DNA of 64,000 nt from Piscinibacter sp. HJYY11 (GTDB lineage Bacteria; Pseudomonadota; Gammaproteobacteria; Burkholderiales; Burkholderiaceae_C). The DNA is taken from positions 1,736,001-1,800,000 of the forward strand of contig NZ_JAERQZ010000001.1 in NCBI RefSeq assembly GCF_016735515.1, written 5' to 3'. A program made the position numbers and the translations under genes. Numbering within the stretch: the stretch's first letter is position 1; each line of letters starts with the position of its first letter. The notes under the pieces are model-generated. The model was not told where the DNA came from. It saw only the letters and a program-made list of their open reading frames with translations, and made no database searches. Below are positions 1-64,000 of the stretch, piece after piece.

Positions 1-5
1 CGGCC

Positions 6-926
6 ATGGACATCCAGGCCATCCAGCTCTTTGCGGACGCGGCGCGCACCGGCAGCTTCGCGGCGGCAGCACGCGAGCACGACCTGGCGCCATCGTCGGT
101 GTCGCGTGCGGTCGCACTGCTCGAAGAGGAGCTGGGGGCGCGGCTCTTCCAGCGCGGCACCCGCCGCCTGGTGCTCACCGAGGCCGGCAGCGTCTACCTC
201 GACCAGGTGGCGCCGCTGCTGCAGGCGCTGGCGCGGGCCAGCGCCGAGGCTGCCGACATCTCGCGCGAGCCGCGCGGGCCGCTGCGCGTCACGACCTCCA
301 ATGCGTTCGGCCTCACGCAGGTGGTGCCGATGCTCCCGTCGTTCACGCGTCGCTATCCCGACGTCGAGGTCGACCTCCTGCTCACCGACACGGTGGTCGA
401 CCTCATCGCCGAGCGCATCGACCTCGCCGTGCGCCTCGGCCCGCTCAGCGACTCGTCTCTCATCGCCGTGCCGCTCTTGCGCATGCGCTACCGCGTGTGC
501 GCGAGCCCGGCCTACCTGCGCGAGCACGGGCGCCCGCAGTCGCCCGGCGACCTGGCCGGCCACGCCTGCCTGCGCTTCCCGCTGCCGGGGTTTCGCAGCC
601 GCTGGCGCTTCCGCGATGCGACCGGTGTCGAAGAGGAAGTGGCGGTGGGCGGCCGCATCGTCATCTCGAACGCGCTCGGCCTGCTCGACTGCGCCCTCGC
701 CGGCGCAGGCGTCACCCTGCTCGCCGAGGTGATGGTGGCCGACGCGCTGCGCGACGGCCGGCTCGTCGACCTGTTCCCCGACCATGAAGTGACGGCCACC
801 AACTTCGACGGCGCCGCCTCCTTCGTCTACCCCTCGCGCGACTACGTGCCGCTCAAGGTGCGGGTGTTCATGGACGCGCTGCGCGAGGCCATGCACAGCC
901 GGATGACGGGTGAAGGCGGGCCCTAG
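6..926 (+). CDS. LysR-family transcriptional regulator
   Basis: The 306-residue product has the standard LysR layout: a winged helix-turn-helix over about residues 1-60 (ARTGSFAAAAREHDLAPSSVSRAV) followed by a substrate-binding domain over about 90-295 that senses a small effector. Length is normal for the family. It starts with ATG five bases into the window, so its promoter and any divergent partner are not visible. The next gene begins 71 bases downstream on the same strand. The effector is unknown. The family call is secure; the target is not. Confidence 0.93.
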   Translation: MDIQAIQLFADAARTGSFAAAAREHDLAPSSVSRAVALLEEELGARLFQRGTRRLVLTEAGSVYLDQVAPLLQALARASAEAADISREPRGPLRVTTSNAFGLTQVVPMLPSFTRRYPDVEVDLLLTDTVVDLIAERIDLAVRLGPLSDSSLIAVPLLRMRYRVCASPAYLREHGRPQSPGDLAGHACLRFPLPGFRSRWRFRDATGVEEEVAVGGRIVISNALGLLDCALAGAGVTLLAEVMVADALRDGRLVDLFPDHEVTATNFDGAASFVYPSRDYVPLKVRVFMDALREAMHSRMTGEGGP

Positions 927-997
927 GGATTCCCTTCGAGCTGGGTGATCGTCAATCAATCTGTCTACCATCTGCTCCCCTCATCCCAGGAGCCCCC

Positions 998-1489
998 GTG
1001 GACCTCGCCACCGACATCCAACGCATCGCCGAGCAGGAGCAACGCCTGCAGCTCTCCCGCATGAACCTGGACGTCGCCTGGCAGCTCGGGGTGCGCCTGC
1101 GTGAGATCGCCGCGTCGCGCAGCACGCCGCTCACCATCGAGATCCGGCTGGCGGGCGAGACGGTGTTCTTCTCGTCCATGCCCGGCACCGCCCCCGCCAA
1201 CACCGACTGGGCCCGCCGCAAGCGCAACACGGTGGAGCTGATGCATCGCAGCTCCTACGGCGTGGGTCGTTCCCTGGAACGCGACGGCCGCACGCTCCAA
1301 GACACGATGGGCCTGGCCCACCGCGACTACTCGAGCCACGGCGGCAGTTTTCCGCTCCGGGTGCGCGACGTCGGCGTGGTCGGGGTGGTGACCGTGTCGG
1401 GCGCACCCCAGCGGGAAGACCACCACATCGTGGTGATGGCGCTGGCCGAGTTGTGCGAGGTGCGGCTGGCCGAGATCGAGCTCGACTGA
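998..1489 (+). CDS. UPF0303 / HbpS-like heme-degrading-domain protein
   Basis: A 163-residue protein of the UPF0303 (YBR137W-like) family, structurally related to GlcG/HbpS. The start is GTG, chosen because a CAGGAG ribosome site sits 5 bases upstream and no earlier start fits. Family-like stretches include FSSMPGTAPANTDWARRKRN in the middle and GVVTVSGAPQREDHHIVV near the end, the latter a typical HbpS-fold terminus. No signal peptide is seen, so it is probably cytosolic. Members occur beside small-molecule catabolic genes and their reaction is poorly known; heme binding is a family annotation, not something visible here. Confidence 0.75.
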   Translation: MDLATDIQRIAEQEQRLQLSRMNLDVAWQLGVRLREIAASRSTPLTIEIRLAGETVFFSSMPGTAPANTDWARRKRNTVELMHRSSYGVGRSLERDGRTLQDTMGLAHRDYSSHGGSFPLRVRDVGVVGVVTVSGAPQREDHHIVVMALAELCEVRLAEIELD

Positions 1490-1585
1490 GCACGGGGCAC
1501 AGGCCCCACTGGCATGGCACATGGCTTGCAAACGGGGCATGTCAAAAGGGGGCGCACACCGCCCCGACACAAGCGAAAGTCCTTC

Positions 1586-2527
1586 ATGACAGATGCCATC
1601 CACCGAGCCTCCACCTTCGGGCGCGCCGCGGTGCCCAGCCACCAGCGCTTCGACTACAGCGGCATCCGCCACCGCCCCGCCGGCCGCTGGCCCAACGGCA
1701 GCCGCCTGGCGGTGTATCTCGCGCTGAACATCGAGCACTTCGCCTTCGCCGACGGGCCCGGGGCCTGCATCGGCCTGCCGCTGCCGCACCCCGACGTGCT
1801 GAACCACAGCTGGCGCGACTATGGCAACCGGGTGGGCGCCTGGCGCTGCCTCGACCTGTTCGACAGCCTCTCCCTGCCCTCGGCCGCGCTGATCAACACC
1901 TCGCTGTACCAGCATGCGCCGGAGCTGGTGGCCGCGTGCGTGGCGCGCGGCGACGAGCTCGTCGCCCACGGGCACACCAACAGCGAGCGCCAAGGCGGCA
2001 TGGCGCGTGAAGAAGAGTCCGCGCTCATCGCGCATTGCCGGGACGAGATGCAGCAGAAGTCGGGCAGCGCCCCCGCGGGCTGGCTCTCGCCGTGGATCTC
2101 GGAAAGCCTGCACACGCCGGACCTGCTGGCCGAGCACGGCTACCGCTACACGCTCAACTGGTGCCACGACGACCAGCCGACCCGCATGCGCACGGCGCAC
2201 GGGCCGCTGTGGTCCATTCCGTACCCGCAGGAGCTGAACGACATCCCCATGATCGTGGGCCGCCACCTCGACGGGAAGGACTTCGCGCAGATGATCGTCG
2301 ACAACTTCGACGAGATGCGCGAGCAGGCGGCGACGCAGCCACTGGTGATGGGCATCGCCCTGCACCCCTACCTCGTCGGCCAGCCCTACCGGCTGCGGCA
2401 CCTGCGCCGCGCCTTGCAGCACCTGGTGGCCTCGCGCGACGACGACGACGTCTGGTTCACCACGCCGGGCGCCATCTGCGACGCAGCCGATGCGATGAGC
2501 GACCTGTTTCCGAAGGCCCCCCCATGA
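1586..2527 (+). CDS. polysaccharide deacetylase family protein (allantoinase/PuuE-like)
   Basis: About 313 residues with a NodB-type fold. Signs are the LALNIEHF stretch in place of the usual TFDDGP, the metal-site motif HGHTNSE, and a late LHPYLVG motif. This pattern resembles the cofactor-free allantoinase (PuuE) branch, which hydrolyses cyclic ureides, rather than chitin or peptidoglycan deacetylases, and no signal peptide is seen. An in-frame ATG exists at 1514, but the ATG at 1586 starts where family similarity starts. The stop overlaps the next start by ATGA, so the two genes are probably translationally coupled. A role in opening an N-heterocyclic ring is inferred from branch and context. 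Confidence 0.8.
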   Translation: MTDAIHRASTFGRAAVPSHQRFDYSGIRHRPAGRWPNGSRLAVYLALNIEHFAFADGPGACIGLPLPHPDVLNHSWRDYGNRVGAWRCLDLFDSLSLPSAALINTSLYQHAPELVAACVARGDELVAHGHTNSERQGGMAREEESALIAHCRDEMQQKSGSAPAGWLSPWISESLHTPDLLAEHGYRYTLNWCHDDQPTRMRTAHGPLWSIPYPQELNDIPMIVGRHLDGKDFAQMIVDNFDEMREQAATQPLVMGIALHPYLVGQPYRLRHLRRALQHLVASRDDDDVWFTTPGAICDAADAMSDLFPKAPP

Positions 2528-3174
2528 CCACCGAAGTCGACTTCTCCGCCATCGGCGCCTACGAGCGTTACAAGCTGATGGCGAGCCTCATCGTGCCGCG
2601 GCCCATCGCGCTCATCACCACGCTCAGCGAAGACGGCGTGGTGAACGCGGCCCCCTTCAGCATGTTCAACATGCTGGGCGAGGACCCGCCGATCGTGATG
2701 GTGAGCATCAACCGCCTGTCCGACGGCGAGCTGAAGGACACCGCCGCGCACATCGCGCGCAGCGGCGAGTTCGTCGTGCACATCGCCGACGAGGCCATCG
2801 CCACGCAGATGCATCACTGCGGCGAGCGCCATCCGCGCAACGTGAGCGAGCTCGAGAAGGTGGGCCTCACCACGCTGCCCTCGCGCAGCGTGGCGCCGCC
2901 CCGCATCGCCGAGGCGCCGGTGGCCTTCGAGTGCAAGCTGTGGGAGACGCTGGAAACCGAGAGCCGGCAGATCTTCATCGGCCGCGTGTTGTGGCTGCAC
3001 GCCCGCGAAGGGCTGATCGACACCGAACGTTGGCGCGTGCAGTTGTCCAGCTACTTCCCGGTGGGCCGCTTCGGCGCGAGCTTCTACACCGGCACGCGCG
3101 AGCGCTTCGCGCTCAACCAGCCCGCACCCGAAGCGGGGAGCGACGCCCACGGCGGGCCGATCGACGCGCTCTGA
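2524..3174 (+). CDS. flavin reductase family protein (FMN-binding split barrel)
   Basis: The 216-residue product matches the DIM6/NTAB flavin reductase-like family: SLIVPRPIALITTLSEDG near residue 20, NAAPFSMFNMLGEDPP in the FMN pocket, and SGEFVVHIAD. Members bind FMN and either supply reduced flavin to a monooxygenase or act on their own. No partner monooxygenase is visible in the window. It overlaps the preceding deacetylase-like gene by 4 bp and converges on the DUF1989 gene with only 9 bases between stops. I see no terminator there. Confidence 0.85.
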   Translation: MTTEVDFSAIGAYERYKLMASLIVPRPIALITTLSEDGVVNAAPFSMFNMLGEDPPIVMVSINRLSDGELKDTAAHIARSGEFVVHIADEAIATQMHHCGERHPRNVSELEKVGLTTLPSRSVAPPRIAEAPVAFECKLWETLETESRQIFIGRVLWLHAREGLIDTERWRVQLSSYFPVGRFGASFYTGTRERFALNQPAPEAGSDAHGGPIDAL

Positions 3175-3183
3175 ACTGCGACC

Positions 3184-4284
3184 TCAGATGGAGGGCGCGC
3201 CCGCCCCGGCCGCGCCGAGGAAGCGCGACTCCCACCAGCTGAAGATCACGTCGCGCAGCACGTCGCCGTCCTTGCCTTCGCCATAGAGCGCGTGCAGGCC
3301 AGTGGCGTGCAGGCGGTCGCAGTCGTCGGCATCGAGTGCGATGGCCCAATCCTGCGATCGCAACGGCACGTTGGTGAACATCGGGCGATAGCGCGGGTCG
3401 CGCCTGAGCTCGCGGTCGGCCTTGATGATGGGCTGGCGGAAGTCGGCTGGCGTGCGCTGCGTCTTGAGCTTCGGGATGCTCGGTACGCGCGCGAGGTCGG
3501 CCGGCGTGGCCTGGAAGATCGACACCTTCAGCGGCTTCAGCGCGAAGTTGCTGGTGCGCATGATGTCGGCGCCACACACGTTGGGCACGGCCAGCACGTC
3601 CATCAGCGCGAGCAGGTCCACATGGTCGCCGGGCTTCGAGTCCTGCCGGTGGATGTGGCCCCGGCCGCTGTGGACTTCGGTGCGCATGAAGAGGTTGAAC
3701 GAGTCGTGCACGTCGTCCGGCGTGAGGCCGTATTCGCGCTGCGCCTCGGCCTGGATGTCGTGGCAGTTGGTGTGGGTCGCAAAGCCGTAGGCGGACTCGT
3801 AGAGGTAGGCGCTGCAGCGCGGGAACATCACGTCGTTGCAGCGCACCGTGTCTTCCAGGATCAGCATCATCGCGCGCTCGCGCGGCGGGGCCGACCACAG
3901 CAGGTCGCCGGGCCCGGGGTTCAAGCCGTGGACGGTGCGCGTGCGGCCGGTGTGCATGAACTCGCGGTAGTCGTGCAGGTTGAAGCAGTTGAAGTCGGCG
4001 CACTGGTTGCCCTCGACCTGCTCGATGCGGATCACCTGGTCCTTCAGCACTTCCAGCGCCTTGCCGGTGCCGGGCTCCAGCACGAGCTCGTGGAGCAGCT
4101 CGCGCGACTCGTTCAGCGGGACCCACGGGGCCGTGGCGGTCTTGGGTGCGGTTGGCAGGCCGTGCTCGCGCAGGGCCCGCTTGGCCAGGGCGGTGAGGTC
4201 GGGCGCGGCGCCCTGGTCGATCGTGCGCAGCAGCAGTTCGAGCTGTTGCTGGTTCAGGGTCATCGTGACCGTGCGGGCCGTCAT
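3184..4284 (-). CDS. DUF1989 (urea carboxylase-associated family) protein
   Basis: A 366-residue protein whose core (residues about 80-260, with EGNQCADFNCFN, SGRGHIHRQDS and CGADIMRTSNF) matches DUF1989, a family found next to urea amidolyase and amine catabolic genes. The Cys and His positions look metal-binding, but the reaction is unestablished. The frame stays open well upstream; ATG at 4284 is chosen because a GGAGAA ribosome site lies just before it. The gene is divergent from the GntR regulator, and two GTATAC sites sit 46-75 bases upstream of its start, so GntR control is likely. Confidence 0.82.
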   Translation of the reverse strand: MTARTVTMTLNQQQLELLLRTIDQGAAPDLTALAKRALREHGLPTAPKTATAPWVPLNESRELLHELVLEPGTGKALEVLKDQVIRIEQVEGNQCADFNCFNLHDYREFMHTGRTRTVHGLNPGPGDLLWSAPPRERAMMLILEDTVRCNDVMFPRCSAYLYESAYGFATHTNCHDIQAEAQREYGLTPDDVHDSFNLFMRTEVHSGRGHIHRQDSKPGDHVDLLALMDVLAVPNVCGADIMRTSNFALKPLKVSIFQATPADLARVPSIPKLKTQRTPADFRQPIIKADRELRRDPRYRPMFTNVPLRSQDWAIALDADDCDRLHATGLHALYGEGKDGDVLRDVIFSWWESRFLGAAGAGAPSI

Positions 4285-4329
4285 GCGTTCTCCAAAAGTG
4301 CTGGCCGGGTCCGTTTGGCCCACCATTCT

Positions 4330-4358
4330 GTATACGATAAGGACGCCGTTCCGTATAC
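4330..4358. promoter_or_regulatory. paired GTATAC sites, GntR operator A
   Basis: Two palindromic GTATAC hexamers lie at 4330-4335 and 4353-4358, start to start 23 bp, just upstream of the minus-strand DUF1989 gene. A matching pair lies near the regulator's own gene. Dimeric FadR/FCD-type GntR regulators bind short palindromes of this type. Occupancy by the adjacent regulator is inferred. Confidence 0.6.
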
Positions 4359-4466
4359 GCAAGGCTTTCTTGCCCGCGCCACCGATCCGCCGCGAACAGG
4401 TGCATCGGTGAGCCAATCTGGGGTGCCGTGCTCCTGTTTGGTGAGACCCAACCCGGCGCCATCTCC

Positions 4467-4494
4467 GTATACTTTCGCCAGACTGTTCGTATAC
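4467..4494. promoter_or_regulatory. paired GTATAC sites, GntR operator B
   Basis: Two further GTATAC hexamers at 4467-4472 and 4489-4494, 22 bp apart, end 15 bases before the ATG of the GntR gene. The spacing is close to two helical turns, so two dimers would sit on the same DNA face. The position suits autorepression. Confidence 0.6.
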
Positions 4495-4509
4495 ACACTG
4501 AGAGCCGCC

Positions 4510-5232
4510 ATGACCACCCTCAACAAGGCCGACGTCGCCTACACCGCGCTGAAGCAGGCCATCATCGAGCAGGCGCTCCAGCCCGGCACCAAACTGCCGG
4601 AAGACGCGCTGGGCACCCACTTCCAGGTGAGCCGCACGCTGGTCCGCGAGGCACTGGCGCGGCTGGCGGCCGAGGGGCTGGTCGACGCCCAGCACAACCG
4701 CACGGCCACGGTGGCGCGGCCCACGCTGGACGAAGCGCGCAGCGTCTTCGAGGTGCGGCGCTGCCTGGAGCAGGAGGTGGTGCGGCTCGTCATCGAGCGC
4801 TGGTCACCCTTCGTCGCGCAGGCGCTCGAAGAGCACGTGCGGCTCGAGGAGCAGGCCGCGCGCGAGCAGCAGGCGCCAGCCTGCGCGCGGCTGGCGGGCG
4901 AGTTCCACGTGCGCCTGGCGCAGCTCGTGGGCAACCCGGTGCTCGCGCGCTACGTCGACGAGGTGGTGTCGCGCTGCTCGCTGATCCTCGCCGTGCATGG
5001 CCGGCCGCATTCGCCCGAGTGCGGCATCACCGAGCACCGCGCGCTGATCGACTCGTTCCGCAAGGGCGACCTGCGCGCCGCGCGCCGGCTGATGGCCTCC
5101 CACCTGGGCGAGCTCGAAGCGCGTGTGCTCAACACCACGCCGGTGGCCGACGACGCCGACCTCGGCCAGATCCTCGGCCGCTACGCACCGGGTGCGAAGC
5201 CGGCGGTGCGGCCCTCGCGCCGCAAGGCCTGA
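4510..5232 (+). CDS. GntR-family regulator, FadR/FCD subfamily
   Basis: A 240-residue regulator with an N-terminal winged helix (residues about 8-75, with GTKLPEDALGTHFQVSRTLV and EALARLAAEGLV) and a helical FCD effector domain (about 85-215) containing the expected metal-site pattern (EFHVRLAQLVGN, then EHRALIDSFRKGD with a late SHLGELE). FCD regulators usually bind small organic acids. It is divergent from the DUF1989 gene and upstream of the BMP binding-protein gene. Four GTATAC sites in the 225-bp divergent region make autoregulation and control of both flanks likely. The ligand is unknown. Confidence 0.93.
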   Translation: MTTLNKADVAYTALKQAIIEQALQPGTKLPEDALGTHFQVSRTLVREALARLAAEGLVDAQHNRTATVARPTLDEARSVFEVRRCLEQEVVRLVIERWSPFVAQALEEHVRLEEQAAREQQAPACARLAGEFHVRLAQLVGNPVLARYVDEVVSRCSLILAVHGRPHSPECGITEHRALIDSFRKGDLRAARRLMASHLGELEARVLNTTPVADDADLGQILGRYAPGAKPAVRPSRRKA

Positions 5233-5327
5233 CGACGGCCTTCCGCGCCGCCGCGAACGCGGCATGGCCTTTGCATTCATGCGGCTCGCGCAACCGGCGC
5301 AGCCCGCATTTGGCGAAGGAGCCGTCC

Positions 5328-6437
5328 ATGTCCGAGTTCTCGACTTCCTGGAACCGCCGCCGGTTCCTGTCTACCACCACCGCAGGCGCAACGCTGGCCG
5401 CGCTGGCACCGCAGACCCTCGCGCAGAAGCCCGTCACCGTCGGCCTGATCTACGTCGGCCCGCGCGACGACTACGGCTGGAACCAGGCGCACGCCGTGGC
5501 GGCCAAGGCCTTGCGCGCCGTGCCCGGCGTGAAGGTGGTCGAGGAAGAGAACGTGCCCGAGACGGTGGCTGTGCGCAAGACGCTCGAGGCCATGGTCAAG
5601 TCCGATGGCGCGTCGCTCGTCTTCGGCACCTCCTTCGGCTACTTCGATCCGTTCATGATCGACATGGCCAAGCGCAACCCGAAGGTCGAGTTCCGCCACC
5701 CCACCTCGCTGTGGTCGGCCGACAAGCACCCGATGAACCTGGGCGGCTACTTCTGCTTCCTCGACCAGGCGCACTACGTCAACGGCGTCGCCGCGGGCCT
5801 CTCCACCAAGTCGAACAAGATCGGCTACGTGGCCGCGAAGCCGATCCCCATCGTGCTGCGCAACATCAACGCCTTCACGACCGGCGTGCGCAAGGTCAAC
5901 CCCAATGCGACGGTGCAGCTCGTGATGACCGGCGACTGGTCGATGCCCGTGCGCGAAGCCGAGGCCACCAACTCGCTGGTGGGCAGCGGCTGCGACGTGA
6001 TCGCCTGCCACGTCGACAGCCCGAAGATCATTGTCGAGGCCGCCGAGAAGCTGGGCGCGAAGACGCTCGGCCACAACGCCTCGCAGGCCAACCTCGCGCC
6101 CAAGGGCTTCATCACCGGCGCCGAGAACAAGTGGGAGACGGTCTACAAGGCCTTCGCCGCCTCCATCGCCAAGGGCGAGAAGCTGCCCAACACCTTCTTC
6201 GGCGGCTACGACAAGGACATGGTCACGAGCACGCCCTTCGGCGCCGGCGCGACCGAGAAGGCACGCAATGCGGCCACCGCCGCCATCGCCGAGATGAAGG
6301 CCGGCAAGCCGGTCTTCGCCGGGCCGATCAAGAGCAACACCGGCAAGCTCGTGATCGACAAGCCCTACGGGCTCTACGACCCCTTCCTCGACCGCATGGA
6401 CTTCCTGGTCGAAGGCGTCGTGGGCTCGCTCACCTGA
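5328..6437 (+). CDS. BMP-family ABC transporter substrate-binding protein
   Basis: The 369-residue protein starts with a Tat-like signal (NRRRFLSTTTAGATLAAL, cleaved after about residue 32) followed by a Med/PnrA-type binding fold: VGLIYVGPRDDYGWNQ, the FGTSFGYFDPF segment and CHVDSPKIIVEAAEKLG. BMP proteins usually bind nucleosides or related purine ligands and deliver them to Nup-type permeases. No BMP-type permease or ATPase is in the window; the next gene, 15 bases on, is an amidohydrolase. The ligand is inferred to be an N-heterocycle from family and neighbours. Confidence 0.9.
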   Translation: MSEFSTSWNRRRFLSTTTAGATLAALAPQTLAQKPVTVGLIYVGPRDDYGWNQAHAVAAKALRAVPGVKVVEEENVPETVAVRKTLEAMVKSDGASLVFGTSFGYFDPFMIDMAKRNPKVEFRHPTSLWSADKHPMNLGGYFCFLDQAHYVNGVAAGLSTKSNKIGYVAAKPIPIVLRNINAFTTGVRKVNPNATVQLVMTGDWSMPVREAEATNSLVGSGCDVIACHVDSPKIIVEAAEKLGAKTLGHNASQANLAPKGFITGAENKWETVYKAFAASIAKGEKLPNTFFGGYDKDMVTSTPFGAGATEKARNAATAAIAEMKAGKPVFAGPIKSNTGKLVIDKPYGLYDPFLDRMDFLVEGVVGSLT

Positions 6438-6452
6438 CGGCTCGGGGACGAC

Positions 6453-7946
6453 GTGGCGACGACCCTCATCCGCGGCGGGCGCCTGCTCGATGCCGCGTCG
6501 CGCAGCGCGCCGCCGGTGGACCTGCTGGTCACCGACGGTGTGATCACCGCCCTCGGTGCCCCCGGCCTGGCGGCTCCGGCCGACGCCGAGGTGTTCGATG
6601 CGACGGGCACGCTGATGCACGCCGGCCTCGTCAACGGCCACACGCACGGCAGCACCAACCTCAGCAAGGCCACGCACGACCGCTGGACGCTGGAGCTGCT
6701 GCTCAGCGGCTCGGGCGAGTGGGCCGCCAACCAGACGCGCAGCCACAAGTACCTCAACACCTACATCGGTGCGGTCGAGATGCTGCAGAAGGGCTGCACC
6801 ACCGCCTACGACCTCACCTTCGGCTTCCCGCTCGCGACCGTCGACGAGCTCTATGCCATCGGCCAAGCCTATGTCGACGCCGGCATGCGCGCGGTGGTGG
6901 CGCCGATGCTGCAGGACGTGTCGTTCTACAAGGCCATCCCCGGCCTCTACGACGCACTGCCCGCGTCGCACAAGGCGCAGGTCGATGCGAGCGGCGGCGA
7001 CACCGGCTTCATCCTGCGCAGCATGGAAGAGGCGCTCAAGCACTGGCCGCACGACCCGGCACAGGTGAAGCTGGGCATCGCGCCGACGATTCCCCTGCAC
7101 TGCTCCGACGAGCTCACGCTCGGCTGCGTGAAGCTGGCTGCCGAGTACGGCGCGCAGACACAGTCGCACGTCGCCGAGTCGAAGGTGCAGGCGGTGGCGG
7201 CGCTCAAGCGCTGGGGCAAGTCGCTCACCGCGCACTTCGACGACCTGGGCATGCTGGGCCCGAACTTCACGGTCGCGCACGGCGTGTGGCTCGATGACGA
7301 CGACATGCGCCGCCTGGCCGCCAAAGGCGCATCCGTCTCGCACAACGCCGGCAGCAACATGCGCCTGGGCGCCGGCATCGCCGACTCGCGCCGCATGCTC
7401 GAACTCGGCGTCAACCTCGCGCTCGGCACCGACGGCGCCATGTGCGCCGACAACCAGAACATGTACGAGGCGATGCGCTACGCCTCGATGGTCTCGAACG
7501 TGCGCACGCCCGACTACGAGCAGTGGCTGAGCGCGCCCGAGGTCTTCACCGCGGCCACGCAAGGCGGCGCACGCGCCACCGGGTTCGACAAGGCCGGCCG
7601 CATCGCCGCAGGCTGCGTGGCCGACATCGTGTTCCTCGACCTGCAGTCGATCAACTGGATCCCGATGAACGACCCGGTGAACCAGGTCGTGCTGACCGAA
7701 GACGCCACCGGCGTGCGCGACGTGATGGTCGGCGGCAAGCTCGTGGTGCGGGCCGGCCGGCACGTCGGCAGCGACATGGCCAGGCTGGCCCAGGACGCGC
7801 AGGCGGCGCGCGACGAAGTGGCCACCGCCAACACCGACGGCAAGCACCTCGCGCAGGCCATCGAGCGCGCTGTGGGCAGCTTCTGCATCGGCCTGTGCCG
7901 CGAGCCATTCCACCTGCACCGCTATGGAGGCCCCTTGGGCCTGTGA
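6453..7946 (+). CDS. ATZ/TRZ-type amidohydrolase (deaminase/chlorohydrolase superfamily)
   Basis: A 497-residue metal-dependent hydrolase with the superfamily residues in order: NGHTHG (first His pair) near residue 66, HVAE near 243, AHGVWL near 275 and LGTDGAM near 327. Members deaminate or hydrolyse triazines, guanine, cytosine or related ring compounds. The start is GTG, with a GGGGAC ribosome site upstream. The gene follows the BMP binding-protein gene by 15 bases, so the pair is probably co-transcribed and the imported ligand may be its substrate. The exact substrate cannot be read from sequence. Confidence 0.88.
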   Translation: MATTLIRGGRLLDAASRSAPPVDLLVTDGVITALGAPGLAAPADAEVFDATGTLMHAGLVNGHTHGSTNLSKATHDRWTLELLLSGSGEWAANQTRSHKYLNTYIGAVEMLQKGCTTAYDLTFGFPLATVDELYAIGQAYVDAGMRAVVAPMLQDVSFYKAIPGLYDALPASHKAQVDASGGDTGFILRSMEEALKHWPHDPAQVKLGIAPTIPLHCSDELTLGCVKLAAEYGAQTQSHVAESKVQAVAALKRWGKSLTAHFDDLGMLGPNFTVAHGVWLDDDDMRRLAAKGASVSHNAGSNMRLGAGIADSRRMLELGVNLALGTDGAMCADNQNMYEAMRYASMVSNVRTPDYEQWLSAPEVFTAATQGGARATGFDKAGRIAAGCVADIVFLDLQSINWIPMNDPVNQVVLTEDATGVRDVMVGGKLVVRAGRHVGSDMARLAQDAQAARDEVATANTDGKHLAQAIERAVGSFCIGLCREPFHLHRYGGPLGL

Positions 7947-8022
7947 CCGACCTCGTGCCTTGGCACGGTTGATGCGTTTTCAAACCCGCATGCCTTTGCA
8001 TGCACCACTGCAAGGACCGCCC

Positions 8023-9186
8023 ATGTCGAAGCCCACTGCACCGAAAACCCCGGACGCGATCGTGATGCCTCCCGCCACCGACTTCAGCCGCCGTGGCGTC
8101 CTGAAGGCCGGCCTGGCCGCCAGCACACTCGGCGCCGCCTCTCTCTGGAACAGCGCCGAGGCCAACGACCCGAAGGTGCTCAACTACCTCTCGTGGCCGG
8201 GCAATGCCGACCCGTCCATCGTCGGCGAGTTCGAGAAGCAGTACGGCGTGAAGATCCGCATCAAGGAATACGTGGGCGGCGACCAGATGATGGCGGTGGT
8301 CAACCAGTCGCCCCCCGGCACCTTCGACGTGGTGCTGGCCGATGCCGAGTACATGCACCTGCTGAAGGCAGCCGACTTCATCGAGCCGCTGGACCCGGCG
8401 GACTACCCGCTGAAGGACCTCTTCCCGGAGTTCCAGAAGTTCCCGCTGCACTGGTTCGACGGCAAGCTCTACGGCGTGATGCTCGACTTCGGCTACCTCG
8501 GCATCTCGTACAACACCAAGGCCTTCACGCCGAAGGAAGTCTCGTCGTACTCGGTGCTGTGGAGCGAGAAGGCCAAGGGCAAGGTCGGCTTCTTCGACTG
8601 GTACCTGCCCTCCATGGGCTGCATCAGCCTCTCCAACGGCAACCGCCCGCCGTACGACCTCGACAAGGCCAAGTTCGAGGCGCTGAAGAAGAAGATGTTC
8701 TCGCTCAAGCCGCAAGCCTCGGGCTTCTACACCATCGCCGACATCTTCTCGTCGATGACCAACGGCCGCGCGCAGCTCATCCCGGGCATCGGCGAGTGGA
8801 TCACCCTCGGCCTGCGCACGAGCGGCGTGCCGGTCGACACTATCATCCCGGAAGAAGGCGGCCTGCAGTACACCGAGTCGCTCTCCATCGTGAAGGGCAC
8901 GAGCAAGCGCGACCTCGCGCGCAAGTTCATCCAGTACTCGCTCACGCCGCGTGCGCAGGTGGCCATGGCGACGAAGGTCGACAACAAGAAGAGCATCCCC
9001 TCGATGCCGGCCTGGAAGCTGCTCAACGACACCAAGCCGCAAGAAGCCAAGCTGCTGCGCATGGAGCTCAAGGGCCCCAACGTGATGGACGAGTACAAGG
9101 CCAAGAAGATCCAGCTGCGCCAGCTGCCCAAGCAGCAGTCGATCGAAGAATGGAACGACCTGTGGAGCCAGTTCAAGGCCCTGTGA
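8023..9186 (+). CDS. extracellular solute-binding protein, PotD/polyamine type
   Basis: A 387-residue periplasmic binding protein with a Tat signal (DFSRRGVLKAGLAASTLG near residues 22-40). The mature part shows the polyamine-type pattern: LNYLSWPGN, GTFDVVLADAEYMHLL and YGVMLDFGYLGISYN. It heads a tight operon with two permeases and an ATPase. ATG at 8023 was chosen over upstream starts because it follows AAGGA at proper spacing and gives the signal a sensible length. The ligand may be a cationic amine or amide; the context suggests a heterocycle or its breakdown product. Confidence 0.9.
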   Translation: MSKPTAPKTPDAIVMPPATDFSRRGVLKAGLAASTLGAASLWNSAEANDPKVLNYLSWPGNADPSIVGEFEKQYGVKIRIKEYVGGDQMMAVVNQSPPGTFDVVLADAEYMHLLKAADFIEPLDPADYPLKDLFPEFQKFPLHWFDGKLYGVMLDFGYLGISYNTKAFTPKEVSSYSVLWSEKAKGKVGFFDWYLPSMGCISLSNGNRPPYDLDKAKFEALKKKMFSLKPQASGFYTIADIFSSMTNGRAQLIPGIGEWITLGLRTSGVPVDTIIPEEGGLQYTESLSIVKGTSKRDLARKFIQYSLTPRAQVAMATKVDNKKSIPSMPAWKLLNDTKPQEAKLLRMELKGPNVMDEYKAKKIQLRQLPKQQSIEEWNDLWSQFKAL

Positions 9187-9201
9187 TGGCACACACCGGT
9201 G

Positions 9202-9221
9202 ATTCCCGCTTCCGCGGGAAT
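9202..9221. repeat. intercistronic hairpin ATTCCCGC / GCGGGAAT
   Basis: Perfect 8-bp arms with a TTCC loop lie between the binding-protein stop and the first permease start. The sequence resembles short palindromic repeats common in betaproteobacteria. At this place it could protect the upstream message and keep binding protein more abundant than permease. Confidence 0.7.
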
Positions 9222-9226
9222 GGCGC

Positions 9227-10135
9227 ATGAGCGCCGTGATGACCCAACCCGTGGCCGAGCCGGCGCCGCATCGCGCGCGCACCGCCGGCTCGCGCCGCGT
9301 GCTGCCCGCGGTGCTGGGCGTGCCCGTCTTCCTGTGGCAGGCGGTGTTCTTCGCGGCGCCGCTGGTCTTCCTGATCGTCATCACCTTCTGGCAGGTGAAG
9401 TCGTTCCGGCTGGAGCCGGCCTTCGTGCTCGACAACTGGGAGCGGGTGCTGCTGTCGAGCCCCTTCCAGCGCGCGCTGGTGCACACGCTGACGCTCTCGG
9501 CCGTGACCACCGTGCTCGCGCTCGTGATCGCCTTCCCGGCGGCCTACACCATCGCCTTCCGCCTGCCCACGCGGCTGCGCGACCTGGCGGTGGCCGCGCT
9601 GATCGTGCCCATCTTCTCGAGCTACATGCTGCGCATCTACGCGTGGCAGATCGTGCTCAGCCCCGAGGGGCTCATCAACAACCTGCTCGGGCGCATCGGC
9701 ATCGAGGCGCTGCCGATGCTGGGCGGCGCGTTCTCGCTGCAGATCGGCCTGCTGACGCTCACGCTGCCGATCGCCGTGCTGATCCTCGTCTTCGCGCTCT
9801 CGGGCGTCGACCGCACGCTGATCGAGGCGGCCGAAAACCTCGGCTGCCGCCGCAGCCGCGTCATCGCGCACGTGCTGCTGCCGGCCATCCGCCCTGCCCT
9901 GCTGCTGGCCGCCACCACCACCTTCCTGCTGGCCTTCGGCGACTACATCAGCCCGCTCTTCATGACGGGCAGCAAGCCGCCCACGCTGTCGATCCTGGTG
10001 GTGGACACGGTGAAGTCGGGCTCGCAGTGGCCGCGTGCGTCGGTGGTGGGCGTGGCGATGCTGCTGGTGCTGTCCGCAGTGTTCGGGCTCGGCCGCTGGC
10101 TGGGCTCGCGTGGAACGGGAAGGGGCCACGGATGA
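9227..10135 (+). CDS. ABC transporter permease, PotB type
   Basis: A 302-residue inner-membrane protein with about six hydrophobic segments (first near residues 27-47) and the binding-protein-dependent transport EAA loop near residue 200, read as EAAENLGCRRSRVIAHVLLP. It pairs with the next permease to form the channel of the polyamine-type importer. A second ATG at 9239 is possible. The stop overlaps the following start by ATGA. Confidence 0.92.
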   Translation: MSAVMTQPVAEPAPHRARTAGSRRVLPAVLGVPVFLWQAVFFAAPLVFLIVITFWQVKSFRLEPAFVLDNWERVLLSSPFQRALVHTLTLSAVTTVLALVIAFPAAYTIAFRLPTRLRDLAVAALIVPIFSSYMLRIYAWQIVLSPEGLINNLLGRIGIEALPMLGGAFSLQIGLLTLTLPIAVLILVFALSGVDRTLIEAAENLGCRRSRVIAHVLLPAIRPALLLAATTTFLLAFGDYISPLFMTGSKPPTLSILVVDTVKSGSQWPRASVVGVAMLLVLSAVFGLGRWLGSRGTGRGHG

Positions 10136-10935
10136 ACCTGACCAGGCTCTCACGCACGCTGCAGTACGCCTTCGTCGCCGCGCTCTTTGGCTTCATCGCG
10201 GCGCCGATGCTCGTCATCGTCATCTTCTCCTTCGACGCCAACCGCTTTCCGGCCATTCCCTGGGGCGGCTTCAGCCTCGAATGGCACCGCGCCATCCTGC
10301 AAGACGAGATGGTGCGCGACGCCTTCCTCAACAGCCTGTGGGTCGGCCTCGGCACTGCAGTGCTGTCGACCCTCCTCGGCTTCGCCGCGGCCTACATCGA
10401 CCACCGCTACCGCTTCCGCGGCAAGACCGGCTTCGCCCTGCTGGTGGCCCTGCCGCCGGCCGTGCCGGCCACCATCCTCGGCATGGCGATGCTGGCCTTC
10501 CTGTCGCGCATCGGGCTCTTCGGCCGCATCGAGTCGATCACCGCCTGCCACGTGGCGCTGGCCACCTCGTTCTCGATGGCCATCATCGGCCTGCGGCTCG
10601 GCGAGATGGGCAAAGACCTGGAGCAGGCCGCGTGGAACCTTGGCGCCTCGCCGGCCACCGCCCTGCTGCGCGTGGTGGTGCCCTTCTGCAAGCCGGCGCT
10701 CATCGCCTCCTTCTTCCTGTCGGCGGCGGTGTCGTTCGACGAGTTCCTGATCGCCTGGTTCGTGGGCGGCGTGCACGAGACGCTGCCGGTGCGCATCCTC
10801 AACCTGCTGCAAGGCCAGGTGAACCCCAAGATCAACGCCATCGGCACGGTGGTACTCGTCATCAGCATCACGCTGGTGCTGCTGGCGCAGCGCTTCGTGG
10901 GTGTGAAGGTGGCGAAGCAACAGGAAGCCGCATGA
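10132..10935 (+). CDS. ABC transporter permease, PotC type
   Basis: A 267-residue permease with six predicted membrane segments, the first at about 12-33. The EAA loop is read as EQAAWNLGASPATALLRVVV near residue 165. It is the second channel subunit of the polyamine-type importer. It overlaps the upstream permease and the downstream ATPase by 4 bp each, so all three should be coupled in translation. Confidence 0.93.
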   Translation: MNLTRLSRTLQYAFVAALFGFIAAPMLVIVIFSFDANRFPAIPWGGFSLEWHRAILQDEMVRDAFLNSLWVGLGTAVLSTLLGFAAAYIDHRYRFRGKTGFALLVALPPAVPATILGMAMLAFLSRIGLFGRIESITACHVALATSFSMAIIGLRLGEMGKDLEQAAWNLGASPATALLRVVVPFCKPALIASFFLSAAVSFDEFLIAWFVGGVHETLPVRILNLLQGQVNPKINAIGTVVLVISITLVLLAQRFVGVKVAKQQEAA

Positions 10936-12017
10936 CCTCTGCCTTTGTGTCCCTCCAGGCCATCGAGAAGAAGTTCCCCGGCCACCACGCGGTGCGTGGC
11001 ATCGACCTCGACATCGCCGCCGGCGAGTTCATCGCCATCATGGGCCCGTCGGGCTGCGGCAAGTCGACCACGCTGCGCATGATCGCGGGGCTCGACGAGC
11101 CGAGCGCCGGCGAGATCTTCATCGGCGGCAAGAGCATGCGCGGCATCCCCGCGTTCCAGCGCGACACGCCGATGGTGTGGCAGAGCCTCGCGCTCTTCCC
11201 CTTCCTCACCGTGGCCGAGAACGTGGCCTTCCCGCTGCGCATGAAGAAGATGGGGGCCGACGTGCGCCGCAAGCGCGCGCTCGACTGGCTGGACCGCCTG
11301 GGCCTGGCCGGCATGGCCGACCGCCAGGTGTCGCAGCTCTCCGGCGGCCAGCGCCAGCGAGTGGCGATCGCACGCGCGCTCGTCACCGAGCCGTCGATCC
11401 TGCTGCTCGACGAGCCGCTGAGCGCGCTCGACGCCCACCTGCGCGTGCGCATGCAGACCGAGCTCGCGCGGCTGCACCGCGAGCTGCGCATCACCTTCGT
11501 CTACGTGACGCACGCGCAGTCGGAAGCGTTCGCGCTGGCCGACCGCATCGTCGTGATGGCCGACGGGCTCATCCAGCAGGCGGGCAAGCCGCAGGATGTG
11601 TACCGCGCGCCTGCCAACGCCTTCGTCGCCAACTTCATCGGCACCAACAACCTGGTCACGGGACAGGCCAAGGCGCACGACGGCGAGTTCATCACCGTGG
11701 AGGGGCCGCTCGGCAGCTTCCCGGTGAGCGCACCGCAGGGCTGGACCCTCGGCACGCCGGCGAGCTTCGTCATCGCGGCGGACCGTGTGGCGCTGCAACC
11801 CGGTGACATGCCCGGAGCATCCGGCGTCCCGGGCACGGTGCTCGGCCTGGAGTTCGTCGGCTCCACGCAGACGGTCTTCATCGAGATGGGCGACGGCAAG
11901 GAGTTCCGCGTGCAGAAGCAGCAGCACGAGATCGAGTCGCTGAACCTCGCCCCCGGCCAGCGCGTGACGCTCAGCTGGGACCCTCGCCAGACCTGGCTGC
12001 TGCCCCAGGCGGCCTGA
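10932..12017 (+). CDS. ABC transporter ATP-binding protein, PotA type
   Basis: A 361-residue ATPase with Walker A GPSGCGKST, the Q-loop region VWQSLALFPFLTV, signature LSGGQRQRVAIARAL, Walker B LLLDEP and a switch-His region VTHAQSEA (the usual THDQ reads THAQ, but the His is kept). The C-terminal third (about 240-361) is the TOBE regulatory domain. It energises the polyamine-type importer and closes the transport operon; a deaminase gene follows after 17 bases. Confidence 0.94.
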   Translation: MTSAFVSLQAIEKKFPGHHAVRGIDLDIAAGEFIAIMGPSGCGKSTTLRMIAGLDEPSAGEIFIGGKSMRGIPAFQRDTPMVWQSLALFPFLTVAENVAFPLRMKKMGADVRRKRALDWLDRLGLAGMADRQVSQLSGGQRQRVAIARALVTEPSILLLDEPLSALDAHLRVRMQTELARLHRELRITFVYVTHAQSEAFALADRIVVMADGLIQQAGKPQDVYRAPANAFVANFIGTNNLVTGQAKAHDGEFITVEGPLGSFPVSAPQGWTLGTPASFVIAADRVALQPGDMPGASGVPGTVLGLEFVGSTQTVFIEMGDGKEFRVQKQQHEIESLNLAPGQRVTLSWDPRQTWLLPQAA

Positions 12018-12034
12018 CCTCGGAGCACCCCGCG

Positions 12035-12526
12035 ATGTACACCGAAGCCTTCATGCAACGCGCCCTGGCGGTGTCGGCGCAAGCCCTCGACCAGCCCGGC
12101 ACCGAGCCCTTCGGCGCGGTGATCGTGAAAAACGGCCAGATCGTCGGCGAAGGCTTCAACCACGCCCGCGCCAAGTGGGACCCGACCGCGCACGGCGAAG
12201 TCGAGGCCATCCGCGACGCCTGCCAGCGCCTGGAGAGCCTCAACCTGTCCGGCTGCGAGCTCTACACCTCGTGCGAGCCCTGCGCGCTGTGCGTGAGCGC
12301 CATGGGCATCGTCGGCATCTCGGCGCTGTACTACGCCGCGTCGCTCGAGCAGTCGCACGCCGCGATCGGCGCCCTGCCCGCGAGCGCGCGGCCGCCGATC
12401 GACACCGATGAACTCCGCCGCGAGGCCGGCGCGCCGATCGCCGAGCGGCGCATGCCTTCGCAGCAGGCGCTGGACCGTGAAGCGGTCGACATCCTGAAGC
12501 GGTGGGCCGCGTCAGCCGGGACCTGA
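12035..12526 (+). CDS. nucleoside/nucleobase deaminase (CDA fold, GuaD/TadA-like)
   Basis: A 163-residue zinc-dependent deaminase with the complete active site: HGE (His ligand and catalytic Glu) near residue 52 and CEPCALC with two Cys ligands near 81-87. Size and the C-terminal extension suit guanine or related nucleobase deaminases rather than the tRNA enzyme TadA. Co-transcribed with the ABC importer, it supports the idea that the imported compound carries an amino-heterocycle. Its end overlaps the convergent racemase-like gene by 15 bases. Confidence 0.87.
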   Translation: MYTEAFMQRALAVSAQALDQPGTEPFGAVIVKNGQIVGEGFNHARAKWDPTAHGEVEAIRDACQRLESLNLSGCELYTSCEPCALCVSAMGIVGISALYYAASLEQSHAAIGALPASARPPIDTDELRREAGAPIAERRMPSQQALDREAVDILKRWAASAGT

Positions 12527-13261
12527 CCCCAGGCGCGCCATCGACGGCGAGACCGCACTCCATTCGGCGAAGAAGCCATCGGTCGCCCGCTGCGGTGGCG
12601 GGGCGCTGCGCTCCAGCAGCACCTTGAGCCCGGCCTGCGCGCTGTCGATGAGCGGCAGCGCGACCTCGGGCTGCAGGCGCTGCGCATAACCCGCGAGGCC
12701 CGCGCCACCCACGATGATCGAAGCCACCCCGGGCCGCGCCGCCGCACGGCAGGCCTGGTGCAGGTGGCGCAGCGCCGCCTGCGGGTCGGCCTGCAGCTCG
12801 GCCCCGGTGGGCGCCACCGTCTCGATGTGAAGCAGCTGCTCGCCGTAGCCCAGGCTCAGCGCCAGCCGGCGCAGCATGGGCTTCCACCGCTCGCCGCCGG
12901 TGACGATGGCAAAGCCGCCATGCCGCGCCGCTTCGATGAACGACGCCTCGGCCAGGCCGGTCACCGGGCATGCGCTGGACTCGCGCAGCGCAAAGAGCCC
13001 CGGGTCACCGAAGCAGCCGATGAGCACCCCCTGCGGTGGCGACGCCTCGCTCTCGGGGCTGGCCAGGTGCTCGGCCCAGGTCTCCAGCACCGCCGCACCG
13101 GCGACGGCGTGGCTCGCTTCGCAGGCGATGTAACGCGCACCAAAGCTGGCCGTTCGCAACGCGAGATGCACCCCATCGGGCAGCAGTGGTCGCAAGGTGT
13201 GCGCGAGACGCTCCGTGGTCGCAACGCTGGTGTTCGGATTGATGAGAAGCAGCTGGCGCAT
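12512..13261 (-). CDS. Asp/Glu/hydantoin racemase-family protein lacking the second catalytic Cys
   Basis: A 249-residue protein of the Asp/Glu racemase superfamily closest in pattern to hydantoin racemases, with LLINPNTS at the N-terminus and the first catalytic Cys at about residue 83 in IGCFGDPGL. The second catalytic Cys, normally in a GCAG-like motif, is replaced by Gly at about residue 186 (IIVGGAGLAG). A two-base racemase needs both Cys, so this is unlikely to be an ordinary racemase. One-Cys relatives include decarboxylases. No signal peptide is seen. It converges with and overlaps the deaminase gene. Confidence 0.85.
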   Translation of the reverse strand: MRQLLLINPNTSVATTERLAHTLRPLLPDGVHLALRTASFGARYIACEASHAVAGAAVLETWAEHLASPESEASPPQGVLIGCFGDPGLFALRESSACPVTGLAEASFIEAARHGGFAIVTGGERWKPMLRRLALSLGYGEQLLHIETVAPTGAELQADPQAALRHLHQACRAAARPGVASIIVGGAGLAGYAQRLQPEVALPLIDSAQAGLKVLLERSAPPPQRATDGFFAEWSAVSPSMARLGSGPG

Positions 13262-13374
13262 CGCCGGGATTTAGCAAGTCGCATTCCTCGCTGCATCGCG
13301 ATGGTGCCGAGCGCGACTGGCACGGTACCTGCGAGAGCGCTGCGCCTCTGCTCTTCTCAACCAGGAGTCTCTCG

Positions 13375-14355
13375 ATGAAGCGTCGCCTCGTACTTGCCGC
13401 CGGTGCCGCGGCCCTGTCCACGCCTGCCTGGGTTGGTGCCCAGAGCGCCTGGCCCGCCCGCGGCCCCATCCGTCTGATCGCGCAGTTCCCGCCCGGTGGC
13501 CTGGTCGACACGGTCGCGCGGCTGATGGCGCCCCACCTGGCGCAAGCCCTCGGGCAGACCGTGGTGGTCGAGAACCGGCCCGGTGCTGGTGGCCTGATCG
13601 GCACGGACTACGTCGCCAAGCAACCCGCCGATGGCTACACCCTGCTGGTGAGCCACGCCTCGGTGCACATCTACGCCGCGGCCACGCGCAACGTGATGCC
13701 CTTCGACCCGGTGGCCGACTTCTCCCACCTCGGCATGCTGGTCGAGGCGCCGATGGTGCTGCTGGTGCGTGGCCAGTCGCCCATCACCAGCCTCTCGCAG
13801 TACGTGACGATGGCCAAGACCAAGCCCGTGCGCTACGGCACCTCGGGCGTGGGCTCCGCCAACCACCTGTACGGCGAGCTGCTCAAGATCGACGGGCAGG
13901 CGCCCGAGCACGACCACGTGCCCTACCAGGGCAGCGCACCGGCGATGCAAGACCTGCTGAGCGGCCAGATCGATGGCCTCTTCGACCCCATTACCACCAA
14001 CGTCGCGCAGCTGAAAGCCGGGTCCTTGCGGGCATTGGCCGTCTCCACCCCCGCTCGCCTGCCGGCGCTGCCGAGCATCCCCACCTTCGCCGAGCTGGGC
14101 TACCCATCGCTGACGGGCGCCCAGTGGCTCGGCCTGTCGGCGCCGAAGAGCCTGCCCGCACCCATCGCCGCGCGCCTGAAGACACTCGTGCCCGAGATCC
14201 TGGCCAAGCCCGACGTGATGGCGCGCCTCGAAGAGCTGCAGACGCTCCCGCGCAAGGCGCCGGTCCTCGGCGAGGATTTCACGGCGCTCATCCGCTCGCA
14301 GATCGACACCTGGACCAAGGTCGCCCGCCGCGCCAAGGTCGAAGTGATCGCCTGA
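13375..14355 (+). CDS. Bug-family (TctC-like) tripartite tricarboxylate transporter binding protein
   Basis: A 326-residue periplasmic binding protein with a Sec signal (about residues 1-22, ending AWVGAQ) and the Bug pattern: RLIAQFPPGGLVDTVARLM, VVVENRPGAGGLIGTDYVAK, the VPYQGSAPAMQDLLSG loop and LPSIPTFAELGY. Bug proteins are greatly expanded in Burkholderiales and bind carboxylated compounds. No TctA or TctB permease is nearby, which is usual for orphan Bug genes. The gene is divergent from the racemase-like gene, with about 113 bases between. Confidence 0.92.
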   Translation: MKRRLVLAAGAAALSTPAWVGAQSAWPARGPIRLIAQFPPGGLVDTVARLMAPHLAQALGQTVVVENRPGAGGLIGTDYVAKQPADGYTLLVSHASVHIYAAATRNVMPFDPVADFSHLGMLVEAPMVLLVRGQSPITSLSQYVTMAKTKPVRYGTSGVGSANHLYGELLKIDGQAPEHDHVPYQGSAPAMQDLLSGQIDGLFDPITTNVAQLKAGSLRALAVSTPARLPALPSIPTFAELGYPSLTGAQWLGLSAPKSLPAPIAARLKTLVPEILAKPDVMARLEELQTLPRKAPVLGEDFTALIRSQIDTWTKVARRAKVEVIA

Positions 14356-14442
14356 AAGCCCCCACGCCAGCGCCGTCACGGAAGGCTTGCTAGAGTGCCT
14401 GCACCCGCGCGATGCGGGCCCTCTCTTGAACGGAGAAACCCC

Positions 14443-14601
14443 ATGTTGACACCCGCTTTCCACAGCGGGCGAGACGCAAGGCAACTCCAGCCTTCCGTTC
14501 CCCGCTGTCTTCCTGTCGAGGCCGAGCTGCCGCTCGGTCGCATCGACGCGCCGCGCCGCGTTCTGTCCCGGCGCCTGTGCTTCCACGTCCCGGATCGTTA
14601 G
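14443..14601 (+). CDS. possible small leader or hypothetical protein (52 codons)
   Basis: An ATG preceded by GGAGAAACCCC opens a 52-codon frame ending in TAG. The product is Arg- and Pro-rich with no membrane segment and no family I recognise. The good ribosome site and position upstream of a small membrane-peptide frame suggest a leader peptide or one half of a small-gene pair. It could also be a noncoding leader; coding status is not established. Confidence 0.25.
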   Translation: MLTPAFHSGRDARQLQPSVPRCLPVEAELPLGRIDAPRRVLSRRLCFHVPDR

Positions 14602-14721
14602 GGTCGCTCCGACTCGCGACGCTGTCGCGTTCGCCTGCCGCCATGCCGTCGTCCATCAGCCGCTGTGCTGATGGCCGCTGCATTCGCTCGACCTCATTTC
14701 CCACGATCTACCGGAAAACCC

Positions 14722-14859
14722 ATGAAGCACCTTCTCAACTCCCTCGACCAGACCATCCCGGCCACCGAGCACACCCGGCTGTCCAACCTTGCCTTTGGTG
14801 TCTGCAGCGCCTTGATGCCCTACGCCCTGGCGGCACTCCTGCTCGTCGCGTTCGGCTGA
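14722..14859 (+). CDS. small single-pass membrane protein (45 aa), function unknown
   Basis: The 45-codon frame starts MKHLLNSLDQT and ends in a hydrophobic helix over about residues 24-44 (SALMPYALAALLLVAFG), giving an amphipathic N-terminus plus one transmembrane segment. The ribosome site is weak (CCGGAAAA). The stop lies 10 bases from the end of the convergent SDR gene. I do not recognise a family. The hydrophobic-tail layout is typical of genuine small membrane proteins, but conservation would have to confirm it. Confidence 0.45.
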   Translation: MKHLLNSLDQTIPATEHTRLSNLAFGVCSALMPYALAALLLVAFG

Positions 14860-14869
14860 TCGCAGCGCG

Positions 14870-15643
14870 TCAGTACATGCGCGTGGCGCCGCCGCCGTCG
14901 ACGGCGAGCACGGCGCCGTTCACATAGCTCGCGGCCTGCGAGCACAGCCAGACGATGGCGCCGGCAGGCTCCTCTGCCCGCCCGAGCCGGTTCATGCCGC
15001 TGTGGCGGGCCGTCAGTGCCCGGTAGCGCTCGGCCGCGCCCGGGCGCTCGGGGTCGACCATCTCGGAGCGCGTGAACCCCGGTGCGATCGCGTTGATGCG
15101 CAGGCCCATCTGGCCGTAGTCGGACGCGGCCGACTGCGTGAGGCCGACGACGCCGAACTTGCTGGTCGCGTACGACGCGTGGCCGATGTCGCTCGGCTTG
15201 AGGCCGTAGATGGAGGCCACGTTGACGATCGCGCCGCCGCCGCTGGCGAGCAGAGCCGGGATCTCGTGCTTCATGCACAGCCACACGCCCTTCAGGTTCA
15301 CGCCCATGACCTCGTCCCACTGCGCCTCGGTGACGTCGGCGATGGGCGTTAAGCGCGGGCCGGCGATGCCGGCGTTGTTGACGGCGCAGTCGAGGCGGGC
15401 GAAGCGGTCGAGCGTGGCGGCGACCATGCGTTCGGCATCGCCGGCGCGGCTCACGTCGGCCTGGACGAAGAGCGCCTCGCCGCCCGCGGCCTCGATGCGC
15501 TGCACGACGCGCGTGCCCTGGTCGGCGCGCCGTGCCACCACGACGACCTTGGCGCCTTCCTGCGCGAAGTGCAGCGCCGTGGCCTCTCCGAGGCCCGAGC
15601 TGGCGCCCGTCACCAGCGCGACCTTGCCGGAGAACGTGGTCAT
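14870..15643 (-). CDS. SDR-family oxidoreductase (1)
   Basis: A 257-residue classical short-chain dehydrogenase: cofactor motif TGASSGLG near residue 12, NNAG near 89, catalytic Ser in NVASIYG and the YATSK catalytic Tyr/Lys motif near 158, then a C-terminal SYVNGAVLAVDGG. It oxidises or reduces a hydroxy or keto group using NAD(P). The ATG at 15643 overlaps the stop of the upstream SDR by 4 bp. It is the last gene of the long minus-strand operon starting at the esterase gene. Confidence 0.9.
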   Translation of the reverse strand: MTTFSGKVALVTGASSGLGEATALHFAQEGAKVVVVARRADQGTRVVQRIEAAGGEALFVQADVSRAGDAERMVAATLDRFARLDCAVNNAGIAGPRLTPIADVTEAQWDEVMGVNLKGVWLCMKHEIPALLASGGGAIVNVASIYGLKPSDIGHASYATSKFGVVGLTQSAASDYGQMGLRINAIAPGFTRSEMVDPERPGAAERYRALTARHSGMNRLGRAEEPAGAIVWLCSQAASYVNGAVLAVDGGGATRMY

Positions 15644-16542
15644 GCGGTCTCGTCCTCCACGACGTCGGCCTTGGCCAGCTCCAGCTTGTACTGCTCCCAG
15701 CCCGAGGCGGGTACGGTCTCGCCGGTGCGGTCCTGCAGCAGCGCCAGCTGCGTGCACAAACGATCACCGGCGTGGGCGTCGTCGCCCAGGTACACGCCGT
15801 GCGTCATCGTGATGTGCGCGGACTCGAAGCTGCCGGCCCCGGCGAGCAGGATCATGCGCGTGGGCGCGTCTTCGCAGACCAGCGGGATCAACGCGGGGCT
15901 CACGCTCTCCGGCGTGAGGCGCGCGAGCGCCTCCGGGGGCAGCACGCCGGCCGTCATCGCCGTGGCGGCACTCGGCGCCAGGCAGTTGACGCGCACGTTG
16001 TACTTCGCGCCTTCGAGCGCCAGCGTCTGCATCAGCCCGACGAGCGCCATCTTGGCGGCCCCGTAGTTGGCCTGGCCGAAGTTGCCGTACAGGCCGCTCG
16101 ACGAGGTCGTCATCACGATGCGGCCGTAGGCTTGCGCCTGCATCCGCGCCCACACGGCACGGGTGCAGTGCACCGCGCCCATCACGTGCACGTCGAGCAC
16201 ACGGCGGAAGTCGTCGAGCGACATCTTGGCAAAGCTCCTGTCGCGCAGGATGCCGGCGTTGTTGACCAGGATGTCGATGCGGCCCCAGGCCGCAACCGCC
16301 TGCGCGGCCATCGCCTCCATCTCGTCGTCGTGTGTCACGTCGCCCAGGCACACCAGCGCCTCGCCGCCGTGTCTGCGGATCTCATCGGCCACGCGGTGCG
16401 CCGCGGCGCCCGCGTCGGCCCCGGCCAGGTCGTTCACCACCACGCGCGCGCCGTGGCGCGCCAGCTCCAGCGCGTGCGTGCGGCCCAGCCCGCCACCGGC
16501 ACCCGTCACGATGGCCACACGGCCCTTCAATCGCTTCGTCAT
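15640..16542 (-). CDS. SDR-family oxidoreductase (2), MFE-2-like hydroxyacyl-CoA dehydrogenase type
   Basis: A 300-residue SDR with TGAGGGLGRTHALELARHGA at the N-terminus, VVVNDLAG, NNAGILRDRSFAKM and the catalytic Tyr/Lys pair in NYGAAKMAL. The longer C-terminal tail and these blocks resemble the (3R)-hydroxyacyl-CoA dehydrogenase part of type-2 multifunctional beta-oxidation enzymes. An AGGAAA ribosome site precedes the ATG. Together with the BKACE gene it suggests shortening of a CoA- or keto-acid intermediate; the substrate is inferred only. Confidence 0.88.
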   Translation of the reverse strand: MTKRLKGRVAIVTGAGGGLGRTHALELARHGARVVVNDLAGADAGAAAHRVADEIRRHGGEALVCLGDVTHDDEMEAMAAQAVAAWGRIDILVNNAGILRDRSFAKMSLDDFRRVLDVHVMGAVHCTRAVWARMQAQAYGRIVMTTSSSGLYGNFGQANYGAAKMALVGLMQTLALEGAKYNVRVNCLAPSAATAMTAGVLPPEALARLTPESVSPALIPLVCEDAPTRMILLAGAGSFESAHITMTHGVYLGDDAHAGDRLCTQLALLQDRTGETVPASGWEQYKLELAKADVVEDETA

Positions 16543-16563
16543 CGTTTCCTTCCTTCGTCGTTG

Positions 16564-17505
16564 TCAGAACGCCACCGCCTCGCGGCCCTTCAGGCCGAGC
16601 ATCTCGCGCGCTTCATCCGGCGTCGCGACCTCCAGCGACAGCTCGTCCAGGATGCGGCGGATCTTGCGCACCTGCTCGGCGCACGAACGCGCGAGCTGCC
16701 CGCGGCCGAGGTAGAGGCTGTCTTCGAGGCCGACGCGCACGTTGCCGCCCATCACCGCCGCCATCGTGAGCAGCGGCATCTGGTGGCGCCCGGCGCCGAG
16801 CACCGAGAAGCGGTAGCCGTCGCGGCCGAACAGGCGGTCGGCGGTGCTGCGCATCGTGACCAGGTTCTCCGGGTCGGGCCCGAGGCCGCCGAGGATCCCG
16901 AAGATGCTCTGGATGAAGAGCGGCCCGCGCACCAGGCCTTCGTCGACGAAGTGCGCGAGGTTGTAGAGGTGGCCCACGTCGTAGCACTCGAACTCGAAGC
17001 GCGTGCCGCACTCGTCGCCGAGCACGCGCAGGATGTGCTTGATGTCGCGGAAGGTGTTGCGGAAGATCAGGTCTTCCATGCCCTCGACGTAGGGCTGCTC
17101 CCAGGCGTGCTGCCACTCGGCGATCTTGCGCGCCATCGGGTGGATGGAGAAGTTCATCGAGCCCATGTTGAGCGAGCACATCTCGGGCTGCGCGCGCAGC
17201 GGGTAGGCGAGCCGCTCGTCGAGCGTCATGCGCGTGCTGCCGCCGGTGGTGATGTTGATCACCGCATCGGTGGCGGCCTTGATGCGCGGCACGAACTGGT
17301 CGAACACCGCCGGGTCGGGCGTGGGCCGGCCGTCGCGCGGGTCGCGGGCGTGCAGGTGAAGGATGGCGGCGCCGGCCTGCGCCGCCTCGATCGCCTGCTC
17401 GGCGATCTGGTCGGGCGTCAGCGCCAGGTAGGGCGACATCGTCGGCGTGTGCACCGAGCCGGTGACGGCGCAGCTGATGATGACCTTGTCGGAGTGGGTC
17501 CGCAT
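16564..17505 (-). CDS. BKACE family (3-keto-5-aminohexanoate cleavage enzyme-like)
   Basis: A 313-residue TIM-barrel protein of the DUF849/BKACE family. The zinc-site His pair appears as ILHLHARDPRDGRPT (His50 and His52), followed by NITTGGS, SLNMGSMNF and a late GGNVRVGLEDSLY. These enzymes condense a beta-keto acid with acetyl-CoA to give acetoacetate and a new CoA ester. The founding member acts in lysine fermentation, but family substrates vary widely. An AGGAG ribosome site precedes the start. It lies between SDR genes and a Liv-type importer, pointing to catabolism of an imported keto or hydroxy acid. Confidence 0.92.
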   Translation of the reverse strand: MRTHSDKVIISCAVTGSVHTPTMSPYLALTPDQIAEQAIEAAQAGAAILHLHARDPRDGRPTPDPAVFDQFVPRIKAATDAVINITTGGSTRMTLDERLAYPLRAQPEMCSLNMGSMNFSIHPMARKIAEWQHAWEQPYVEGMEDLIFRNTFRDIKHILRVLGDECGTRFEFECYDVGHLYNLAHFVDEGLVRGPLFIQSIFGILGGLGPDPENLVTMRSTADRLFGRDGYRFSVLGAGRHQMPLLTMAAVMGGNVRVGLEDSLYLGRGQLARSCAEQVRKIRRILDELSLEVATPDEAREMLGLKGREAVAF

Positions 17506-17529
17506 TCGGGGCTCCTGTGAGTGAATGGA

Positions 17530-18252
17530 TCAGACCGCGAGCCACTGCTGCAGCAGCGCGTCATCGGCCTCCAGTTGCTGCGGGCTGCCTTCGAAGACGA
17601 TGCGGCCGTGCCCCATCACGCACACGCGCGACGAGACCTTGAGCGCGATGGCGAGCTTCTGCTCCACCAGCAGCACCGAGACGCCGCGGCGCTGCATGTC
17701 GCGGATGCACTCGCCGACCTGCGCCACGATCTTGGGCGCGAGCCCCTCGGTGGGCTCGTCGATGAGGATGGCCAGCGGGTTGCCCAGCAGCGAGCGGCAG
17801 ATGGTCAGCATCTGCTGCTCGCCGCCCGAGAGGCTGCCGGCCTTGGTGCGGCGGCGCTCCTTCAGGCGCGGGAAGTAGTCGAACATCTGCTCGATGCTCC
17901 AGCGCTGCGCGCCTTCGACCGGCGGCTGCTCGCCCATGCGCAGGTTCTCGTCGACCGTGAGGTTGGCGAAGACCTCGCGCTCCTCGGGCACGTAGGCGAG
18001 GCCTGCGCGGCAGATGGTGTTCGGCTTGGCGCCGGCCAGCGCGCGCGTGCCGAGCTGCACCCGGCCCGCGCTCGGCGGCACGAGGCCCATCATGGCCTTG
18101 AGCGTGGTGGAGCGACCCGAGCCGTTGCGGCCGAGCAGGCTCACCACCTCGCCGCGCCGCACGGCGAGCGTCACGCCGCGCAGCACATGGCTCTTGCCGT
18201 AGTGGGCGTGCAGGTCGTCGACCTGGAGCAGCACATCGTCGCGTGCGCTCAT
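17530..18252 (-). CDS. Liv-type ABC ATPase, LivF class, with Walker A Lys replaced by Arg
   Basis: A 240-residue ATPase in the LivF position. Signature LSGGEQQML, Walker B ILIDEP and the LivF-typical VEQK in place of a switch His are present. The Walker A loop reads GRNGSGRST, so the normally invariant Lys is Arg at residue 47; the codon on the minus strand is CGC. Length is normal and no frameshift is present. In the predicted heterodimer with the next gene's product, this Walker A faces the partner's signature loop, which is also altered. The subunit is probably folded and functional in an asymmetric transporter. Confidence 0.9.
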   Translation of the reverse strand: MSARDDVLLQVDDLHAHYGKSHVLRGVTLAVRRGEVVSLLGRNGSGRSTTLKAMMGLVPPSAGRVQLGTRALAGAKPNTICRAGLAYVPEEREVFANLTVDENLRMGEQPPVEGAQRWSIEQMFDYFPRLKERRRTKAGSLSGGEQQMLTICRSLLGNPLAILIDEPTEGLAPKIVAQVGECIRDMQRRGVSVLLVEQKLAIALKVSSRVCVMGHGRIVFEGSPQQLEADDALLQQWLAV

Positions 18253-19004
18253 GCTGCCAACTCCTCGCCAAGGTAGGCCTCGCGCACGCCGGCATGGGCG
18301 CGAATCTCGTCGGGCGTGCCGGTGGCGATCAGCTCCCCGTACACCAGCACGCTCACGCGTTCGCCGAGGTCGAAGACGACGCTCATGTCGTGCTCGACGA
18401 TCAGCAGCGCCCGCCCTGCCGTGGTCTCGCGGATGAGCTGCGCGGTGTAGGCCGTCTCCTCGCTCGACATGCCGGCCATGGGCTCGTCGAGCAGCACCAC
18501 CTGCGGGTCGCAGGCGAGCGTCATCGCGAGCTCCAGCGAGCGTTGCGCCGAGTAGGTCATCTCGCCGGCCAGCGACGTGGCATGCGCCTGCAGGCGCACG
18601 CGTTCGAGCAGGCGCTCGGTGTCTTCGCGCACCGCCGTCGCGCGGTCGAGCACGCGCCAGAAGGCGTACTGCAGGTGATGGCGGCGCAGCACCGCGAGGC
18701 GGATGTTCTCGAACACGGTGAGCTTCGGAAAGATGTTGGTGATCTGGAACGAGCGCGCGAGCCCCGCCCGGGCGATGCGCTGCGGCGACCAGCCGTCGAT
18801 GCGCTGGCCGCCGAAGACGATCTCGCCGGCGCTCGGTGCGGTGTTGCCCGAGATCAGGTGGAAGAGCGTCGACTTGCCGGCCCCGTTCGGGCCGATCAGC
18901 GCGTGGCGTTCGCCGGCACGCAGGTCGAGGTCGACGCCGCGGATGATCTCGCTCGCGCCATACGACTTGCGCACGCCGCGCAGGCTCAGGACGATCTCGC
19001 TCAT
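18249..19004 (-). CDS. Liv-type ABC ATPase, LivG class, with altered signature motif
   Basis: A 251-residue ATPase with intact Walker A GPNGAGKST, Walker B VVLLDEPMAGM and switch His in IVEHDMSVV. The signature loop, usually like LSYGQQR in this class, reads MTYSAQRSLE, so the conserved Gly is Ser at about residue 152. Its signature belongs to the same composite ATP site as the LivF Walker A that lost its Lys. It overlaps the LivF gene and the upstream permease gene by 4 bp each. Confidence 0.91.
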   Translation of the reverse strand: MSEIVLSLRGVRKSYGASEIIRGVDLDLRAGERHALIGPNGAGKSTLFHLISGNTAPSAGEIVFGGQRIDGWSPQRIARAGLARSFQITNIFPKLTVFENIRLAVLRRHHLQYAFWRVLDRATAVREDTERLLERVRLQAHATSLAGEMTYSAQRSLELAMTLACDPQVVLLDEPMAGMSSEETAYTAQLIRETTAGRALLIVEHDMSVVFDLGERVSVLVYGELIATGTPDEIRAHAGVREAYLGEELAA

Positions 19005-20272
19005 GTCAGCGCCTCCTGGCCGTCGATAGCGGCCGCCTCGGGCTGCGGCACCGCAGGCGAGACCAGGGCACGGCGCGCCGTCCAGCCCAGCAGGCCGGCC
19101 ACCGCCAGCAGCGCGGCGGGCACGAGCCAGGTCGCGACCGACCCGGGCGGCCAGCTTCGACCGAAGAGCGCGATCGGCGGCCAGCTTCCGCCCATCGCAG
19201 CGAGCGCGCGGTAGTCGTGCGAGCACAGGCGCTGCAGCATCTCGACGACGAAGACCACGCCTGCCGCGGCGCACAGCGTCGCCACCACGGCGAGCGCCGA
19301 CACCGACACGGCGAGACGCCAGCCACGCCGTGCCTTGAGGCGTGCCGCGGCACCGAACAGGCCGGTCAGGCCCACCGGCACGAACATCATCACCAGCACG
19401 AAGAGCATGCCCTGGTAGAGCAGCCACGAGCGCGTCGCGTCTGAGACCGCGTAGCCGAAGAAGGTCATCAGCGCCGCGCCCAGCGCCGGGCCGAGGAAGC
19501 TGCCGACGCCGCCGATGTAGCTGTTGAGCACCACCGCAGCCGAGACGCTGGCATCGAAGACGACGTAGTTGGCGGCCTCGTTGTTGATCGCCTGCAGGCC
19601 ACCCGCGATGCCGGCAAACATCGACGACACCACGAAGGCCGACAAGCCCACGCCGTGGGCGTCGTAGCCGAGGAACTTCAGGCGGTGGCCGTTTTCGCGC
19701 AGCGCGAGCGTCAGGCGCCCGAGCGGCGTGCGGCCATGGAAATGCAGCAGCGCGAGCGACAGCAGCACCCAGGCGAGCGTGAGGTAGTAGACCTCGACCG
19801 TCGAGCCGAAGGTCAGCCCCCAGGCCGGCATGCGCATCGCCGAGATGCCCGACTCGCCACCGAACCAGCCCTTGAGCTGCGGCGCGAGCGAGTGCAGCAG
19901 CTCGGCCACGGCCAGCGTGATCATCGCGAAGGTGGTGCCGCTGCGCTTCGTCGCAAACCAGCCGGCGACCAGGCCCACCAGCAGGCCCGCGAAGGCACCG
20001 ACGAGCGGCAGCAGCGGCGTGGGCAGCAGCCCCTTGCCGGCAAAGGCATTCATCGCATGCAAGGTGGCGAACGCGCCCACGCCGAAGTAGGCGGCATGCC
20101 CGAACGACAGCAGTCCCGCGCGGCCCGCCAGCAGGCTGTAGGCGCAAGCGAACAGCGCGGCGATCAGCATCTGGATCGAGGCGTTGAGCAGCCCCGCGCT
20201 CAGGAGCGCGGGCAGCGCGGCGAGCAGCGCCACGCCACTGCCCAGGAGCAGAAGCGTCCAAGAACGGCTCAT
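19001..20272 (-). CDS. Liv-type ABC permease, LivM class
   Basis: A 423-residue inner-membrane protein with about eight to ten hydrophobic segments and the LivM landmarks RAGLLSFGHAAYFGVGAF near residue 50 and SYIGGVGSFLGPALGA near 255. It is longer than typical LivM (about 330-360) because of a C-terminal extension (from about 310) with extra hydrophobic segments and a Pro/Ala-rich tail. The segment around residues 360-385 (GGSWPPIALFGRSWPPGSVA) carries two SWPP copies of unknown meaning. Start at 20272 overlaps the upstream permease stop. Confidence 0.9.
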   Translation of the reverse strand: MSRSWTLLLLGSGVALLAALPALLSAGLLNASIQMLIAALFACAYSLLAGRAGLLSFGHAAYFGVGAFATLHAMNAFAGKGLLPTPLLPLVGAFAGLLVGLVAGWFATKRSGTTFAMITLAVAELLHSLAPQLKGWFGGESGISAMRMPAWGLTFGSTVEVYYLTLAWVLLSLALLHFHGRTPLGRLTLALRENGHRLKFLGYDAHGVGLSAFVVSSMFAGIAGGLQAINNEAANYVVFDASVSAAVVLNSYIGGVGSFLGPALGAALMTFFGYAVSDATRSWLLYQGMLFVLVMMFVPVGLTGLFGAAARLKARRGWRLAVSVSALAVVATLCAAAGVVFVVEMLQRLCSHDYRALAAMGGSWPPIALFGRSWPPGSVATWLVPAALLAVAGLLGWTARRALVSPAVPQPEAAAIDGQEALT

Positions 20273-21210
20273 GCCTCCTCCCCCATCAGGCCGCGAGGCC
20301 GCACCAGCAGCACGAGCAGCATCAGCACGAACGGGATCGTCGCCGCCAGGCTCGAGACCTTCAGCGTCAGCAGCCCGCCGATGCCCTCGGCCCATGAACG
20401 CGCGCCCAGGAACGCGAGCAGGTCCGCGATGCTGCGGTCCACGCCCACGGCCAGCGAGGTGATGACGCCGATCAGCACCGACGCCAGCATCGCGCCGCCC
20501 AGCGAGCCCAGCCCGCCGACGACCACGATCACGAACACCATCACGCCGACTTCGAGCGCCATGTTGGGGTTGGTCGTGTAGAAGGCGCCCGCGACGGCGC
20601 CTGCGAGCCCCGCGAGCGCCGCCCCCACGCCGAACACCCCCATGAAGACGAGCTGCACGTTGTGGCCGAGCGCCTCGGCCATGCGCGGGCGGTAGATGGC
20701 GGCACGCACGACGATGCCGACCCGCGTGCGCGTGAGCAGCGCCCAGAGCGCGGCGAACATGGCGATTGCCACCCCGCCCATCAGCAGCCGGTACACGGGG
20801 TACTGCTGGCTGCCGAGCGAGAAGGCCGCGAAGTCGAGCGAGGCGGGCACCCGGTAGTCGACCGGGTGGTTGCCGAACAGCAGCTTGATCGTCTCGGCGA
20901 TGATGAACGACAGCCCGAAGGTGAGCAGCAGTTCGTGCGCATGGCCGTGGTGGTGCACGCGCCGCAGGAACCAGCGCTCGACGCCCACGCCCACCGCGCC
21001 GGCGAGCAGCGCCGCGAGCACGACCGCGGGGCCAAAGCCGACGATGCCCTGCAGCGTGTACGCGAAATACGCCCCGAGCATGTAGAACGACGCGTGCGCG
21101 AAGTTCAGCACGCCCATCATGCCGAACACCAGCGTCAGCCCGGCCGACACCATGAACAGCAGCAGGCCGTGGATGACGCCGTTGAGCAGCGCGAAAAAGA
21201 TCGTGTCCAT
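20269..21210 (-). CDS. Liv-type ABC permease, LivH class
   Basis: A 313-residue permease with eight or so hydrophobic segments. LivH landmarks are MMGVLNFAHASFYMLGAYFA near residue 32, LLTFGLSFIIAETIK near 95 and VVVGGLGSLGGAMLAS near 225. It pairs with the LivM-class subunit. ATG at 21210 is preferred over a GTG one codon upstream. The binding-protein gene lies 16 bases upstream in the operon. Confidence 0.92.
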   Translation of the reverse strand: MDTIFFALLNGVIHGLLLFMVSAGLTLVFGMMGVLNFAHASFYMLGAYFAYTLQGIVGFGPAVVLAALLAGAVGVGVERWFLRRVHHHGHAHELLLTFGLSFIIAETIKLLFGNHPVDYRVPASLDFAAFSLGSQQYPVYRLLMGGVAIAMFAALWALLTRTRVGIVVRAAIYRPRMAEALGHNVQLVFMGVFGVGAALAGLAGAVAGAFYTTNPNMALEVGVMVFVIVVVGGLGSLGGAMLASVLIGVITSLAVGVDRSIADLLAFLGARSWAEGIGGLLTLKVSSLAATIPFVLMLLVLLVRPRGLMGEEA

Positions 21211-21226
21211 CACTCGATCGTGCTCA

Positions 21227-22483
21227 TCAGTCGGGTCGCTGCATCTTGCAGCTGGCTTGCACCGGCGCCGCCGCCTCTTCGGCCGTGAACACCTTGACCG
21301 GCTTGAAGCCCATGTCGGTGCCGTCGGCCTTGTACTTCGCGTCTTTCGCGACCACCGAGACGACGAACGGCATCAGCACCTGATGGTCGGCGGCGCGCAT
21401 GCTCACCTCGCCCATGGGCGTGCGGATGCGGGTGGTCTCCAGCGTCTTGGCGAAGGCGTTGACGTTGAGCGCGCCGCCCTGTGGCTTGGTCGCCTTGAGC
21501 GCCGCGGCCACCATTTCGAGGCCGAACGCGGCCTGCGGCTCGACGAAGGTCGGCACATGCCCGGTCTTGGCCTTGAAGTCGTCGACGAAGCGCGTGCTGT
21601 CGGCGCCGCCCGCCTCGGGGTTGAAGGCATGGGCGATGAAGTGGCCGAGCGCGGTGTCGCCGGCGTTGGCGACGTTGCCCGGCTGGTCGAGGAAGACCGT
21701 GCCGAAGCGTGCCTTCAGGCCGGCGGCCTTGGAGGCCTTCATCAGCAGCAAGAGGTCGTTGGACCAGTTGCCCGTGATCACGGTCTCGGCGCCGCTCGAC
21801 ACGATCTTCGAGACGTAGGGCGCGAAGTCCTGGATCTTGTTGGTGTCGTGCAGCGTCTTCTCGACCACCTGGTAGCCGCCGGCGGCGGCGTTGTCGCCGA
21901 TGGCGCGCTCCATGTCCTGGCCCCAGGAGTAGTTCTGGTTGATCGCGTAGACCTTGCTGCCGAGCGTGCCGGCCTGCTTCATGCCGGCGACGAGCGCCTT
22001 GGTGCGCACCTGCGCGTTGCCGGTGAAGCGGAAGTGGTGGAAGTTGCACTTCTCGCCGGTGAGCTCCATCGCCTCGGCGCCGACGTTGACGTAGACGATC
22101 TCCTTGCCGGGGTTGCGCAGGTTGTGCTTGCGCACGTCTTCGGTGATCTGGCCGCCGATGGCCGACGAGGCACCTTGCACGACGATCTGCACGCCGTCGG
22201 CGATGGCCGCCTTGAGCTTGTCGGACGCGCCCGCCGGGCCACCCTGGTTGTCGTACTCGATCAGTTGCACCGGCTGCCCGTTCCAGCCGCCGCTCGCGTT
22301 CATCTTGTCGATGGCGTACTTCACACCGGAGCGGAACGACTGGCCCGTCGAGGCCTGTGGGCCCGAGAGCGTTTCGAGCAGGCCGATCTTCACCGGCGCC
22401 GCCTGGGCCAGGCCGGTGAGGCAGGCCAGGGTGACCATGGCGGGCAGCGCGCGCAGCGCCGACGGGGGCAGGGAATCACGCAT
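21227..22483 (-). CDS. branched-chain-amino-acid-type ABC substrate-binding protein
   Basis: A 418-residue periplasmic binding protein (type 1 fold) with a Sec signal ending near ...TGLAQAA (about residue 28) and the family opening KIGLLETLSGPQASTGQSFR. A strong AAGGAG ribosome site precedes the ATG. Proteins of this class in Burkholderiales often bind aromatic or aliphatic acids rather than amino acids. Given the esterase, SDR and BKACE genes in the same operon, an acid released by ester hydrolysis is a plausible ligand. Confidence 0.92.
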   Translation of the reverse strand: MRDSLPPSALRALPAMVTLACLTGLAQAAPVKIGLLETLSGPQASTGQSFRSGVKYAIDKMNASGGWNGQPVQLIEYDNQGGPAGASDKLKAAIADGVQIVVQGASSAIGGQITEDVRKHNLRNPGKEIVYVNVGAEAMELTGEKCNFHHFRFTGNAQVRTKALVAGMKQAGTLGSKVYAINQNYSWGQDMERAIGDNAAAGGYQVVEKTLHDTNKIQDFAPYVSKIVSSGAETVITGNWSNDLLLLMKASKAAGLKARFGTVFLDQPGNVANAGDTALGHFIAHAFNPEAGGADSTRFVDDFKAKTGHVPTFVEPQAAFGLEMVAAALKATKPQGGALNVNAFAKTLETTRIRTPMGEVSMRAADHQVLMPFVVSVVAKDAKYKADGTDMGFKPVKVFTAEEAAAPVQASCKMQRPD

Positions 22484-22530
22484 GTTTGTCTCCTTGGGTT
22501 GTGGAATCGACGCCGCGGCTTGTGGCGTCG

Positions 22531-23319
22531 TCAGAGGTACTCGAGGTTGCCGTCCACGCTGATCGCCTGGCCGGTCAGGTTGCGGGCGGCGGGTGAGCAG
22601 AGGAACAGCGCCAGGGCCGCCACGTCGTCGGCCGTCACCATGCGGCGCAACGAGATCTTGTTGAGGTACTGCTCGCGCATCGCGTCGACGCCCACGCCGG
22701 TGGCGGCGGCACGCGCCGCGATCACCGCGCGCATGCGCTCGCCTTCCACCGTGCCGGGCAGGATCGCGTTGACACGGATGCCCTGAGGCCCGAGCTCGAT
22801 GGCGAGCGACTTGGTCATGCCGACGATCGCCCACTTGCTCGACGCATAGGGCGTGCGGAAGGCGTAGCCCAGGCGCCCCGCCACCGAGCCCATCGCGATC
22901 AGGCTCGGCACTTCCGAGCGCTTGAGCATCGGCACGGCGCGGCGGGCGAAGTAGTACTGGCTGTTCAGGTTGACCGCGATCGTGCGTTCCCACTCGCCCG
23001 CGTCGATGCCCTCGATCGGGCCCGTGGGGCCGGCGATGCCGGCGTTGTTGACGAGCACGTCCAGCCCGCCGAGCGTGCCCTGCACGTCGTCGAAGACGAG
23101 GTCGACATCGGTGGCGACGGAGGCATCGGCCATGCTGCCGGTGATGCCCGGGGCCGTGGCCACGAGGCGGTCGAGCGCCGCCCGGTCGATGTCGCACACA
23201 TGCACCTGCGACCCGGCATCGTGGAAGGCGCGTGCGATCGACGCGCCGATCCCGCTCGCCCCCGCCGTGACGAGGACGCGCAGGCCGGCACACGGCCGCA
23301 ATGAATCAACGATCGACAT
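22531..23319 (-). CDS. SDR-family oxidoreductase (3)
   Basis: A 262-residue classical SDR with cofactor motif TAGASGIG near residue 17, acidic CDIDRAALDR suggesting NAD preference, NNAGIAGPTGP, Ser in MGSVAGRLG and the YASSK catalytic motif near 160. The C-terminal NLTGQAISVDGNLEYL is typical. It follows the esterase gene by 19 bases and precedes the binding-protein gene by 47. It probably oxidises a hydroxy intermediate in the same pathway. Confidence 0.9.
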   Translation of the reverse strand: MSIVDSLRPCAGLRVLVTAGASGIGASIARAFHDAGSQVHVCDIDRAALDRLVATAPGITGSMADASVATDVDLVFDDVQGTLGGLDVLVNNAGIAGPTGPIEGIDAGEWERTIAVNLNSQYYFARRAVPMLKRSEVPSLIAMGSVAGRLGYAFRTPYASSKWAIVGMTKSLAIELGPQGIRVNAILPGTVEGERMRAVIAARAAATGVGVDAMREQYLNKISLRRMVTADDVAALALFLCSPAARNLTGQAISVDGNLEYL

Positions 23320-23338
23320 GGACCAGTTTCCTTGGGGC

Positions 23339-26300
23339 TCAGGGCTGCACGGAGATGGCCCGCGCGGTGGGCGTCGCGTCGAAGCGCAACGAGGCCGGCC
23401 AGACTGGCCAGGTGACGCCGAGTGCGGCGTTGTTCGGGTCGCCGTTGCGGGCGAAGGCGCCGATGCTGCGCATCATGGCGTCCGACAGCGCGAGCCGGCC
23501 CGCCCGGTTGGCGGTGGTGTACGAGATGCCCGCGTAGAGCGATGGCCCGAAGTTGCCGAACACGAACGGCAGGTCGAACGCGTGCGCCGCGCCGAAGATG
23601 TCGTTGAACGGCGTGGGCAGTTCGTCCCAGTCGAAGCGGTAGTGCCAGATGTTGCTCTGCTGCGTCTGCAACGCGGCGATCATGCTGTCGCGGCTGTTCA
23701 GGAAGAAGATGCGGTTGAGCTGCTCGGTGCGCGCGTTCCAGCCCGTCGTCGGCGTGGTGACCGGCAGGTACGACGCCGGGATCCACTGCTCGAGCGTCGT
23801 CTGCGGTGCGGCGTTGGGCTGGTAGCCGTAGGCGATCGAGAACACCATCGCGTCGTTGATCAGGCGGCCCACCGCACCGCCCACGAGCGGCAGCAGGGTC
23901 GGAAAGAGCTTGCCCTCGTCGCGCGTGTTGCCCATCAGGATGGGGCCTCTCACGTACTGGCCGGCACGGATGGCAGCGATCGGGTTCAGCGGCACGACGT
24001 TGCCGTCGCCGATGGGGCCGGAGCCGCCGGCGCCGATGGGCGCGAGCTGGGTCACGACGGTCTGCCAGATGGTGTCGGCGCTCTTGGCGCGCACATAGGT
24101 GGCGATCTGCGCGGCGGTCTGGCCCGCGATGTAGGCCGAGGCCGACGGGATGTCGGTCGCGAGGCCATCGGCGATCACGAGCCGGGCGAGGAAGTAGTCG
24201 GCCTGGCCGCGGAAGTCGGACGGCGCGGCCATGGTCGCGATGCTGCCCGCCGGCAGCTCGCTCGCCGGCGACAGCCCGCCGCTGATCGGCAGCAGCTTGT
24301 GCACGAGCGCCGGGTTGGCGGCGACGACGAGCGGCGAGGTCATCACTGCGAACACGTTCACCGCGCCGGCCGACTGGCCCATCAGCGTGACGTTGCCGGC
24401 GTTGCCACCGAAGTTGGCGACGTTGCGGTTGACGAACTGCAGCGCCTTGATGATGTCGAGGATGGCGAAGTTGCCCGAGTCGTCGAGCGGGTCGGTGCCG
24501 CTCTTGAGCTGCCCGAGGTTGAAGAAGCCGAGCAGCCCGAGCCGGTAGTTCACCGACACCACCACGGCATTGGCCGTGCGCGCGAGGTTGGCGCCGTCGT
24601 ACATCGGGTCGGCGGTGTAGCCGGTGATGTTGCTGCCGCCGTGCACCCACACGATCACCGGCAGGTTGGTCGCAGCACTCGCCGGGCGCCAGACGTTCAG
24701 GTACAGGCAGTCTTCCGAGCCCACGGTCTGGCCGAGCGACGTGCCGATGGTTGCGTCGTAGCGGTTGTTCAGGCCCGGCCCGTAGAGCCGCCCGGCGGAG
24801 CTGCAGGCGTTGCCGAAGGTCTGGGTGTAGCGCGGGGTGGTCCAGGCCTCGGCCTCGGCCGGTGCGCGCCAGCGCAGGTCGCCGACCGGGGCGCGGGCGT
24901 AGGGGATGCCCTTCCAGGCGTAGGTGCCGCTGGTGGCCGACAGGTCGCTGCCGATCACCGTGCCGAGGTGCGTGCTGCGCTGGGTGGGCGGCACGTCTTC
25001 ATAGGGCACGCAGGTGAACGAGGCCGCGGCATTCACGTCGCCACTGCCGTTGTAGCGCGCCCACTTGGGGTACTCGCACAGCGGCCGGGTGCGGGCGATG
25101 CTGCCCGAGGCGGTGTCGCCCATCACCTGCAGCGGCGGCACGGTGCCCTGCTCCACCCAGTTCTCGAGCGCGGTGAGCGAGTCCCACGCGACGTTGAACG
25201 AGGTGCTCAAGGCGTGGCCGTAGCCCGGTGCCTCGTAGTAGCGCACGAACTTGTCGACCTCGGCCGGGCCCATGCGGGCCTGCAGGCGCTGGTAGTACTC
25301 CTCGGTGCCGCGCGAGCTGACGAGCACGTCCGACAGGCCATGCGCGAGCAGCAGCTTGCCGCCCTTGGCCGCGAAGGCGTCGAGGTCGACCGGCACGTCG
25401 AGCAGGGTCGACAGCTCGCTCAGTCGTGGGCCCCAGGGGCCGGGGTTCTCGGGGTCGAGCGACAGCGAGTCGTAGCCGAGATCGCGGGTGACGCCGTAGC
25501 GGATCATCGCGTCGAGCTGCCGGCTGATGTAGGGCGCGGTGCTCGGCATCGGGTGGGCCGGCTGCGAGGTGTTGAGGTTGAGGAAGGTGATCGTCGGCTG
25601 CAGCGGGCTCGGGTTGCTGGTGATGCCGAGGTCGGCGCCCCACACGTTGTAGCCCGGGTAGCCGGTCTCGCCGCTGGCGAGTGTGAAGTTGAAGCGCGTC
25701 GAGGCGTTCATCGCCTTCAGCGCGGCGATCTGCACGTCCGACAGGCAGGTGTCGCCGGTGTCCGCGCCGTCGGGGCAGCGCAGCGGCGTGCCGTTGAGCG
25801 AGGCGGTCGCCGGGTCGAAGACGGCGTTGCAGCGGTTCTGGTTGCTGATGAGGCCGTCGGCCAGGCCGTCGAGGCCGTCGCAGGCCTCGATCGCAGCGTC
25901 GTAGACGAGCTTGCGCTTGGGCGTGTTCGGGTAGGCGCCGGGTTGGGCGAGCGCCCGGCTGGCGCGATGGCCGGCGAGCATGGCCGACATCTGCTTCCAC
26001 GCCGGGTACCACGCGATGATGCCGGTCCAGTCGTCAGGCCAGCGCGTGGCGACTTCGAGCGCCTCGCGACCGCCGGTGGAGCCGCCGGCGAAGTACGACT
26101 GCTGGATGGATGACACCCCGTAGCGCGCCCTGATCAGGAAGGCCGACGCATCGCGCGTCTTCTTCAGCGCCTCGCCGGCCCAGTTGCGCAGCATCTCCTC
26201 GTTGAGCAGGAAGGTGCCGTCGAGCGAGCCGAGGGCGCCGGCCTGGTGGCCGCCATTGCTGGCAAACACGGCATAGCCGCGGCCGATCGGAAAGGGCTGG

Positions 26301-26713
26301 TTGGGCGCGCCGGCGGGCACGTTGCCTACCACGTTGGGAATGCTGCCGTTGAAGCCCCCGCCACCGAACATCATGGCCTTGCCGTTCCAGACGGTCGGCA
26401 GTGCGACGCGGAACTGGATGGCCTGGGCCGCCGAGTCGACCGGCGCGATCTGGCCGTTCACAAGGCAGTGCTCGGGAACCGCAGTCGCACCGCTGCCCGA
26501 GGCCGCCACCACGGTGGCGGTGGTCACCGTGCCGCCCGTGGTGGGCAGGCCGATGGCGGTCGCGGGGATCGTCATGCCGGCCAGCGCAGTGCACGCCAGC
26601 GGCGCGGGTGGCGGCGGGGCCGAGGTGTCGCCGCCTCCACCGCCGCAGGCACCGAGGCCTGCGATGGCAATCGTGGCGAACGCAAGGCGAAGCGCGTGAT
26701 GTTGGGGTCTCAT
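23339..26713 (-). CDS. two-domain esterase lipoprotein: tannase/feruloyl esterase plus type-B carboxylesterase
   Basis: An 1124-residue lipoprotein (lipobox GLGAC, Cys23, then a Gly-rich and Pro-rich linker). Residues about 40-570 form a tannase/feruloyl-esterase domain with Ser212 (AGGSTGGRE), Asp462 and His500. Residues about 580-1115 form a complete type-B carboxylesterase with GQSAG (Ser781), Glu933 (NTRDEGK) and His1044 (GAAHAF). Both triads are present. The tannase family normally has a Cys before the Ser and another after the His; both are missing (Gly211 and Ala501). CCAGGAG precedes the ATG. It heads the 12-kb operon and is divergent from the PucR regulator, so it likely frees an acid or alcohol for import. 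Confidence 0.88.
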   Translation of the reverse strand: MRPQHHALRLAFATIAIAGLGACGGGGGDTSAPPPPAPLACTALAGMTIPATAIGLPTTGGTVTTATVVAASGSGATAVPEHCLVNGQIAPVDSAAQAIQFRVALPTVWNGKAMMFGGGGFNGSIPNVVGNVPAGAPNQPFPIGRGYAVFASNGGHQAGALGSLDGTFLLNEEMLRNWAGEALKKTRDASAFLIRARYGVSSIQQSYFAGGSTGGREALEVATRWPDDWTGIIAWYPAWKQMSAMLAGHRASRALAQPGAYPNTPKRKLVYDAAIEACDGLDGLADGLISNQNRCNAVFDPATASLNGTPLRCPDGADTGDTCLSDVQIAALKAMNASTRFNFTLASGETGYPGYNVWGADLGITSNPSPLQPTITFLNLNTSQPAHPMPSTAPYISRQLDAMIRYGVTRDLGYDSLSLDPENPGPWGPRLSELSTLLDVPVDLDAFAAKGGKLLLAHGLSDVLVSSRGTEEYYQRLQARMGPAEVDKFVRYYEAPGYGHALSTSFNVAWDSLTALENWVEQGTVPPLQVMGDTASGSIARTRPLCEYPKWARYNGSGDVNAAASFTCVPYEDVPPTQRSTHLGTVIGSDLSATSGTYAWKGIPYARAPVGDLRWRAPAEAEAWTTPRYTQTFGNACSSAGRLYGPGLNNRYDATIGTSLGQTVGSEDCLYLNVWRPASAATNLPVIVWVHGGSNITGYTADPMYDGANLARTANAVVVSVNYRLGLLGFFNLGQLKSGTDPLDDSGNFAILDIIKALQFVNRNVANFGGNAGNVTLMGQSAGAVNVFAVMTSPLVVAANPALVHKLLPISGGLSPASELPAGSIATMAAPSDFRGQADYFLARLVIADGLATDIPSASAYIAGQTAAQIATYVRAKSADTIWQTVVTQLAPIGAGGSGPIGDGNVVPLNPIAAIRAGQYVRGPILMGNTRDEGKLFPTLLPLVGGAVGRLINDAMVFSIAYGYQPNAAPQTTLEQWIPASYLPVTTPTTGWNARTEQLNRIFFLNSRDSMIAALQTQQSNIWHYRFDWDELPTPFNDIFGAAHAFDLPFVFGNFGPSLYAGISYTTANRAGRLALSDAMMRSIGAFARNGDPNNAALGVTWPVWPASLRFDATPTARAISVQP

Positions 26714-26831
26714 GGTGTCTCCTGGTCTTGTGTGGCTGGGGCGACCCCAGCGGTGCTCTCTTGCGCAGACACACACGGTCCACGGGCTGTCGGCACGCGA
26801 CGCAGTCTCGGCGCGGCCGACGACTGGCTCA

Positions 26832-26848
26832 ATGTGTGGCCCACACAT
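26832..26848. promoter_or_regulatory. perfect palindrome, candidate PucR-type operator
   Basis: ATGTGTGG and CCACACAT flank a single C, giving a perfect 8-1-8 inverted repeat in the 252-bp divergent region between the esterase operon and the PucR-type regulator. It lies 118 bases before the regulator start and 119 bases before the esterase start, almost the midpoint. Binding by the regulator is inferred. Confidence 0.55.
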
Positions 26849-26965
26849 ACGCAGCCGGTGCGCGATGTGCGCGCGGACCATCGCGAAAACCCGGAGGGCG
26901 GTCTCGCCCTTCGGGCGCGCCGCAGCACCATGCCTCTGCTAGCCTGTGCGGCCGAGATCGAACCG

Positions 26966-28930
26966 ATGGACACCGCAGCCCTCACTCCCGAATGTGTCGA
27001 GCCCCTCGATGGCCGCCTGGTCCAGCTGCTGCATCAGGACGCATCGGCCGAGGTCTTCGCGCAGCACCTGGCGCAGCTGGAGGCGCTGCCCGATGGCACG
27101 CCCGGCAAGTCGGCCCAGACGGAGCTCGTGCGCATGGCAATGGCGGTGCGCAACCGCCTCGAGCTGCTGCAGCAGCGTGAGCAGGGCATGCTGGCGGTGA
27201 TCGAGTCGGCGCAGGACCTGTCCAGCCGCCTCAACCGCACGAGCCTGTTGCGGGCGATCGTCGCGAAGGCGCGCAACCTGCTCGGCTCCGACCTCGCGTG
27301 GCTCACGACCCACGACGCCGAACGCGGCGAGTTCCATGTGGTGGTGGCCGAGGGCGCGCTCTCGCGCAGCGTGACCGACATGGCCGCGCGCAGCGACCGC
27401 GGCGTGGTGAGCATCGTGATGAGCACACGCCTGCCCTTCACCACCCCCGATTACCTGCACGACCGTCGCTTCCCCCACGACGCGCGGCTCGACGACACCT
27501 TCCGCGACGAAGGCATCACCGCGCTGGTGGGCGTGCCGCTGGTGTGGGACGGCGAGGTGATCGGCCTGCTCTTCGTGGCCGACCGCTACCACCGTGTGCA
27601 CACCGCGCAGAGCATCTCGATCCTGTGCACGCTGGCCACGCATGCCGCCGTCGCGCTGCGCAATGCACGCGACTTCGAGCGCGCGAGCGATGCGCTGGCG
27701 AAGGCCGATGCCGCACGCGCCGAGCTCGAGCGGCACCTGCGCAGCATCCAGGCCGCCGCCGATGCGCACGAGCAGATGACCTCGCTGCTGTCGCGCGGGG
27801 CCTCGCTGGCCGCGCTGTGCGGCGCGGTGGCGCAGCTGCTCGGCGGCAGCCTCCTGGTGCTGGACGAAGCCGCCCAGGTCATCGCCCGCGGCAGTGCCGA
27901 GTCGTATGCGGGCGACGCGGCCCAGCGCTACGCGCCGCACGGCGAGCACAGCACCGACGTTGCCCGTGCGTTGCGCCTGAGCCGCCAGACCGGGCGCTCT
28001 GTGCAGGCCTACGAGGTCGGCGACGAACGCTGCCGCGTGATGCCGGTGATCGGCGGCGACGACATCCTCGGCTCGGTCGCCCTCTTCCACCGCGGCGAAC
28101 TGGAAGAGGTGGCCGTGCGCACGCTCGAGCGCAGCTCGAGCGTCATCGGCATCGTGCTGCTGTCGCAGGAGCGCATGGAGGCGAACAAGAGCCGCGCCGT
28201 CGCGGCGCTGCTGCGCGCGCTGGTGTCGCCTCGCCAGGACGAGGCTGCGCTGATGGCCGACCGCGCCGGGCGCCTAGGCGTCGACCTCGCGCAGCCGCTG
28301 GCCTTGCTGCTGATCGAGATGGACAGCCCGAGCGCGGGATACGCGGCGCGCCGTTTCCGCGCCTTCCCGCCGCAGGACGATGTGCTGGTCGATGACATCG
28401 ACGGCGTGCTCGTGATGCTGTGCGCCGCGAGCCGCGCGCCGGAGCTGCGGCTGCTCGCCACCCAGTGGGCCCGCAGCGAGATGGCGGCCGTGCACCGCGG
28501 CGTGGCCTCACGGCCGATCACGGCGGTGGCGGAGATCCCCGCGGTCTACGCCACCCTGCGCCGCGCCTTGGGCGTGCTCGGGCGCATGGGGGTGCAAGGG
28601 CACGTGATCGGCCAGAACGAGCTGGCGCTGTACTCGACCCTCTTCGAAACCCACGACCGCGCGAGCCTCACGACCTTCCTCGACGCGACGATCGGCGCCG
28701 TGACCTCGCACGACCGCAAGCGCGGCACCGAGCTCGCGGCCACGCTGCTGTGCTACTTCGACTGCAACCAGAACGCCAAGACGACGGCGCAGCGCCTGGG
28801 CATCCACGTCAACACGGTGCGCCAGCGCCTGGCAACCCTCGAAGACCTGATCGGCCACTGGGGCAGCGCCACGCGCGCGCTGGAGCTGCACATCGCGCTG
28901 CGGCTCTGGAACCTGGGCTCGCCGGCGTAG
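26966..28930 (+). CDS. GAF-domain PucR/CdaR-type transcriptional regulator
   Basis: A 654-residue regulator. A helical N-terminus (about 1-75) leads to a GAF sensor domain (about 80-225), a predicted coiled coil (about 228-265), a middle region, then a PucR-type C-terminal helix-turn-helix (about 590-645, with QNAKTTAQRLGIHVNTVRQR). Such proteins sense aromatic or purine catabolites. ATG at 26966 is used; an in-frame ATG at 26930 would add 12 residues, and neither has a strong ribosome site. It is divergent from the esterase operon, which it probably controls through the palindrome at 26832. Confidence 0.88.
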   Translation: MDTAALTPECVEPLDGRLVQLLHQDASAEVFAQHLAQLEALPDGTPGKSAQTELVRMAMAVRNRLELLQQREQGMLAVIESAQDLSSRLNRTSLLRAIVAKARNLLGSDLAWLTTHDAERGEFHVVVAEGALSRSVTDMAARSDRGVVSIVMSTRLPFTTPDYLHDRRFPHDARLDDTFRDEGITALVGVPLVWDGEVIGLLFVADRYHRVHTAQSISILCTLATHAAVALRNARDFERASDALAKADAARAELERHLRSIQAAADAHEQMTSLLSRGASLAALCGAVAQLLGGSLLVLDEAAQVIARGSAESYAGDAAQRYAPHGEHSTDVARALRLSRQTGRSVQAYEVGDERCRVMPVIGGDDILGSVALFHRGELEEVAVRTLERSSSVIGIVLLSQERMEANKSRAVAALLRALVSPRQDEAALMADRAGRLGVDLAQPLALLLIEMDSPSAGYAARRFRAFPPQDDVLVDDIDGVLVMLCAASRAPELRLLATQWARSEMAAVHRGVASRPITAVAEIPAVYATLRRALGVLGRMGVQGHVIGQNELALYSTLFETHDRASLTTFLDATIGAVTSHDRKRGTELAATLLCYFDCNQNAKTTAQRLGIHVNTVRQRLATLEDLIGHWGSATRALELHIALRLWNLGSPA

Positions 28931-28946
28931 CGCCGCGCGCGAGCGG

Positions 28947-29393
28947 CTAGCCCCTCCTGCGGCCGAACCACCAGGTGCCGACGCCCACCCCGCCGAAGAT
29001 CAGCGCAAACACCGACGAGAAGAGCGACACGCCCCACAGCTCGCCGAAGCTCTGGATGCGCGCGTTTTTCGGGTCGTCTCGATCGTGCAGCACGGTCACG
29101 CGTTCGCCCACGTCGAAGGCCGGCGGGTTGGAGGCCCAGCCCGAGCGCACCTCGCGCGGCTCGCCGGTCGCGTCGACGTACTCGACGACGGCGGTCATGG
29201 TCTCGTGGCCGATGAGCTCCTTCACCTGGCCGGGCACCGCCACCGCGCGCCGCTGGAAGCGGATGCTGTCGATGAGCGTGTAGGCGGTCAGCGCACCCGT
29301 CAGCAGCCCGACACCGATGAAGGGCAGCACGATGAGCAGGGGCACGGCGCCCTCGGCACGGCGGGGTCTCGGTTTCACGGTCTGGCGGAACAT
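28947..29393 (-). CDS. DUF3592-domain membrane protein
   Basis: A 148-residue protein with a hydrophobic segment at about 18-42, a soluble beta-rich middle typical of DUF3592 (VPGQVKELIGH, VEYVDATGEPREVRS, GERVTVLHDRDDPKNARI) and a second hydrophobic segment at about 120-142. The start at 29393 follows GGAAGG. Function is unknown; members are widespread small envelope proteins. It faces the end of the PucR-type gene and lies downstream of dedA with 32 bases between. Confidence 0.82.
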   Translation of the reverse strand: MFRQTVKPRPRRAEGAVPLLIVLPFIGVGLLTGALTAYTLIDSIRFQRRAVAVPGQVKELIGHETMTAVVEYVDATGEPREVRSGWASNPPAFDVGERVTVLHDRDDPKNARIQSFGELWGVSLFSSVFALIFGGVGVGTWWFGRRRG

Positions 29394-29425
29394 GCGGCTT
29401 CCTTCCGGCATGCGCCGCAGCGGCA

Positions 29426-30028
29426 TCACCGCACAGGCCGGCGCCCCCGCACCACGCGCACACCATACGCCACCACGATCGAGGCCAGCACGAGTTTCGC
29501 GGCCGGGTCGAGAACGGCGACGACTTGTTCGTAGCGATTTTCCAGCAGGTAGCCCGCCGCCGTCAGCAAGCCCGTCCACAAGAGCGAGCCCAGGGACGAC
29601 CACACGAGGAAACTGCGCAGCGACATGCCGGTCAGCCCGGCCGGCACGGCCACCAGCGTTCGCACACCGGGCACGAGACGCCCCAGCACCAGCACACCGA
29701 CGCCGTGGCGCTGGAACCAGCGTTCCGTCCGCTCGAGTTCCTGGCGGCTCACCGTCAGCCAGCGGCCGTGCCGATCGGCCAGGCACTTGAGCTTTTCGGC
29801 CCCCCATCGGCGAGCGAGGAAGAACCAGGGCAGCCCACCCGCCACCGAGCCCGCCACACCGGCGGCGACCACGCCGGCCGCGCTCAGCTCCCCACGCGCG
29901 GCCACGAAGCCGGCGAACGGCATGATCATTTCGGACGGGAGCGGAGGGAACACGTTCTCGGCAAACATCAGGAGCGCAATGGCCCAGTAGCCCTGGCTGG
30001 AGATGAACTCGATGATGGCGTCGGTCAT
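29426..30028 (-). CDS. DedA-family membrane protein
   Basis: A 200-residue DedA/SNARE-associated family protein: FAENVFPPLPSEMIMPFAGF near residue 23, the GRLVPGVRTLVAVPAG motif near 118 and several hydrophobic segments. DedA proteins act in lipid flipping or membrane homeostasis and affect drug and pH tolerance. The acidic-pair motif E-x-x-P-P-x-P-S-E is present. It follows the methyltransferase gene by 37 bases. Confidence 0.92.
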   Translation of the reverse strand: MTDAIIEFISSQGYWAIALLMFAENVFPPLPSEMIMPFAGFVAARGELSAAGVVAAGVAGSVAGGLPWFFLARRWGAEKLKCLADRHGRWLTVSRQELERTERWFQRHGVGVLVLGRLVPGVRTLVAVPAGLTGMSLRSFLVWSSLGSLLWTGLLTAAGYLLENRYEQVVAVLDPAAKLVLASIVVAYGVRVVRGRRPVR

Positions 30029-30065
30029 GCGGCCTCACTGGCAAACCGCGTGCCCCTTCCCTGCG

Positions 30066-30821
30066 TCAGCCAGCCGCGGCGGCGCGTTCCTTGAACGGCG
30101 CCTGGTAGAGCCACAGCTTGCGGCCGTCGGCGCACTCGTGCACGGCGGTCGGCTGCAGCTCGGTGGCCTCGAACTCCAGGCTCGCCATCCAGGCGCCGCA
30201 GCGCAGCTCGCGCCCGGCCTTGCGCACGGCGCGGGGCATGCTCTCGGGGCGCTGGAAGAGGTAGACCATCGCGTAGGGCGTCCAGTCGGCCTTCCAGATG
30301 TCGGCGCGCTTCACGCGGGCCGGCACGCGCAGCCACTTGCAGCGCAGGGCGCAGGCAAAGCGCAGCGCCCAGCTCCACTCCAGGCCGTCGAGCCGGGCGT
30401 GCGGAAACTGGTGGTGCAGCTCGCGCAGCGCGTCGCCCATGCCGCAGCCGGCATCGACCACCCGCGGGTTCTCGCCGTCGAGCCACACGATGCGCGAGAG
30501 CCCTTGCAGCGCGCCGCTCGGCGTGGGGAACATCGGCGCATCACGCCAGGTGTGCAAGGGGTAGAGGGCGAAGAGCGCCAGCAGCGGCAGCAGCCAGCCC
30601 CAGGCGGGGATGCCACCGGCCACGCCGGAAGCGAGCACGGAAAGCGGGAAGCCAAGCGCGATGAACACGCGCCGCCAGCGGCGTGCGCTCAGCAGGCTGA
30701 GCACCGCACCCGCTGCGGTGGCAAGGAGGAGCGATGCCCAGTCACGCGCTTCGAGCGCGCGCAGTCCGAGGAAGAGGCCCCAGCAGAGCCCCCAGACCAG
30801 CAGGGCCGGCAGCGGCCACAT
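30066..30821 (-). CDS. membrane-anchored class I SAM-dependent methyltransferase
   Basis: A 251-residue protein whose first about 95 residues hold three or four hydrophobic segments. A methyltransferase domain follows with the SAM motif VVDAGCGMGDAL near residue 123 and an acidic loop LDGLEWS. It looks like a membrane-tethered methyltransferase; the acceptor is unknown. Its ATG directly abuts the stop of the MCP gene with no spacer, so coupled expression with the fliA-MCP run is likely. CheR-type receptor methyltransferases have a different domain, so it is not a CheR. Confidence 0.8.
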   Translation of the reverse strand: MWPLPALLVWGLCWGLFLGLRALEARDWASLLLATAAGAVLSLLSARRWRRVFIALGFPLSVLASGVAGGIPAWGWLLPLLALFALYPLHTWRDAPMFPTPSGALQGLSRIVWLDGENPRVVDAGCGMGDALRELHHQFPHARLDGLEWSWALRFACALRCKWLRVPARVKRADIWKADWTPYAMVYLFQRPESMPRAVRKAGRELRCGAWMASLEFEATELQPTAVHECADGRKLWLYQAPFKERAAAAG

Positions 30822-32177
30822 TCAGAAGTTGAACGCGAGGCGCAAACCGCCCCAGTGCTTGCCGTTCACCGTGATCGGTGCAGCGCATTCCTTCAGCAGC
30901 ACGAACTTGCCGCCGCCCATGTCGCGGCGGTAGGTCTGCAGCAGGAACGGGCGCTGGTTGCGCGCCGACGCCAGGCCGGTGCGGTCGTTGAAGATGCGGC
31001 GGTAGCGGCTGTTGGCGGTGTCCCACACCACGTCGCCGCGCTGCGGGTTGCAGTAGACCTTGTTGTGCGTGGCCACGTAGCCGTTGCGGTCGACCGAGAT
31101 GCAGAAGACGATCTTCTTGTCGGCCTGCAGCACACGCTCCTGCACCTGCGGGAAGAGGCGGTCGGCCAGCGCGATGAAGCGGGTGGTGTGCTGCGGCGGG
31201 TTGGTGTTGGGGATGGGCTGGTACTGCTCGTCGAAGAGCTCGGCCTCGCCGATGCTGCCGGTGCGCACCGCGTCTTCGAGCAGCGCCGAGATCTCGCCCG
31301 CGGCTTCCTTGGCGAGCGCGATGAAGGGGGTGTCTTCGGTCTCGATGCCGCACTCGGCCACGACCTCGATCAGGTGCTCCGACACCTTGAGAAAGGACTC
31401 GCTGCGCACGAAGGTGGCCTGCAGCGCGCTGCCGGCCTTGCGCATCTCGCCTTCGATCTCCGACATCTGCGCGTTGAGTCCGGTGCAGACCTCGCGGCTG
31501 TGCTCGGCTGCGCTGGTGATGCTGCCGACGCCCGTCTCCAGGTCGGCCAGCGCACGCTGGAAGGCGCCCTGCTCGGCCGCCTTTGCCGGCGACTGCGAAC
31601 GAATCTCGCGCGACAGCGCATCGATGCGCGAGTCGAGCTCGCCCACCGTGCTCATGATGGCCTTGGAAGAGCTTTCGACCTTGCCGGCGAGCTCGCGCAC
31701 CGCATCGGCCACGACGCCGAAGCCCCGGCCGGCATCGCCGGCCCGCTTGGCCTCCACCGAGGCGTTGAACGCGACGAGCCGCGTTTGCAGGGCGATCTGG
31801 GTGATCTCGCTGGCGGCGCTGGCCACGTTGCGCAGGGTGTCGACGATGCCGCCCACCTCTTCGCCCACGCCTTCGACGGCCTGGCGCGCACGCGCCACCG
31901 CATCGCGGCTGCCGGCGACCACGCCGCCGATCTCTTCCTGTGCCTGCGTGACGCTCCTCACCTGCTCGGCCAGGGCCGCCAAGGCCTTGGCCTGGCGTTC
32001 GGCACCCTTGGTGGTGTCGTCGAGCTGGCCTCGCACTTCGGCCGCCTCGCGGCCCATGTTGGACGCCTGCTTGCTGATCGACTGCACGGCCGACCGCAGG
32101 TCGACACCGCTGGTGTCGGCGGCAACGGGCGCGGGCGGGGTCTTGTCAGCGCGGGACGTTCTGAATACTTCGAACAT
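30822..32177 (-). CDS. soluble methyl-accepting chemotaxis protein with C-terminal sensor domain
   Basis: A 451-residue MCP with no transmembrane segment or signal peptide. The signalling hairpin is N-terminal, with its tip around 129-160 (ALQTRLVAFNASVEAKRAG, then DAGRGFGVVADAVRELAGKV). Residues about 300-451 form a separate domain with CISVDRNGYVATHNK, WDTANSRYRRIFNDRTG and a closing PITVNGKHWGGLRLAF, which looks Cache-like. So sensor and signal order is reversed relative to classical receptors and it must sense a cytoplasmic cue. It lies 12 bases downstream of fliA. Confidence 0.88.
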   Translation of the reverse strand: MFEVFRTSRADKTPPAPVAADTSGVDLRSAVQSISKQASNMGREAAEVRGQLDDTTKGAERQAKALAALAEQVRSVTQAQEEIGGVVAGSRDAVARARQAVEGVGEEVGGIVDTLRNVASAASEITQIALQTRLVAFNASVEAKRAGDAGRGFGVVADAVRELAGKVESSSKAIMSTVGELDSRIDALSREIRSQSPAKAAEQGAFQRALADLETGVGSITSAAEHSREVCTGLNAQMSEIEGEMRKAGSALQATFVRSESFLKVSEHLIEVVAECGIETEDTPFIALAKEAAGEISALLEDAVRTGSIGEAELFDEQYQPIPNTNPPQHTTRFIALADRLFPQVQERVLQADKKIVFCISVDRNGYVATHNKVYCNPQRGDVVWDTANSRYRRIFNDRTGLASARNQRPFLLQTYRRDMGGGKFVLLKECAAPITVNGKHWGGLRLAFNF

Positions 32178-32189
32178 GATGGGCCGTAT

Positions 32190-32903
32190 TTACCACTCAC
32201 GCAGCTTCACGCGCAACCGGGCAATCGATTGGCTGTGGAGCTGGCAAACGCGCGATTCGGTGACCTTGAGCACCGCCGCGATTTCCTTCAGGTTCATGTC
32301 GTGCTCGTAGTACATGCTCATGACGTACTGCTCGCGCTCGGGCAGGTTCTTGATGCCCTCGATCAGGGCTTCGCGCATGCGCTGGTCCTGGAGCTGCGCG
32401 AGCGGGTTGAAGCTCTCGTCGGCCACATGGCGGTCGAGGTAGTCGTTGTCGCCGTCGTCGCCCGACATGTCTTCCAGGTAGACGAGCTGGGTGCCGCGCA
32501 CCTTGCCCAGGAGCTCCTGGTATTCGGTGAGCGTGACGCCCATCTCGCGGGCGATCTCGCTCTCGGCGGGCGCACGGCCGAGCTTCTGCTCGAGCTTGTG
32601 CACGGCGCTCTCGATGCTGCGCTGCTGCTTGCGCACGCCGCGCGAAAGGTAGTCGTTGCCGCGCAGCTCGTCGAGCATGGCGCCGCGGATGCGCTGCGTG
32701 GCGAAGGTTTCGAACTGCACGCCCTGGGCCGCGTCGAAGCGGCTGAGTGCGTCGGTGAGCCCGATCATGCCGACCTGGATCAGGTCGTCGAGCTCCACGT
32801 TGGCCGGCAGCTTGGCGATCATCTGGTGGGCCAGGCGGCGCACCAGCGGGCTGTACTGCTTGAGCATCGAGTTGACGTCGAGTTGGCCTTTGGCGGTGTA
32901 CAT
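32190..32903 (-). CDS. fliA: flagellar RNA polymerase sigma factor FliA (sigma-28)
   Basis: A 237-residue sigma-28. Region 2 is LVRRLAHQMIAKLP followed by DLIQVGMIGLTDALSRF and FETFATQRIRGAMLDELR, the hallmark FliA block; region 3 is REMGVTLTEYQELL; region 4 is EREQYVMSMYYEHDMNLKEI then TESRVCQLHSQSI. It directs late flagellar and chemotaxis gene transcription at TAAA-N15-GCCGATAA promoters, one exact copy of which lies in fliP in this window. It follows flhG by 19 bases. Confidence 0.97.
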   Translation of the reverse strand: MYTAKGQLDVNSMLKQYSPLVRRLAHQMIAKLPANVELDDLIQVGMIGLTDALSRFDAAQGVQFETFATQRIRGAMLDELRGNDYLSRGVRKQQRSIESAVHKLEQKLGRAPAESEIAREMGVTLTEYQELLGKVRGTQLVYLEDMSGDDGDNDYLDRHVADESFNPLAQLQDQRMREALIEGIKNLPEREQYVMSMYYEHDMNLKEIAAVLKVTESRVCQLHSQSIARLRVKLREW

Positions 32904-32922
32904 GTTTCTCGGCTCCGAGCAG

Positions 32923-33702
32923 TCAATTCAGGACAGGTTGCGCTTGTTGCGCAGAGTGCAAACCGCGTGCACCAACGTGGGCGCCGGGCGCCTGCATCAG
33001 CACGTCGCGGGCCCAGCGGCGCAGCGCGCTGGTGGGCGCTTCGCGGGCATCTGAGGCGGGGTCGATCTGCAGCCAGTCGCGCAGCACGGCCCCCAGGAAG
33101 TCATCGGCACAGGTCGCCAGCTGGATCGCGATGCGCTCGGCACGCGGCGAGTTGGGCGATGCGCTCAGCAGCAGGTCGAACACCACGAGATTGGCGCGCT
33201 GGTTGAGCAGCTTCATCGCGGCGTAAGCGTGGGTCACGGCCGAGGGCCGGTCGTCGGCCAGCAGCAGCGGGCGCGCTTCGCTGCGGGCGAACATGCGGAA
33301 CAGGTCGGTCTCGGTCGCGTGCACCAGCACCACGTCGGCCTGAGGCGCGGCGTCGGCGACGGCGTGCAGGAAGCTGGCGGTGGAGCCGGTCGCGTCGACA
33401 TAGCGCACCGGCAGGCCACGGGCCGCGAGGTAGGAGACCTGCGAAGACAGCGTCTCCACGCATTCGGACAGGTCGAGCACAGCCATCTCCTTGGGCGACG
33501 GGGCACGGTCGGACGCATCGATCACCAGCACGTGCGCCCCGTGCTCGGCGAAGGCGGTGCACAGCCGCTCGAGCATCACGCCGCCGAAGGCGACGTGCGG
33601 GTTGGCCACCACCGGCACGAAGCGCACCCGGGCGTGGGCGAACATCTGCCGCAGGCCGGCGGCCTGGTCGGTGGGGAACGAAGAATCGTAGGCGTCGTAC
33701 AT
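32923..33702 (-). CDS. flhG: FlhG (FleN/YlxH)-like protein without a P-loop
   Basis: The 259-residue product sits in the flhG position between flhF and fliA. It keeps the N-terminal DQAAGLRQM motif, which in FlhG stimulates the FlhF GTPase, and MinD-like strands VLVIDASD and ADVVLVHATETDLF. The KGGVGKT deviant Walker A expected after the first strand is absent: the stretch reads VVANPHVAFGGVMLERL, with no Lys. Canonical FlhG dimerises on ATP and sets flagellar number, so this version may act as an FlhF activator only. Start 33702 gives MYDAYDSSF and the motif near residue 12. Confidence 0.8.
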   Translation of the reverse strand: MYDAYDSSFPTDQAAGLRQMFAHARVRFVPVVANPHVAFGGVMLERLCTAFAEHGAHVLVIDASDRAPSPKEMAVLDLSECVETLSSQVSYLAARGLPVRYVDATGSTASFLHAVADAAPQADVVLVHATETDLFRMFARSEARPLLLADDRPSAVTHAYAAMKLLNQRANLVVFDLLLSASPNSPRAERIAIQLATCADDFLGAVLRDWLQIDPASDAREAPTSALRRWARDVLMQAPGAHVGARGLHSAQQAQPVLN

Positions 33703-33719
33703 GAGGCGGCGCAGAAAAA

Positions 33720-35435
33720 TCAAGCGTGGAGAGAAGAGGAACGGGGGCGCTGGGCCTGCTGGCGCGCCGTGAAGATCAGGTTCACGTCGGACGCTTCCAC
33801 GCGGTAGGCCGGGTTCACGTTGGCGCGCAAGGCGCGGTGCACCAGCGCATGGGCCGACAGGCGGTGCCAGTCTTCGGGCACACGCTGGCCGTTGGCCACG
33901 CCCACCACCTTGAGCTTGTGGCGGATCAGCGCGTCGAGCGCGGGGGCGAGCTTCACGGCTTCGTCCATCTTCGACAGCACGATGCCGCGGCAGGCCGCCG
34001 CGTGGTACGAAATCATCACGTCTTCGATCGTCTCGCCTTGTGCGGCGGCGTTGATGACGAGCAGCTTCTGAATGGAGCGGTGCGCCAGCATCTCCAGCAG
34101 CTCGCGCGTGCGGGTGTCGCGCTGGGCCATGCCGGCGGTGTCGATCAGCACCATCTTCTTGGAGGCCAGCAGCTCCAGCAGGTCTTCCAGCGAGGCGCGG
34201 TCGTGGGCGGTGTGCACCGGCACGCCGAGGATGCGGCCGTAGGCGCGCAGCTGCTCGTGGGCGCCGACGCGGTAGGCGTCGAGCGTGATCAGGCCCAGGT
34301 TGTTGGCGCCGTGCTTGGCGGCAAAGGCGGCGGCGATCTTGGCGGCGCTGGTCGTCTTGCCGACGCCGGTGGAGCCGATCAGGGCGAACACGCCGCCCTG
34401 GTCTTCGAGCGCATGCTCGGCTTCGCCGGTGATGAGGTTGCGCTCCAGCACGTTGGCGGCCCAGGCGGTCTCGTCGGCCACGTCGGTGGGCAGGCTCTCG
34501 ACGAGCTTGCGGGTGAGCGCGGGCGAGAAGCCGCAGTCGAGCAGCTTCTGGATCAGCTGGGCCTGCTGCGGGTGGCGCTGCATCTTCTCCATGAAGGCGA
34601 GCGCGCCGAAGCGGTCTTCGATCAGGCCCTTCATCGAGCGCAGCTCGTTCATCATGTCCTGCTGCTCGCGGCGGGCGGCGGCCAGGTTGACGGCGCTCTG
34701 CGTGTCGGCCAGCGACGGCACGGGCATCACGGGCGTCTGCATGGCGATGGGTTGCTGCATCACCGGCTGGGGCATGGCTTGCTGCGCCTGAGCGGCACGC
34801 ACTTCTTCACGCAGCACGGGCGGCTCGCGCATCTGCGTGCGCGGCTGGGCGGGCGGGGTGACGATGGCGAGGTTAGGCGTGGCCTTGGGCGGCTGCGGCA
34901 CGGCGCTGCGGGCGGCCAGGCGCTGCTCGAGCGCGCTCGGCAGGTCGGGCTCGATGTCTTGCCGGGAGTCCATGAAACCCTGGCGGGAGTCGGCGAAATC
35001 CTGGCGCGAGTCTTCAAAGCCCGGCTCGTGGCCACGGCCCTGGGCGTTCATCGCGGCCTGGCGGCGCTTGAGCATGCGCTCGCGCACGTAGTCCTGGAAC
35101 GAGAGCGTGCTCATCGACAGGCGGGCCACGTCGTCCTGCACGTCGTCGTGCATGACGGGGGCTTGTTGCTTGGGGGCGGCGGCCTGGGCGGGCGCCGCCT
35201 TCGGCGTGGCCTTGGCGGCGGGGCGGGCCGCCGGCTGCTGCGGCGCGGTGCGAGCTGCCACGGAACTGGCCGACAGGCGCTCGATCTGCTGCACCGACTC
35301 GGGCGCCATGGCCAGCACTTCCACGCCTTCGGGGCAGGGCTTGGTCGACAACACCACGGCGTCTTCGCCGAAAGCCTGGCGCACCAGGGTCAGGGCGTCG
35401 CGCGATGTACGCGCCGTAAAGCGTTTGACGTTCAT
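33720..35435 (-). CDS. flhF: flagellar biosynthesis GTPase FlhF
   Basis: A 571-residue SRP-type GTPase that places the polar flagellum. The N-terminal B domain begins MNVKRFTARTSRDALTLV. A long Pro/Ala/Gln-rich linker (about 60-260) is followed by helical N and GTPase G domains with G1 GSTGVGKTTSAAKIAA near residue 352, TLDAYRVGAHEQL, IDTAGMAQRD and LSKMDEAVKL. The linker contains three tandem copies of a DSRQ-centred repeat. The 380 bases upstream hold no gene because flhA, the usual neighbour, lies 19.4 kb away. Confidence 0.96.
   Translation of the reverse strand: MNVKRFTARTSRDALTLVRQAFGEDAVVLSTKPCPEGVEVLAMAPESVQQIERLSASSVAARTAPQQPAARPAAKATPKAAPAQAAAPKQQAPVMHDDVQDDVARLSMSTLSFQDYVRERMLKRRQAAMNAQGRGHEPGFEDSRQDFADSRQGFMDSRQDIEPDLPSALEQRLAARSAVPQPPKATPNLAIVTPPAQPRTQMREPPVLREEVRAAQAQQAMPQPVMQQPIAMQTPVMPVPSLADTQSAVNLAAARREQQDMMNELRSMKGLIEDRFGALAFMEKMQRHPQQAQLIQKLLDCGFSPALTRKLVESLPTDVADETAWAANVLERNLITGEAEHALEDQGGVFALIGSTGVGKTTSAAKIAAAFAAKHGANNLGLITLDAYRVGAHEQLRAYGRILGVPVHTAHDRASLEDLLELLASKKMVLIDTAGMAQRDTRTRELLEMLAHRSIQKLLVINAAAQGETIEDVMISYHAAACRGIVLSKMDEAVKLAPALDALIRHKLKVVGVANGQRVPEDWHRLSAHALVHRALRANVNPAYRVEASDVNLIFTARQQAQRPRSSSLHA
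34956..35021 (-). repeat. tandem 21-bp repeat inside flhF (three DSRQ units)
   Basis: Three consecutive seven-residue units with core DSRQ and a leading aromatic or Met residue are encoded by near-identical 21-bp units. They lie in the disordered linker between the B and GTPase domains. They look like recent slippage duplications that keep the frame. Confidence 0.7.
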
Positions 35436-35817
35436 GGGTTGCTCCGCGTCGCCGGGCCCGAAGAGAGGGCCTGGCATTGCATCAAGTGTGTAAGAGGGTG
35501 TGCGTCGACGGTCTGGCGATCAGCGCACCGAAACCCGGTCATTTGGGTTGATCCGGTGGGCAGCTGAACGGGGCGTTGAAAGACAGTCATGTGGCACGTG
35601 CGCCTGAGTTTTCGCACAGCCATTGTTCTGGGAATGCCCGCCGACTTGAGCGGGATGAAAGGGGCGGAAGCCGCCCAATTCCCAGCGGACCGAGGGTCCA
35701 TCGACACGGGGGTGAACACCCCCTTCGCCTGCGGCCGGTCGGGCGACCGGCCGGGTGCACATCACGCGATGCGCACTACGGCACACTTTTCCGGCCAGAG
35801 CGGCCGGAACGGGCGGC
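35436..35817. other. 382-bp gene-free junction upstream of flhF with two hairpins
   Basis: No gene is supported here. Two perfect inverted repeats stand out: 9-bp arms at 35732-35740 and 35745-35753 around GGGC, and 8-bp arms at 35789-35796 and 35802-35809 around AGAGC. The second is 8 bases past the stop of the minus-strand lipoprotein gene and might end its transcript, but no U-run follows. The flhF promoter should lie in this stretch; I find no clear sigma-28 or sigma-54 match for it. Confidence 0.6.
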
Positions 35818-36510
35818 TCAGGGCCCGACCGTGATGCGGCCGACGCTGAAGTCGACCGCGCGGCGCGAGGTGCCGCTCAGCGTGGGGTCGCTCACCTCGA
35901 TGGCGGCGACGGCGGGCAGCACGGCCGCGATCGGCTTGCCACGCGCATCGCAATAGCCTTCGGGGCGGAAGGCCGACAGCGGCACCGCCACCTCGCGCAG
36001 GCCGGCCCCGACGGCCACCGTGGCGATGGGGTAACAGCCCGACTGGCGCGTGGCCGGGTCGTCGCCCAGCACGCGCACGCGCAGTTGCGCCGCCGCGGGC
36101 GAGGCGAGCTGGAGCCGCACGTGGCGGTGGGCCGAGAGGTCGCTGGTCTTGCCGGCCGGCCCGGGCGTGGCGAGGAAACCGATGCCGGCCCAGCTGCTGC
36201 CCTTCTGCGGCCACACCGTGCCGGTGACGCGGGCCACGCCATCGACGACTTTCACGTCGTCGATGCGGGCATCGCCTTCCTTTTCGGAATAGGCAAAGGC
36301 CTCGTGCGTGCCGCCCTGCGCCGTGGCGCCGGCGGGCGCGGGCACCGCGAACACCAGCGGCGCGGGTGCCGCGCTGGCCGATGTGGGCTTGGCTGCAGGG
36401 GCGCCGGTGCCCGGGCCAGGGGCGTCTGCCGTGGCGCAGCCGGTGAAGAGGGCCACCGCGGCCAGGGCGATGCCGCCACGCGCGCCAAGGCGCGTGCTGG
36501 AGGTGTTCAT
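35818..36510 (-). CDS. exported lipoprotein of a glucan-locus family (paralogue 1)
   Basis: A 230-residue lipoprotein (lipobox LFTGC, Cys25) with a Pro/Ala-rich linker and a beta-rich domain from about residue 60. The domain shares spaced blocks with the product of 46039-46845: RLQLAS, a GCYPI block, VPLSAFRPEGYCDARG and LPAVAAIEVSD. Two Cys in these blocks may pair. The fold pattern resembles galactose-binding-like carbohydrate modules, but I recognise no named family. AAGGAG precedes the start. It is the last gene of a GH1, GH-A, lipoprotein operon, so glycan binding is a reasonable inference. Confidence 0.75.
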   Translation of the reverse strand: MNTSSTRLGARGGIALAAVALFTGCATADAPGPGTGAPAAKPTSASAAPAPLVFAVPAPAGATAQGGTHEAFAYSEKEGDARIDDVKVVDGVARVTGTVWPQKGSSWAGIGFLATPGPAGKTSDLSAHRHVRLQLASPAAAQLRVRVLGDDPATRQSGCYPIATVAVGAGLREVAVPLSAFRPEGYCDARGKPIAAVLPAVAAIEVSDPTLSGTSRRAVDFSVGRITVGP

Positions 36511-36550
36511 GTCGTGTGTCTCCTTCTGTCTGTATTTATCTAGTGGGGTA

Positions 36551-37890
36551 TCAAGGCGCGCGCTGCAGCTTCACCACCGCCATCGAACGCGCCGGCAGCG
36601 TGAGCTCGCGGTTGGCCGGCAAGGTGCCGAAATCGGCCTCGCCCTCCACGATGGCGGCATCGAAGTACTTCACCTGCTGCGGCTGCCAGCCGGCCACGTC
36701 GAGCGCCACGCGCAGCGGCGCGGTCTGGGTGTTGAGCAGCAGCACCTGCAGCGTGTTGCCGTCGCGCACGGCGTGCGACCAGAGCCGCGCGTTGCTCGAC
36801 TCGGCCTGCACGAACCGCCCCTCCAGCCCGTTGAGCAGGCGGAAGGCGTAGTACGTGGGGCGCGGCACGCCGGCGTTGTCGAGCAGGCCGTGGAAACCGG
36901 TGCCCTGGTAGGCGAAGTAGTGCGCCATGTCCACGCCCTGGCGGGCCAGGCGCAGCGCCGTCTCGGCGGTCCACAGCCCCGCGGGCATGTCGGACAGGAA
37001 TCGCGGCCGGTCGGTCTTCCACGACAGCCCGTATTCGGTCACGGCGATGGGCAACTCGCGGGTGTGGCCCAGCGGGTTGCGGCGCGGGTCGCGCAGCGTG
37101 TCGCGCACCGAGCGCAGGGTCGCATCGACCTGCGCCACGCTCCCGAGCGCGGCGTCTTCGCTGCCGTCGCCTTCGGTCGGGTAGATGTGATACGACACCA
37201 CGTCGACCACGTCGCCGCACAGCTCGACGAAACGTTCGAGGAAGCGCATCGGCGCCGCGTGGATGCCCGAGACGGCGGGCCCCACCACCTTGATCTGCGG
37301 GTCCACCGCCTTCACCGCCTTGGCCTGCGCGCGGAAGACCTCGCAGTAGCGCTCGGGTGTCCAGCTCTTGTCGCCGCGCGTCACGGCATAGAGATCGGGC
37401 TCATTGCCGATCTCCCAGTGCCGCACCTTCAGCCCGCGCTCGCGCGCCATGCGCACGGCCGAGGCCGCGTCTTCGGGGCGGTTGGCCGGCACACGGTCCA
37501 CGCGCCCGGCGAACACGCGGGTCTGGATCACGAGCTCCGGCGAGCCCTTCACCAGCGTCAGCAGCGAGCGGAACGCGTCCAGCGTGGCGGCGTCCATGTC
37601 CTGCTCGTCGCCGATGTTGCCGCCGGGGAAGCGCAGCGACGCGGCCGGCGTGAGCGCGAGCGCCTCGCCGTGGTCCACCATCGCCATCCAGTTGCCGAAG
37701 TTGTAGCCGCGGGTCACGGCCGGGTTGACGGCAAGGCCCGCCTGGTCGGCGTTGACGGTCACGCGCGCGTCGACCTTCGAGGCCTGCGGCGAGTCCACTT
37801 TCCCTGCCTGCGGCACGGGTGCCCCGCACCCACCCAGCAGCGCCGCCACCGCGGCCCCCACCACCACTCGTCTCATCATGTTGTTGGCCT

Positions 37891-37894
<4 letters not shown>
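36551..37894 (-). CDS. clan GH-A glycoside hydrolase lipoprotein
   Basis: A 447-residue lipoprotein (lipobox ALLGGC, Cys23) with a TIM-barrel hydrolase. The acid/base Glu165 lies in WEIGNEPDLY and the nucleophile Glu287 in VTEYGLSW, both typical clan GH-A contexts; SYHIYPTEGDG lies between. A C-terminal beta domain (about 365-447) follows. It resembles GH39/GH44/GH79-like retaining enzymes, but I cannot assign the family without a search. The start at 37894 overlaps the GH1 stop by ATGA. With GH1 and GH16 enzymes nearby, a beta-glucan or beta-glucuronide side-chain substrate is plausible. Confidence 0.82.
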
Positions 37895-39282
<1,388 letters not shown>

Positions 39283-39302
39283 GCCCAGACGATACCCAGC
39301 CG

Positions 39303-39316
39303 TGAAAGCGCTTGCA
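39303..39316. promoter_or_regulatory. LacI-type operator upstream of the GH1 gene
   Basis: TGAAAGCGCTTGCA differs by one base from the perfect palindrome found upstream of the sugar-binding-protein gene. It lies 20 bases upstream of the GH1 ATG in the divergent region shared with the LacI gene. The GCGC centre is typical of LacI-family sites. Confidence 0.7.
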
Positions 39317-39398
39317 ACGTGATCACCGTGCGGTTCTTGCGAAGCTCATCAGGGGAAGCGATGTGGACCAGGTGGAACACCCGTTCTGCAGCCACTCA

Positions 39399-39412
39399 AG
39401 CAAGCGCTATCA
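39399..39412. promoter_or_regulatory. weaker LacI-type operator before the LacI gene
   Basis: AGCAAGCGCTATCA matches 11 of 14 positions of the TGCAAGCGCTTGCA palindrome. It ends 26 bases before the LacI start and suits autoregulation. Confidence 0.45.
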
Positions 39413-39438
39413 TGAAAGCGACCTCCACCCGCGCAACC

Positions 39439-40506
39439 ATGGCCTCCAAGATCACGCTCGAAGAAGTCGCTCGCCTGGCCGGCGTCTCAACGAGCACCGT
39501 CTCGCGCCACCTGAACGGCACCCACTTCGTGGCCGACGAGAAGGCCGCGGCCATCGAGCAGAGCATCCAGCGCCTGAACTACCGGCCCAACCTCGTGGCA
39601 CGTGGCCTGGCACGCGGCCGCACGCTCACCGTGGGCGTGCTCACGCAGGAGATCGTGAGCTCGTTCTTCAACGAGGCCATGCGCGGCGTGGAAGACGGCC
39701 TCATCGGCCACGAGTACGACGCCATCTTCGCCAGCACCCACTGGGAAAGCGACGACGAGGCCAAGCGCCTGGCCTCGATGGAGGGGCGCCGCGTCGACGG
39801 GCTGATCCTCATCCACCCCGGCATCGACGACGCCACGCTCGACCGCCACGCCCAGACCGTGCCCATGGTGGTGGTGGGCCGCAAGGTCAACTCGCGCTTC
39901 GTGCACTCGCTCGCCTTCGACCACGGCGTGGGCGCGCAGCTCGCCATGGAGCACCTGCTGGAGCTCGGTCACCGGCGCATCGCCTACATCGGCGGCCCCA
40001 CGGGGCGCGCCGATGCCGACCAGCGTTTCACCGCCTACCGCGCCGCCCTGCAGTCGGCCGGCATCAGCTTCGACCCGCGGCTGGTGGCGCCGGGCAACTA
40101 CGTCGAGGCGGGCGGGCTGAGCGCGATGACGCTGCTGCTCGACCGCGGCCTGCCCTTCTCGGCCGTCTTCTGCGCCAACGACGACTCGGCCTACGGCGCG
40201 ATGCTCGCGCTGCACCGCCGCCAGTTGCGCGTACCCGACGACGTGTCGGTGGTCGGCTTCGACGACGTGGCCCACTCGGCCTATTGCGTGCCGCCACTCA
40301 CCTCGGTGAGGCAACCGCTGCGCGAGCTGGGGCGCGAAGCGGCCAACGCGGTGGTCGCCCTCATCGACGGGCGCAAGCCGCCGCGCGGCCCGATGGCCCG
40401 GCTCGAGCTGGTGGTGCGTGAGTCCACACGCGCGCTGCCCGCGCAGCAGGGCAAGGCCTCGCCGGCGGTGCCACGCAAGAAGCCCGCGGCCCGGCGGCCG
40501 TCGTGA
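39439..40506 (+). CDS. LacI-family regulator of the glucan locus
   Basis: A 355-residue repressor-type protein: HTH at residues about 4-24 (ITLEEVARLAGVSTSTVSRHLNG), hinge near NLVARGLARGRT, and a periplasmic-binding-like sensor domain ending in SVRQPLRELGREAANAVVALI. The last about 25 residues are basic (PRKKPAARRPS), an unusual tail. ATG at 39439 is chosen because the HTH starts there; an in-frame ATG at 39412 overlaps a candidate operator. It likely controls both the GH1 operon and the sugar importer through matching operators, with a gluco-oligosaccharide as inducer by inference. Confidence 0.93.
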   Translation: MASKITLEEVARLAGVSTSTVSRHLNGTHFVADEKAAAIEQSIQRLNYRPNLVARGLARGRTLTVGVLTQEIVSSFFNEAMRGVEDGLIGHEYDAIFASTHWESDDEAKRLASMEGRRVDGLILIHPGIDDATLDRHAQTVPMVVVGRKVNSRFVHSLAFDHGVGAQLAMEHLLELGHRRIAYIGGPTGRADADQRFTAYRAALQSAGISFDPRLVAPGNYVEAGGLSAMTLLLDRGLPFSAVFCANDDSAYGAMLALHRRQLRVPDDVSVVGFDDVAHSAYCVPPLTSVRQPLRELGREAANAVVALIDGRKPPRGPMARLELVVRESTRALPAQQGKASPAVPRKKPAARRPS

Positions 40507-40646
40507 TGCACCGCACAAGCCGGCGGCGCTGAGACGGCGCCGGCGCGGCCCTACCCGCCTCACGGGGCCGCCGCCTGCCAAATCTTGCGGTTTCGCACGG
40601 GGTTCGTCCGCAGTGACACGTCGCGAGGGCGACTTCTACACTGCCG

Positions 40647-40660
40647 TGCAAGCGCTTGCA
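40647..40660. promoter_or_regulatory. perfect LacI-type operator before the sugar importer operon
   Basis: TGCAAGCGCTTGCA is a perfect 14-bp palindrome ending 44 bases before the ATG of the sugar-binding-protein gene. Near-copies lie in the GH1/LacI divergent region, which ties the two transcription units into one regulon. Confidence 0.78.
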
Positions 40661-40704
40661 TGAACTGGTGCAACCGCGCGCCTCGCCAACGACACGGAGA
40701 AGAC

Positions 40705-41949
40705 ATGAAACTCGCCACACGACTCGGCCTCGCGGCCACCCTCGGCCTCGCCTCGCTGGCCCTGCATGCCCAGACGGTGCTCACCGTCTCGGCGTTCAAG
40801 GACCTCGACCGTTCCGTGCAGGCCGCCATCCCGCTCTTCAAGAAGGCGCGGCCCGACGTGGAGGTGAAGCTCATCTCGCTCGGCTACGGCGACCACCACA
40901 ACGCGATGACGACGGCGCTCGCCACCGGCGCCAACCTGCCCGACGTGATGGGCCTGGAGATCGGCTTCGTGGCCAAGTTCGCCGAGGGCGGTGGCCTCGA
41001 AGACCTCGCCAAGCCGCCCTACAACGCCAACGCCCTCACCGACCGCTTCTTCAAGTTCGCCGCCGCGCAGGGCACGAGCCGCGGCGGCGTGCGCGCGGCC
41101 TTGCCGGCCGACATCGGCCCGGGCGCACTCTTCTATCGCAAGGACCTCATGGACAAGGCCGGCATCACCGAGGCCGACCTCACCAAGTCGTGGGACTCCT
41201 TCATCGACGCCGGCCAGAAGCTCAAGGCCAAGAGCGGCACCTACCTGATCCCGCACGCCGCGGCCATCAAGGACATCATCCTGCGCTCGGGCCTGAAGGA
41301 CGGCGAAGGCATCTACTTCGACGAGAAGGGCGCGGTGCTGGTCGAGTCGCCGCGCTTCGTGACGGCCTTCGAGACCGCCAAGCGCGCCCGCGCCGCCGGC
41401 ATCGACGCCAAGATCGGCGCCTGGAGCAACGAGTGGAGCGAAGGCTTCCGCCGCGGCACCGTGGCCACCGAGATGATGGGCGCCTGGCTCGCGGGCCACC
41501 TGAAGAACTGGATCGCGCCCGACACACGCGGCAACTGGCGCTCGGCCAGCCTCCCCGGCGGCGTGAACGCCTCGTGGGGCGGCTCGTACTACGCCATCCC
41601 GAAGGGCGCGAAGAACAAGGCGCTCGCCTGGGAGTTCGTGAAGTTCATGACGACCAGCCGCGAGGTGCAGATCGCCGCCTTCCGTGAGCTCGACGCCTTC
41701 CCAGCCCTCATCGAAGCCACCAACGACCCCTTCGTCGACCAGCCGGTCGAGTTCCTCGGCAACACCCGCGCCCGCCAGCAGTGGAAGGCGACCGCCCAGA
41801 AGATCCCGGCCGTCGACGTGGACCGCCTGGACCCGGTGGCCGCCGAGGTGATCACCGCCGAGTTCGACAAGGTGCTCGAGCAGGGCAAGGACGTGAAGCT
41901 CGCGCTGGCCGACGCCCGCAAGGCCATCGAGCGCCGCATCCGCCGCTGA
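40705..41949 (+). CDS. sugar ABC transporter substrate-binding protein (family 1)
   Basis: A 414-residue periplasmic protein with a Sec signal (about residues 1-22, ending LALHAQ) and the MalE-like pattern: PDVEVKLISLGYGDHHNAM, TGANLPDVMGLEIGF, the central MMGAWLAGH and AIPKGAKNKALAWEFVKFM near the C-terminus. GGAGAAG precedes the ATG. A perfect LacI-type operator lies upstream. With GH16 and GH1 enzymes in the locus, beta-gluco-oligosaccharides are the likely ligand. Confidence 0.92.
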   Translation: MKLATRLGLAATLGLASLALHAQTVLTVSAFKDLDRSVQAAIPLFKKARPDVEVKLISLGYGDHHNAMTTALATGANLPDVMGLEIGFVAKFAEGGGLEDLAKPPYNANALTDRFFKFAAAQGTSRGGVRAALPADIGPGALFYRKDLMDKAGITEADLTKSWDSFIDAGQKLKAKSGTYLIPHAAAIKDIILRSGLKDGEGIYFDEKGAVLVESPRFVTAFETAKRARAAGIDAKIGAWSNEWSEGFRRGTVATEMMGAWLAGHLKNWIAPDTRGNWRSASLPGGVNASWGGSYYAIPKGAKNKALAWEFVKFMTTSREVQIAAFRELDAFPALIEATNDPFVDQPVEFLGNTRARQQWKATAQKIPAVDVDRLDPVAAEVITAEFDKVLEQGKDVKLALADARKAIERRIRR

Positions 41950-41992
41950 GGTGGCAAGGCTCCATCCACTCAGCAGGCCACGCATCGTTCCC

Positions 41993-43024
41993 ATGTCCGC
42001 CGTTCTCCCCGTCGTCGCGCCGCCGCCGGCGCCTCGCCGCAGGCGGCGCCTGAAGCCGTGGCACTGGATGCCGTACGTCTTCGTCGCGCCGTTCTTCATC
42101 CTCTTCCTGGGCTTCGGGCTCTTTCCGCTGCTGTTCTCGGCCTACGCCTCGTTCTTCCGCTGGGAGATCGCGGCGGGCCTGTCGGGCATGAAGTGGGAAG
42201 GATGGGGCAACTACCTCTTCGTGCTGCAGCTCGACGGCCTGCCCTGGGGCAGCGTCTTCAGCACGAATTTCTGGTCCGAGCTCTACGCGCGCGACTTCTG
42301 GCGCGCCATGGCCAACACCTTCTGGCTCGGCATCGCCTCCGGCCTGCCGCAGCACCTGGTGGCGATCCCGCTCGCGTACTTCATCCACACGCAGTTCCGC
42401 CGGGTGCGCAACCCGGTGATCTCGATGTACTTCCTGCCGTACATCACCAACACGGTGGCGATCACGCTCGTCTTCTCGTCGCTCTTCTCGCGCGACTTCG
42501 GCGTGATCAACCAGGTGCTCACCGGCCTCGGCCAGTGGCAGGTGATGGGCGTGCACCCGCTCGCCTGGCTCTTCCCCACCGAGAACATCGACTGGGGCCG
42601 GCCCGAGTACACCCGCCCCATCGTCGCCTTCATCGTGTGGTGGCGCTTCGTCGGCTGGAACACGGTGCTGTACCTCTCGGCGCTGCAGACCATCCCGAAA
42701 GACCTGTACGAAGCCGCGACCGTCGACGGCGCCGGCACCTGGCAGCAGTTCCGCTACATCACGCTGCCGCTCCTGCGGCCCATGATGCTCTTCGCCATCA
42801 CGCTCACCATCATCGGCAACCTGCAGCTCTTCGAAGAGCCCTTCGTGCTCACCGGCGGCAGCGGCGGCGTCGGCCAGGTGGCCGAGACGGTCGCAATGCA
42901 GATGTACAAGGTCGGCCTCACCGACGGTGACTTCGGCACCGCCTCGGCCGTGGCCTGGCTCATGTTCATGGTGATCGCCGCGCTCACCTGGCTCAACAAC
43001 CGCTACCTCGGCCGCAAGGACTGA
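41993..43024 (+). CDS. sugar ABC transporter permease, MalF type
   Basis: A 343-residue permease with an Arg-rich cytoplasmic N-terminus, about six hydrophobic segments and an EAA loop near residue 240 (YEAATVDGAGTWQQFRYITLP). A long periplasmic loop near residues 60-105 follows the first segment. It forms the channel with the next permease, 6 bases downstream. ATG at 41993 is used; a start 14 codons earlier lacks a ribosome site. Confidence 0.93.
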   Translation: MSAVLPVVAPPPAPRRRRRLKPWHWMPYVFVAPFFILFLGFGLFPLLFSAYASFFRWEIAAGLSGMKWEGWGNYLFVLQLDGLPWGSVFSTNFWSELYARDFWRAMANTFWLGIASGLPQHLVAIPLAYFIHTQFRRVRNPVISMYFLPYITNTVAITLVFSSLFSRDFGVINQVLTGLGQWQVMGVHPLAWLFPTENIDWGRPEYTRPIVAFIVWWRFVGWNTVLYLSALQTIPKDLYEAATVDGAGTWQQFRYITLPLLRPMMLFAITLTIIGNLQLFEEPFVLTGGSGGVGQVAETVAMQMYKVGLTDGDFGTASAVAWLMFMVIAALTWLNNRYLGRKD

Positions 43025-43030
43025 ACGCGC

Positions 43031-43927
43031 ATGTCCACCCTCGCCTCTTCCCTCCCCACCGTGAGCGCCGCACCGGCGCCGCGGCAGCGCCGCAAGCCGG
43101 GGCGCCTCAATCCCTCGCAGTGGCTGCCGCATGCGCTCGTGTTGGTCGGCGCGCTGATCATGCTGGCGCCGTTCTACTTCATGTTCGTCTTCGCGACGCA
43201 CACCAACACCGACATCCTCTCGGTGCCACCCCCGCTCTGGTTCGGCGATGCGCTCCTCGACAACCTGAACGAGCTCGTCGCGCAGCGCCCGATGTTCTGG
43301 CGCAGCGTGGGGCTGTCGCTGTGGATCGCCACCGCCTCCACCGTGCTCAACCTCTTCCTGTGCTCGCTGGGCGGCTACGGCTTCTCGATGTACGAGTTCC
43401 GCGGGCGCGACAAGCTCTTCGCCGCGCTGATGGCCACCATGCTGCTGCCGGCCTTCGTCGGCATGATCCCCTACGTGCTGATGATGAAGGAGCTGGGCTG
43501 GCTCAACAGCACGCGCGCGCTCATCATCCCCGGCGCCTGCTCGGCCTTCGGCATCTTCCTCATGCGCCAGTACATCGGCTCGGCCGTGCCGCGCGAGCTG
43601 GTGGAAGCCGCGCGCATGGACGGCTGCGGTGAGTTCGGCATCTACTGGCGCGTGGTGCTGCCGCTCATCGGCCCGGCCATGGGCACGCTGGGCCTCGTGA
43701 CCTTCATCGGCTCGTACAACAACTTCGTGGGCGCGCTGCTGGTGATGAGCGACATGGAGATGTTCACCGCGCCGCTCGTGCTGCGCTCGCTGCAGGGCAC
43801 CGGGCAGACACCCTGGGGCGCCATCAGCGCCGGCTCGGCGGTGACCGTGCTGCCGCTGCTGGTGCTCTTCGTCCTCTACTCCCGCCGTTTGATCGAGGGC
43901 CTGACCGCAGGCGCGGTCAAGGGCTGA
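43031..43927 (+). CDS. sugar ABC transporter permease, MalG type
   Basis: A 298-residue permease with six hydrophobic segments and an EAA loop read as VEAARMDGCGEFGIYWRVVL near residue 195. The length and C-terminal RRLIEGLTAGAVKG are typical of the MalG/UgpE class. It partners the preceding permease. The ATPase gene follows after 25 bases. Confidence 0.94.
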   Translation: MSTLASSLPTVSAAPAPRQRRKPGRLNPSQWLPHALVLVGALIMLAPFYFMFVFATHTNTDILSVPPPLWFGDALLDNLNELVAQRPMFWRSVGLSLWIATASTVLNLFLCSLGGYGFSMYEFRGRDKLFAALMATMLLPAFVGMIPYVLMMKELGWLNSTRALIIPGACSAFGIFLMRQYIGSAVPRELVEAARMDGCGEFGIYWRVVLPLIGPAMGTLGLVTFIGSYNNFVGALLVMSDMEMFTAPLVLRSLQGTGQTPWGAISAGSAVTVLPLLVLFVLYSRRLIEGLTAGAVKG

Positions 43928-43952
43928 CCTCCACAAAGAAGAAGTCGTCACC

Positions 43953-45041
<1,089 letters not shown>

Positions 45042-45080
45042 CCGGCCTGCCGAACCGTTTCCGCCACAGGAGGAATGTCG

Positions 45081-46037
45081 ATGTCCACCCTTGCATCAGC
45101 CCCTCTTTCATCCGCGCCTCTTTCATCTGCGCCCCTCCCGCCCGCGCCACGCCCGCCGCACGGCGGCACGCCGCCTCTGCTGCCGGTGCCCGGCCACCAC
45201 GTGCACCGCATCGAGGCCGTGCTCGACTACGTCGACGCCCACCTGGCCGACGACCTGCGGCTCGAGACGCTGGCGCGGCTGGCGGCCATCTCGCCCTTCC
45301 ACTTCCACCGCCTCTTCCTCTCGTGGACCGGCGAGACGCTCAAGGCCTTCGTGCGCCGCCGCCGCCTCGAGAGCGCCGCCGGCCGCCTGCGCCACTGCCC
45401 CGACGAGAAGATCACCTTCATCGCGCTCAACTGCGGCTTCGCCTCACCCGAAGCCTTCGCACGCGCCTTCCGCGAACACTTCGGCATGACGCCCAGCGTC
45501 TGGCGCAGCGGCGGCTGGCTCAACTGGCACACCCCGGCCCACGACCGCGGCACCGCGCCGCCGCCGGCGGTGGAAGTGCGCCGGCAGGAGCCCGCCGAGT
45601 ACCTTTTCATGCGCGCCCGCGGCGACTACCGATACGCCGCCTACGAACTGTGGGAGCGCTTTCTTCCGGTGGTGCACAGCCTGGGGCTCGGCGACCAGCC
45701 CCTGGCCTTCGTCGGCCTCGACGACCCGGCCATCGCCGGCCCGCAGAACTGCCGTATGGACGCCTGCGTGGAGCTTCCGCCGGGCTGGCGCGACCCGGGC
45801 GTTCGCCTGGCACGCCACCGTGTCGGCGAACGCTGGATCGCGACCCTGCCCTTCGACGGGCCCTCCAGCGACATCGCACTCGGCTGGCGCACGCTGCTCG
45901 ACGAATGGCTGCCGCACTCGCCCTTCAGCATGGGCGAAGGCCACTTCTTCGAGCGCTACGAACCACGGGCGAGCGTGCCGGGGATCCCGTTCGTGCGCTG
46001 CGAGCTATGCATGCCGGTGCAACCGCGCCCGCTCTGA
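45081..46037 (+). CDS. AraC-family regulator with GyrI-like effector domain
   Basis: A 318-residue regulator. After a Ser/Ala/Pro-rich N-terminus come two AraC HTH motifs over about residues 42-145 (LETLARLAAISPFHFHRLF and ALNCGFASPEAFARAFREHF), then a GyrI/SOUL-like effector domain (about 165-315). AGGAGG at 45068-45073 is 7 bases from ATG 45081 but only 1 base from an ATG at 45075, so 45081 is the better start. It sits between the importer genes and the exported glucan-locus proteins and may add a second control layer. Confidence 0.9.
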   Translation: MSTLASAPLSSAPLSSAPLPPAPRPPHGGTPPLLPVPGHHVHRIEAVLDYVDAHLADDLRLETLARLAAISPFHFHRLFLSWTGETLKAFVRRRRLESAAGRLRHCPDEKITFIALNCGFASPEAFARAFREHFGMTPSVWRSGGWLNWHTPAHDRGTAPPPAVEVRRQEPAEYLFMRARGDYRYAAYELWERFLPVVHSLGLGDQPLAFVGLDDPAIAGPQNCRMDACVELPPGWRDPGVRLARHRVGERWIATLPFDGPSSDIALGWRTLLDEWLPHSPFSMGEGHFFERYEPRASVPGIPFVRCELCMPVQPRPL

Positions 46038-46038
46038 C

Positions 46039-46845
46039 ATGAGACGCCTTGCCGCCGCCACGCTGTCGGCGTGTGCGCTTGCCTATGTGCACGCCGTCCA
46101 CGCTGCGCCCGACAAGCCGCTGCTGTGGGCCGACTTCAAGGAGCCGATGCAGAGTCACCTCGGCGCGCCGGTCCAGCAACTCGCGATGTCCGAGCGCAGC
46201 GGTGATGCGTCGATCGCATCGGTGCGCGTGGCCGATGCGGTGGTGCAGGTCGAAGGCCGGCTCTCCACCGCCAACGCCAGCCAGTGGGCCACGCTCGGCA
46301 TCGAGGTGGGCGGCGATGCGCGCGGCGTGCCGGTCGACCTGTCGGCCTACGAGCACCTGCGCATCCGCCTCGCCTCGACCACGCCGCGCGTGCTGCGCAT
46401 CCGCCTCAAGGGCACCGACCCCAGGATCCAGAACGCGGGCTGCTACCCGGTGATGATGATGCGCGTGGGCACGCAGCTCAGCGACTACCTCATCCCGCTC
46501 TCGGCCTTCGGCCCCGAGTCCTTCTGCGGCGAACGGGGCGCCACCATCGCGCAGACCTTGCCGGCCGTCGCGCGGGTGGAGGTCACGGCCAACGAGCCCT
46601 CGGTCGAGCCCGTGCGCTTCCAGGTAGGGCGCATGGAGTTCATGGCGGCGCCCGCAGCCGAACCCGCACCCGCCGCCGCGCCTGCACCCGCGCCCGTCGT
46701 GGCGGCCGCGGCATCGACGCCGCCCACGCCGCGCGCCACGCCACCCGCCGCAGCCCGCAAGCCCTCCCCGCCGGCGCCCGCCAGCCGTGCGGTGCAGGTC
46801 GTCTGCGAGCGCAACCCACGCTACGGCTTGATGATGTGCCACTGA
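46039..46845 (+). CDS. exported glucan-locus family protein (paralogue 2) with Pro/Ala-rich tail
   Basis: A 268-residue protein with a Sec signal (about residues 1-23, ending HAVHAA). The beta-rich domain shares blocks with the lipoprotein at 35818-36510: RIRLAS, GCYPVMMMRVG, IPLSAFGPESFCGERG and LPAVARVEVT. After about residue 195 comes a long Ala/Pro linker and a short tail with two Cys (VVCERNPRYGLMMCH), which could be a small disulfide cap or a surface-anchoring element. The start lies 1 base past the AraC stop. I do not recognise a named domain; carbohydrate binding is inferred from locus and fold pattern. Confidence 0.72.
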   Translation: MRRLAAATLSACALAYVHAVHAAPDKPLLWADFKEPMQSHLGAPVQQLAMSERSGDASIASVRVADAVVQVEGRLSTANASQWATLGIEVGGDARGVPVDLSAYEHLRIRLASTTPRVLRIRLKGTDPRIQNAGCYPVMMMRVGTQLSDYLIPLSAFGPESFCGERGATIAQTLPAVARVEVTANEPSVEPVRFQVGRMEFMAAPAAEPAPAAAPAPAPVVAAAASTPPTPRATPPAAARKPSPPAPASRAVQVVCERNPRYGLMMCH

Positions 46846-46959
46846 GACCGGTGCCGTCGCCAGGATCGCAAGATCGGTCAGCACCGCCGCAAGCCGCCAC
46901 CGGCGCGATGCCCAGGCGAAGCCCACCATGGACCCGTCACGACAACACAGGAGACGACC

Positions 46960-47631
46960 ATGGACATGATCTCGAAACGCCGCGCTTCGCGAACGTTGGC
47001 AGTGCTTTTCAGCGCTGCGCTGCTGGCCGCCTGCGGTGGCGGTGACGACGCACCGGCACCCGCCTCGGCCCCCGCGCCTGCACCCGGCCCCGCACCGGCG
47101 CCCACGCCGGCCACCGCCTTCGCCACGCCGACCAGCACCACCACCACCGCGCAGGCCGGCGGCGTCGAAACCTACCAGTACGCCGAGAACGGCGCCGCGC
47201 AGACCGCCGGCACGCCCGCCTTCGCCGCCAGTGCGGTGAGCTTCGGCGCCACGCTAGCCTCCGCACAAGGCTATGCCGGCGCGGCACTGCGCCTCTACGC
47301 ACCCAACAACACCGCGTTCAACGCCAGCAGCTATTCGCGCATGCGCATCCAGCTGCGAAGCAGCACCGATGCGCTGCTGCTCATCAAGCTGCAGCCCACG
47401 CCCGTCTCGGCCGACGGCTGCACCGCCACCGCCGAGGCGGTGGTCAGCTCGACGCTGAGCGAGCTCGTGATCGACCTGAACAGCACCCGCTTCCCGCTGC
47501 CCGCCCACTGCGGCAGCGGCACCACGCTCAACACGGTGCGCGCCGGCCTGCTGGCAGTCGACGTGGTCAACCCGGCCTCCACCGCCGGCGCCCACGACCT
47601 CGCCGTCGGCTCGATCTCGCTGGAGCCCTGA
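46960..47631 (+). CDS. exported glucan-locus lipoprotein (paralogue 3)
   Basis: A 223-residue lipoprotein (lipobox LLAAC near residue 25, then a Gly-rich and Ala/Pro-rich linker) with a beta-rich domain that is a more distant relative of the two preceding family members: SRMRIQLRSS, a DGCTATA block, ELVIDLNSTRFPLPAHC and AGLLAVDVVNP, ending in HDLAVGSISLE. The paired Cys pattern is kept. It directly precedes the two GH16 genes. A glycan-binding or enzyme-docking role is inferred. Confidence 0.7.
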   Translation: MDMISKRRASRTLAVLFSAALLAACGGGDDAPAPASAPAPAPGPAPAPTPATAFATPTSTTTTAQAGGVETYQYAENGAAQTAGTPAFAASAVSFGATLASAQGYAGAALRLYAPNNTAFNASSYSRMRIQLRSSTDALLLIKLQPTPVSADGCTATAEAVVSSTLSELVIDLNSTRFPLPAHCGSGTTLNTVRAGLLAVDVVNPASTAGAHDLAVGSISLEP

Positions 47632-47699
47632 GGCCCCAGCGCAGCAGCAGCACGGGGCGACACAGCCCCGGCTTCCAACCAAGACAGGAGACAACACCC

Positions 47700-48401
47700 A
47701 TGAACAAGCTTTTGCGCGCCCTCGCGCTCGCGTTCGCGGCCGGCGCCACCGCCCCGGCCTTTGCCGCCAACTTCTTCGAGGGCTTCGACGGCACCGGCGG
47801 CGCCGGCTCCGCCTGGGAAACCGCGAGCTGGCACAACGGCGACATCTTCGGCTGCACCTTCGCCTACAGCGAGGTGTGGCGCACCGGCTGGGGCTCGCTC
47901 GCGGCCAACGTCAACAGCAGCAACCGCTCCAACGTGAAATGCGCCGAGGTGCGCACCTGGCAGTCGTTCACCTACGGCAAGTTCGTGACGCGCCTGCAGC
48001 CGAGCACCATCGCCGGGTCGAACACCTCGTTCTTCCTCTACACCGGCACGGCCGGCACCTCGAGCCACTTCGAAATCGACATCGAGTTCATCCACGGCGG
48101 GCGAACGCTGCACACCAATGTGTGGACGAACGGGCGCCAGAACTACCAGCAGTTCTCGGTGGCCACCGGCTGGCGCACCATCGGCTTCGAGTGGCGCCCG
48201 AGCTACGTGCGCTGGTTCCATGTCGAGGCCAACGGCACCGAGCGCGAGTTCCGCCGTGTCAACACCAGCATCAGCACGCCAATGCGCCTCATGATGAACC
48301 ACTGGGTGGGCAACAACTCGGCCGGTGCGGTCAACTTCGTCGGCACCTACAACGGCGGCGGCGGCCCCGCCTACTACGACTGGGTGCGCGTCAGCGACTG
48401 A
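47700..48401 (+). CDS. GH16 beta-glucanase (lichenase-like)
   Basis: A 233-residue secreted enzyme with a Sec signal (about 1-22, ending PAFAA) and the GH16 active site at residues 125-129, EIDIE, in SSHFEIDIEF: Glu125 nucleophile, Asp127 helper, Glu129 acid/base. The compact size and contiguous E-x-D-x-E suit the beta-1,3-1,4-glucanase branch, in which the extra Met of laminarinases is absent. GACAGGAGAC precedes the start. A small GC-rich hairpin (47653-47670) separates it from the preceding gene. It would cut mixed-linked glucan outside the inner membrane. Confidence 0.9.
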   Translation: MNKLLRALALAFAAGATAPAFAANFFEGFDGTGGAGSAWETASWHNGDIFGCTFAYSEVWRTGWGSLAANVNSSNRSNVKCAEVRTWQSFTYGKFVTRLQPSTIAGSNTSFFLYTGTAGTSSHFEIDIEFIHGGRTLHTNVWTNGRQNYQQFSVATGWRTIGFEWRPSYVRWFHVEANGTEREFRRVNTSISTPMRLMMNHWVGNNSAGAVNFVGTYNGGGGPAYYDWVRVSD

Positions 48402-48440
48402 GACCCCCTAGCCCCACTCTCCACCGTGCAAAGGATCAAG

Positions 48441-49277
48441 ATGAAAGCAGCGCTCGCCTCGGGCATCTGGTTGGCGGCCCTCGCGGCGGCGGGTTGTGGC
48501 GGTGGGTCCGGCTCGGTCTCCGCCGCGCCGGCGGCGGGTGGCCTGCCCGAGGGCTACCGCCTCGTCTGGAGCGACGAGTTCGACACCACCGGCCTCCCCG
48601 ACCCGGCGAAGTGGGGCTACGACACCTACCGCAACCGCGACGGCTGGTACAACAACGAGCTGCAGTACTACTCGGCCGCGCGCGCGGAAAACGCCCGCGT
48701 GGAAAACGGCTCACTCATCATCACCGCGCGGCGCGAGCGCCTGGCCTCGGCGCCTGACTTCGGCGGCCAGAACTACACCTCCGCGCGGCTGCTCACGCGG
48801 GGCCTCGCCTCGTGGACCTACGGCTTCTTCGAGGTGCGCGCCAAGCTGCCCTGCGCGATGGGCGCGTGGCCCGCGATCTGGATGCTCGGCGATCGCGGCA
48901 CCTGGCCCGACGACGGCGAGATCGACATCATGGAGCAGACCGGCTGGCAGCCCGGCCGCATCCTCGGCACTGCCCACATGCGCGACTTCAACGGGGCCAA
49001 CGGCCGCGGCTCGCACACCAACGTGGCCGACACCTGCAACACCTTCCACCGCTACCAGGTGCGCTGGACACCCGAGGCCATCACCTGGGGCGTCGACGAC
49101 GTCACCTACTTCACCTACGCCAAGCCCGCCGGCGCCAGCTACGGCAACTGGCCGTTCGACCACCCGCAACACCTGCTGCTCAACGTGGCCGTCGGGGGCA
49201 TCCTGGGCGGCACGCCCGACGATGCGGCCTTCCCGGTGCGCATGGAAGTCGACTACGTCCGCGTGTACCAGCGCTGA
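48441..49277 (+). CDS. GH16 endo-beta-1,3-glucanase (laminarinase-like) lipoprotein
   Basis: A 278-residue lipoprotein (lipobox AAAGC, Cys19) with a GH16 domain: LVWSDEFDTTGLPDPAKW, YNNELQYYS, GAWPAIWML and the active site GEIDIMEQTG with Glu160, Asp162 and Glu165. The E-I-D-I-M-E form marks the laminarinase-type subfamilies. The end, MEVDYVRVYQR, is the usual GH16 closing strand. Together with the preceding lichenase-like enzyme it gives the locus two linkage preferences. Confidence 0.93.
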   Translation: MKAALASGIWLAALAAAGCGGGSGSVSAAPAAGGLPEGYRLVWSDEFDTTGLPDPAKWGYDTYRNRDGWYNNELQYYSAARAENARVENGSLIITARRERLASAPDFGGQNYTSARLLTRGLASWTYGFFEVRAKLPCAMGAWPAIWMLGDRGTWPDDGEIDIMEQTGWQPGRILGTAHMRDFNGANGRGSHTNVADTCNTFHRYQVRWTPEAITWGVDDVTYFTYAKPAGASYGNWPFDHPQHLLLNVAVGGILGGTPDDAAFPVRMEVDYVRVYQR

Positions 49278-49507
49278 ACGCCGACCGCCGGCCACCCGGC
49301 GCGTGAACCCGCGGCTGGGCGTACCACGTCCTTGCCGACTACTGCGCACATCGGGGCCTGCCCGGTGTGCCCTCGGGTTCATCCCTCATTCAACAATCCG
49401 TCGCCAACGTCGATAGCTGCTGAGGCTTGAACGCCTGCGCAGTTCGACGCCCTGCGCTCGCGCCCGCAGGCTGCCAAGAACAGCACACACCTGGCTGCGC
49501 CAGCGCT

Positions 49508-49534
49508 TCAAGATCGATCAAGAACCGCCGATAG
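49508..49534 (+). promoter_or_regulatory. candidate sigma-28 promoter before the MCP-like gene
   Basis: TCAA and GCCGATAG are separated by 15 bases, 3 of 4 and 7 of 8 matches to the FliA consensus TAAA-N15-GCCGATAA. The ATG of the MCP-like gene lies 8 bases past the -10, so the transcript would be nearly leaderless. No good ribosome site is seen before that ATG, which fits or else weakens the call. Confidence 0.4.
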
Positions 49535-49542
49535 AGCACCCT

Positions 49543-50274
49543 ATGACCCTCATATCGTTCGCATGTCTCGCGCTCGGCCTCTTCGTCGGCGCCGGCGTCA
49601 CTTTCTGGTGGAGCCGCCAACGCAGCGCCGCCGCCGTGGAGCTGGCCCGCCACACCGCCGTGCAGGCTGTCGAACAGGCCAGCGCCGCCACCGTCGCCGA
49701 GCTGCAACGCCAGCTCGAGGAACTCTCCCGCACCGCCGCCGCCGACCGCGCGGCCCTCGAAGCCACGCACCAGGAACAGCACCGCACCCACCAGATGCTG
49801 CTGAAGACGGTGAGCAGCGGCGCCGAATCATTGAAGAACCACGCCCTCGAAGGCGCCGACCGCCTGGGCAGCACCATCGACAAGCTGCTCGGCCTCATCG
49901 AGACCTTCGAGCGCTGGAACGGCGAGCTCAACCAGCTGCTGCAGCACAACCGCGAGATGCACTCGAAGAACGACGAGTTCGCGCAGATCGTGAACCAGGT
50001 GATCATCGTCGCGCTCAACGCCTCGATCGAGGCCGCCCGCGCGGGCGACCAGGGCCGCGGCTTCGCCGTCGTCGCCGCCGAAGTGCGCGACCTCGCCACA
50101 CGCGCCGACAAGCTCTCGAAAGACTACCGCTCCAACCTCTACAAGAACGACCTCATCACCGGCAGCACCTTTCAGGACCTGCAGGCCGGCGGCAAGATGA
50201 TCGTCGGCGCCCTGAACGAGCTGCGCCTGCTCAACGGCAAGACGCGCCAGGCCGTCATGGCGGAGGCGGCGTGA
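49543..50274 (+). CDS. short membrane-anchored MCP-like signalling protein
   Basis: A 243-residue protein with one N-terminal membrane helix (about residues 3-23), a coiled coil (about 28-75) and an MCP-type hairpin tip, IVALNASIEAARAGDQGRGF, near residues 150-172, followed by AVVAAEVRDLATRADKLS. There is no periplasmic or HAMP domain and the second helix is short, so it is a minimal signalling scaffold rather than a full receptor. The stop overlaps the CheX start (GTGA). It opens a module with CheX, CheY and a 7TM kinase-like sensor. Confidence 0.85.
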   Translation: MTLISFACLALGLFVGAGVTFWWSRQRSAAAVELARHTAVQAVEQASAATVAELQRQLEELSRTAAADRAALEATHQEQHRTHQMLLKTVSSGAESLKNHALEGADRLGSTIDKLLGLIETFERWNGELNQLLQHNREMHSKNDEFAQIVNQVIIVALNASIEAARAGDQGRGFAVVAAEVRDLATRADKLSKDYRSNLYKNDLITGSTFQDLQAGGKMIVGALNELRLLNGKTRQAVMAEAA

Positions 50275-50840
50275 GGATCTTCCAGGTGAGCGACCGGGCG
50301 CGCCAGGGGCTCGACCACTTCGTCGCGCAAGCCGCCAGGAACTCGCTCGTGCGCCACGGCGAGCCCTGCGAGGTCGTGCCCGACGACGACACGCTGGTGC
50401 CCAAGGCGCCCGACGTGGTGATGTTCACCGTCACCTCGTACCTCTTCCGCGTCGTGCTCCTGATCCAGTTCGACCGCGACCCGGCCACCCGCGCCTACAT
50501 GGCTGGTCTCGCCTCCACGCCGGTCGACGAGATGAACGGCGAGCGCTTCTTCGACACGATGAACGAGCGCGGCAACCTCTTCTGCGGTGCGTTCAACCGC
50601 GACCTGGTGCCGTTCTTTCCCCACATCGGCATGTCCACCCCTTGCGTGCTCAAGCGCAACTCGGTGGAGCACATCACGGCGGTGAAGCCGAGCTACCACC
50701 GGCGCTTCCGCTGCGAGCTGGCGCCGGGCGTGGCGATGTATTTCACGCTGGCGCTCTGCGCCGATGCCGATTTCGACTTCGCCTTCGAACCGCGTGCGGA
50801 AGAGGAAACCGACACCGCCGGCGAACTGGAAATGTTCTGA
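50271..50840 (+). CDS. CheX-like chemotaxis phosphatase
   Basis: A 189-residue protein starting at GTG overlapping the MCP-like stop. Around residues 95-102 it carries D-x3-E-x2-N (DTMNERGN, Asp95, Glu99, Asn102), the catalytic pattern of CheC/CheX/FliY phosphatases that hydrolyse CheY-phosphate, with a downstream Pro close to the expected distance. The acidic tail (EEETDTAGELEMF) is not part of the core fold. It probably resets the CheY of the next gene. CheX is uncommon in betaproteobacterial flagellar clusters. Confidence 0.78.
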   Translation: MRIFQVSDRARQGLDHFVAQAARNSLVRHGEPCEVVPDDDTLVPKAPDVVMFTVTSYLFRVVLLIQFDRDPATRAYMAGLASTPVDEMNGERFFDTMNERGNLFCGAFNRDLVPFFPHIGMSTPCVLKRNSVEHITAVKPSYHRRFRCELAPGVAMYFTLALCADADFDFAFEPRAEEETDTAGELEMF

Positions 50841-50883
50841 CCTTTCCTGTTTCTCTCTCACTGACTTTCAAGAGGTAATCCAA

Positions 50884-51252
50884 ATGGCCCAGATCCTGGT
50901 GGTGGACGATTCGAGCACCGTGCGCGTCGAAGTGAGCGACTTCCTGAAGAAGGCGGGTCTCGCGGTGGAAACCGCGGTCGACGGCCGCGACGGCCTCTCC
51001 AAGCTCAAGAGCGACCCCGGCATCAAGCTGGTCGTGAGCGACGTGAACATGCCCAACATGGATGGCCTGACCATGGCCGAGAAGATCCGTGGCGAGCTCA
51101 ACAACGCGGCCGTCAACATCGTGATGCTGACCACCGAGAACTCACCCATCATGAAAGAGCGCGGCAAGGCCGCCGGCATCAAGGGCTGGATCGTGAAGCC
51201 CTTCAAGGGCGACGCCGTGCTCGCCACCTTCAAGAAGCTCGCTGGCGCCTGA
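50884..51252 (+). CDS. CheY-like single-domain response regulator
   Basis: A 122-residue receiver domain with acidic pair Asp8/Asp9, phosphoacceptor Asp53 (VVSDVNMPNMDG), Thr83 in MLTTEN and Lys105 in IVKPF, all the residues needed for phosphorylation. There is no output domain, so it acts by protein binding. It lies between the CheX gene and the 7TM sensor gene, making it the likely phosphate acceptor from the sensor's HPt and the substrate of CheX. Confidence 0.93.
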   Translation: MAQILVVDDSSTVRVEVSDFLKKAGLAVETAVDGRDGLSKLKSDPGIKLVVSDVNMPNMDGLTMAEKIRGELNNAAVNIVMLTTENSPIMKERGKAAGIKGWIVKPFKGDAVLATFKKLAGA

Positions 51253-51322
51253 CCGGCTGCATCGCGGGGCCCGGCTGCGGCGGGGCTGGAAAAGAATTCA
51301 TGCGCATCACGCGCTGCACACC

Positions 51323-54181
51323 ATGCTGTTCCGCCTGATCCTCCTCACGGCCGCCTTGCTCGGCCTGCTTCCCTCTGCTTTCGCCGCCGAGTCCGCCTGC
51401 CAGGCCTGCGGCGTGCAGGTGACGACGCTGGCCCAGCCTCTCAAGCTGGCCGGCACCTGGCTCTTCACCCGCGACGACAAGCCGCAGAACAAGGACGTCG
51501 GCCTCGACACCTCCGACTGGAAGCTCGCCAAGGCCCCGGGCCCGTGGAAGCACATCTACGGCGACAAGCAGAACTTCTCCGTCGGCTGGTACCGCGGCAG
51601 CCTGCACTTCGCGCCCGAGCTGGTGGGCCGGGAAGTGGTGCTGCTGGTCAACACCTACATGGCGCGCACGCAGGTGTTCGTCAACGGCCAGCTGATCTAC
51701 GCGCGGCCGCACGACATCAACGTCGAGCGCTACCACTCGATCCAGCCGATCCCCGTCCGCTTCAAGATCACCCAGCCTGAGCAGGTGGTGGCGATCCGCG
51801 TCGACACGCCGCTCATGACCGGCATCTACCAGCTGCCGCTGGAGATCCATGCCTACGACCAGCACGACGCCAGCCTCGTGGCCCACCAGGTGTGGGGCGG
51901 CGAGATGCGCACCATCATCTCGTACGTGGTGCTGACCTTCGGGCTCTTCTTCCTGCTGGTCTATGCCAAGACACGCCACTCGATGTACCTGGTGGCGGCG
52001 ATGGCCAGCATCCTGATCTTCCCGTTCTTCGCGGCGCCGGGCGACTACTTCCTGCAGATCTTCCAGCCCGAGACGATGCTGTACTGGCACTACACCGGCC
52101 TGTCGGCGATCTTCGTCTTCTACCTGTTCACGCAGTACGTCCACGTCTTCACGCCCAAGCTGAACTGGTTCTTCGGCATCACGCAGACGCTGCTCGCGCT
52201 GGGCTGCGGAGCGCAGATGTTCTTCCCCGACCTCACGCTCTTCCAGGGCATGCGCAGCGCCCTCTTCATCGAGAGCCTGGTCATCGGCGTGCTGTCGCTC
52301 TACATGACGGTGCGCGGCGCCATGAAGCAGCGGCCGGGCGCCCGCCCGCTGGCCTTCGGCCTGCTCGTCTTCCTCGTCACCGGCACCAACGACGTGCTGC
52401 TGGCCCTGGGCGTCATCAGCTCCATGGCGGTGATCTTCACCGGCGTGGCCACTTTCGTGGCGGCCATGCTGTACGTGGCCTGCATGCGCTTCGCCAACAC
52501 CTTCCTCGAGAACAAGAAGCTCCTGACCGACGTGCAGGCGCTGAACGACAACCTCGAAGCCCTGGTCGCCGAGCGCACGCAGCAGCTGCACGAGAAGACG
52601 CACGACATCCACGCCATGCTGCAGAACATGCCGCAGGGCGTGCTGACCATCACCGGCGACAACGCCATCCACCCCGAGTACTCCGCCTACCTCGAAACCA
52701 TCTTCGAGACGAAAGACATCGCCGGCCGGAACGTGATGGCCCTGGTGTTCGCCGGCAGCAACCTCGGCGCGGACCGCCTGTCGCAGGTGGAAGCCGCCGC
52801 GGCCTCGTGCATCGGCGAAGACCGCATGAACTTCGATTTCAATTCGCACCTGCTGGTGCCGGAGTTCGAGAAGACGCTGCCGGATGGCCGCCTGAAGTCG
52901 CTGGCGCTCAGCTGGTCGCCGATCTGCGACGAGCACGACACGGTCGAGAAGCTCATGCTCTGCGTGCGCGACGTCACCGAGCTCAAGCGCCTGGAGCACG
53001 AGGCCAGTGCGCAGAAGCGCGAGCTGGAGATCATTGGCGAGATCCTGGCGGTGAGCCAGGAGAAGTTCCACGAGTTCGTGGGCGGTGCGCTGAAGTTCTG
53101 CGCCGACAACAAGCGCCTGATCGAGCAGGCCGCGCCCCGCAGCGCGGAGACGGTGAACCTGCTCTTCCGCAACATGCACACGGTGAAGGGCAACGCCCGC
53201 ACCTACGGACTGCTGTACCTGACCAACCTCGTGCACGAGACCGAGCAGGCCTATGACGACCTGCGCAAGGGCAAGGCCGAGTGGAACGGCGAGGCGTTGC
53301 TGGCGCAGCTCGCCGAGGTGCAGGCGATGCTCGAGGAATACGCCCGCATCAACGACCACGTGCTGGGCCGCCAGGGCCCGGGCCGCCGCGGCAGCGTGGA
53401 GAAATTCGTGATGGTCGACAAGGCTCAGGTCCAGCAGTCGCTCGGCCTCCTGGTCAACGTGGACCAGAACGACCCGGCCGCGATGCGCGCCGTGCTCGCG
53501 CAACTCGGCCGCACGCTGAACCTGATCGGCACCGAACGCATCGGTGAGACCCTCGCCGGCCCGATCGAGTCGTTGCCGTCGCTGGCCCGCGAGCTGGGCA
53601 AGGAAGTACCGGTCGTGCACATCGAGGACCACGGCATCGTCCTGCGCACCCAAGTGGGCGGCCTGCTGAAGAACGTGTTCTCCCACCTGCTGCGCAACGC
53701 CGTCGACCATGGCCTGGAGCCCACGGCAGAGCGCCTGTCCTGGGGCAAGCCAGCGGCCGGCCGCATCGACATCGCCCTGTCGGTGGACGACGGCAAGCTG
53801 CACATCCACCTGCGCGACGACGGCCGCGGCATGGCCATCGCGAGGATCCGCGAGCGTGCGTTGGAGTGGGGACTCATCGCGGCTGGTGATCAGCACACGC
53901 CGGAGGAGATCGCGCAGGTCATCTTCCACTCGGGCTTCTCGACTGCCGAGCGTGTCACCGAGGTGTCGGGCCGCGGGGTGGGCATGGATGCGGTCAAGGG
54001 CTTCCTGGAGAAGGAAGGCGGCAGCATCGAGATCCGCTTCACCGGCGACGAAGTGCGGGGCCACCGGCCGTTTGAGCTGGTGCTGAGCTTGCCGGACAAG
54101 TACGCGGCTTCGTTGGATGCGGCGCTGTCGTTTGACGCGCTGCGTCAGCGGCTTGCGAGCGCTTCGCTGGCTGCGCGCTGA
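51323..54181 (+). CDS. 7TM-DISM sensor with PAS, HPt and CheA-like ATPase domains
   Basis: A 952-residue protein. Order: signal peptide (about 1-22); jelly-roll ectodomain (about 35-190, with VGWYRGSLHFAPELVGREVV and VFVNGQLI, resembling sugar-binding domains of GH2 enzymes); seven membrane helices (about 195-395); coiled coil (about 398-430); PAS-like domain (about 432-555); HPt with His619 in HTVKGNARTYG; a spacer; and a CheA-like ATPase (about 740-935) with HLLRNAVDHG at 788, DDGRGM and GRGVGMDAV. No CheW/P5 coupling domain follows. This is a CheA-like kinase fused to its own receptor. It ends the four-gene module; the nearby GH16 genes suggest a glycan cue. Confidence 0.85.
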   Translation: MLFRLILLTAALLGLLPSAFAAESACQACGVQVTTLAQPLKLAGTWLFTRDDKPQNKDVGLDTSDWKLAKAPGPWKHIYGDKQNFSVGWYRGSLHFAPELVGREVVLLVNTYMARTQVFVNGQLIYARPHDINVERYHSIQPIPVRFKITQPEQVVAIRVDTPLMTGIYQLPLEIHAYDQHDASLVAHQVWGGEMRTIISYVVLTFGLFFLLVYAKTRHSMYLVAAMASILIFPFFAAPGDYFLQIFQPETMLYWHYTGLSAIFVFYLFTQYVHVFTPKLNWFFGITQTLLALGCGAQMFFPDLTLFQGMRSALFIESLVIGVLSLYMTVRGAMKQRPGARPLAFGLLVFLVTGTNDVLLALGVISSMAVIFTGVATFVAAMLYVACMRFANTFLENKKLLTDVQALNDNLEALVAERTQQLHEKTHDIHAMLQNMPQGVLTITGDNAIHPEYSAYLETIFETKDIAGRNVMALVFAGSNLGADRLSQVEAAAASCIGEDRMNFDFNSHLLVPEFEKTLPDGRLKSLALSWSPICDEHDTVEKLMLCVRDVTELKRLEHEASAQKRELEIIGEILAVSQEKFHEFVGGALKFCADNKRLIEQAAPRSAETVNLLFRNMHTVKGNARTYGLLYLTNLVHETEQAYDDLRKGKAEWNGEALLAQLAEVQAMLEEYARINDHVLGRQGPGRRGSVEKFVMVDKAQVQQSLGLLVNVDQNDPAAMRAVLAQLGRTLNLIGTERIGETLAGPIESLPSLARELGKEVPVVHIEDHGIVLRTQVGGLLKNVFSHLLRNAVDHGLEPTAERLSWGKPAAGRIDIALSVDDGKLHIHLRDDGRGMAIARIRERALEWGLIAAGDQHTPEEIAQVIFHSGFSTAERVTEVSGRGVGMDAVKGFLEKEGGSIEIRFTGDEVRGHRPFELVLSLPDKYAASLDAALSFDALRQRLASASLAAR

Positions 54182-54188
54182 GGTCTGG

Positions 54189-54841
54189 TTCACTGCGTGA
54201 GGCTGCGCCGGGTCTCGGCCCGGCCGCCGAGTTAATTCTTTTGCTTCGCCAAAAGAAGTAACCAAGAAAAGGCGACCCGACGGTGGCGGTCCGGCCGAAG
54301 GCCGGACTGCTCTGCGGTGCTCGGTCTTGAGGGGCCGCGCCGAACTCACTTCGCGAGCTGCGCTCGCTACGTTCAGACAGGCGGCGCGAAGTCAGTTCAC
54401 GAAGCGCGCTCACGCGCGCGCCCCTCAAGCCCTGCGCTCCTCGACGCCACCCACGGGAGCGATACAGCTCGCTTCGCATCGCAACACGGGCGGAGCGCTG
54501 CGCGCCCGCCCATCAAGCACGAGGCGAAGCGAGTCGAGAGTGTGATGCCCGCGAAGCGGGCGGCGGTATCCCGGGGCCCTTGAGAGCCGTCGAGCAGCGC
54601 AGGGCTTGGGGTGGCGCGCGCAGCGCGCTTCGTGAACTGATTTCGCGCAGCTGTTTGAGCGCAGCGCCGCAGGCGTGTAGCGAGTTCTGCGCGACACCCC
54701 AAGTCCGAGCAGCGCAGAGCAGTCGGCCCTAGGCCGACCGGCGAACGGGGTGCCCTTTCTTTTGGTTCCTTTTCTTTGGGCAAGCAAAGAAAAGGGACTG
54801 CGCCGCCGGGCGCACATCCCGGCGCAGCCTCACGCAGTGAA
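54189..54841. repeat. 653-bp giant imperfect inverted repeat with 24-bp perfect ends
   Basis: The ends, 54189-54212 and 54818-54841, are exact 24-bp inverted copies. Inside, the halves are related over most of their length: the block with GCAGGGCTTG near 54600 mirrors CAAGCCCTGC near 54427, and the A/T-rich AAGAAAAGG-type block near 54265 mirrors the one near 54755. It fills the whole gap between the convergent sensor gene and flhA, whose stop begins 6 bases after the element. Short open frames inside are products of symmetry. It may form a cruciform or act as a two-way terminator. Similar sequences are familiar intergenic repeats in Burkholderiales (inference). Confidence 0.85.
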
Positions 54842-54846
54842 TCACG

Positions 54847-56934
54847 TCAGCCCTGTGCACCAATCACAGAACCGATGCGAATCGAGTGCGTCTCCGGAAT
54901 CTCGGAATGCCCCAGCACCTTGAGCCGAGGCGCCGCCCGCTTCAACAACCGCGCCATCGGCGCGCGAATCATGTCAGGCACCAACAGGCAAGCCGGATGC
55001 CCCAGATCTTCCTGCCGCTTCGCCGACTGCGCCGCACTGCGCGCCAGCGTGTCAGCCACGCCGGGGTCCAGCGCCGCACCGTGTGGTGAGTTCAACGCCT
55101 GTGTCACCAGCCGCTCGAGCTCAGGCTCCAGCGCGATGACCTCCAGCTCCTGCACCGGCCCATAGATCTGCTGCACGATCGCCGGCGCAATGTGGATGCG
55201 GATGCGCCGCGACAGCTCCGACGGATCGCTCACCGTCGACGAATGCTCCGCCAGGCACTCCACGATGGAGCGCATGTCGCGGATGTGCACGCCCTCCTCC
55301 AGCAGCAACTGCAGCACCTTCTGCAACGACGGAATGCTCACCATCTTCGGCACCACGTCCTCGATCATGCGCGGCGCGAGCTTGGTCACGTGCTCCACCA
55401 GCTGCTGCACTTCCACACGGCCGAGCAGGCGGGCGGCATGCATCTGCATCAGGTGCGACAGGTGCGTGGCGATCACGGTCGAGCAGTCGACGACCGTGAA
55501 GCCGTTCATCTGCGCGGCTTCGCGCTGGCGCTCCTCGATCCACACGGCGGGCAGGCCGAAGGCGGGATCGGTGGTCTTGGTGCCGATGAGGTTCGTCGTC
55601 GCGCCGCCCGGGTTGATGGCGAGCAGCATGCCCGGGAAGGCTTCGCCCTCGCCCACCACCGCGCCACGCAGCGTGAGGCGGTACATGCTGGGCTTGAGCT
55701 CCAGGTTGTCGCGGATGTGCACCGGCGGCGGCAGGAAACCCACGTCCTGCGCGAACTTGCGGCGCACGCCCTTGATGCGCTGGAGCAGGTCGCCGTTCTT
55801 GGCCTTGTCGACCAGCGCGATCAGGCGGTAGCCCACTTCCAGGCCCAGGGTGTCGACGGGTTGCAGGTCGTCCCAGGTGGCTTCGGCGTTCGGCTCGGCG
55901 GCCACGGCCTGGGGCGGCGGTGCGAGCTTGGCGCGCTGGTTTCGCCTGTGCATCCACCAGGCGCCATAGCCCAGGCCCGAGGCGATCATCAGGAAGACGA
56001 AGTGCGGCATGCCCGGGATCAGGCCCAGGAGGCCGATGACACCGGCGGTGATGGCCAGCGTGCGCGGCGAGTTGAAGACCTGGTGGCCGATCTGCGTGCC
56101 GACGTCCTGCTCCTTGCCGACGCGCGAGACCACCATGGCAGCGGCCACCGAGATCAGCAGTGCGGGCACTTGCGCGACCAGCGCATCGCCGATCGCCAGC
56201 AGGATGTAGCTGTTGGCCGCCTGCCCGGCCGACAGGTTGTGCTGCACCACGCCGATGATGAAGCCACCGATGATGTTGATGAAGAGGATGAGCAGGCCCG
56301 CCATCGCGTCGCCGCGCACGAACTTGGAGGCACCGTCCATGGAGCCGAAGAACTCGGCCTCCGCGCCCACTTCGGCGCGGCGCCGCTTGGCTTCCTTGTC
56401 GTCGATGAGGCCGGCGTTCAGGTCGGCGTCGATCGCCATCTGCTTGCCGGGCATCGCGTCCAAGGTGAAGCGCGCCGCCACTTCGGCGATGCGCTCCGCA
56501 CCCTTGGTCACCACCACGAAGTTGATGACCACGAGGATGGCAAACACGATCAGGCCGACCGCGAAGTTGCCGCCGATCAGGAAGTGGCCGAAGGATTCGA
56601 TCACCTTGCCGGCGGCGCCCGGGCCGGTGTGGCCTTCCATCAGCACCACGCGCGTGGACGCGATGTTGAGCGACAGGCGCATCAGCGTCGTCAACAGGAT
56701 CACCGTCGGGAAGGCCGAGAAATCGAGCGGGCGCACCATGTAGGCGGCCACCACCATCACCATCAGCGCAAGCGCGATGTTGAGCGTGAACAGCATGTCG
56801 AGCGCAAACGCCGGCAGCGGCAGCACCATCATCGCGAGCACGAGGATGATGAACACCGGCGCCATCAGCGCCTTCATCGCACCGGCGTGCTGTGGCCCGA
56901 GCCACGACTGCAACTGCTTCATCACCCCATTCAT
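54847..56934 (-). CDS. flhA: flagellar type III export apparatus protein FlhA
   Basis: A 695-residue export-gate protein of normal length. The N-terminal half has about eight membrane helices and the FHIPEP-type block PLDFSAFPTVILLTTLMRLSLNIA; the cytoplasmic half carries DGASKFVRGDAMAGL and ends in the chaperone-docking domain (EPELERLV, HSEIPE). It forms the nonameric export gate beneath the basal body. Start overlaps the flhB stop by 4 bp. Its stop is 6 bases from the giant inverted repeat, where flhF would normally follow. Confidence 0.98.
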   Translation of the reverse strand: MNGVMKQLQSWLGPQHAGAMKALMAPVFIILVLAMMVLPLPAFALDMLFTLNIALALMVMVVAAYMVRPLDFSAFPTVILLTTLMRLSLNIASTRVVLMEGHTGPGAAGKVIESFGHFLIGGNFAVGLIVFAILVVINFVVVTKGAERIAEVAARFTLDAMPGKQMAIDADLNAGLIDDKEAKRRRAEVGAEAEFFGSMDGASKFVRGDAMAGLLILFINIIGGFIIGVVQHNLSAGQAANSYILLAIGDALVAQVPALLISVAAAMVVSRVGKEQDVGTQIGHQVFNSPRTLAITAGVIGLLGLIPGMPHFVFLMIASGLGYGAWWMHRRNQRAKLAPPPQAVAAEPNAEATWDDLQPVDTLGLEVGYRLIALVDKAKNGDLLQRIKGVRRKFAQDVGFLPPPVHIRDNLELKPSMYRLTLRGAVVGEGEAFPGMLLAINPGGATTNLIGTKTTDPAFGLPAVWIEERQREAAQMNGFTVVDCSTVIATHLSHLMQMHAARLLGRVEVQQLVEHVTKLAPRMIEDVVPKMVSIPSLQKVLQLLLEEGVHIRDMRSIVECLAEHSSTVSDPSELSRRIRIHIAPAIVQQIYGPVQELEVIALEPELERLVTQALNSPHGAALDPGVADTLARSAAQSAKRQEDLGHPACLLVPDMIRAPMARLLKRAAPRLKVLGHSEIPETHSIRIGSVIGAQG

Positions 56935-58094
56935 TCGATCACCTCGTCAGGCACCCAGCCCGGCTTGTTGTGCGGGTCCAGCTCCGGCGGCACGTGCAGG
57001 TCGGGCAGCTCCCCCGGCATCGCCACGCGGCCGGCCATCGCGGCGCGCAGCTGGTAGACGTAGGCCAGCACCTGCGCCACGGCCGAGAAGAGCGCCGCCG
57101 GGATCTCGCGGTCGACTTCGGCATGCGCATACAGGGCACGGGCCAGCACGGCGGCCTGCAGCACCGGCACGCGCGAATCCTTGGCGGTGTCACGGATCTT
57201 GAAGGCCATCAGGTCGGCGCCCTTGGCCACCACCTTGGGTGCGCCCATCTTGGCGTCGTCGTACTTGAGCGCGACCGCATAGTGGGTCGGGTTCATCACC
57301 ACCAGGTCGGCATTGGGAACGGCGGCGAGCATGCGCTTGTTGGCCAGTTCGCGCATGCGCGCACGCGCCTTGGCCTTGACCTCGACGTTGCCCTCGGCCT
57401 CCTTGTGCTCCTGCTTCATTTCCTGGTGGCTCATCTTGAGCCGCTGGGCGTGCAGGAACTTCTGCAGCGGTACGTCGATCGCCGCAAAGCCGGCCAGGGC
57501 CAGCAGCAGCAGCAACATGCCGCCGATGATGGCGGTGCCGGCATGCGACAGCGCGGCCGGCAGCGACATGGCCAGCACGCCGCCGAAGGTCTCGATGTTG
57601 GCGTGCAGGTAGAAGGCGCCGATGGCGCCGAGGATGAGCGCCAGCACCGAGGCCTTGAGCGCGTCGATCAGCTGCTGCTTGGAGAAGATGCGCGGGATGC
57701 CGGTGATCGGGTTGAGCTTGCCGAAGTTGGGCACGAGCGGCTTGAAGGTCCACACCCAGCCGCCGGCGAAGAGGCTGGCGGCCAGCGCCACGATCATCAT
57801 CAGCACGCCCAGCGGCAGCACGATCAGCAGCATCTGCAGCGCGAGCTCGGCCAGGCGCTCGGTCATGAACTGCGGCGACTGCACCGACGCGGCGTTGAAG
57901 CGCAGGCCGTTCTGCAGCAGCTTGCCCGACCAGTGCGTGATCTGCGGCGCCGCGGCCACGACGGCCGCGCCACCCACCGCGATGGCGGCAAAGTGCCCCA
58001 GGTCGCGCGAACGGACGACCTGGCCCTCTTTGCGGGCTTTGTCCAGCTTCCGTTGCGAAGCTGGCAGGTTGCGGTCTTGGTCGGAGGCGGCCAT
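56931..58094 (-). CDS. flhB: flagellar type III export switch protein FlhB
   Basis: A 387-residue protein with four membrane helices in the first about 220 residues and a cytoplasmic domain with the self-cleavage motif NPTH (VVMNPTHYAVALKY, near residue 268). FlhB switches export from rod/hook to filament substrates. The N-terminal RNLPASQRKLDKARKEGQVV is typical. The last about 30 residues extend past the usual end with a Pro-rich tail. It is divergent from the barrel gene at 58343. Confidence 0.97.
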   Translation of the reverse strand: MAASDQDRNLPASQRKLDKARKEGQVVRSRDLGHFAAIAVGGAAVVAAAPQITHWSGKLLQNGLRFNAASVQSPQFMTERLAELALQMLLIVLPLGVLMMIVALAASLFAGGWVWTFKPLVPNFGKLNPITGIPRIFSKQQLIDALKASVLALILGAIGAFYLHANIETFGGVLAMSLPAALSHAGTAIIGGMLLLLLALAGFAAIDVPLQKFLHAQRLKMSHQEMKQEHKEAEGNVEVKAKARARMRELANKRMLAAVPNADLVVMNPTHYAVALKYDDAKMGAPKVVAKGADLMAFKIRDTAKDSRVPVLQAAVLARALYAHAEVDREIPAALFSAVAQVLAYVYQLRAAMAGRVAMPGELPDLHVPPELDPHNKPGWVPDEVIE

Positions 58095-58282
58095 GGAGAG
58101 TCAGCGTCAGTGCCCTCCATTGTTTCGAGATGCGCCGCGAACTTGAGGCGAATAAAGCCGGTTGTCACCCGTCAGTTTCCGTGTTGCGCGTGTGAACAAC
58201 TGCTCGGCCTTCAAGCACCTGCCCCCGTTCGGGTGTCTCGAGCGAACAACAACCGACTCGCGCGCGACAGGGCAACGCTGCC

Positions 58283-58304
58283 GCGGCGGGAACAATCCCG
58301 CCGC
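58283..58304 (+). promoter_or_regulatory. GC-rich leader hairpin before the barrel gene
   Basis: Perfect 9-bp arms (GCGGCGGGA and its complement) enclose an ACAA loop, ending 38 bases before the ATG. It may stabilise the messenger RNA of this outer-membrane protein, as leader hairpins do for other porin-like genes, or be an end of an upstream transcript; no U-run follows. Confidence 0.4.
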
Positions 58305-58342
58305 CGCCAGGGAGGCGGTAACCATCAACATTCAGGACTACG

Positions 58343-58897
58343 ATGAAAACGATTCAGTTGGCCGTGGCTGCTGCTGCGCTCACCCTTTCTTCTGCCGCCA
58401 TGGCGCAGTCGGCCTATGTCACCGGCAATGTCGGCCTGGGCTACGTGGACGCCTGCGACGACACCCCCAATTGCGACGACAGCTCGACCGCCTTCAAGTT
58501 CGTCGGCGGCTACGACTTCGGCGCCGGCTTGGCCGCAGAGCTCGGCTACATCGATTTCGGCAAGGCCCGCTTTTCCGTTCCCGGCTTCACCGCGGACTTC
58601 AAGGTGTCTGGCCCGACCTTCGGCTTTGCCTACAACGCGCCGCTGTCCAAGGATGTCGGCCTGAACATGCGCCTGGGGATTGCCAACCTCAAGACCAAGA
58701 TCAGCGCCACGGCTTCCGGCTTCGGCAGCGCGTCCGACTCCGAAACCAATTCGGTTCCGTATTTCGGTCTCGGGCTCAACTTCGCGGTGGCGCAGAACGT
58801 CCGATTCGAGGCAGGCGTCGACTTCAGCCGCGGTGAATACGACACCGAGAAGGCGGACGTTCGCGCGCTCACCTTCGGCCTGCGGGTGAAGTTCTAA
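58343..58897 (+). CDS. small outer-membrane beta-barrel protein (OmpW/OmpA-N-like)
   Basis: A 184-residue protein with a Sec signal (about 1-21, cleaved after AMAQ) and alternating strands of an eight-stranded barrel: SAYVTGNVGLGYVDACDD, FKFVGGYDFGAGLAAELGYI, FGLGLNFAVAQNVRFEAGVD and a C-terminal ALTFGLRVKF ending in Phe, the usual outer-membrane insertion signal. It lies alone on the plus strand between flhB and fliR. It could be surface-related or incidental to motility. Exact family is uncertain. Confidence 0.8.
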   Translation: MKTIQLAVAAAALTLSSAAMAQSAYVTGNVGLGYVDACDDTPNCDDSSTAFKFVGGYDFGAGLAAELGYIDFGKARFSVPGFTADFKVSGPTFGFAYNAPLSKDVGLNMRLGIANLKTKISATASGFGSASDSETNSVPYFGLGLNFAVAQNVRFEAGVDFSRGEYDTEKADVRALTFGLRVKF

Positions 58898-58946
58898 AGC
58901 CTGCGAGGTGCCGGCGGCCCACGTCGGCACCTTGGCGCCGAGGCCC

Positions 58947-59708
58947 TCACTGGAAGCGCGACAGCATCTGCTCCAGCACCATGGTGAACGGCGCCTGCAT
59001 CATCGGCAGCGTGAGCAGCACCCCGAGCAGGCCGACGGCCAGCGTGATGGGGAAGCCGATGGCAAAGATGTTCATCTGCTGCGACACGCGCGAGATCACG
59101 CCCAGCACGAGGTTGACGAAGAGCAGCATCGTCAGCATGGGCAGCGCGATCCACAGGCCGAGCTGGAAGACTTCGGCCCCCCAGGTCTGCGGCTGCAGCG
59201 CACGCAGCACCGAAAACGGCTCGGGCGACACCGGGAAGACCTGGAAGCTGCCCACCAGCGCCATGATGATCAGCAGGTGGCCATTGATCACGATGAAGAG
59301 CCAGGCCACCACCGTGCCGAAGAAGCGACCCACCGCCGTGCCCTGCCCGCCGGTCGCGGGGTCGAAGAAGCCGGCGTAGTTCAAGCCCATCTGCAGGCCC
59401 ACCAGTTCGCCCGCGAACTCGATCGCGGCGAACACGATCCGCGCCGCGAACCCAAGCGTCAGGCCCACCAGCACCTGCTGGACGACGACCAGCACCGCGG
59501 CCGCTGAGTTCAGCTGGATCACCGGCATCGGCGGCAGCGAGGCCTGCGCGCAGACGGTGATGAGAAACGCCAGCGCCACGCGGATGCGCATCGGCACCTG
59601 GCGCTGCGACAGCACCGGGATGGTGGTGAAAAGCGCCAGCGTGCGGATGAACGGCCACAGGAGCGGCGTGAGCCACTCCATGACCTGGGCGTCGCTGAAG
59701 GTGAGCAC
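58947..59708 (-). CDS. fliR: flagellar export protein FliR
   Basis: A 253-residue membrane protein of normal FliR length with about six hydrophobic segments, FAARIVFAAIEFAGELVGLQ and GLNYAGFFDPATGGQG in the conserved centre, ending MVLEQMLSRFQ. The start is taken as GTG at 59708 (VLTFSDAQVMEW), because the open frame upstream is an intergenic repeat, not FliR sequence. FliR joins FliP and FliQ in the export pore. Confidence 0.95.
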   Translation of the reverse strand: MLTFSDAQVMEWLTPLLWPFIRTLALFTTIPVLSQRQVPMRIRVALAFLITVCAQASLPPMPVIQLNSAAAVLVVVQQVLVGLTLGFAARIVFAAIEFAGELVGLQMGLNYAGFFDPATGGQGTAVGRFFGTVVAWLFIVINGHLLIIMALVGSFQVFPVSPEPFSVLRALQPQTWGAEVFQLGLWIALPMLTMLLFVNLVLGVISRVSQQMNIFAIGFPITLAVGLLGVLLTLPMMQAPFTMVLEQMLSRFQ

Positions 59709-59787
59709 GGTCAGCCCAGCCGGCCGCTCGGCCGCCCGGAGGCCGGCTGCGCCCCCTCGGGGGGCAGGAGCGAAGCGACGTGGGGGC
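59709..59787. repeat. GC-rich intergenic repeat between fliQ and fliR
   Basis: The 79-bp spacer carries nested palindromes (CCGGCCGCTCGGCC near 59718 and GCCCCC/GGGGGC near 59752) followed by a GAGCGAAGCGACGTGGGGGC block. This type of sequence is a familiar dispersed intergenic repeat in Burkholderiales (inference from memory, not a search). Genes of a fliPQR run usually adjoin, so this looks like an insertion into the operon. Confidence 0.65.
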
Positions 59788-60057
59788 TCATCCAACCGCG
59801 CCAGGGATGGACGTCAGCGTGCGCTGGAGGTATTCGACGAGCGTCGTCAGCATCCACGGCCCGGCAATCGCCATCACCGCCACCGCGGCGACGAGCTTGG
59901 GCACGAACGACAGCGTCGACTCATGGATCTGCGTGGCCGCCTGGAAGATGCTCACGAGCAGGCCCACGCCGAGGATGACCAGCAGCACGGGCGCGGCCAC
60001 CATCAGCAGGAGATACAGGCCTTGCTGGCCGACGGTGAAGACTTGTTGGGAATCCAT
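59788..60057 (-). CDS. fliQ: flagellar export protein FliQ
   Basis: An 89-residue protein with two membrane helices (about 16-37 and 54-76), the family opening MDSQQVFTVGQQGL and the conserved GLLVSIFQAATQIHESTLSF centre. Start 60057 follows the FliP stop by 10 bases. FliQ is a helical-hairpin subunit of the FliPQR pore. Confidence 0.96.
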   Translation of the reverse strand: MDSQQVFTVGQQGLYLLLMVAAPVLLVILGVGLLVSIFQAATQIHESTLSFVPKLVAAVAVMAIAGPWMLTTLVEYLQRTLTSIPGAVG

Positions 60058-60067
60058 GGTCGCGTCT

Positions 60068-60853
60068 CTATTGGGCGAAGCTCGCCGCGAGCGAACCCAA
60101 GAGCAGGTTCCAGCCATCGGCCAGCACGAAGAGCATCAGCTTGAAGGGCAGCGCCACCAGCACCGGGCTCAGCATCATCATGCCCAGGCTCATCAGCACG
60201 CTGGCCACGATCATGTCGATCACCAGGAACGGGATGAAGATGAGAAAGCCGATCTGGAAGGCGCTTTTCAGCTCGCTGGTCACGAAGGCCGGCACCAGCA
60301 CCTTGAAGGGCACGTCGGCCGCCTTCACGCTCGGGTCGAGCTTGGCGAGCTTGGCGAAAAGGGCCACGTCGGACTGGCGCGTCTGCTTGAGCATGAACTC
60401 GCGCATCGGCACCTCGCCGCGCTTGAGCGCTTCGTCGAAGGCGATCTTGTTTTCGCTGTAGGGCTGGTAGGCCTGCGCGTAGACCTTGTCGAGCGTCGGG
60501 CTCATCACGAAGAAGGTGAGGAAGAGGCTGAGGCCCACGATCACCTGGTTGGGCGGCGCCGACTGCGTGCCGAGCGCCTGGCGCAGGAGGCTCAGCACGA
60601 TCACGATGCGGGTGAAACCGGTCATCAGCAGCAGCACGGCCGGCAGGAAGCTGAGGGCGGTGAAGAACAGCAGCGTCTGGATCGGCACCGAGTAGCTGGT
60701 GCCGCCCGCGCCCTGGCCCACCACCAGCGGCAGGCTCGGGCCGCCGGCTTGCTGGGCTAAAGCCATGCAGGGGATTGCCGATAACAACGACAAGCCTGCG
60801 ATGCGGGCCACGCGTTTCACGCGGGGCGAAAAAAAAGCGAGTTCAGTGTTCAC
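60068..60853 (-). CDS. fliP: flagellar export protein FliP
   Basis: A 261-residue FliP with a cleavable signal region (about 1-35, ending MALAQQ), then [20 protein letters not shown], the [18 protein letters not shown] signature and [20 protein letters not shown]. The start is GTG, probably 60853, with AAGGA 7 bases upstream; a GTG one codon earlier is possible. It overlaps the fliO stop. The signal region contains two TTA leucine codons, very rare in this GC-rich DNA, that coincide with an antisense sigma-28 consensus. Confidence 0.95.
60758..60784 (+). promoter_or_regulatory. exact sigma-28 consensus promoter, antisense inside fliP
   Basis: TAAA at 60758-60761 and GCCGATAA at 60777-60784 are separated by exactly 15 bases, a perfect match to the FliA consensus, on the strand opposite fliP. 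Transcription would start near 60791 and run antisense through the fliP start into fliO and fliN. On the coding strand the two elements are read as rare TTA Leu codons. No plus-strand gene follows. Confidence 0.65.
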
Positions 60854-61199
60854 CACTGGGTCCTTGAGGGTCGCGGCGCAGCTTGGCGAGCAGCTGGGCA
60901 AAAGGCGGAACGGGCGCAGCACCGGTGGACGGCAGCGCGTCGGCCTGCGGCGCCATGGTGTGCAGCGTGGTGATGGTCTGTGCGGTCACGCCGAGCACGA
61001 GCCACTGGCGATCGGCGCCCTGCCCCACTTCGACGGTGACGATGCGCTGGCTGGGCGACAGCGGCAGCATCGCGACGCTGCGCATCACGCCCTGGCCGCC
61101 GGCGCCGCCCATCGGGGTGCGCTTGAGCAGCCACAGCGCGGCCGGGATCATCGCGATGATCGCGATGAACCAGAGCACGGAAGTCAGTCCAGTCGACAT
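60843..61199 (-). CDS. fliO: flagellar export accessory protein FliO
   Basis: A 118-residue protein with one membrane helix (about 6-26), then the FliO core [20 protein letters not shown] and [10 protein letters not shown], with a short Pro-rich tail. FliO assists assembly of the FliPQR pore. ATG at 61199 shares one base with the fliN stop (TGATG), so expression is coupled. Short length is normal for FliO. Confidence 0.93.
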
Positions 61200-61633
61200 C
61201 AGCCGCCCTTCGAAAGACGGCGCATGCGCTCGCTCGGCGTCACGATGTCGGTCAGGCGGATACCGAACTTGTCGTTCACCACCACCACCTCGCCCTGGGC
61301 AATGAGGTAGCCGTTGACCAGCACGTCCATCGGTTCGCCGGCCAGCGCGTCGAGCTCGACCACCGAGCCCTGTGCGAGCTGCAGGATGTGCTTGATGGGG
61401 ATGCGCGTGCGACCCAGTTCCACGGTGAGCTGCACCGGGATGTCCAGGATCATGTTGATGTCGTTGCCCGCCGCCGCCGGGTTGGCCTGGTTGAAGTTCT
61501 GGAAGGCCACGGGTGCGGCCTGCTCGGCCTGCACTTCGTTGGCGACCTCGGGCTTGGCTTCGGCGAGTGCGGCGGCCCACTCGGCGGCCATCGCGTCTTC
61601 GGCAGACTGGGGGGTGTTCTCTTCAGCTGACAT
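61199..61633 (-). CDS. fliN: flagellar motor switch protein FliN
   Basis: A 144-residue protein: an acidic, variable N-terminus (about 1-55) and a SpoA domain (about 62-140) with LDIPVQLTVELGRTRIPIKH and GEPMDVLVNGYLIAQGEVVV. FliN forms the base of the C-ring and binds FliM. Its start overlaps the fliM end by 11 bases. Confidence 0.97.
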   Translation of the reverse strand: MSAEENTPQSAEDAMAAEWAAALAEAKPEVANEVQAEQAAPVAFQNFNQANPAAAGNDINMILDIPVQLTVELGRTRIPIKHILQLAQGSVVELDALAGEPMDVLVNGYLIAQGEVVVVNDKFGIRLTDIVTPSERMRRLSKGG

Positions 61634-62627
61634 TGTTCTCTCCAAGCCAGGTCATGTTTGAACTGGACAACATGCGATCGATCTTGAGGGCGTACTTGCC
61701 GTTGGACGTGCCGTAGTGGCAGTCGAAGATGGGCACCCCCACCACCTTGCCCTGGATGCCGGCTTCGAGGTCGAGCTCGATGAAGTCGCCCGGCTTGAAG
61801 GCGAGCAGCTGCTCGACCGTGGCATCGGCCTTGGCGAGTTCCGCCACGACCTCGACCTCGGCGGCCTGGATCTGCTGCTTCATCAGGTTGACCCAGCGGC
61901 GGTCCGGCTCGTTGCTGTCGCCCTGGATGGTCGAATACAGCACGTCGCGGATGGGCTCCAGCGTGGCGTAGGGAATGCAGAAGTGGATGGTGCCCGTCGT
62001 GTCGCCGATCTCAAGCGTGAAGCTCGTGGCGACGACGATCTCGCTCGGCGTGGCGATGTTGGCGAACTGGGGCTGCATTTCCGAGCGCTGGTAGTCGAGC
62101 TCCAGCGGGTAGATGCCGTGCCAGGCCTTCTTGTATTCGGCGGTGATCACCTCGACCAGGCGCGTGATGATGCGCTGCTCGGTGGGCGAGAAGTCGCGGC
62201 CTTCGATGCGGGTGTGGAACTTGCCGGCGCCGCCGAAGAGCGCATCGATCACGGCGAACACGAGCGTCGGGTCGCACACGATCAGGCCCGAGCCGCGCAG
62301 CGGCCGCACGCTCATGATGTTGAAGTTGGTCGGCACCACGATCTCGCGCAGGAAGGCGCTGTACTTCTGCACCTTGATGCCGCCGATCGAGATCTCCGGG
62401 CTGCGGCGGATGAAGTTGAACAGCCCGATGCGGATGTTCCGCGCGAAGCGCTCGTTGATGATTTCCATCGTGGGCATGCGCCCACGAACGATGCGTTCCT
62501 GGCTGGCGATGTCGTAGTCGCGTATGCCGCCGGTGGGGGCATCTTCCTGCTCGAGCTTCTGGCTCTCGCCGGTGATGCCCTGCAGCAGCGCATCGACTTC
62601 GTCTTGCGACAGGATCTGTTGGTTCAT
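61623..62627 (-). CDS. fliM: flagellar motor switch protein FliM
   Basis: A 334-residue C-ring protein with the CheY-binding N-terminal motif ILSQDEVDALLQGI, the CheC-like middle domain (GSGLIVCDPTLVFAVIDALFGG) and a C-terminal SpoA domain (about 255-330). Phospho-CheY binds its N-terminus to switch rotation. The stop lies within the first codons of fliN and the start follows the fliL stop by 4 bases. Confidence 0.98.
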   Translation of the reverse strand: MNQQILSQDEVDALLQGITGESQKLEQEDAPTGGIRDYDIASQERIVRGRMPTMEIINERFARNIRIGLFNFIRRSPEISIGGIKVQKYSAFLREIVVPTNFNIMSVRPLRGSGLIVCDPTLVFAVIDALFGGAGKFHTRIEGRDFSPTEQRIITRLVEVITAEYKKAWHGIYPLELDYQRSEMQPQFANIATPSEIVVATSFTLEIGDTTGTIHFCIPYATLEPIRDVLYSTIQGDSNEPDRRWVNLMKQQIQAAEVEVVAELAKADATVEQLLAFKPGDFIELDLEAGIQGKVVGVPIFDCHYGTSNGKYALKIDRMLSSSNMTWLGENNVS

Positions 62628-62631
62628 GTTC

Positions 62632-63267
62632 TTACTGAACGATGAAGTTCGAGAAATGGACGCGCTTGATGGGGTTGCCGGAGGACACCGGCCCAGCCTT
62701 CTTCTTTTTCTTCGGCTTCTCTTCGTCTTCTTCCTCTTCGTCGCTGGCCTCGGCCTTGGCGACGGGCTCGTCCTTCACCTCGATGCCGAGCGGCAGGGCC
62801 GCCTCGCGCATGATGTCTTTCGCCAGGGCGAGCTTGCCCTCGCGAGACAGCAGCTGGCCGGAGGTCTTGTGCGACAGCACCATCAGGATGCCGTTGCGGA
62901 TGGCCGGCATGTAGGCCTTCATCTCTTCGGCGAACTTGGCGTCTTCGACTTCCAGCGTCACGCCGATTTGGGCGTAGCGGTCGCTTTCCTTGTCGGCGAG
63001 GTTGACGACGAAGGGCTCGAGCGGCACGAACACCGGCGGGTTCTTCGCGGCGTCCTTGCGCTTGGCCTCGGCGGCGGCCTGGCCGTCGCCCTCGCCCTCT
63101 TCGGCTTCGGCGGCGGCCTTCTTCTTCATCATGACCATGGCCGCACCACCGCCACCCAGCGCGAGCACGAGCACGGCGGCGAGGATGATGATCAGCTTCT
63201 TCTTGCCCTTCGGGGCAGGGGCATCGCCGGCGACGGCATCGGCCGTGGCGGCAGCGGCTTTGGACAT
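62632..63267 (-). CDS. fliL: flagellar basal-body-associated protein FliL
   Basis: A 211-residue single-pass protein: Lys-rich N-terminus, membrane helix (about 24-44), a charged linker and a periplasmic FliL domain (VFVPLEPFVVNLAD, RYAQIGVTLEVED). Between about 168 and 193 lies an insertion rich in Glu then Lys (residues EEEEDEEKPKKKKK) that is longer than usual before the conserved end VHFSNFIVQ. FliL stabilises stators around the motor. Confidence 0.95.
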   Translation of the reverse strand: MSKAAAATADAVAGDAPAPKGKKKLIIILAAVLVLALGGGGAAMVMMKKKAAAEAEEGEGDGQAAAEAKRKDAAKNPPVFVPLEPFVVNLADKESDRYAQIGVTLEVEDAKFAEEMKAYMPAIRNGILMVLSHKTSGQLLSREGKLALAKDIMREAALPLGIEVKDEPVAKAEASDEEEEDEEKPKKKKKAGPVSSGNPIKRVHFSNFIVQ

Positions 63268-63319
63268 GAACGCTCCTTCAATGGAGAGCCCGCACGGGGC
63301 TCTGCTTGAAGGAAATTAT

Positions 63320-63338
63320 GAAAACCGGGGCGGTTTTC
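63320..63338 (-). terminator. hairpin between fliK and fliL, weak terminator candidate
   Basis: Perfect 8-bp arms (GAAAACCG and CGGTTTTC) enclose a 3-base loop in the 142-bp fliK-fliL gap. On the minus strand the stem is followed by ATAATTT, only partly U-rich, so it may attenuate rather than stop transcription from fliK. Confidence 0.4.
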
Positions 63339-63409
63339 GAAGGCTCGATAAGCGGGCAGAAAGCCCGGCTTCCGCGGAGCGGCGTCCTGACCCGGGCGCC
63401 ACGGCGCCG

Positions 63410-64000
63410 TCAGGCGTAGAGGTCGACGCCGCCGGCCGACACGCGGCCCACCGTGCGGCGGGGTGTGACATCCGTCTCATTCGAGCCGCCGATGGCGCGG
63501 GTGCCCGAGCGGTCACCGCCACGTTCACCGTCACCACCCTGCTCGCGTCCACGGGCCTGGCTGTGCACGCCGCCCCCTGAAAGCGTGAACCCTGCCTCGC
63601 GCAGCGAGGCGGCAAGCTCCGGCAAGCCGCTTTCGATGATCTGCCGCGTGGTGGCCGAATCGGCGCCGAAGTTGACCTGCGCCTGGGTGCCGTCGATCGC
63701 GATCTGCACGGAGATCGGGCCCATCTCGGCCGGGTTGAGGTGCAGCTCGGCCTGCTGGATGCCGTCCTTGGCGAGCACGCTGACCTGCACGCCCAGCTCT
63801 TTCGGAAACTCGGGCGAGGTGGCCGGGGTGGGCACCTGCACGCTCGCCGGCGCGGCGGCCTCGCTGCCGCGCGTGGTGGCGCCTGCAGGCTGCAGGCCGG
63901 CAGCCGCTGCGTTGAACGCAGGCTGGCTGTCCTGCACCGGCTTCGCATCACGGCGGCCCTCTTCGGCCTGGGCCAGCGCGGCCTGGAACGTCGAGGGCGC
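63410..64000 (-). CDS. fliK: flagellar hook-length control protein FliK, C-terminal part
   Basis: The window holds the last 196 codons, and the frame runs off the window edge, so the N-terminal part is missing. The C-terminal Flg_hook domain is clear: LGVQVSVLAKDGIQQAELHL, NPAEMGPISVQIAIDGTQAQ, then a Gly/Arg-rich disordered end. FliK measures hook length and triggers FlhB switching. The gene is upstream of fliL on the same strand. Confidence 0.9.
   Translation of the reverse strand, partial: APSTFQAALAQAEEGRRDAKPVQDSQPAFNAAAAGLQPAGATTRGSEAAAPASVQVPTPATSPEFPKELGVQVSVLAKDGIQQAELHLNPAEMGPISVQIAIDGTQAQVNFGADSATTRQIIESGLPELAASLREAGFTLSGGGVHSQARGREQGGDGERGGDRSGTRAIGGSNETDVTPRRTVGRVSAGGVDLYA

Follow-up and report, generated by a model that had tools for sequence, protein, structure and literature searches.

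A recurring four-gene cluster built from chemotaxis parts

Within the analysed window, a 64,000-nucleotide stretch of the Piscinibacter sp. HJYY11 genome, we found a four-gene module that probably (at roughly 60%) forms a relay assembled from chemotaxis components, fused to its sensor and independent of receptor arrays. On the basis of sequence comparisons and a structural model, we show that its predicted kinase comprises a seven-transmembrane (7TM) sensor and a PAS domain fused to CheA-type P1 (HPt) and P4 domains, with no P5, and that the recurrent partners of this kinase are a CheX, a CheY of its own and a membrane-anchored MCP tip protein that lacks a sensor. The four genes called in the preliminary description proved to be real, and all lie on the + strand. 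They encode a short MCP-like protein (sMCP; 49543-50274; 243 aa), a CheX-family phosphatase (50271-50840; 189 aa), a single-domain CheY (50884-51252; 122 aa) and the 7TM-sensor–PAS–HPt–CheA-P4 kinase (51323-54181; 952 aa). The length given for CheX and the reported overlap of the first two genes, 4 nt, hold provided that CheX starts at the putative GTG codon at 50271.

A check in relatives, as the preliminary description had proposed, turned up the same gene set in named Betaproteobacteria and further relatives. Among the 31 loci examined, 27 contained an sMCP gene; CheX adjoined it in all 27, CheY was present in 26 of these 27, and a kinase core lay nearby in 26 of the 27. The recurrence of the same genes together indicates that the cluster is not a product of chance. 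An additional REC-like–CheX gene was found in 18 of the 27 sMCP loci. A single search of the window's genome gave no match to it, an absence that is not firm, and the window's cluster may therefore be a reduced one. Two observations on further kinases weigh against the relay reading: genome G486 carries two kinases of this type apart from its sMCP-CheX-CheY cluster, and the window's genome encodes, elsewhere, another kinase whose core is the same and which may compete with that of the module.

The module contains no CheW, in line with the preliminary description. The genome has 10 places with a CheW domain, none of which lies in the window, and the closest to the module (C1:1822114) is ~32 kb downstream. 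With neither a CheW in the window nor a P5 in the kinase, the cluster falls outside the canonical chemosensory pathways (F, Tfp and ACF classes), in which CheA and CheW couple to receptors. CheW and FliM were each present in 13/13 kinase-bearing genomes searched; the flagellar association of the module, which takes no account of relatedness, is weak.

An origin from mobile elements was rejected: the only matches to plasmid records were two short ones (<100 bases; 80.0 and 82.5% identity), and the 69 records of a phage collection that CheY matched each stood at <60% identity. A consensus promoter scan found none, which is uninformative in a genome this GC-rich.

The kinase combines its own sensor with a CheA-type core

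Pfam searches identified the kinase as a 7TMR-DISM receptor (7TMR-DISM_7TM, 30.2 bits against a cut-off of 29) with Hpt and HATPase_c domains. The N-terminus is predicted to be periplasmic, and the PAS domain gave a weak match (E=0.026), a PAS-like stretch being predicted in the structural model as well. His619, previously named as the phospho-site of the HPt domain, is invariant in 16 alignment rows. The kinase has both a P1-type phospho-His domain and a CheA-type P4 ATPase, and the protein ends ~35 aa past P4. The absence of P5 also held up: across all Pfam families, the window's kinase had no CheW match at E<=1, and for 16 kinase cores none was found among the best 25 of the 28 families listed, so that at most one core could match CheW, at E 0.29 or worse. 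In PMC10782961, a P5/CheW domain was detected in 100% of surveyed CheA proteins, and CheA is described as lacking a sensor and depending on receptors. Without P5, the kinase lacks the defining feature of a CheA.

Compared with CheA (P1-P3-P4-P5), the kinase shares the folds and residues of P1/HPt and P4 and possibly a short P3-like stretch, but differs in having its own sensor and PAS domain, in lacking P5, and in the shortness of any P3, no H-kinase_dim match being found among the best 25 of 28 families listed for the 16 cores. Structural comparisons with CheA P3P4 chains, covering mainly model residues 263-503, placed the short helices 276-287 and 294-310 within the alignments (7.8-8.9 A rmsd), and a global profile alignment to CheA covered this region weakly; the kinase may contain a short, divergent P3-like stretch. 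Its expected mode of action is that of a CheA equipped with a sensor of its own. The earlier view of a kinase that carries its own receptor and lacks P5 is supported, and this kinase recurs with CheY, CheX and the sensor-less MCP-like protein. Across the loci the sensors vary (4HB/HAMP, GAF, Ser/Thr-kinase-AAA-GAF or 7TMR-DISM) on a conserved PAS–HPt–P4 core, which suggests that the module is a general converter of diverse sensory inputs into a fast CheY signal.

The CheY and CheX proteins and a shared C-terminal tail

All key residues ascribed to CheY (D8, D9, D53, T83 and K105) were found in place, giving it the Asp pocket, Thr and Lys of the family, and D53 is invariant in 13 alignment rows. 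The module CheYs form a separate branch of the tree (support 99/92) and do not group with CheZ-adjacent flagellar CheY.

CheX likewise has the residues D95, E99 and N102 (D-x3-E-x2-N) assigned to it earlier; E99 and N102, the ExxN motif, are invariant in 56/56 rows of the family alignment. On its own, the window's CheX matched Pfam weakly, below the cut-off (E=0.047), and 51 of the 56 family members gave a CheX match at E<=1 (best 7.3e-7). Its predicted fold matches the CheC/CheX fold of solved CheX, and fold and motif together confirm the predicted identity. The CheX proteins of T. maritima and B. burgdorferi (PDB 1squ, 3hzh) share this fold and ExxN, but are only 13-16% identical to the module CheX in structural alignments and lack its flexible C-terminal tail.

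This near-invariant tail, G-x-[LM]-[ED]-x-F, ends both CheX and REC-like–CheX; the window's version, GELEMF, is encoded at 50820-50837 (+ strand). Close variants occur on McpA/CttP-type receptors, some CheD and one CheZ-like protein, and the tail is also present on one GGDEF protein, encoded beside the Pil-Chp cluster of its own genome. Since neither CheD nor the GGDEF protein is a CheY phosphatase, CheY need not be the partner of the tail. A beta-clamp-binding motif, whose consensus begins with Gln, was considered and set aside. None of six tail hexamers was printed in the literature searched, which leaves most subscription journals outside its coverage. PMC7184735 describes the McpA C-terminus as strikingly conserved and of unclear role, and states that the end of P. 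aeruginosa McpA interacts with none of the four CheR homologues.

The short MCP-like protein and alternative readings of the module

As described before, the MCP-like protein has a single, N-terminal hydrophobic segment and no sensor domain. Its MCPsignal match (E=1.2e-17) is confined to the tip and leaves a long stretch without a known domain; neither HAMP nor a sensor was found among the 8 Pfam families matching at E<=1, nor among the best 25 of 100 families listed for the other 13 sMCPs. MCPsignal was detected in 14/14 sMCPs, whose alignment contains 32 invariant positions, including the motif FQ..QA.G. The sMCP was rejected as a CheZ: there was no CheZ match for the window's protein or among the best 25 of 100 families listed for the 14 sMCPs, and the Gln of the CheZ motif used for comparison is not kept in their alignment.

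Conceivably, the kinase is an ordinary two-component sensor kinase, with CheY driving a function other than motility (e.g. type IV pili, biofilm or c-di-GMP) and the MCP-like gene a vestige. The variation of the kinase sensors, which resembles that of ordinary sensor kinases, and the tail-bearing GGDEF protein beside a Pil-Chp cluster would fit this idea. We consider it doubtful, however, as FliM accompanies the kinase in every genome searched, and an sMCP that is present in all 27 CheX-bearing loci (of 31) and retains 32 invariant positions across 14 rows is hardly a vestige.

Another reading makes the sMCP a poison or adaptor subunit, its tip inserted in ordinary chemoreceptor arrays, through which the sensor kinase, CheY and CheX would tune chemotaxis. 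The sMCP keeps the IEAARAG..GRGF hairpin of the MCP tip and could therefore still enter such arrays, and the kinase-bearing genomes searched all possess CheW and FliM. Nevertheless, 22/22 distinct sMCP tips have V, I or G where the other receptors compared keep the Asn of the QTN motif. The loss makes docking to CheA/CheW arrays doubtful and argues against a pairing of the sMCP with the ordinary CheA/CheW of the cell. As the kinase also lacks P5 and the module CheY differs from flagellar CheY, we regard array insertion as unlikely.

Sensing of beta-glucan, as suggested earlier, with neighbouring GH16 enzymes releasing it, is unsupported and very improbable: two GH16 genes do lie upstream on the same strand, and the ectodomain bears a weak likeness to sugar-binding jelly rolls, but no GH16 homologue (E<=1e-5; open frames >=90 aa; 15-19 kb around the module) was found in 8/8 genus or family relatives, including L142 and L149, whose sensors share 54% and 50% identity with that of the window, sensors are swapped among relatives, and glucan specificity is not known for 7TMR-DISM ectodomains, which we count against it.

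Discussion

In the array-independent relay that we favour, a periplasmic or membrane signal would change the kinase dimer, P4 would phosphorylate His619, and the phosphoryl group would pass to Asp53 of CheY, from which CheX would strip it by means of E99 and N102. The C-terminus of E. coli CheZ holds that protein to its target, and the flexible CheX tail would similarly hold CheX to its own, probably CheY. We infer that the MCP-like protein acts as scaffold or target, most plausibly as a membrane scaffold of the relay and not as a receptor. For the output of phosphorylated CheY, the first guess would be motility.

Several known systems resemble the module in part. The McpA/CttP-type receptors of F7 systems (P. 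aeruginosa PA0180) have an sMCP-like FQD motif in the descending arm and a C-terminal tail resembling that of the module CheX. However, they keep QTN and measure ~400 aa, whereas the window's sMCP lacks both the QTN Asn and a tail. Other members of the class resemble the module in having loci where a PAS-HPt-P4 kinase precedes CheY and a CheX that gives a weak match (L102-L104), or CheY (L101), but these sets showed no sMCP and no tail, and their CheY belongs to another clade. The Flm system of Comamonas testosteroni, also a betaproteobacterium, likewise combines chemosensory parts with a non-canonical output. Flm is nevertheless a different system (PMC6391922): unlike the module, it has an adaptor resembling CheW, and its CheA-like kinase belongs to the Tfp class. 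Rvv of Vibrio is different too. No description of the module was recognised in literature searched by title and the start of the abstract, with most subscription journals outside coverage.

Tentatively, and at clearly less than even odds, G-[DE]-[VILM]-[DE]-[LMF]-F may be a general chemosensory docking tag, recruiting CheX (ExxN), the CheZ-like protein (DxxxQ; an unrelated fold), McpA/CttP receptors and CheD to one partner, most likely the F7- or module-type CheY; in the module, chemotaxis parts would then have been rewired around this tag to give a relay free of receptor arrays, its scaffold being a degenerate receptor tip put to new use. The presence of the tail on CheX, CheD and CheZ-like proteins provides a testable set of partners for the question of the McpA C-terminus. 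A recurring module that joins the engine of CheA to built-in, exchangeable sensors and lacks P5 would show how the chemistry of chemotaxis can be uncoupled from arrays.

The four-gene module and its recurrence

The four-gene set reported in the preliminary description was indeed present in the window (C1:1736001-1800000 within the 5.6 Mb genome), with all genes on the + strand and all the key residues it had named found in the sequence. The set comprises the gene for a short MCP-like protein, sMCP (49543-50274), cheX (50271-50840; start inferred), cheY (50884-51252) and the gene for a sensor kinase of 952 aa (51323-54181). The sMCP has one hydrophobic segment, and its MCPsignal match is restricted to model positions 43-92 of 172, which correspond to the tip. 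The Pfam score of the window's CheX was under the cut-off.

The whole kinase was compared with 250 genomes of the order, in general by scoring no more than the top three candidates of each genome. Matches below 1e-100 were obtained in 10 genomes, the own genome included, and some match at 1e-3 in 195. In the strong relatives the match starts at residues 347-439, beyond the membrane part or close to where it ends. Most other listed matches cover only residues ~700-930, the span that CheA P4 domains would give; exceptions were G187 and G174, which align over ~412-912 with 27-29% identity. Class-wide, a PAS-HPt profile found 8 of 369 genomes at ≤1e-20 (own included), four of these below 1e-100. 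Since CheX was found at 1e-15 in 9 of 100 relatives, own included, and in only 5 of 11 members of the genus, the distribution of the module is patchy.

Profiles of the module parts were then used to scan 31 loci, of which three (Curvibacter, L044-L046) are close kin. An sMCP was present in 27, in every case with CheX adjoining on the same strand, and 26 of these also carried CheY (exception L148) and 26 a nearby kinase core (exception L106, with two such kinases elsewhere in its genome, at L099 and L100). The four loci lacking sMCP were L047, at a contig end, L049, the own paralogue, and L099 and L100. As the loci had been fetched via the kinase, CheX or sMCP, part of them being profile rows, these counts show association and not frequency. 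An additional gene, consisting of a receiver-like N-terminal region and a CheX domain (REC-like-CheX), occurred in 18 of the 27 sMCP loci. All four REC-like-CheX proteins scanned matched Pfam CheX above cut-off, and none matched the receiver model at E≤0.1; from the alignment, we read the N-terminal part as a probable degenerate receiver. The commonest order was kinase-sMCP-CheX-(REC-like-CheX)-CheY. The window's order is sMCP-CheX-CheY-kinase, without REC-like-CheX. One search of the window's genome, with a query lacking a positive control, found no REC-like-CheX elsewhere. In L143 and L148 the kinase match is split over two reading frames, reflecting either decay or sequencing error. We conclude that the module is real, recurrent and conserved; a literature search of open papers did not retrieve a description of it.

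A CheA-like kinase with variable sensors

All 16 kinase cores (the PAS-HPt-P4 part) matched Hpt and HATPase in Pfam. CheW and H-kinase_dim were not among the best 25 of 28 families for these cores, which leaves room for one matching core at most, with an E of 0.29 or higher. Neither family appeared in the full match lists of the window's own kinase, in line with the earlier claim that it lacks P5. The kinase thus resembles CheA in its P1/HPt and P4 domains but is without P5/CheW, and for this reason is not a CheA by the definition in the PMC10782961 survey. When its profile was aligned globally with 17 CheA-type sequences, the probability was 100%; the two agreed well over P4 and hardly at all upstream of it. 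An AlphaFold model of the kinase part (528 aa, mean pLDDT 85.5) contained a stretch resembling PAS, an HPt of four helices, a pair of short helices at the place expected for P3, P4 and a last helix, the domain placement being unsure because pTM was 0.47. In structure comparison, P4 and HPt matched CheA P4 and P1, although for HPt the repeat protein BRIC1 slightly outscored CheA P1. The kinase should nevertheless work like CheA.

In the PAS-to-P4 core, 15 other rows shared 41-66% identity with the window's kinase, whereas the N-termini vary (HAMP, 4HB + HAMP, GAF). A sensor like the window's was retained in L142 (54% identical) and L149 (50% identical). The window's genome encodes a second kinase (G000:C1:434519-440464; L049 4520-10465) with a 66% identical core preceded by Ser/Thr kinase, AAA and GAF domains; the 16 kb fetched around it contained no sMCP or CheX. 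This kinase may feed the same CheY as the window's. Two tandem GH16 enzymes are encoded upstream of the module (47700-49277, + strand). The proposal that the module senses beta-glucan found no comparative support, because a GH16 homologue was near the module in none of the eight relatives examined.

Divergent sMCP tips and a separate CheY branch

Tips were tallied by hand from alignment rows and column totals, as distinct sequences with duplicates removed. The Asn of the tip signature QTN was replaced by V, I or G in all 22 sMCP tips; L055 was the one tip that kept the Thr, and most kept the Gln. Other receptors had T-N in 22 of 22 and Q-T-N in 21, and McpA/CttP-type chemoreceptors (CttP-type) kept QTN in all 105 distinct tips, whereas sMCP lacks its Asn.

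Pfam CheX was matched at E≤1 by 51 of 56 CheX relatives (best 7.3e-7), among which E99 and N102 were invariant. The predicted CheX model (pLDDT 89.6) resembled CheX/CheC-like structures of T. maritima, Shewanella, Vibrio and Borrelia with TM (query) 0.50-0.58. Fold and invariant residues agree with the earlier assignment as a CheX-type phosphatase. When 56 receiver rows were placed in a tree, the CheYs of the module grouped as one branch of 23 rows (support 99/92), separate from the same genome's flagellar CheY; a motif-based module label covered 21 of the 23, hence two changes in the label test. Loci L101-L104, from other class members, hold sets of a PAS-HPt-P4 kinase and CheY, in L102-L104 also with a weak CheX match; no sMCP match or tail (see below) was found in these sets.

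A shared C-terminal tail

The most surprising piece of the analysis is a C-terminal hexapeptide, G-x-[LM]-[ED]-x-F. It ended 120 of 120 CheX relatives (best 120 of 346) and 120 of 120 REC-like-CheX relatives (best 120 of 1890 among 8000 scored), best-scorer lists that are biased towards tail-bearing proteins. The CheX-like proteins at L102-L104 had no such ending. In a less constrained test, 14 genomes were searched with a DNA pattern encoding G-[DE]-[FILMV]-[DE]-[FILMV]-F and then a stop (or Trp), giving 38 matches versus 2 for the reversed pattern; a stricter pattern gave 21 versus 1 (13 genomes). By locus, 11 of the 38 were CheX and 13 REC-like-CheX, two of the latter being extra copies off the module (G060:C14 and G480:C213, read from sequence). 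These were expected, since 12 genomes had been chosen for the module kinase and two (G623, G650) for its CheX. Not expected from this choice were the CheD, MCP, CheZ-like and GGDEF matches: three CheD proteins, firmly identified (E 1e-33 to 4e-35), five CttP-type MCPs, one protein weakly labelled CheZ (E=0.0016, FQDMTSQ motif) and two copies of a GGDEF protein. The last, of 342 aa (L111 12129-13157; G000:C1:4456128-4457156), ends in GDVELF and adjoins the Pil-Chp cluster of the window's genome, with a near-copy in G623. The remaining three matches, all in G486, ended no open frame of ≥20 aa. Two CttP-type MCPs had weak Pfam CheZ matches (E=0.12 and 0.015), and 117 of the 120 CttP-type relatives listed had such a tail. 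That the McpA C-terminus is conserved has already been published, its role being given as unclear (PMC7184735).

The sMCP of G480 (L098 6081-6896, - strand) ends in FELDF, close to the CheX tail. In the flagellar/chemotaxis region of the window's genome, just ahead of a CheY of that region, a 217-aa frame without Pfam match (L109 6269-6922; G000:C1:1819268-1819921) contains FQDMASQ and ends in GSIELF. The protein at L109 3700-4347, presumably the CheZ of this genome by its VDDLLASLGF end, lacks the tail.

The final nine residues of the predicted CheX structure had low confidence (pLDDT 49), as would be expected of a flexible docking peptide. CheX, REC-like-CheX and the CheZ-like proteins probably act as phosphatases on CheY-P, and we infer that the tail is a candidate CheY-binding element. 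Against CheY as its partner, the tail-bearing CheD and GGDEF proteins are not CheY-P phosphatases.

Link to flagella

The neighbouring flhA was 98% identical in L143, a locus from within the genus, and FliM is encoded at ~61938 of the window. FliM and CheW were present in 13 of 13 kinase-bearing genomes searched. In the order sample, FliM occurred in 167 of 250 genomes versus 10 of 10 with the kinase (P=0.016, ignoring kinship of the genomes). We therefore lean towards motility as the probable output of the module, which in its mechanism re-wires known parts.
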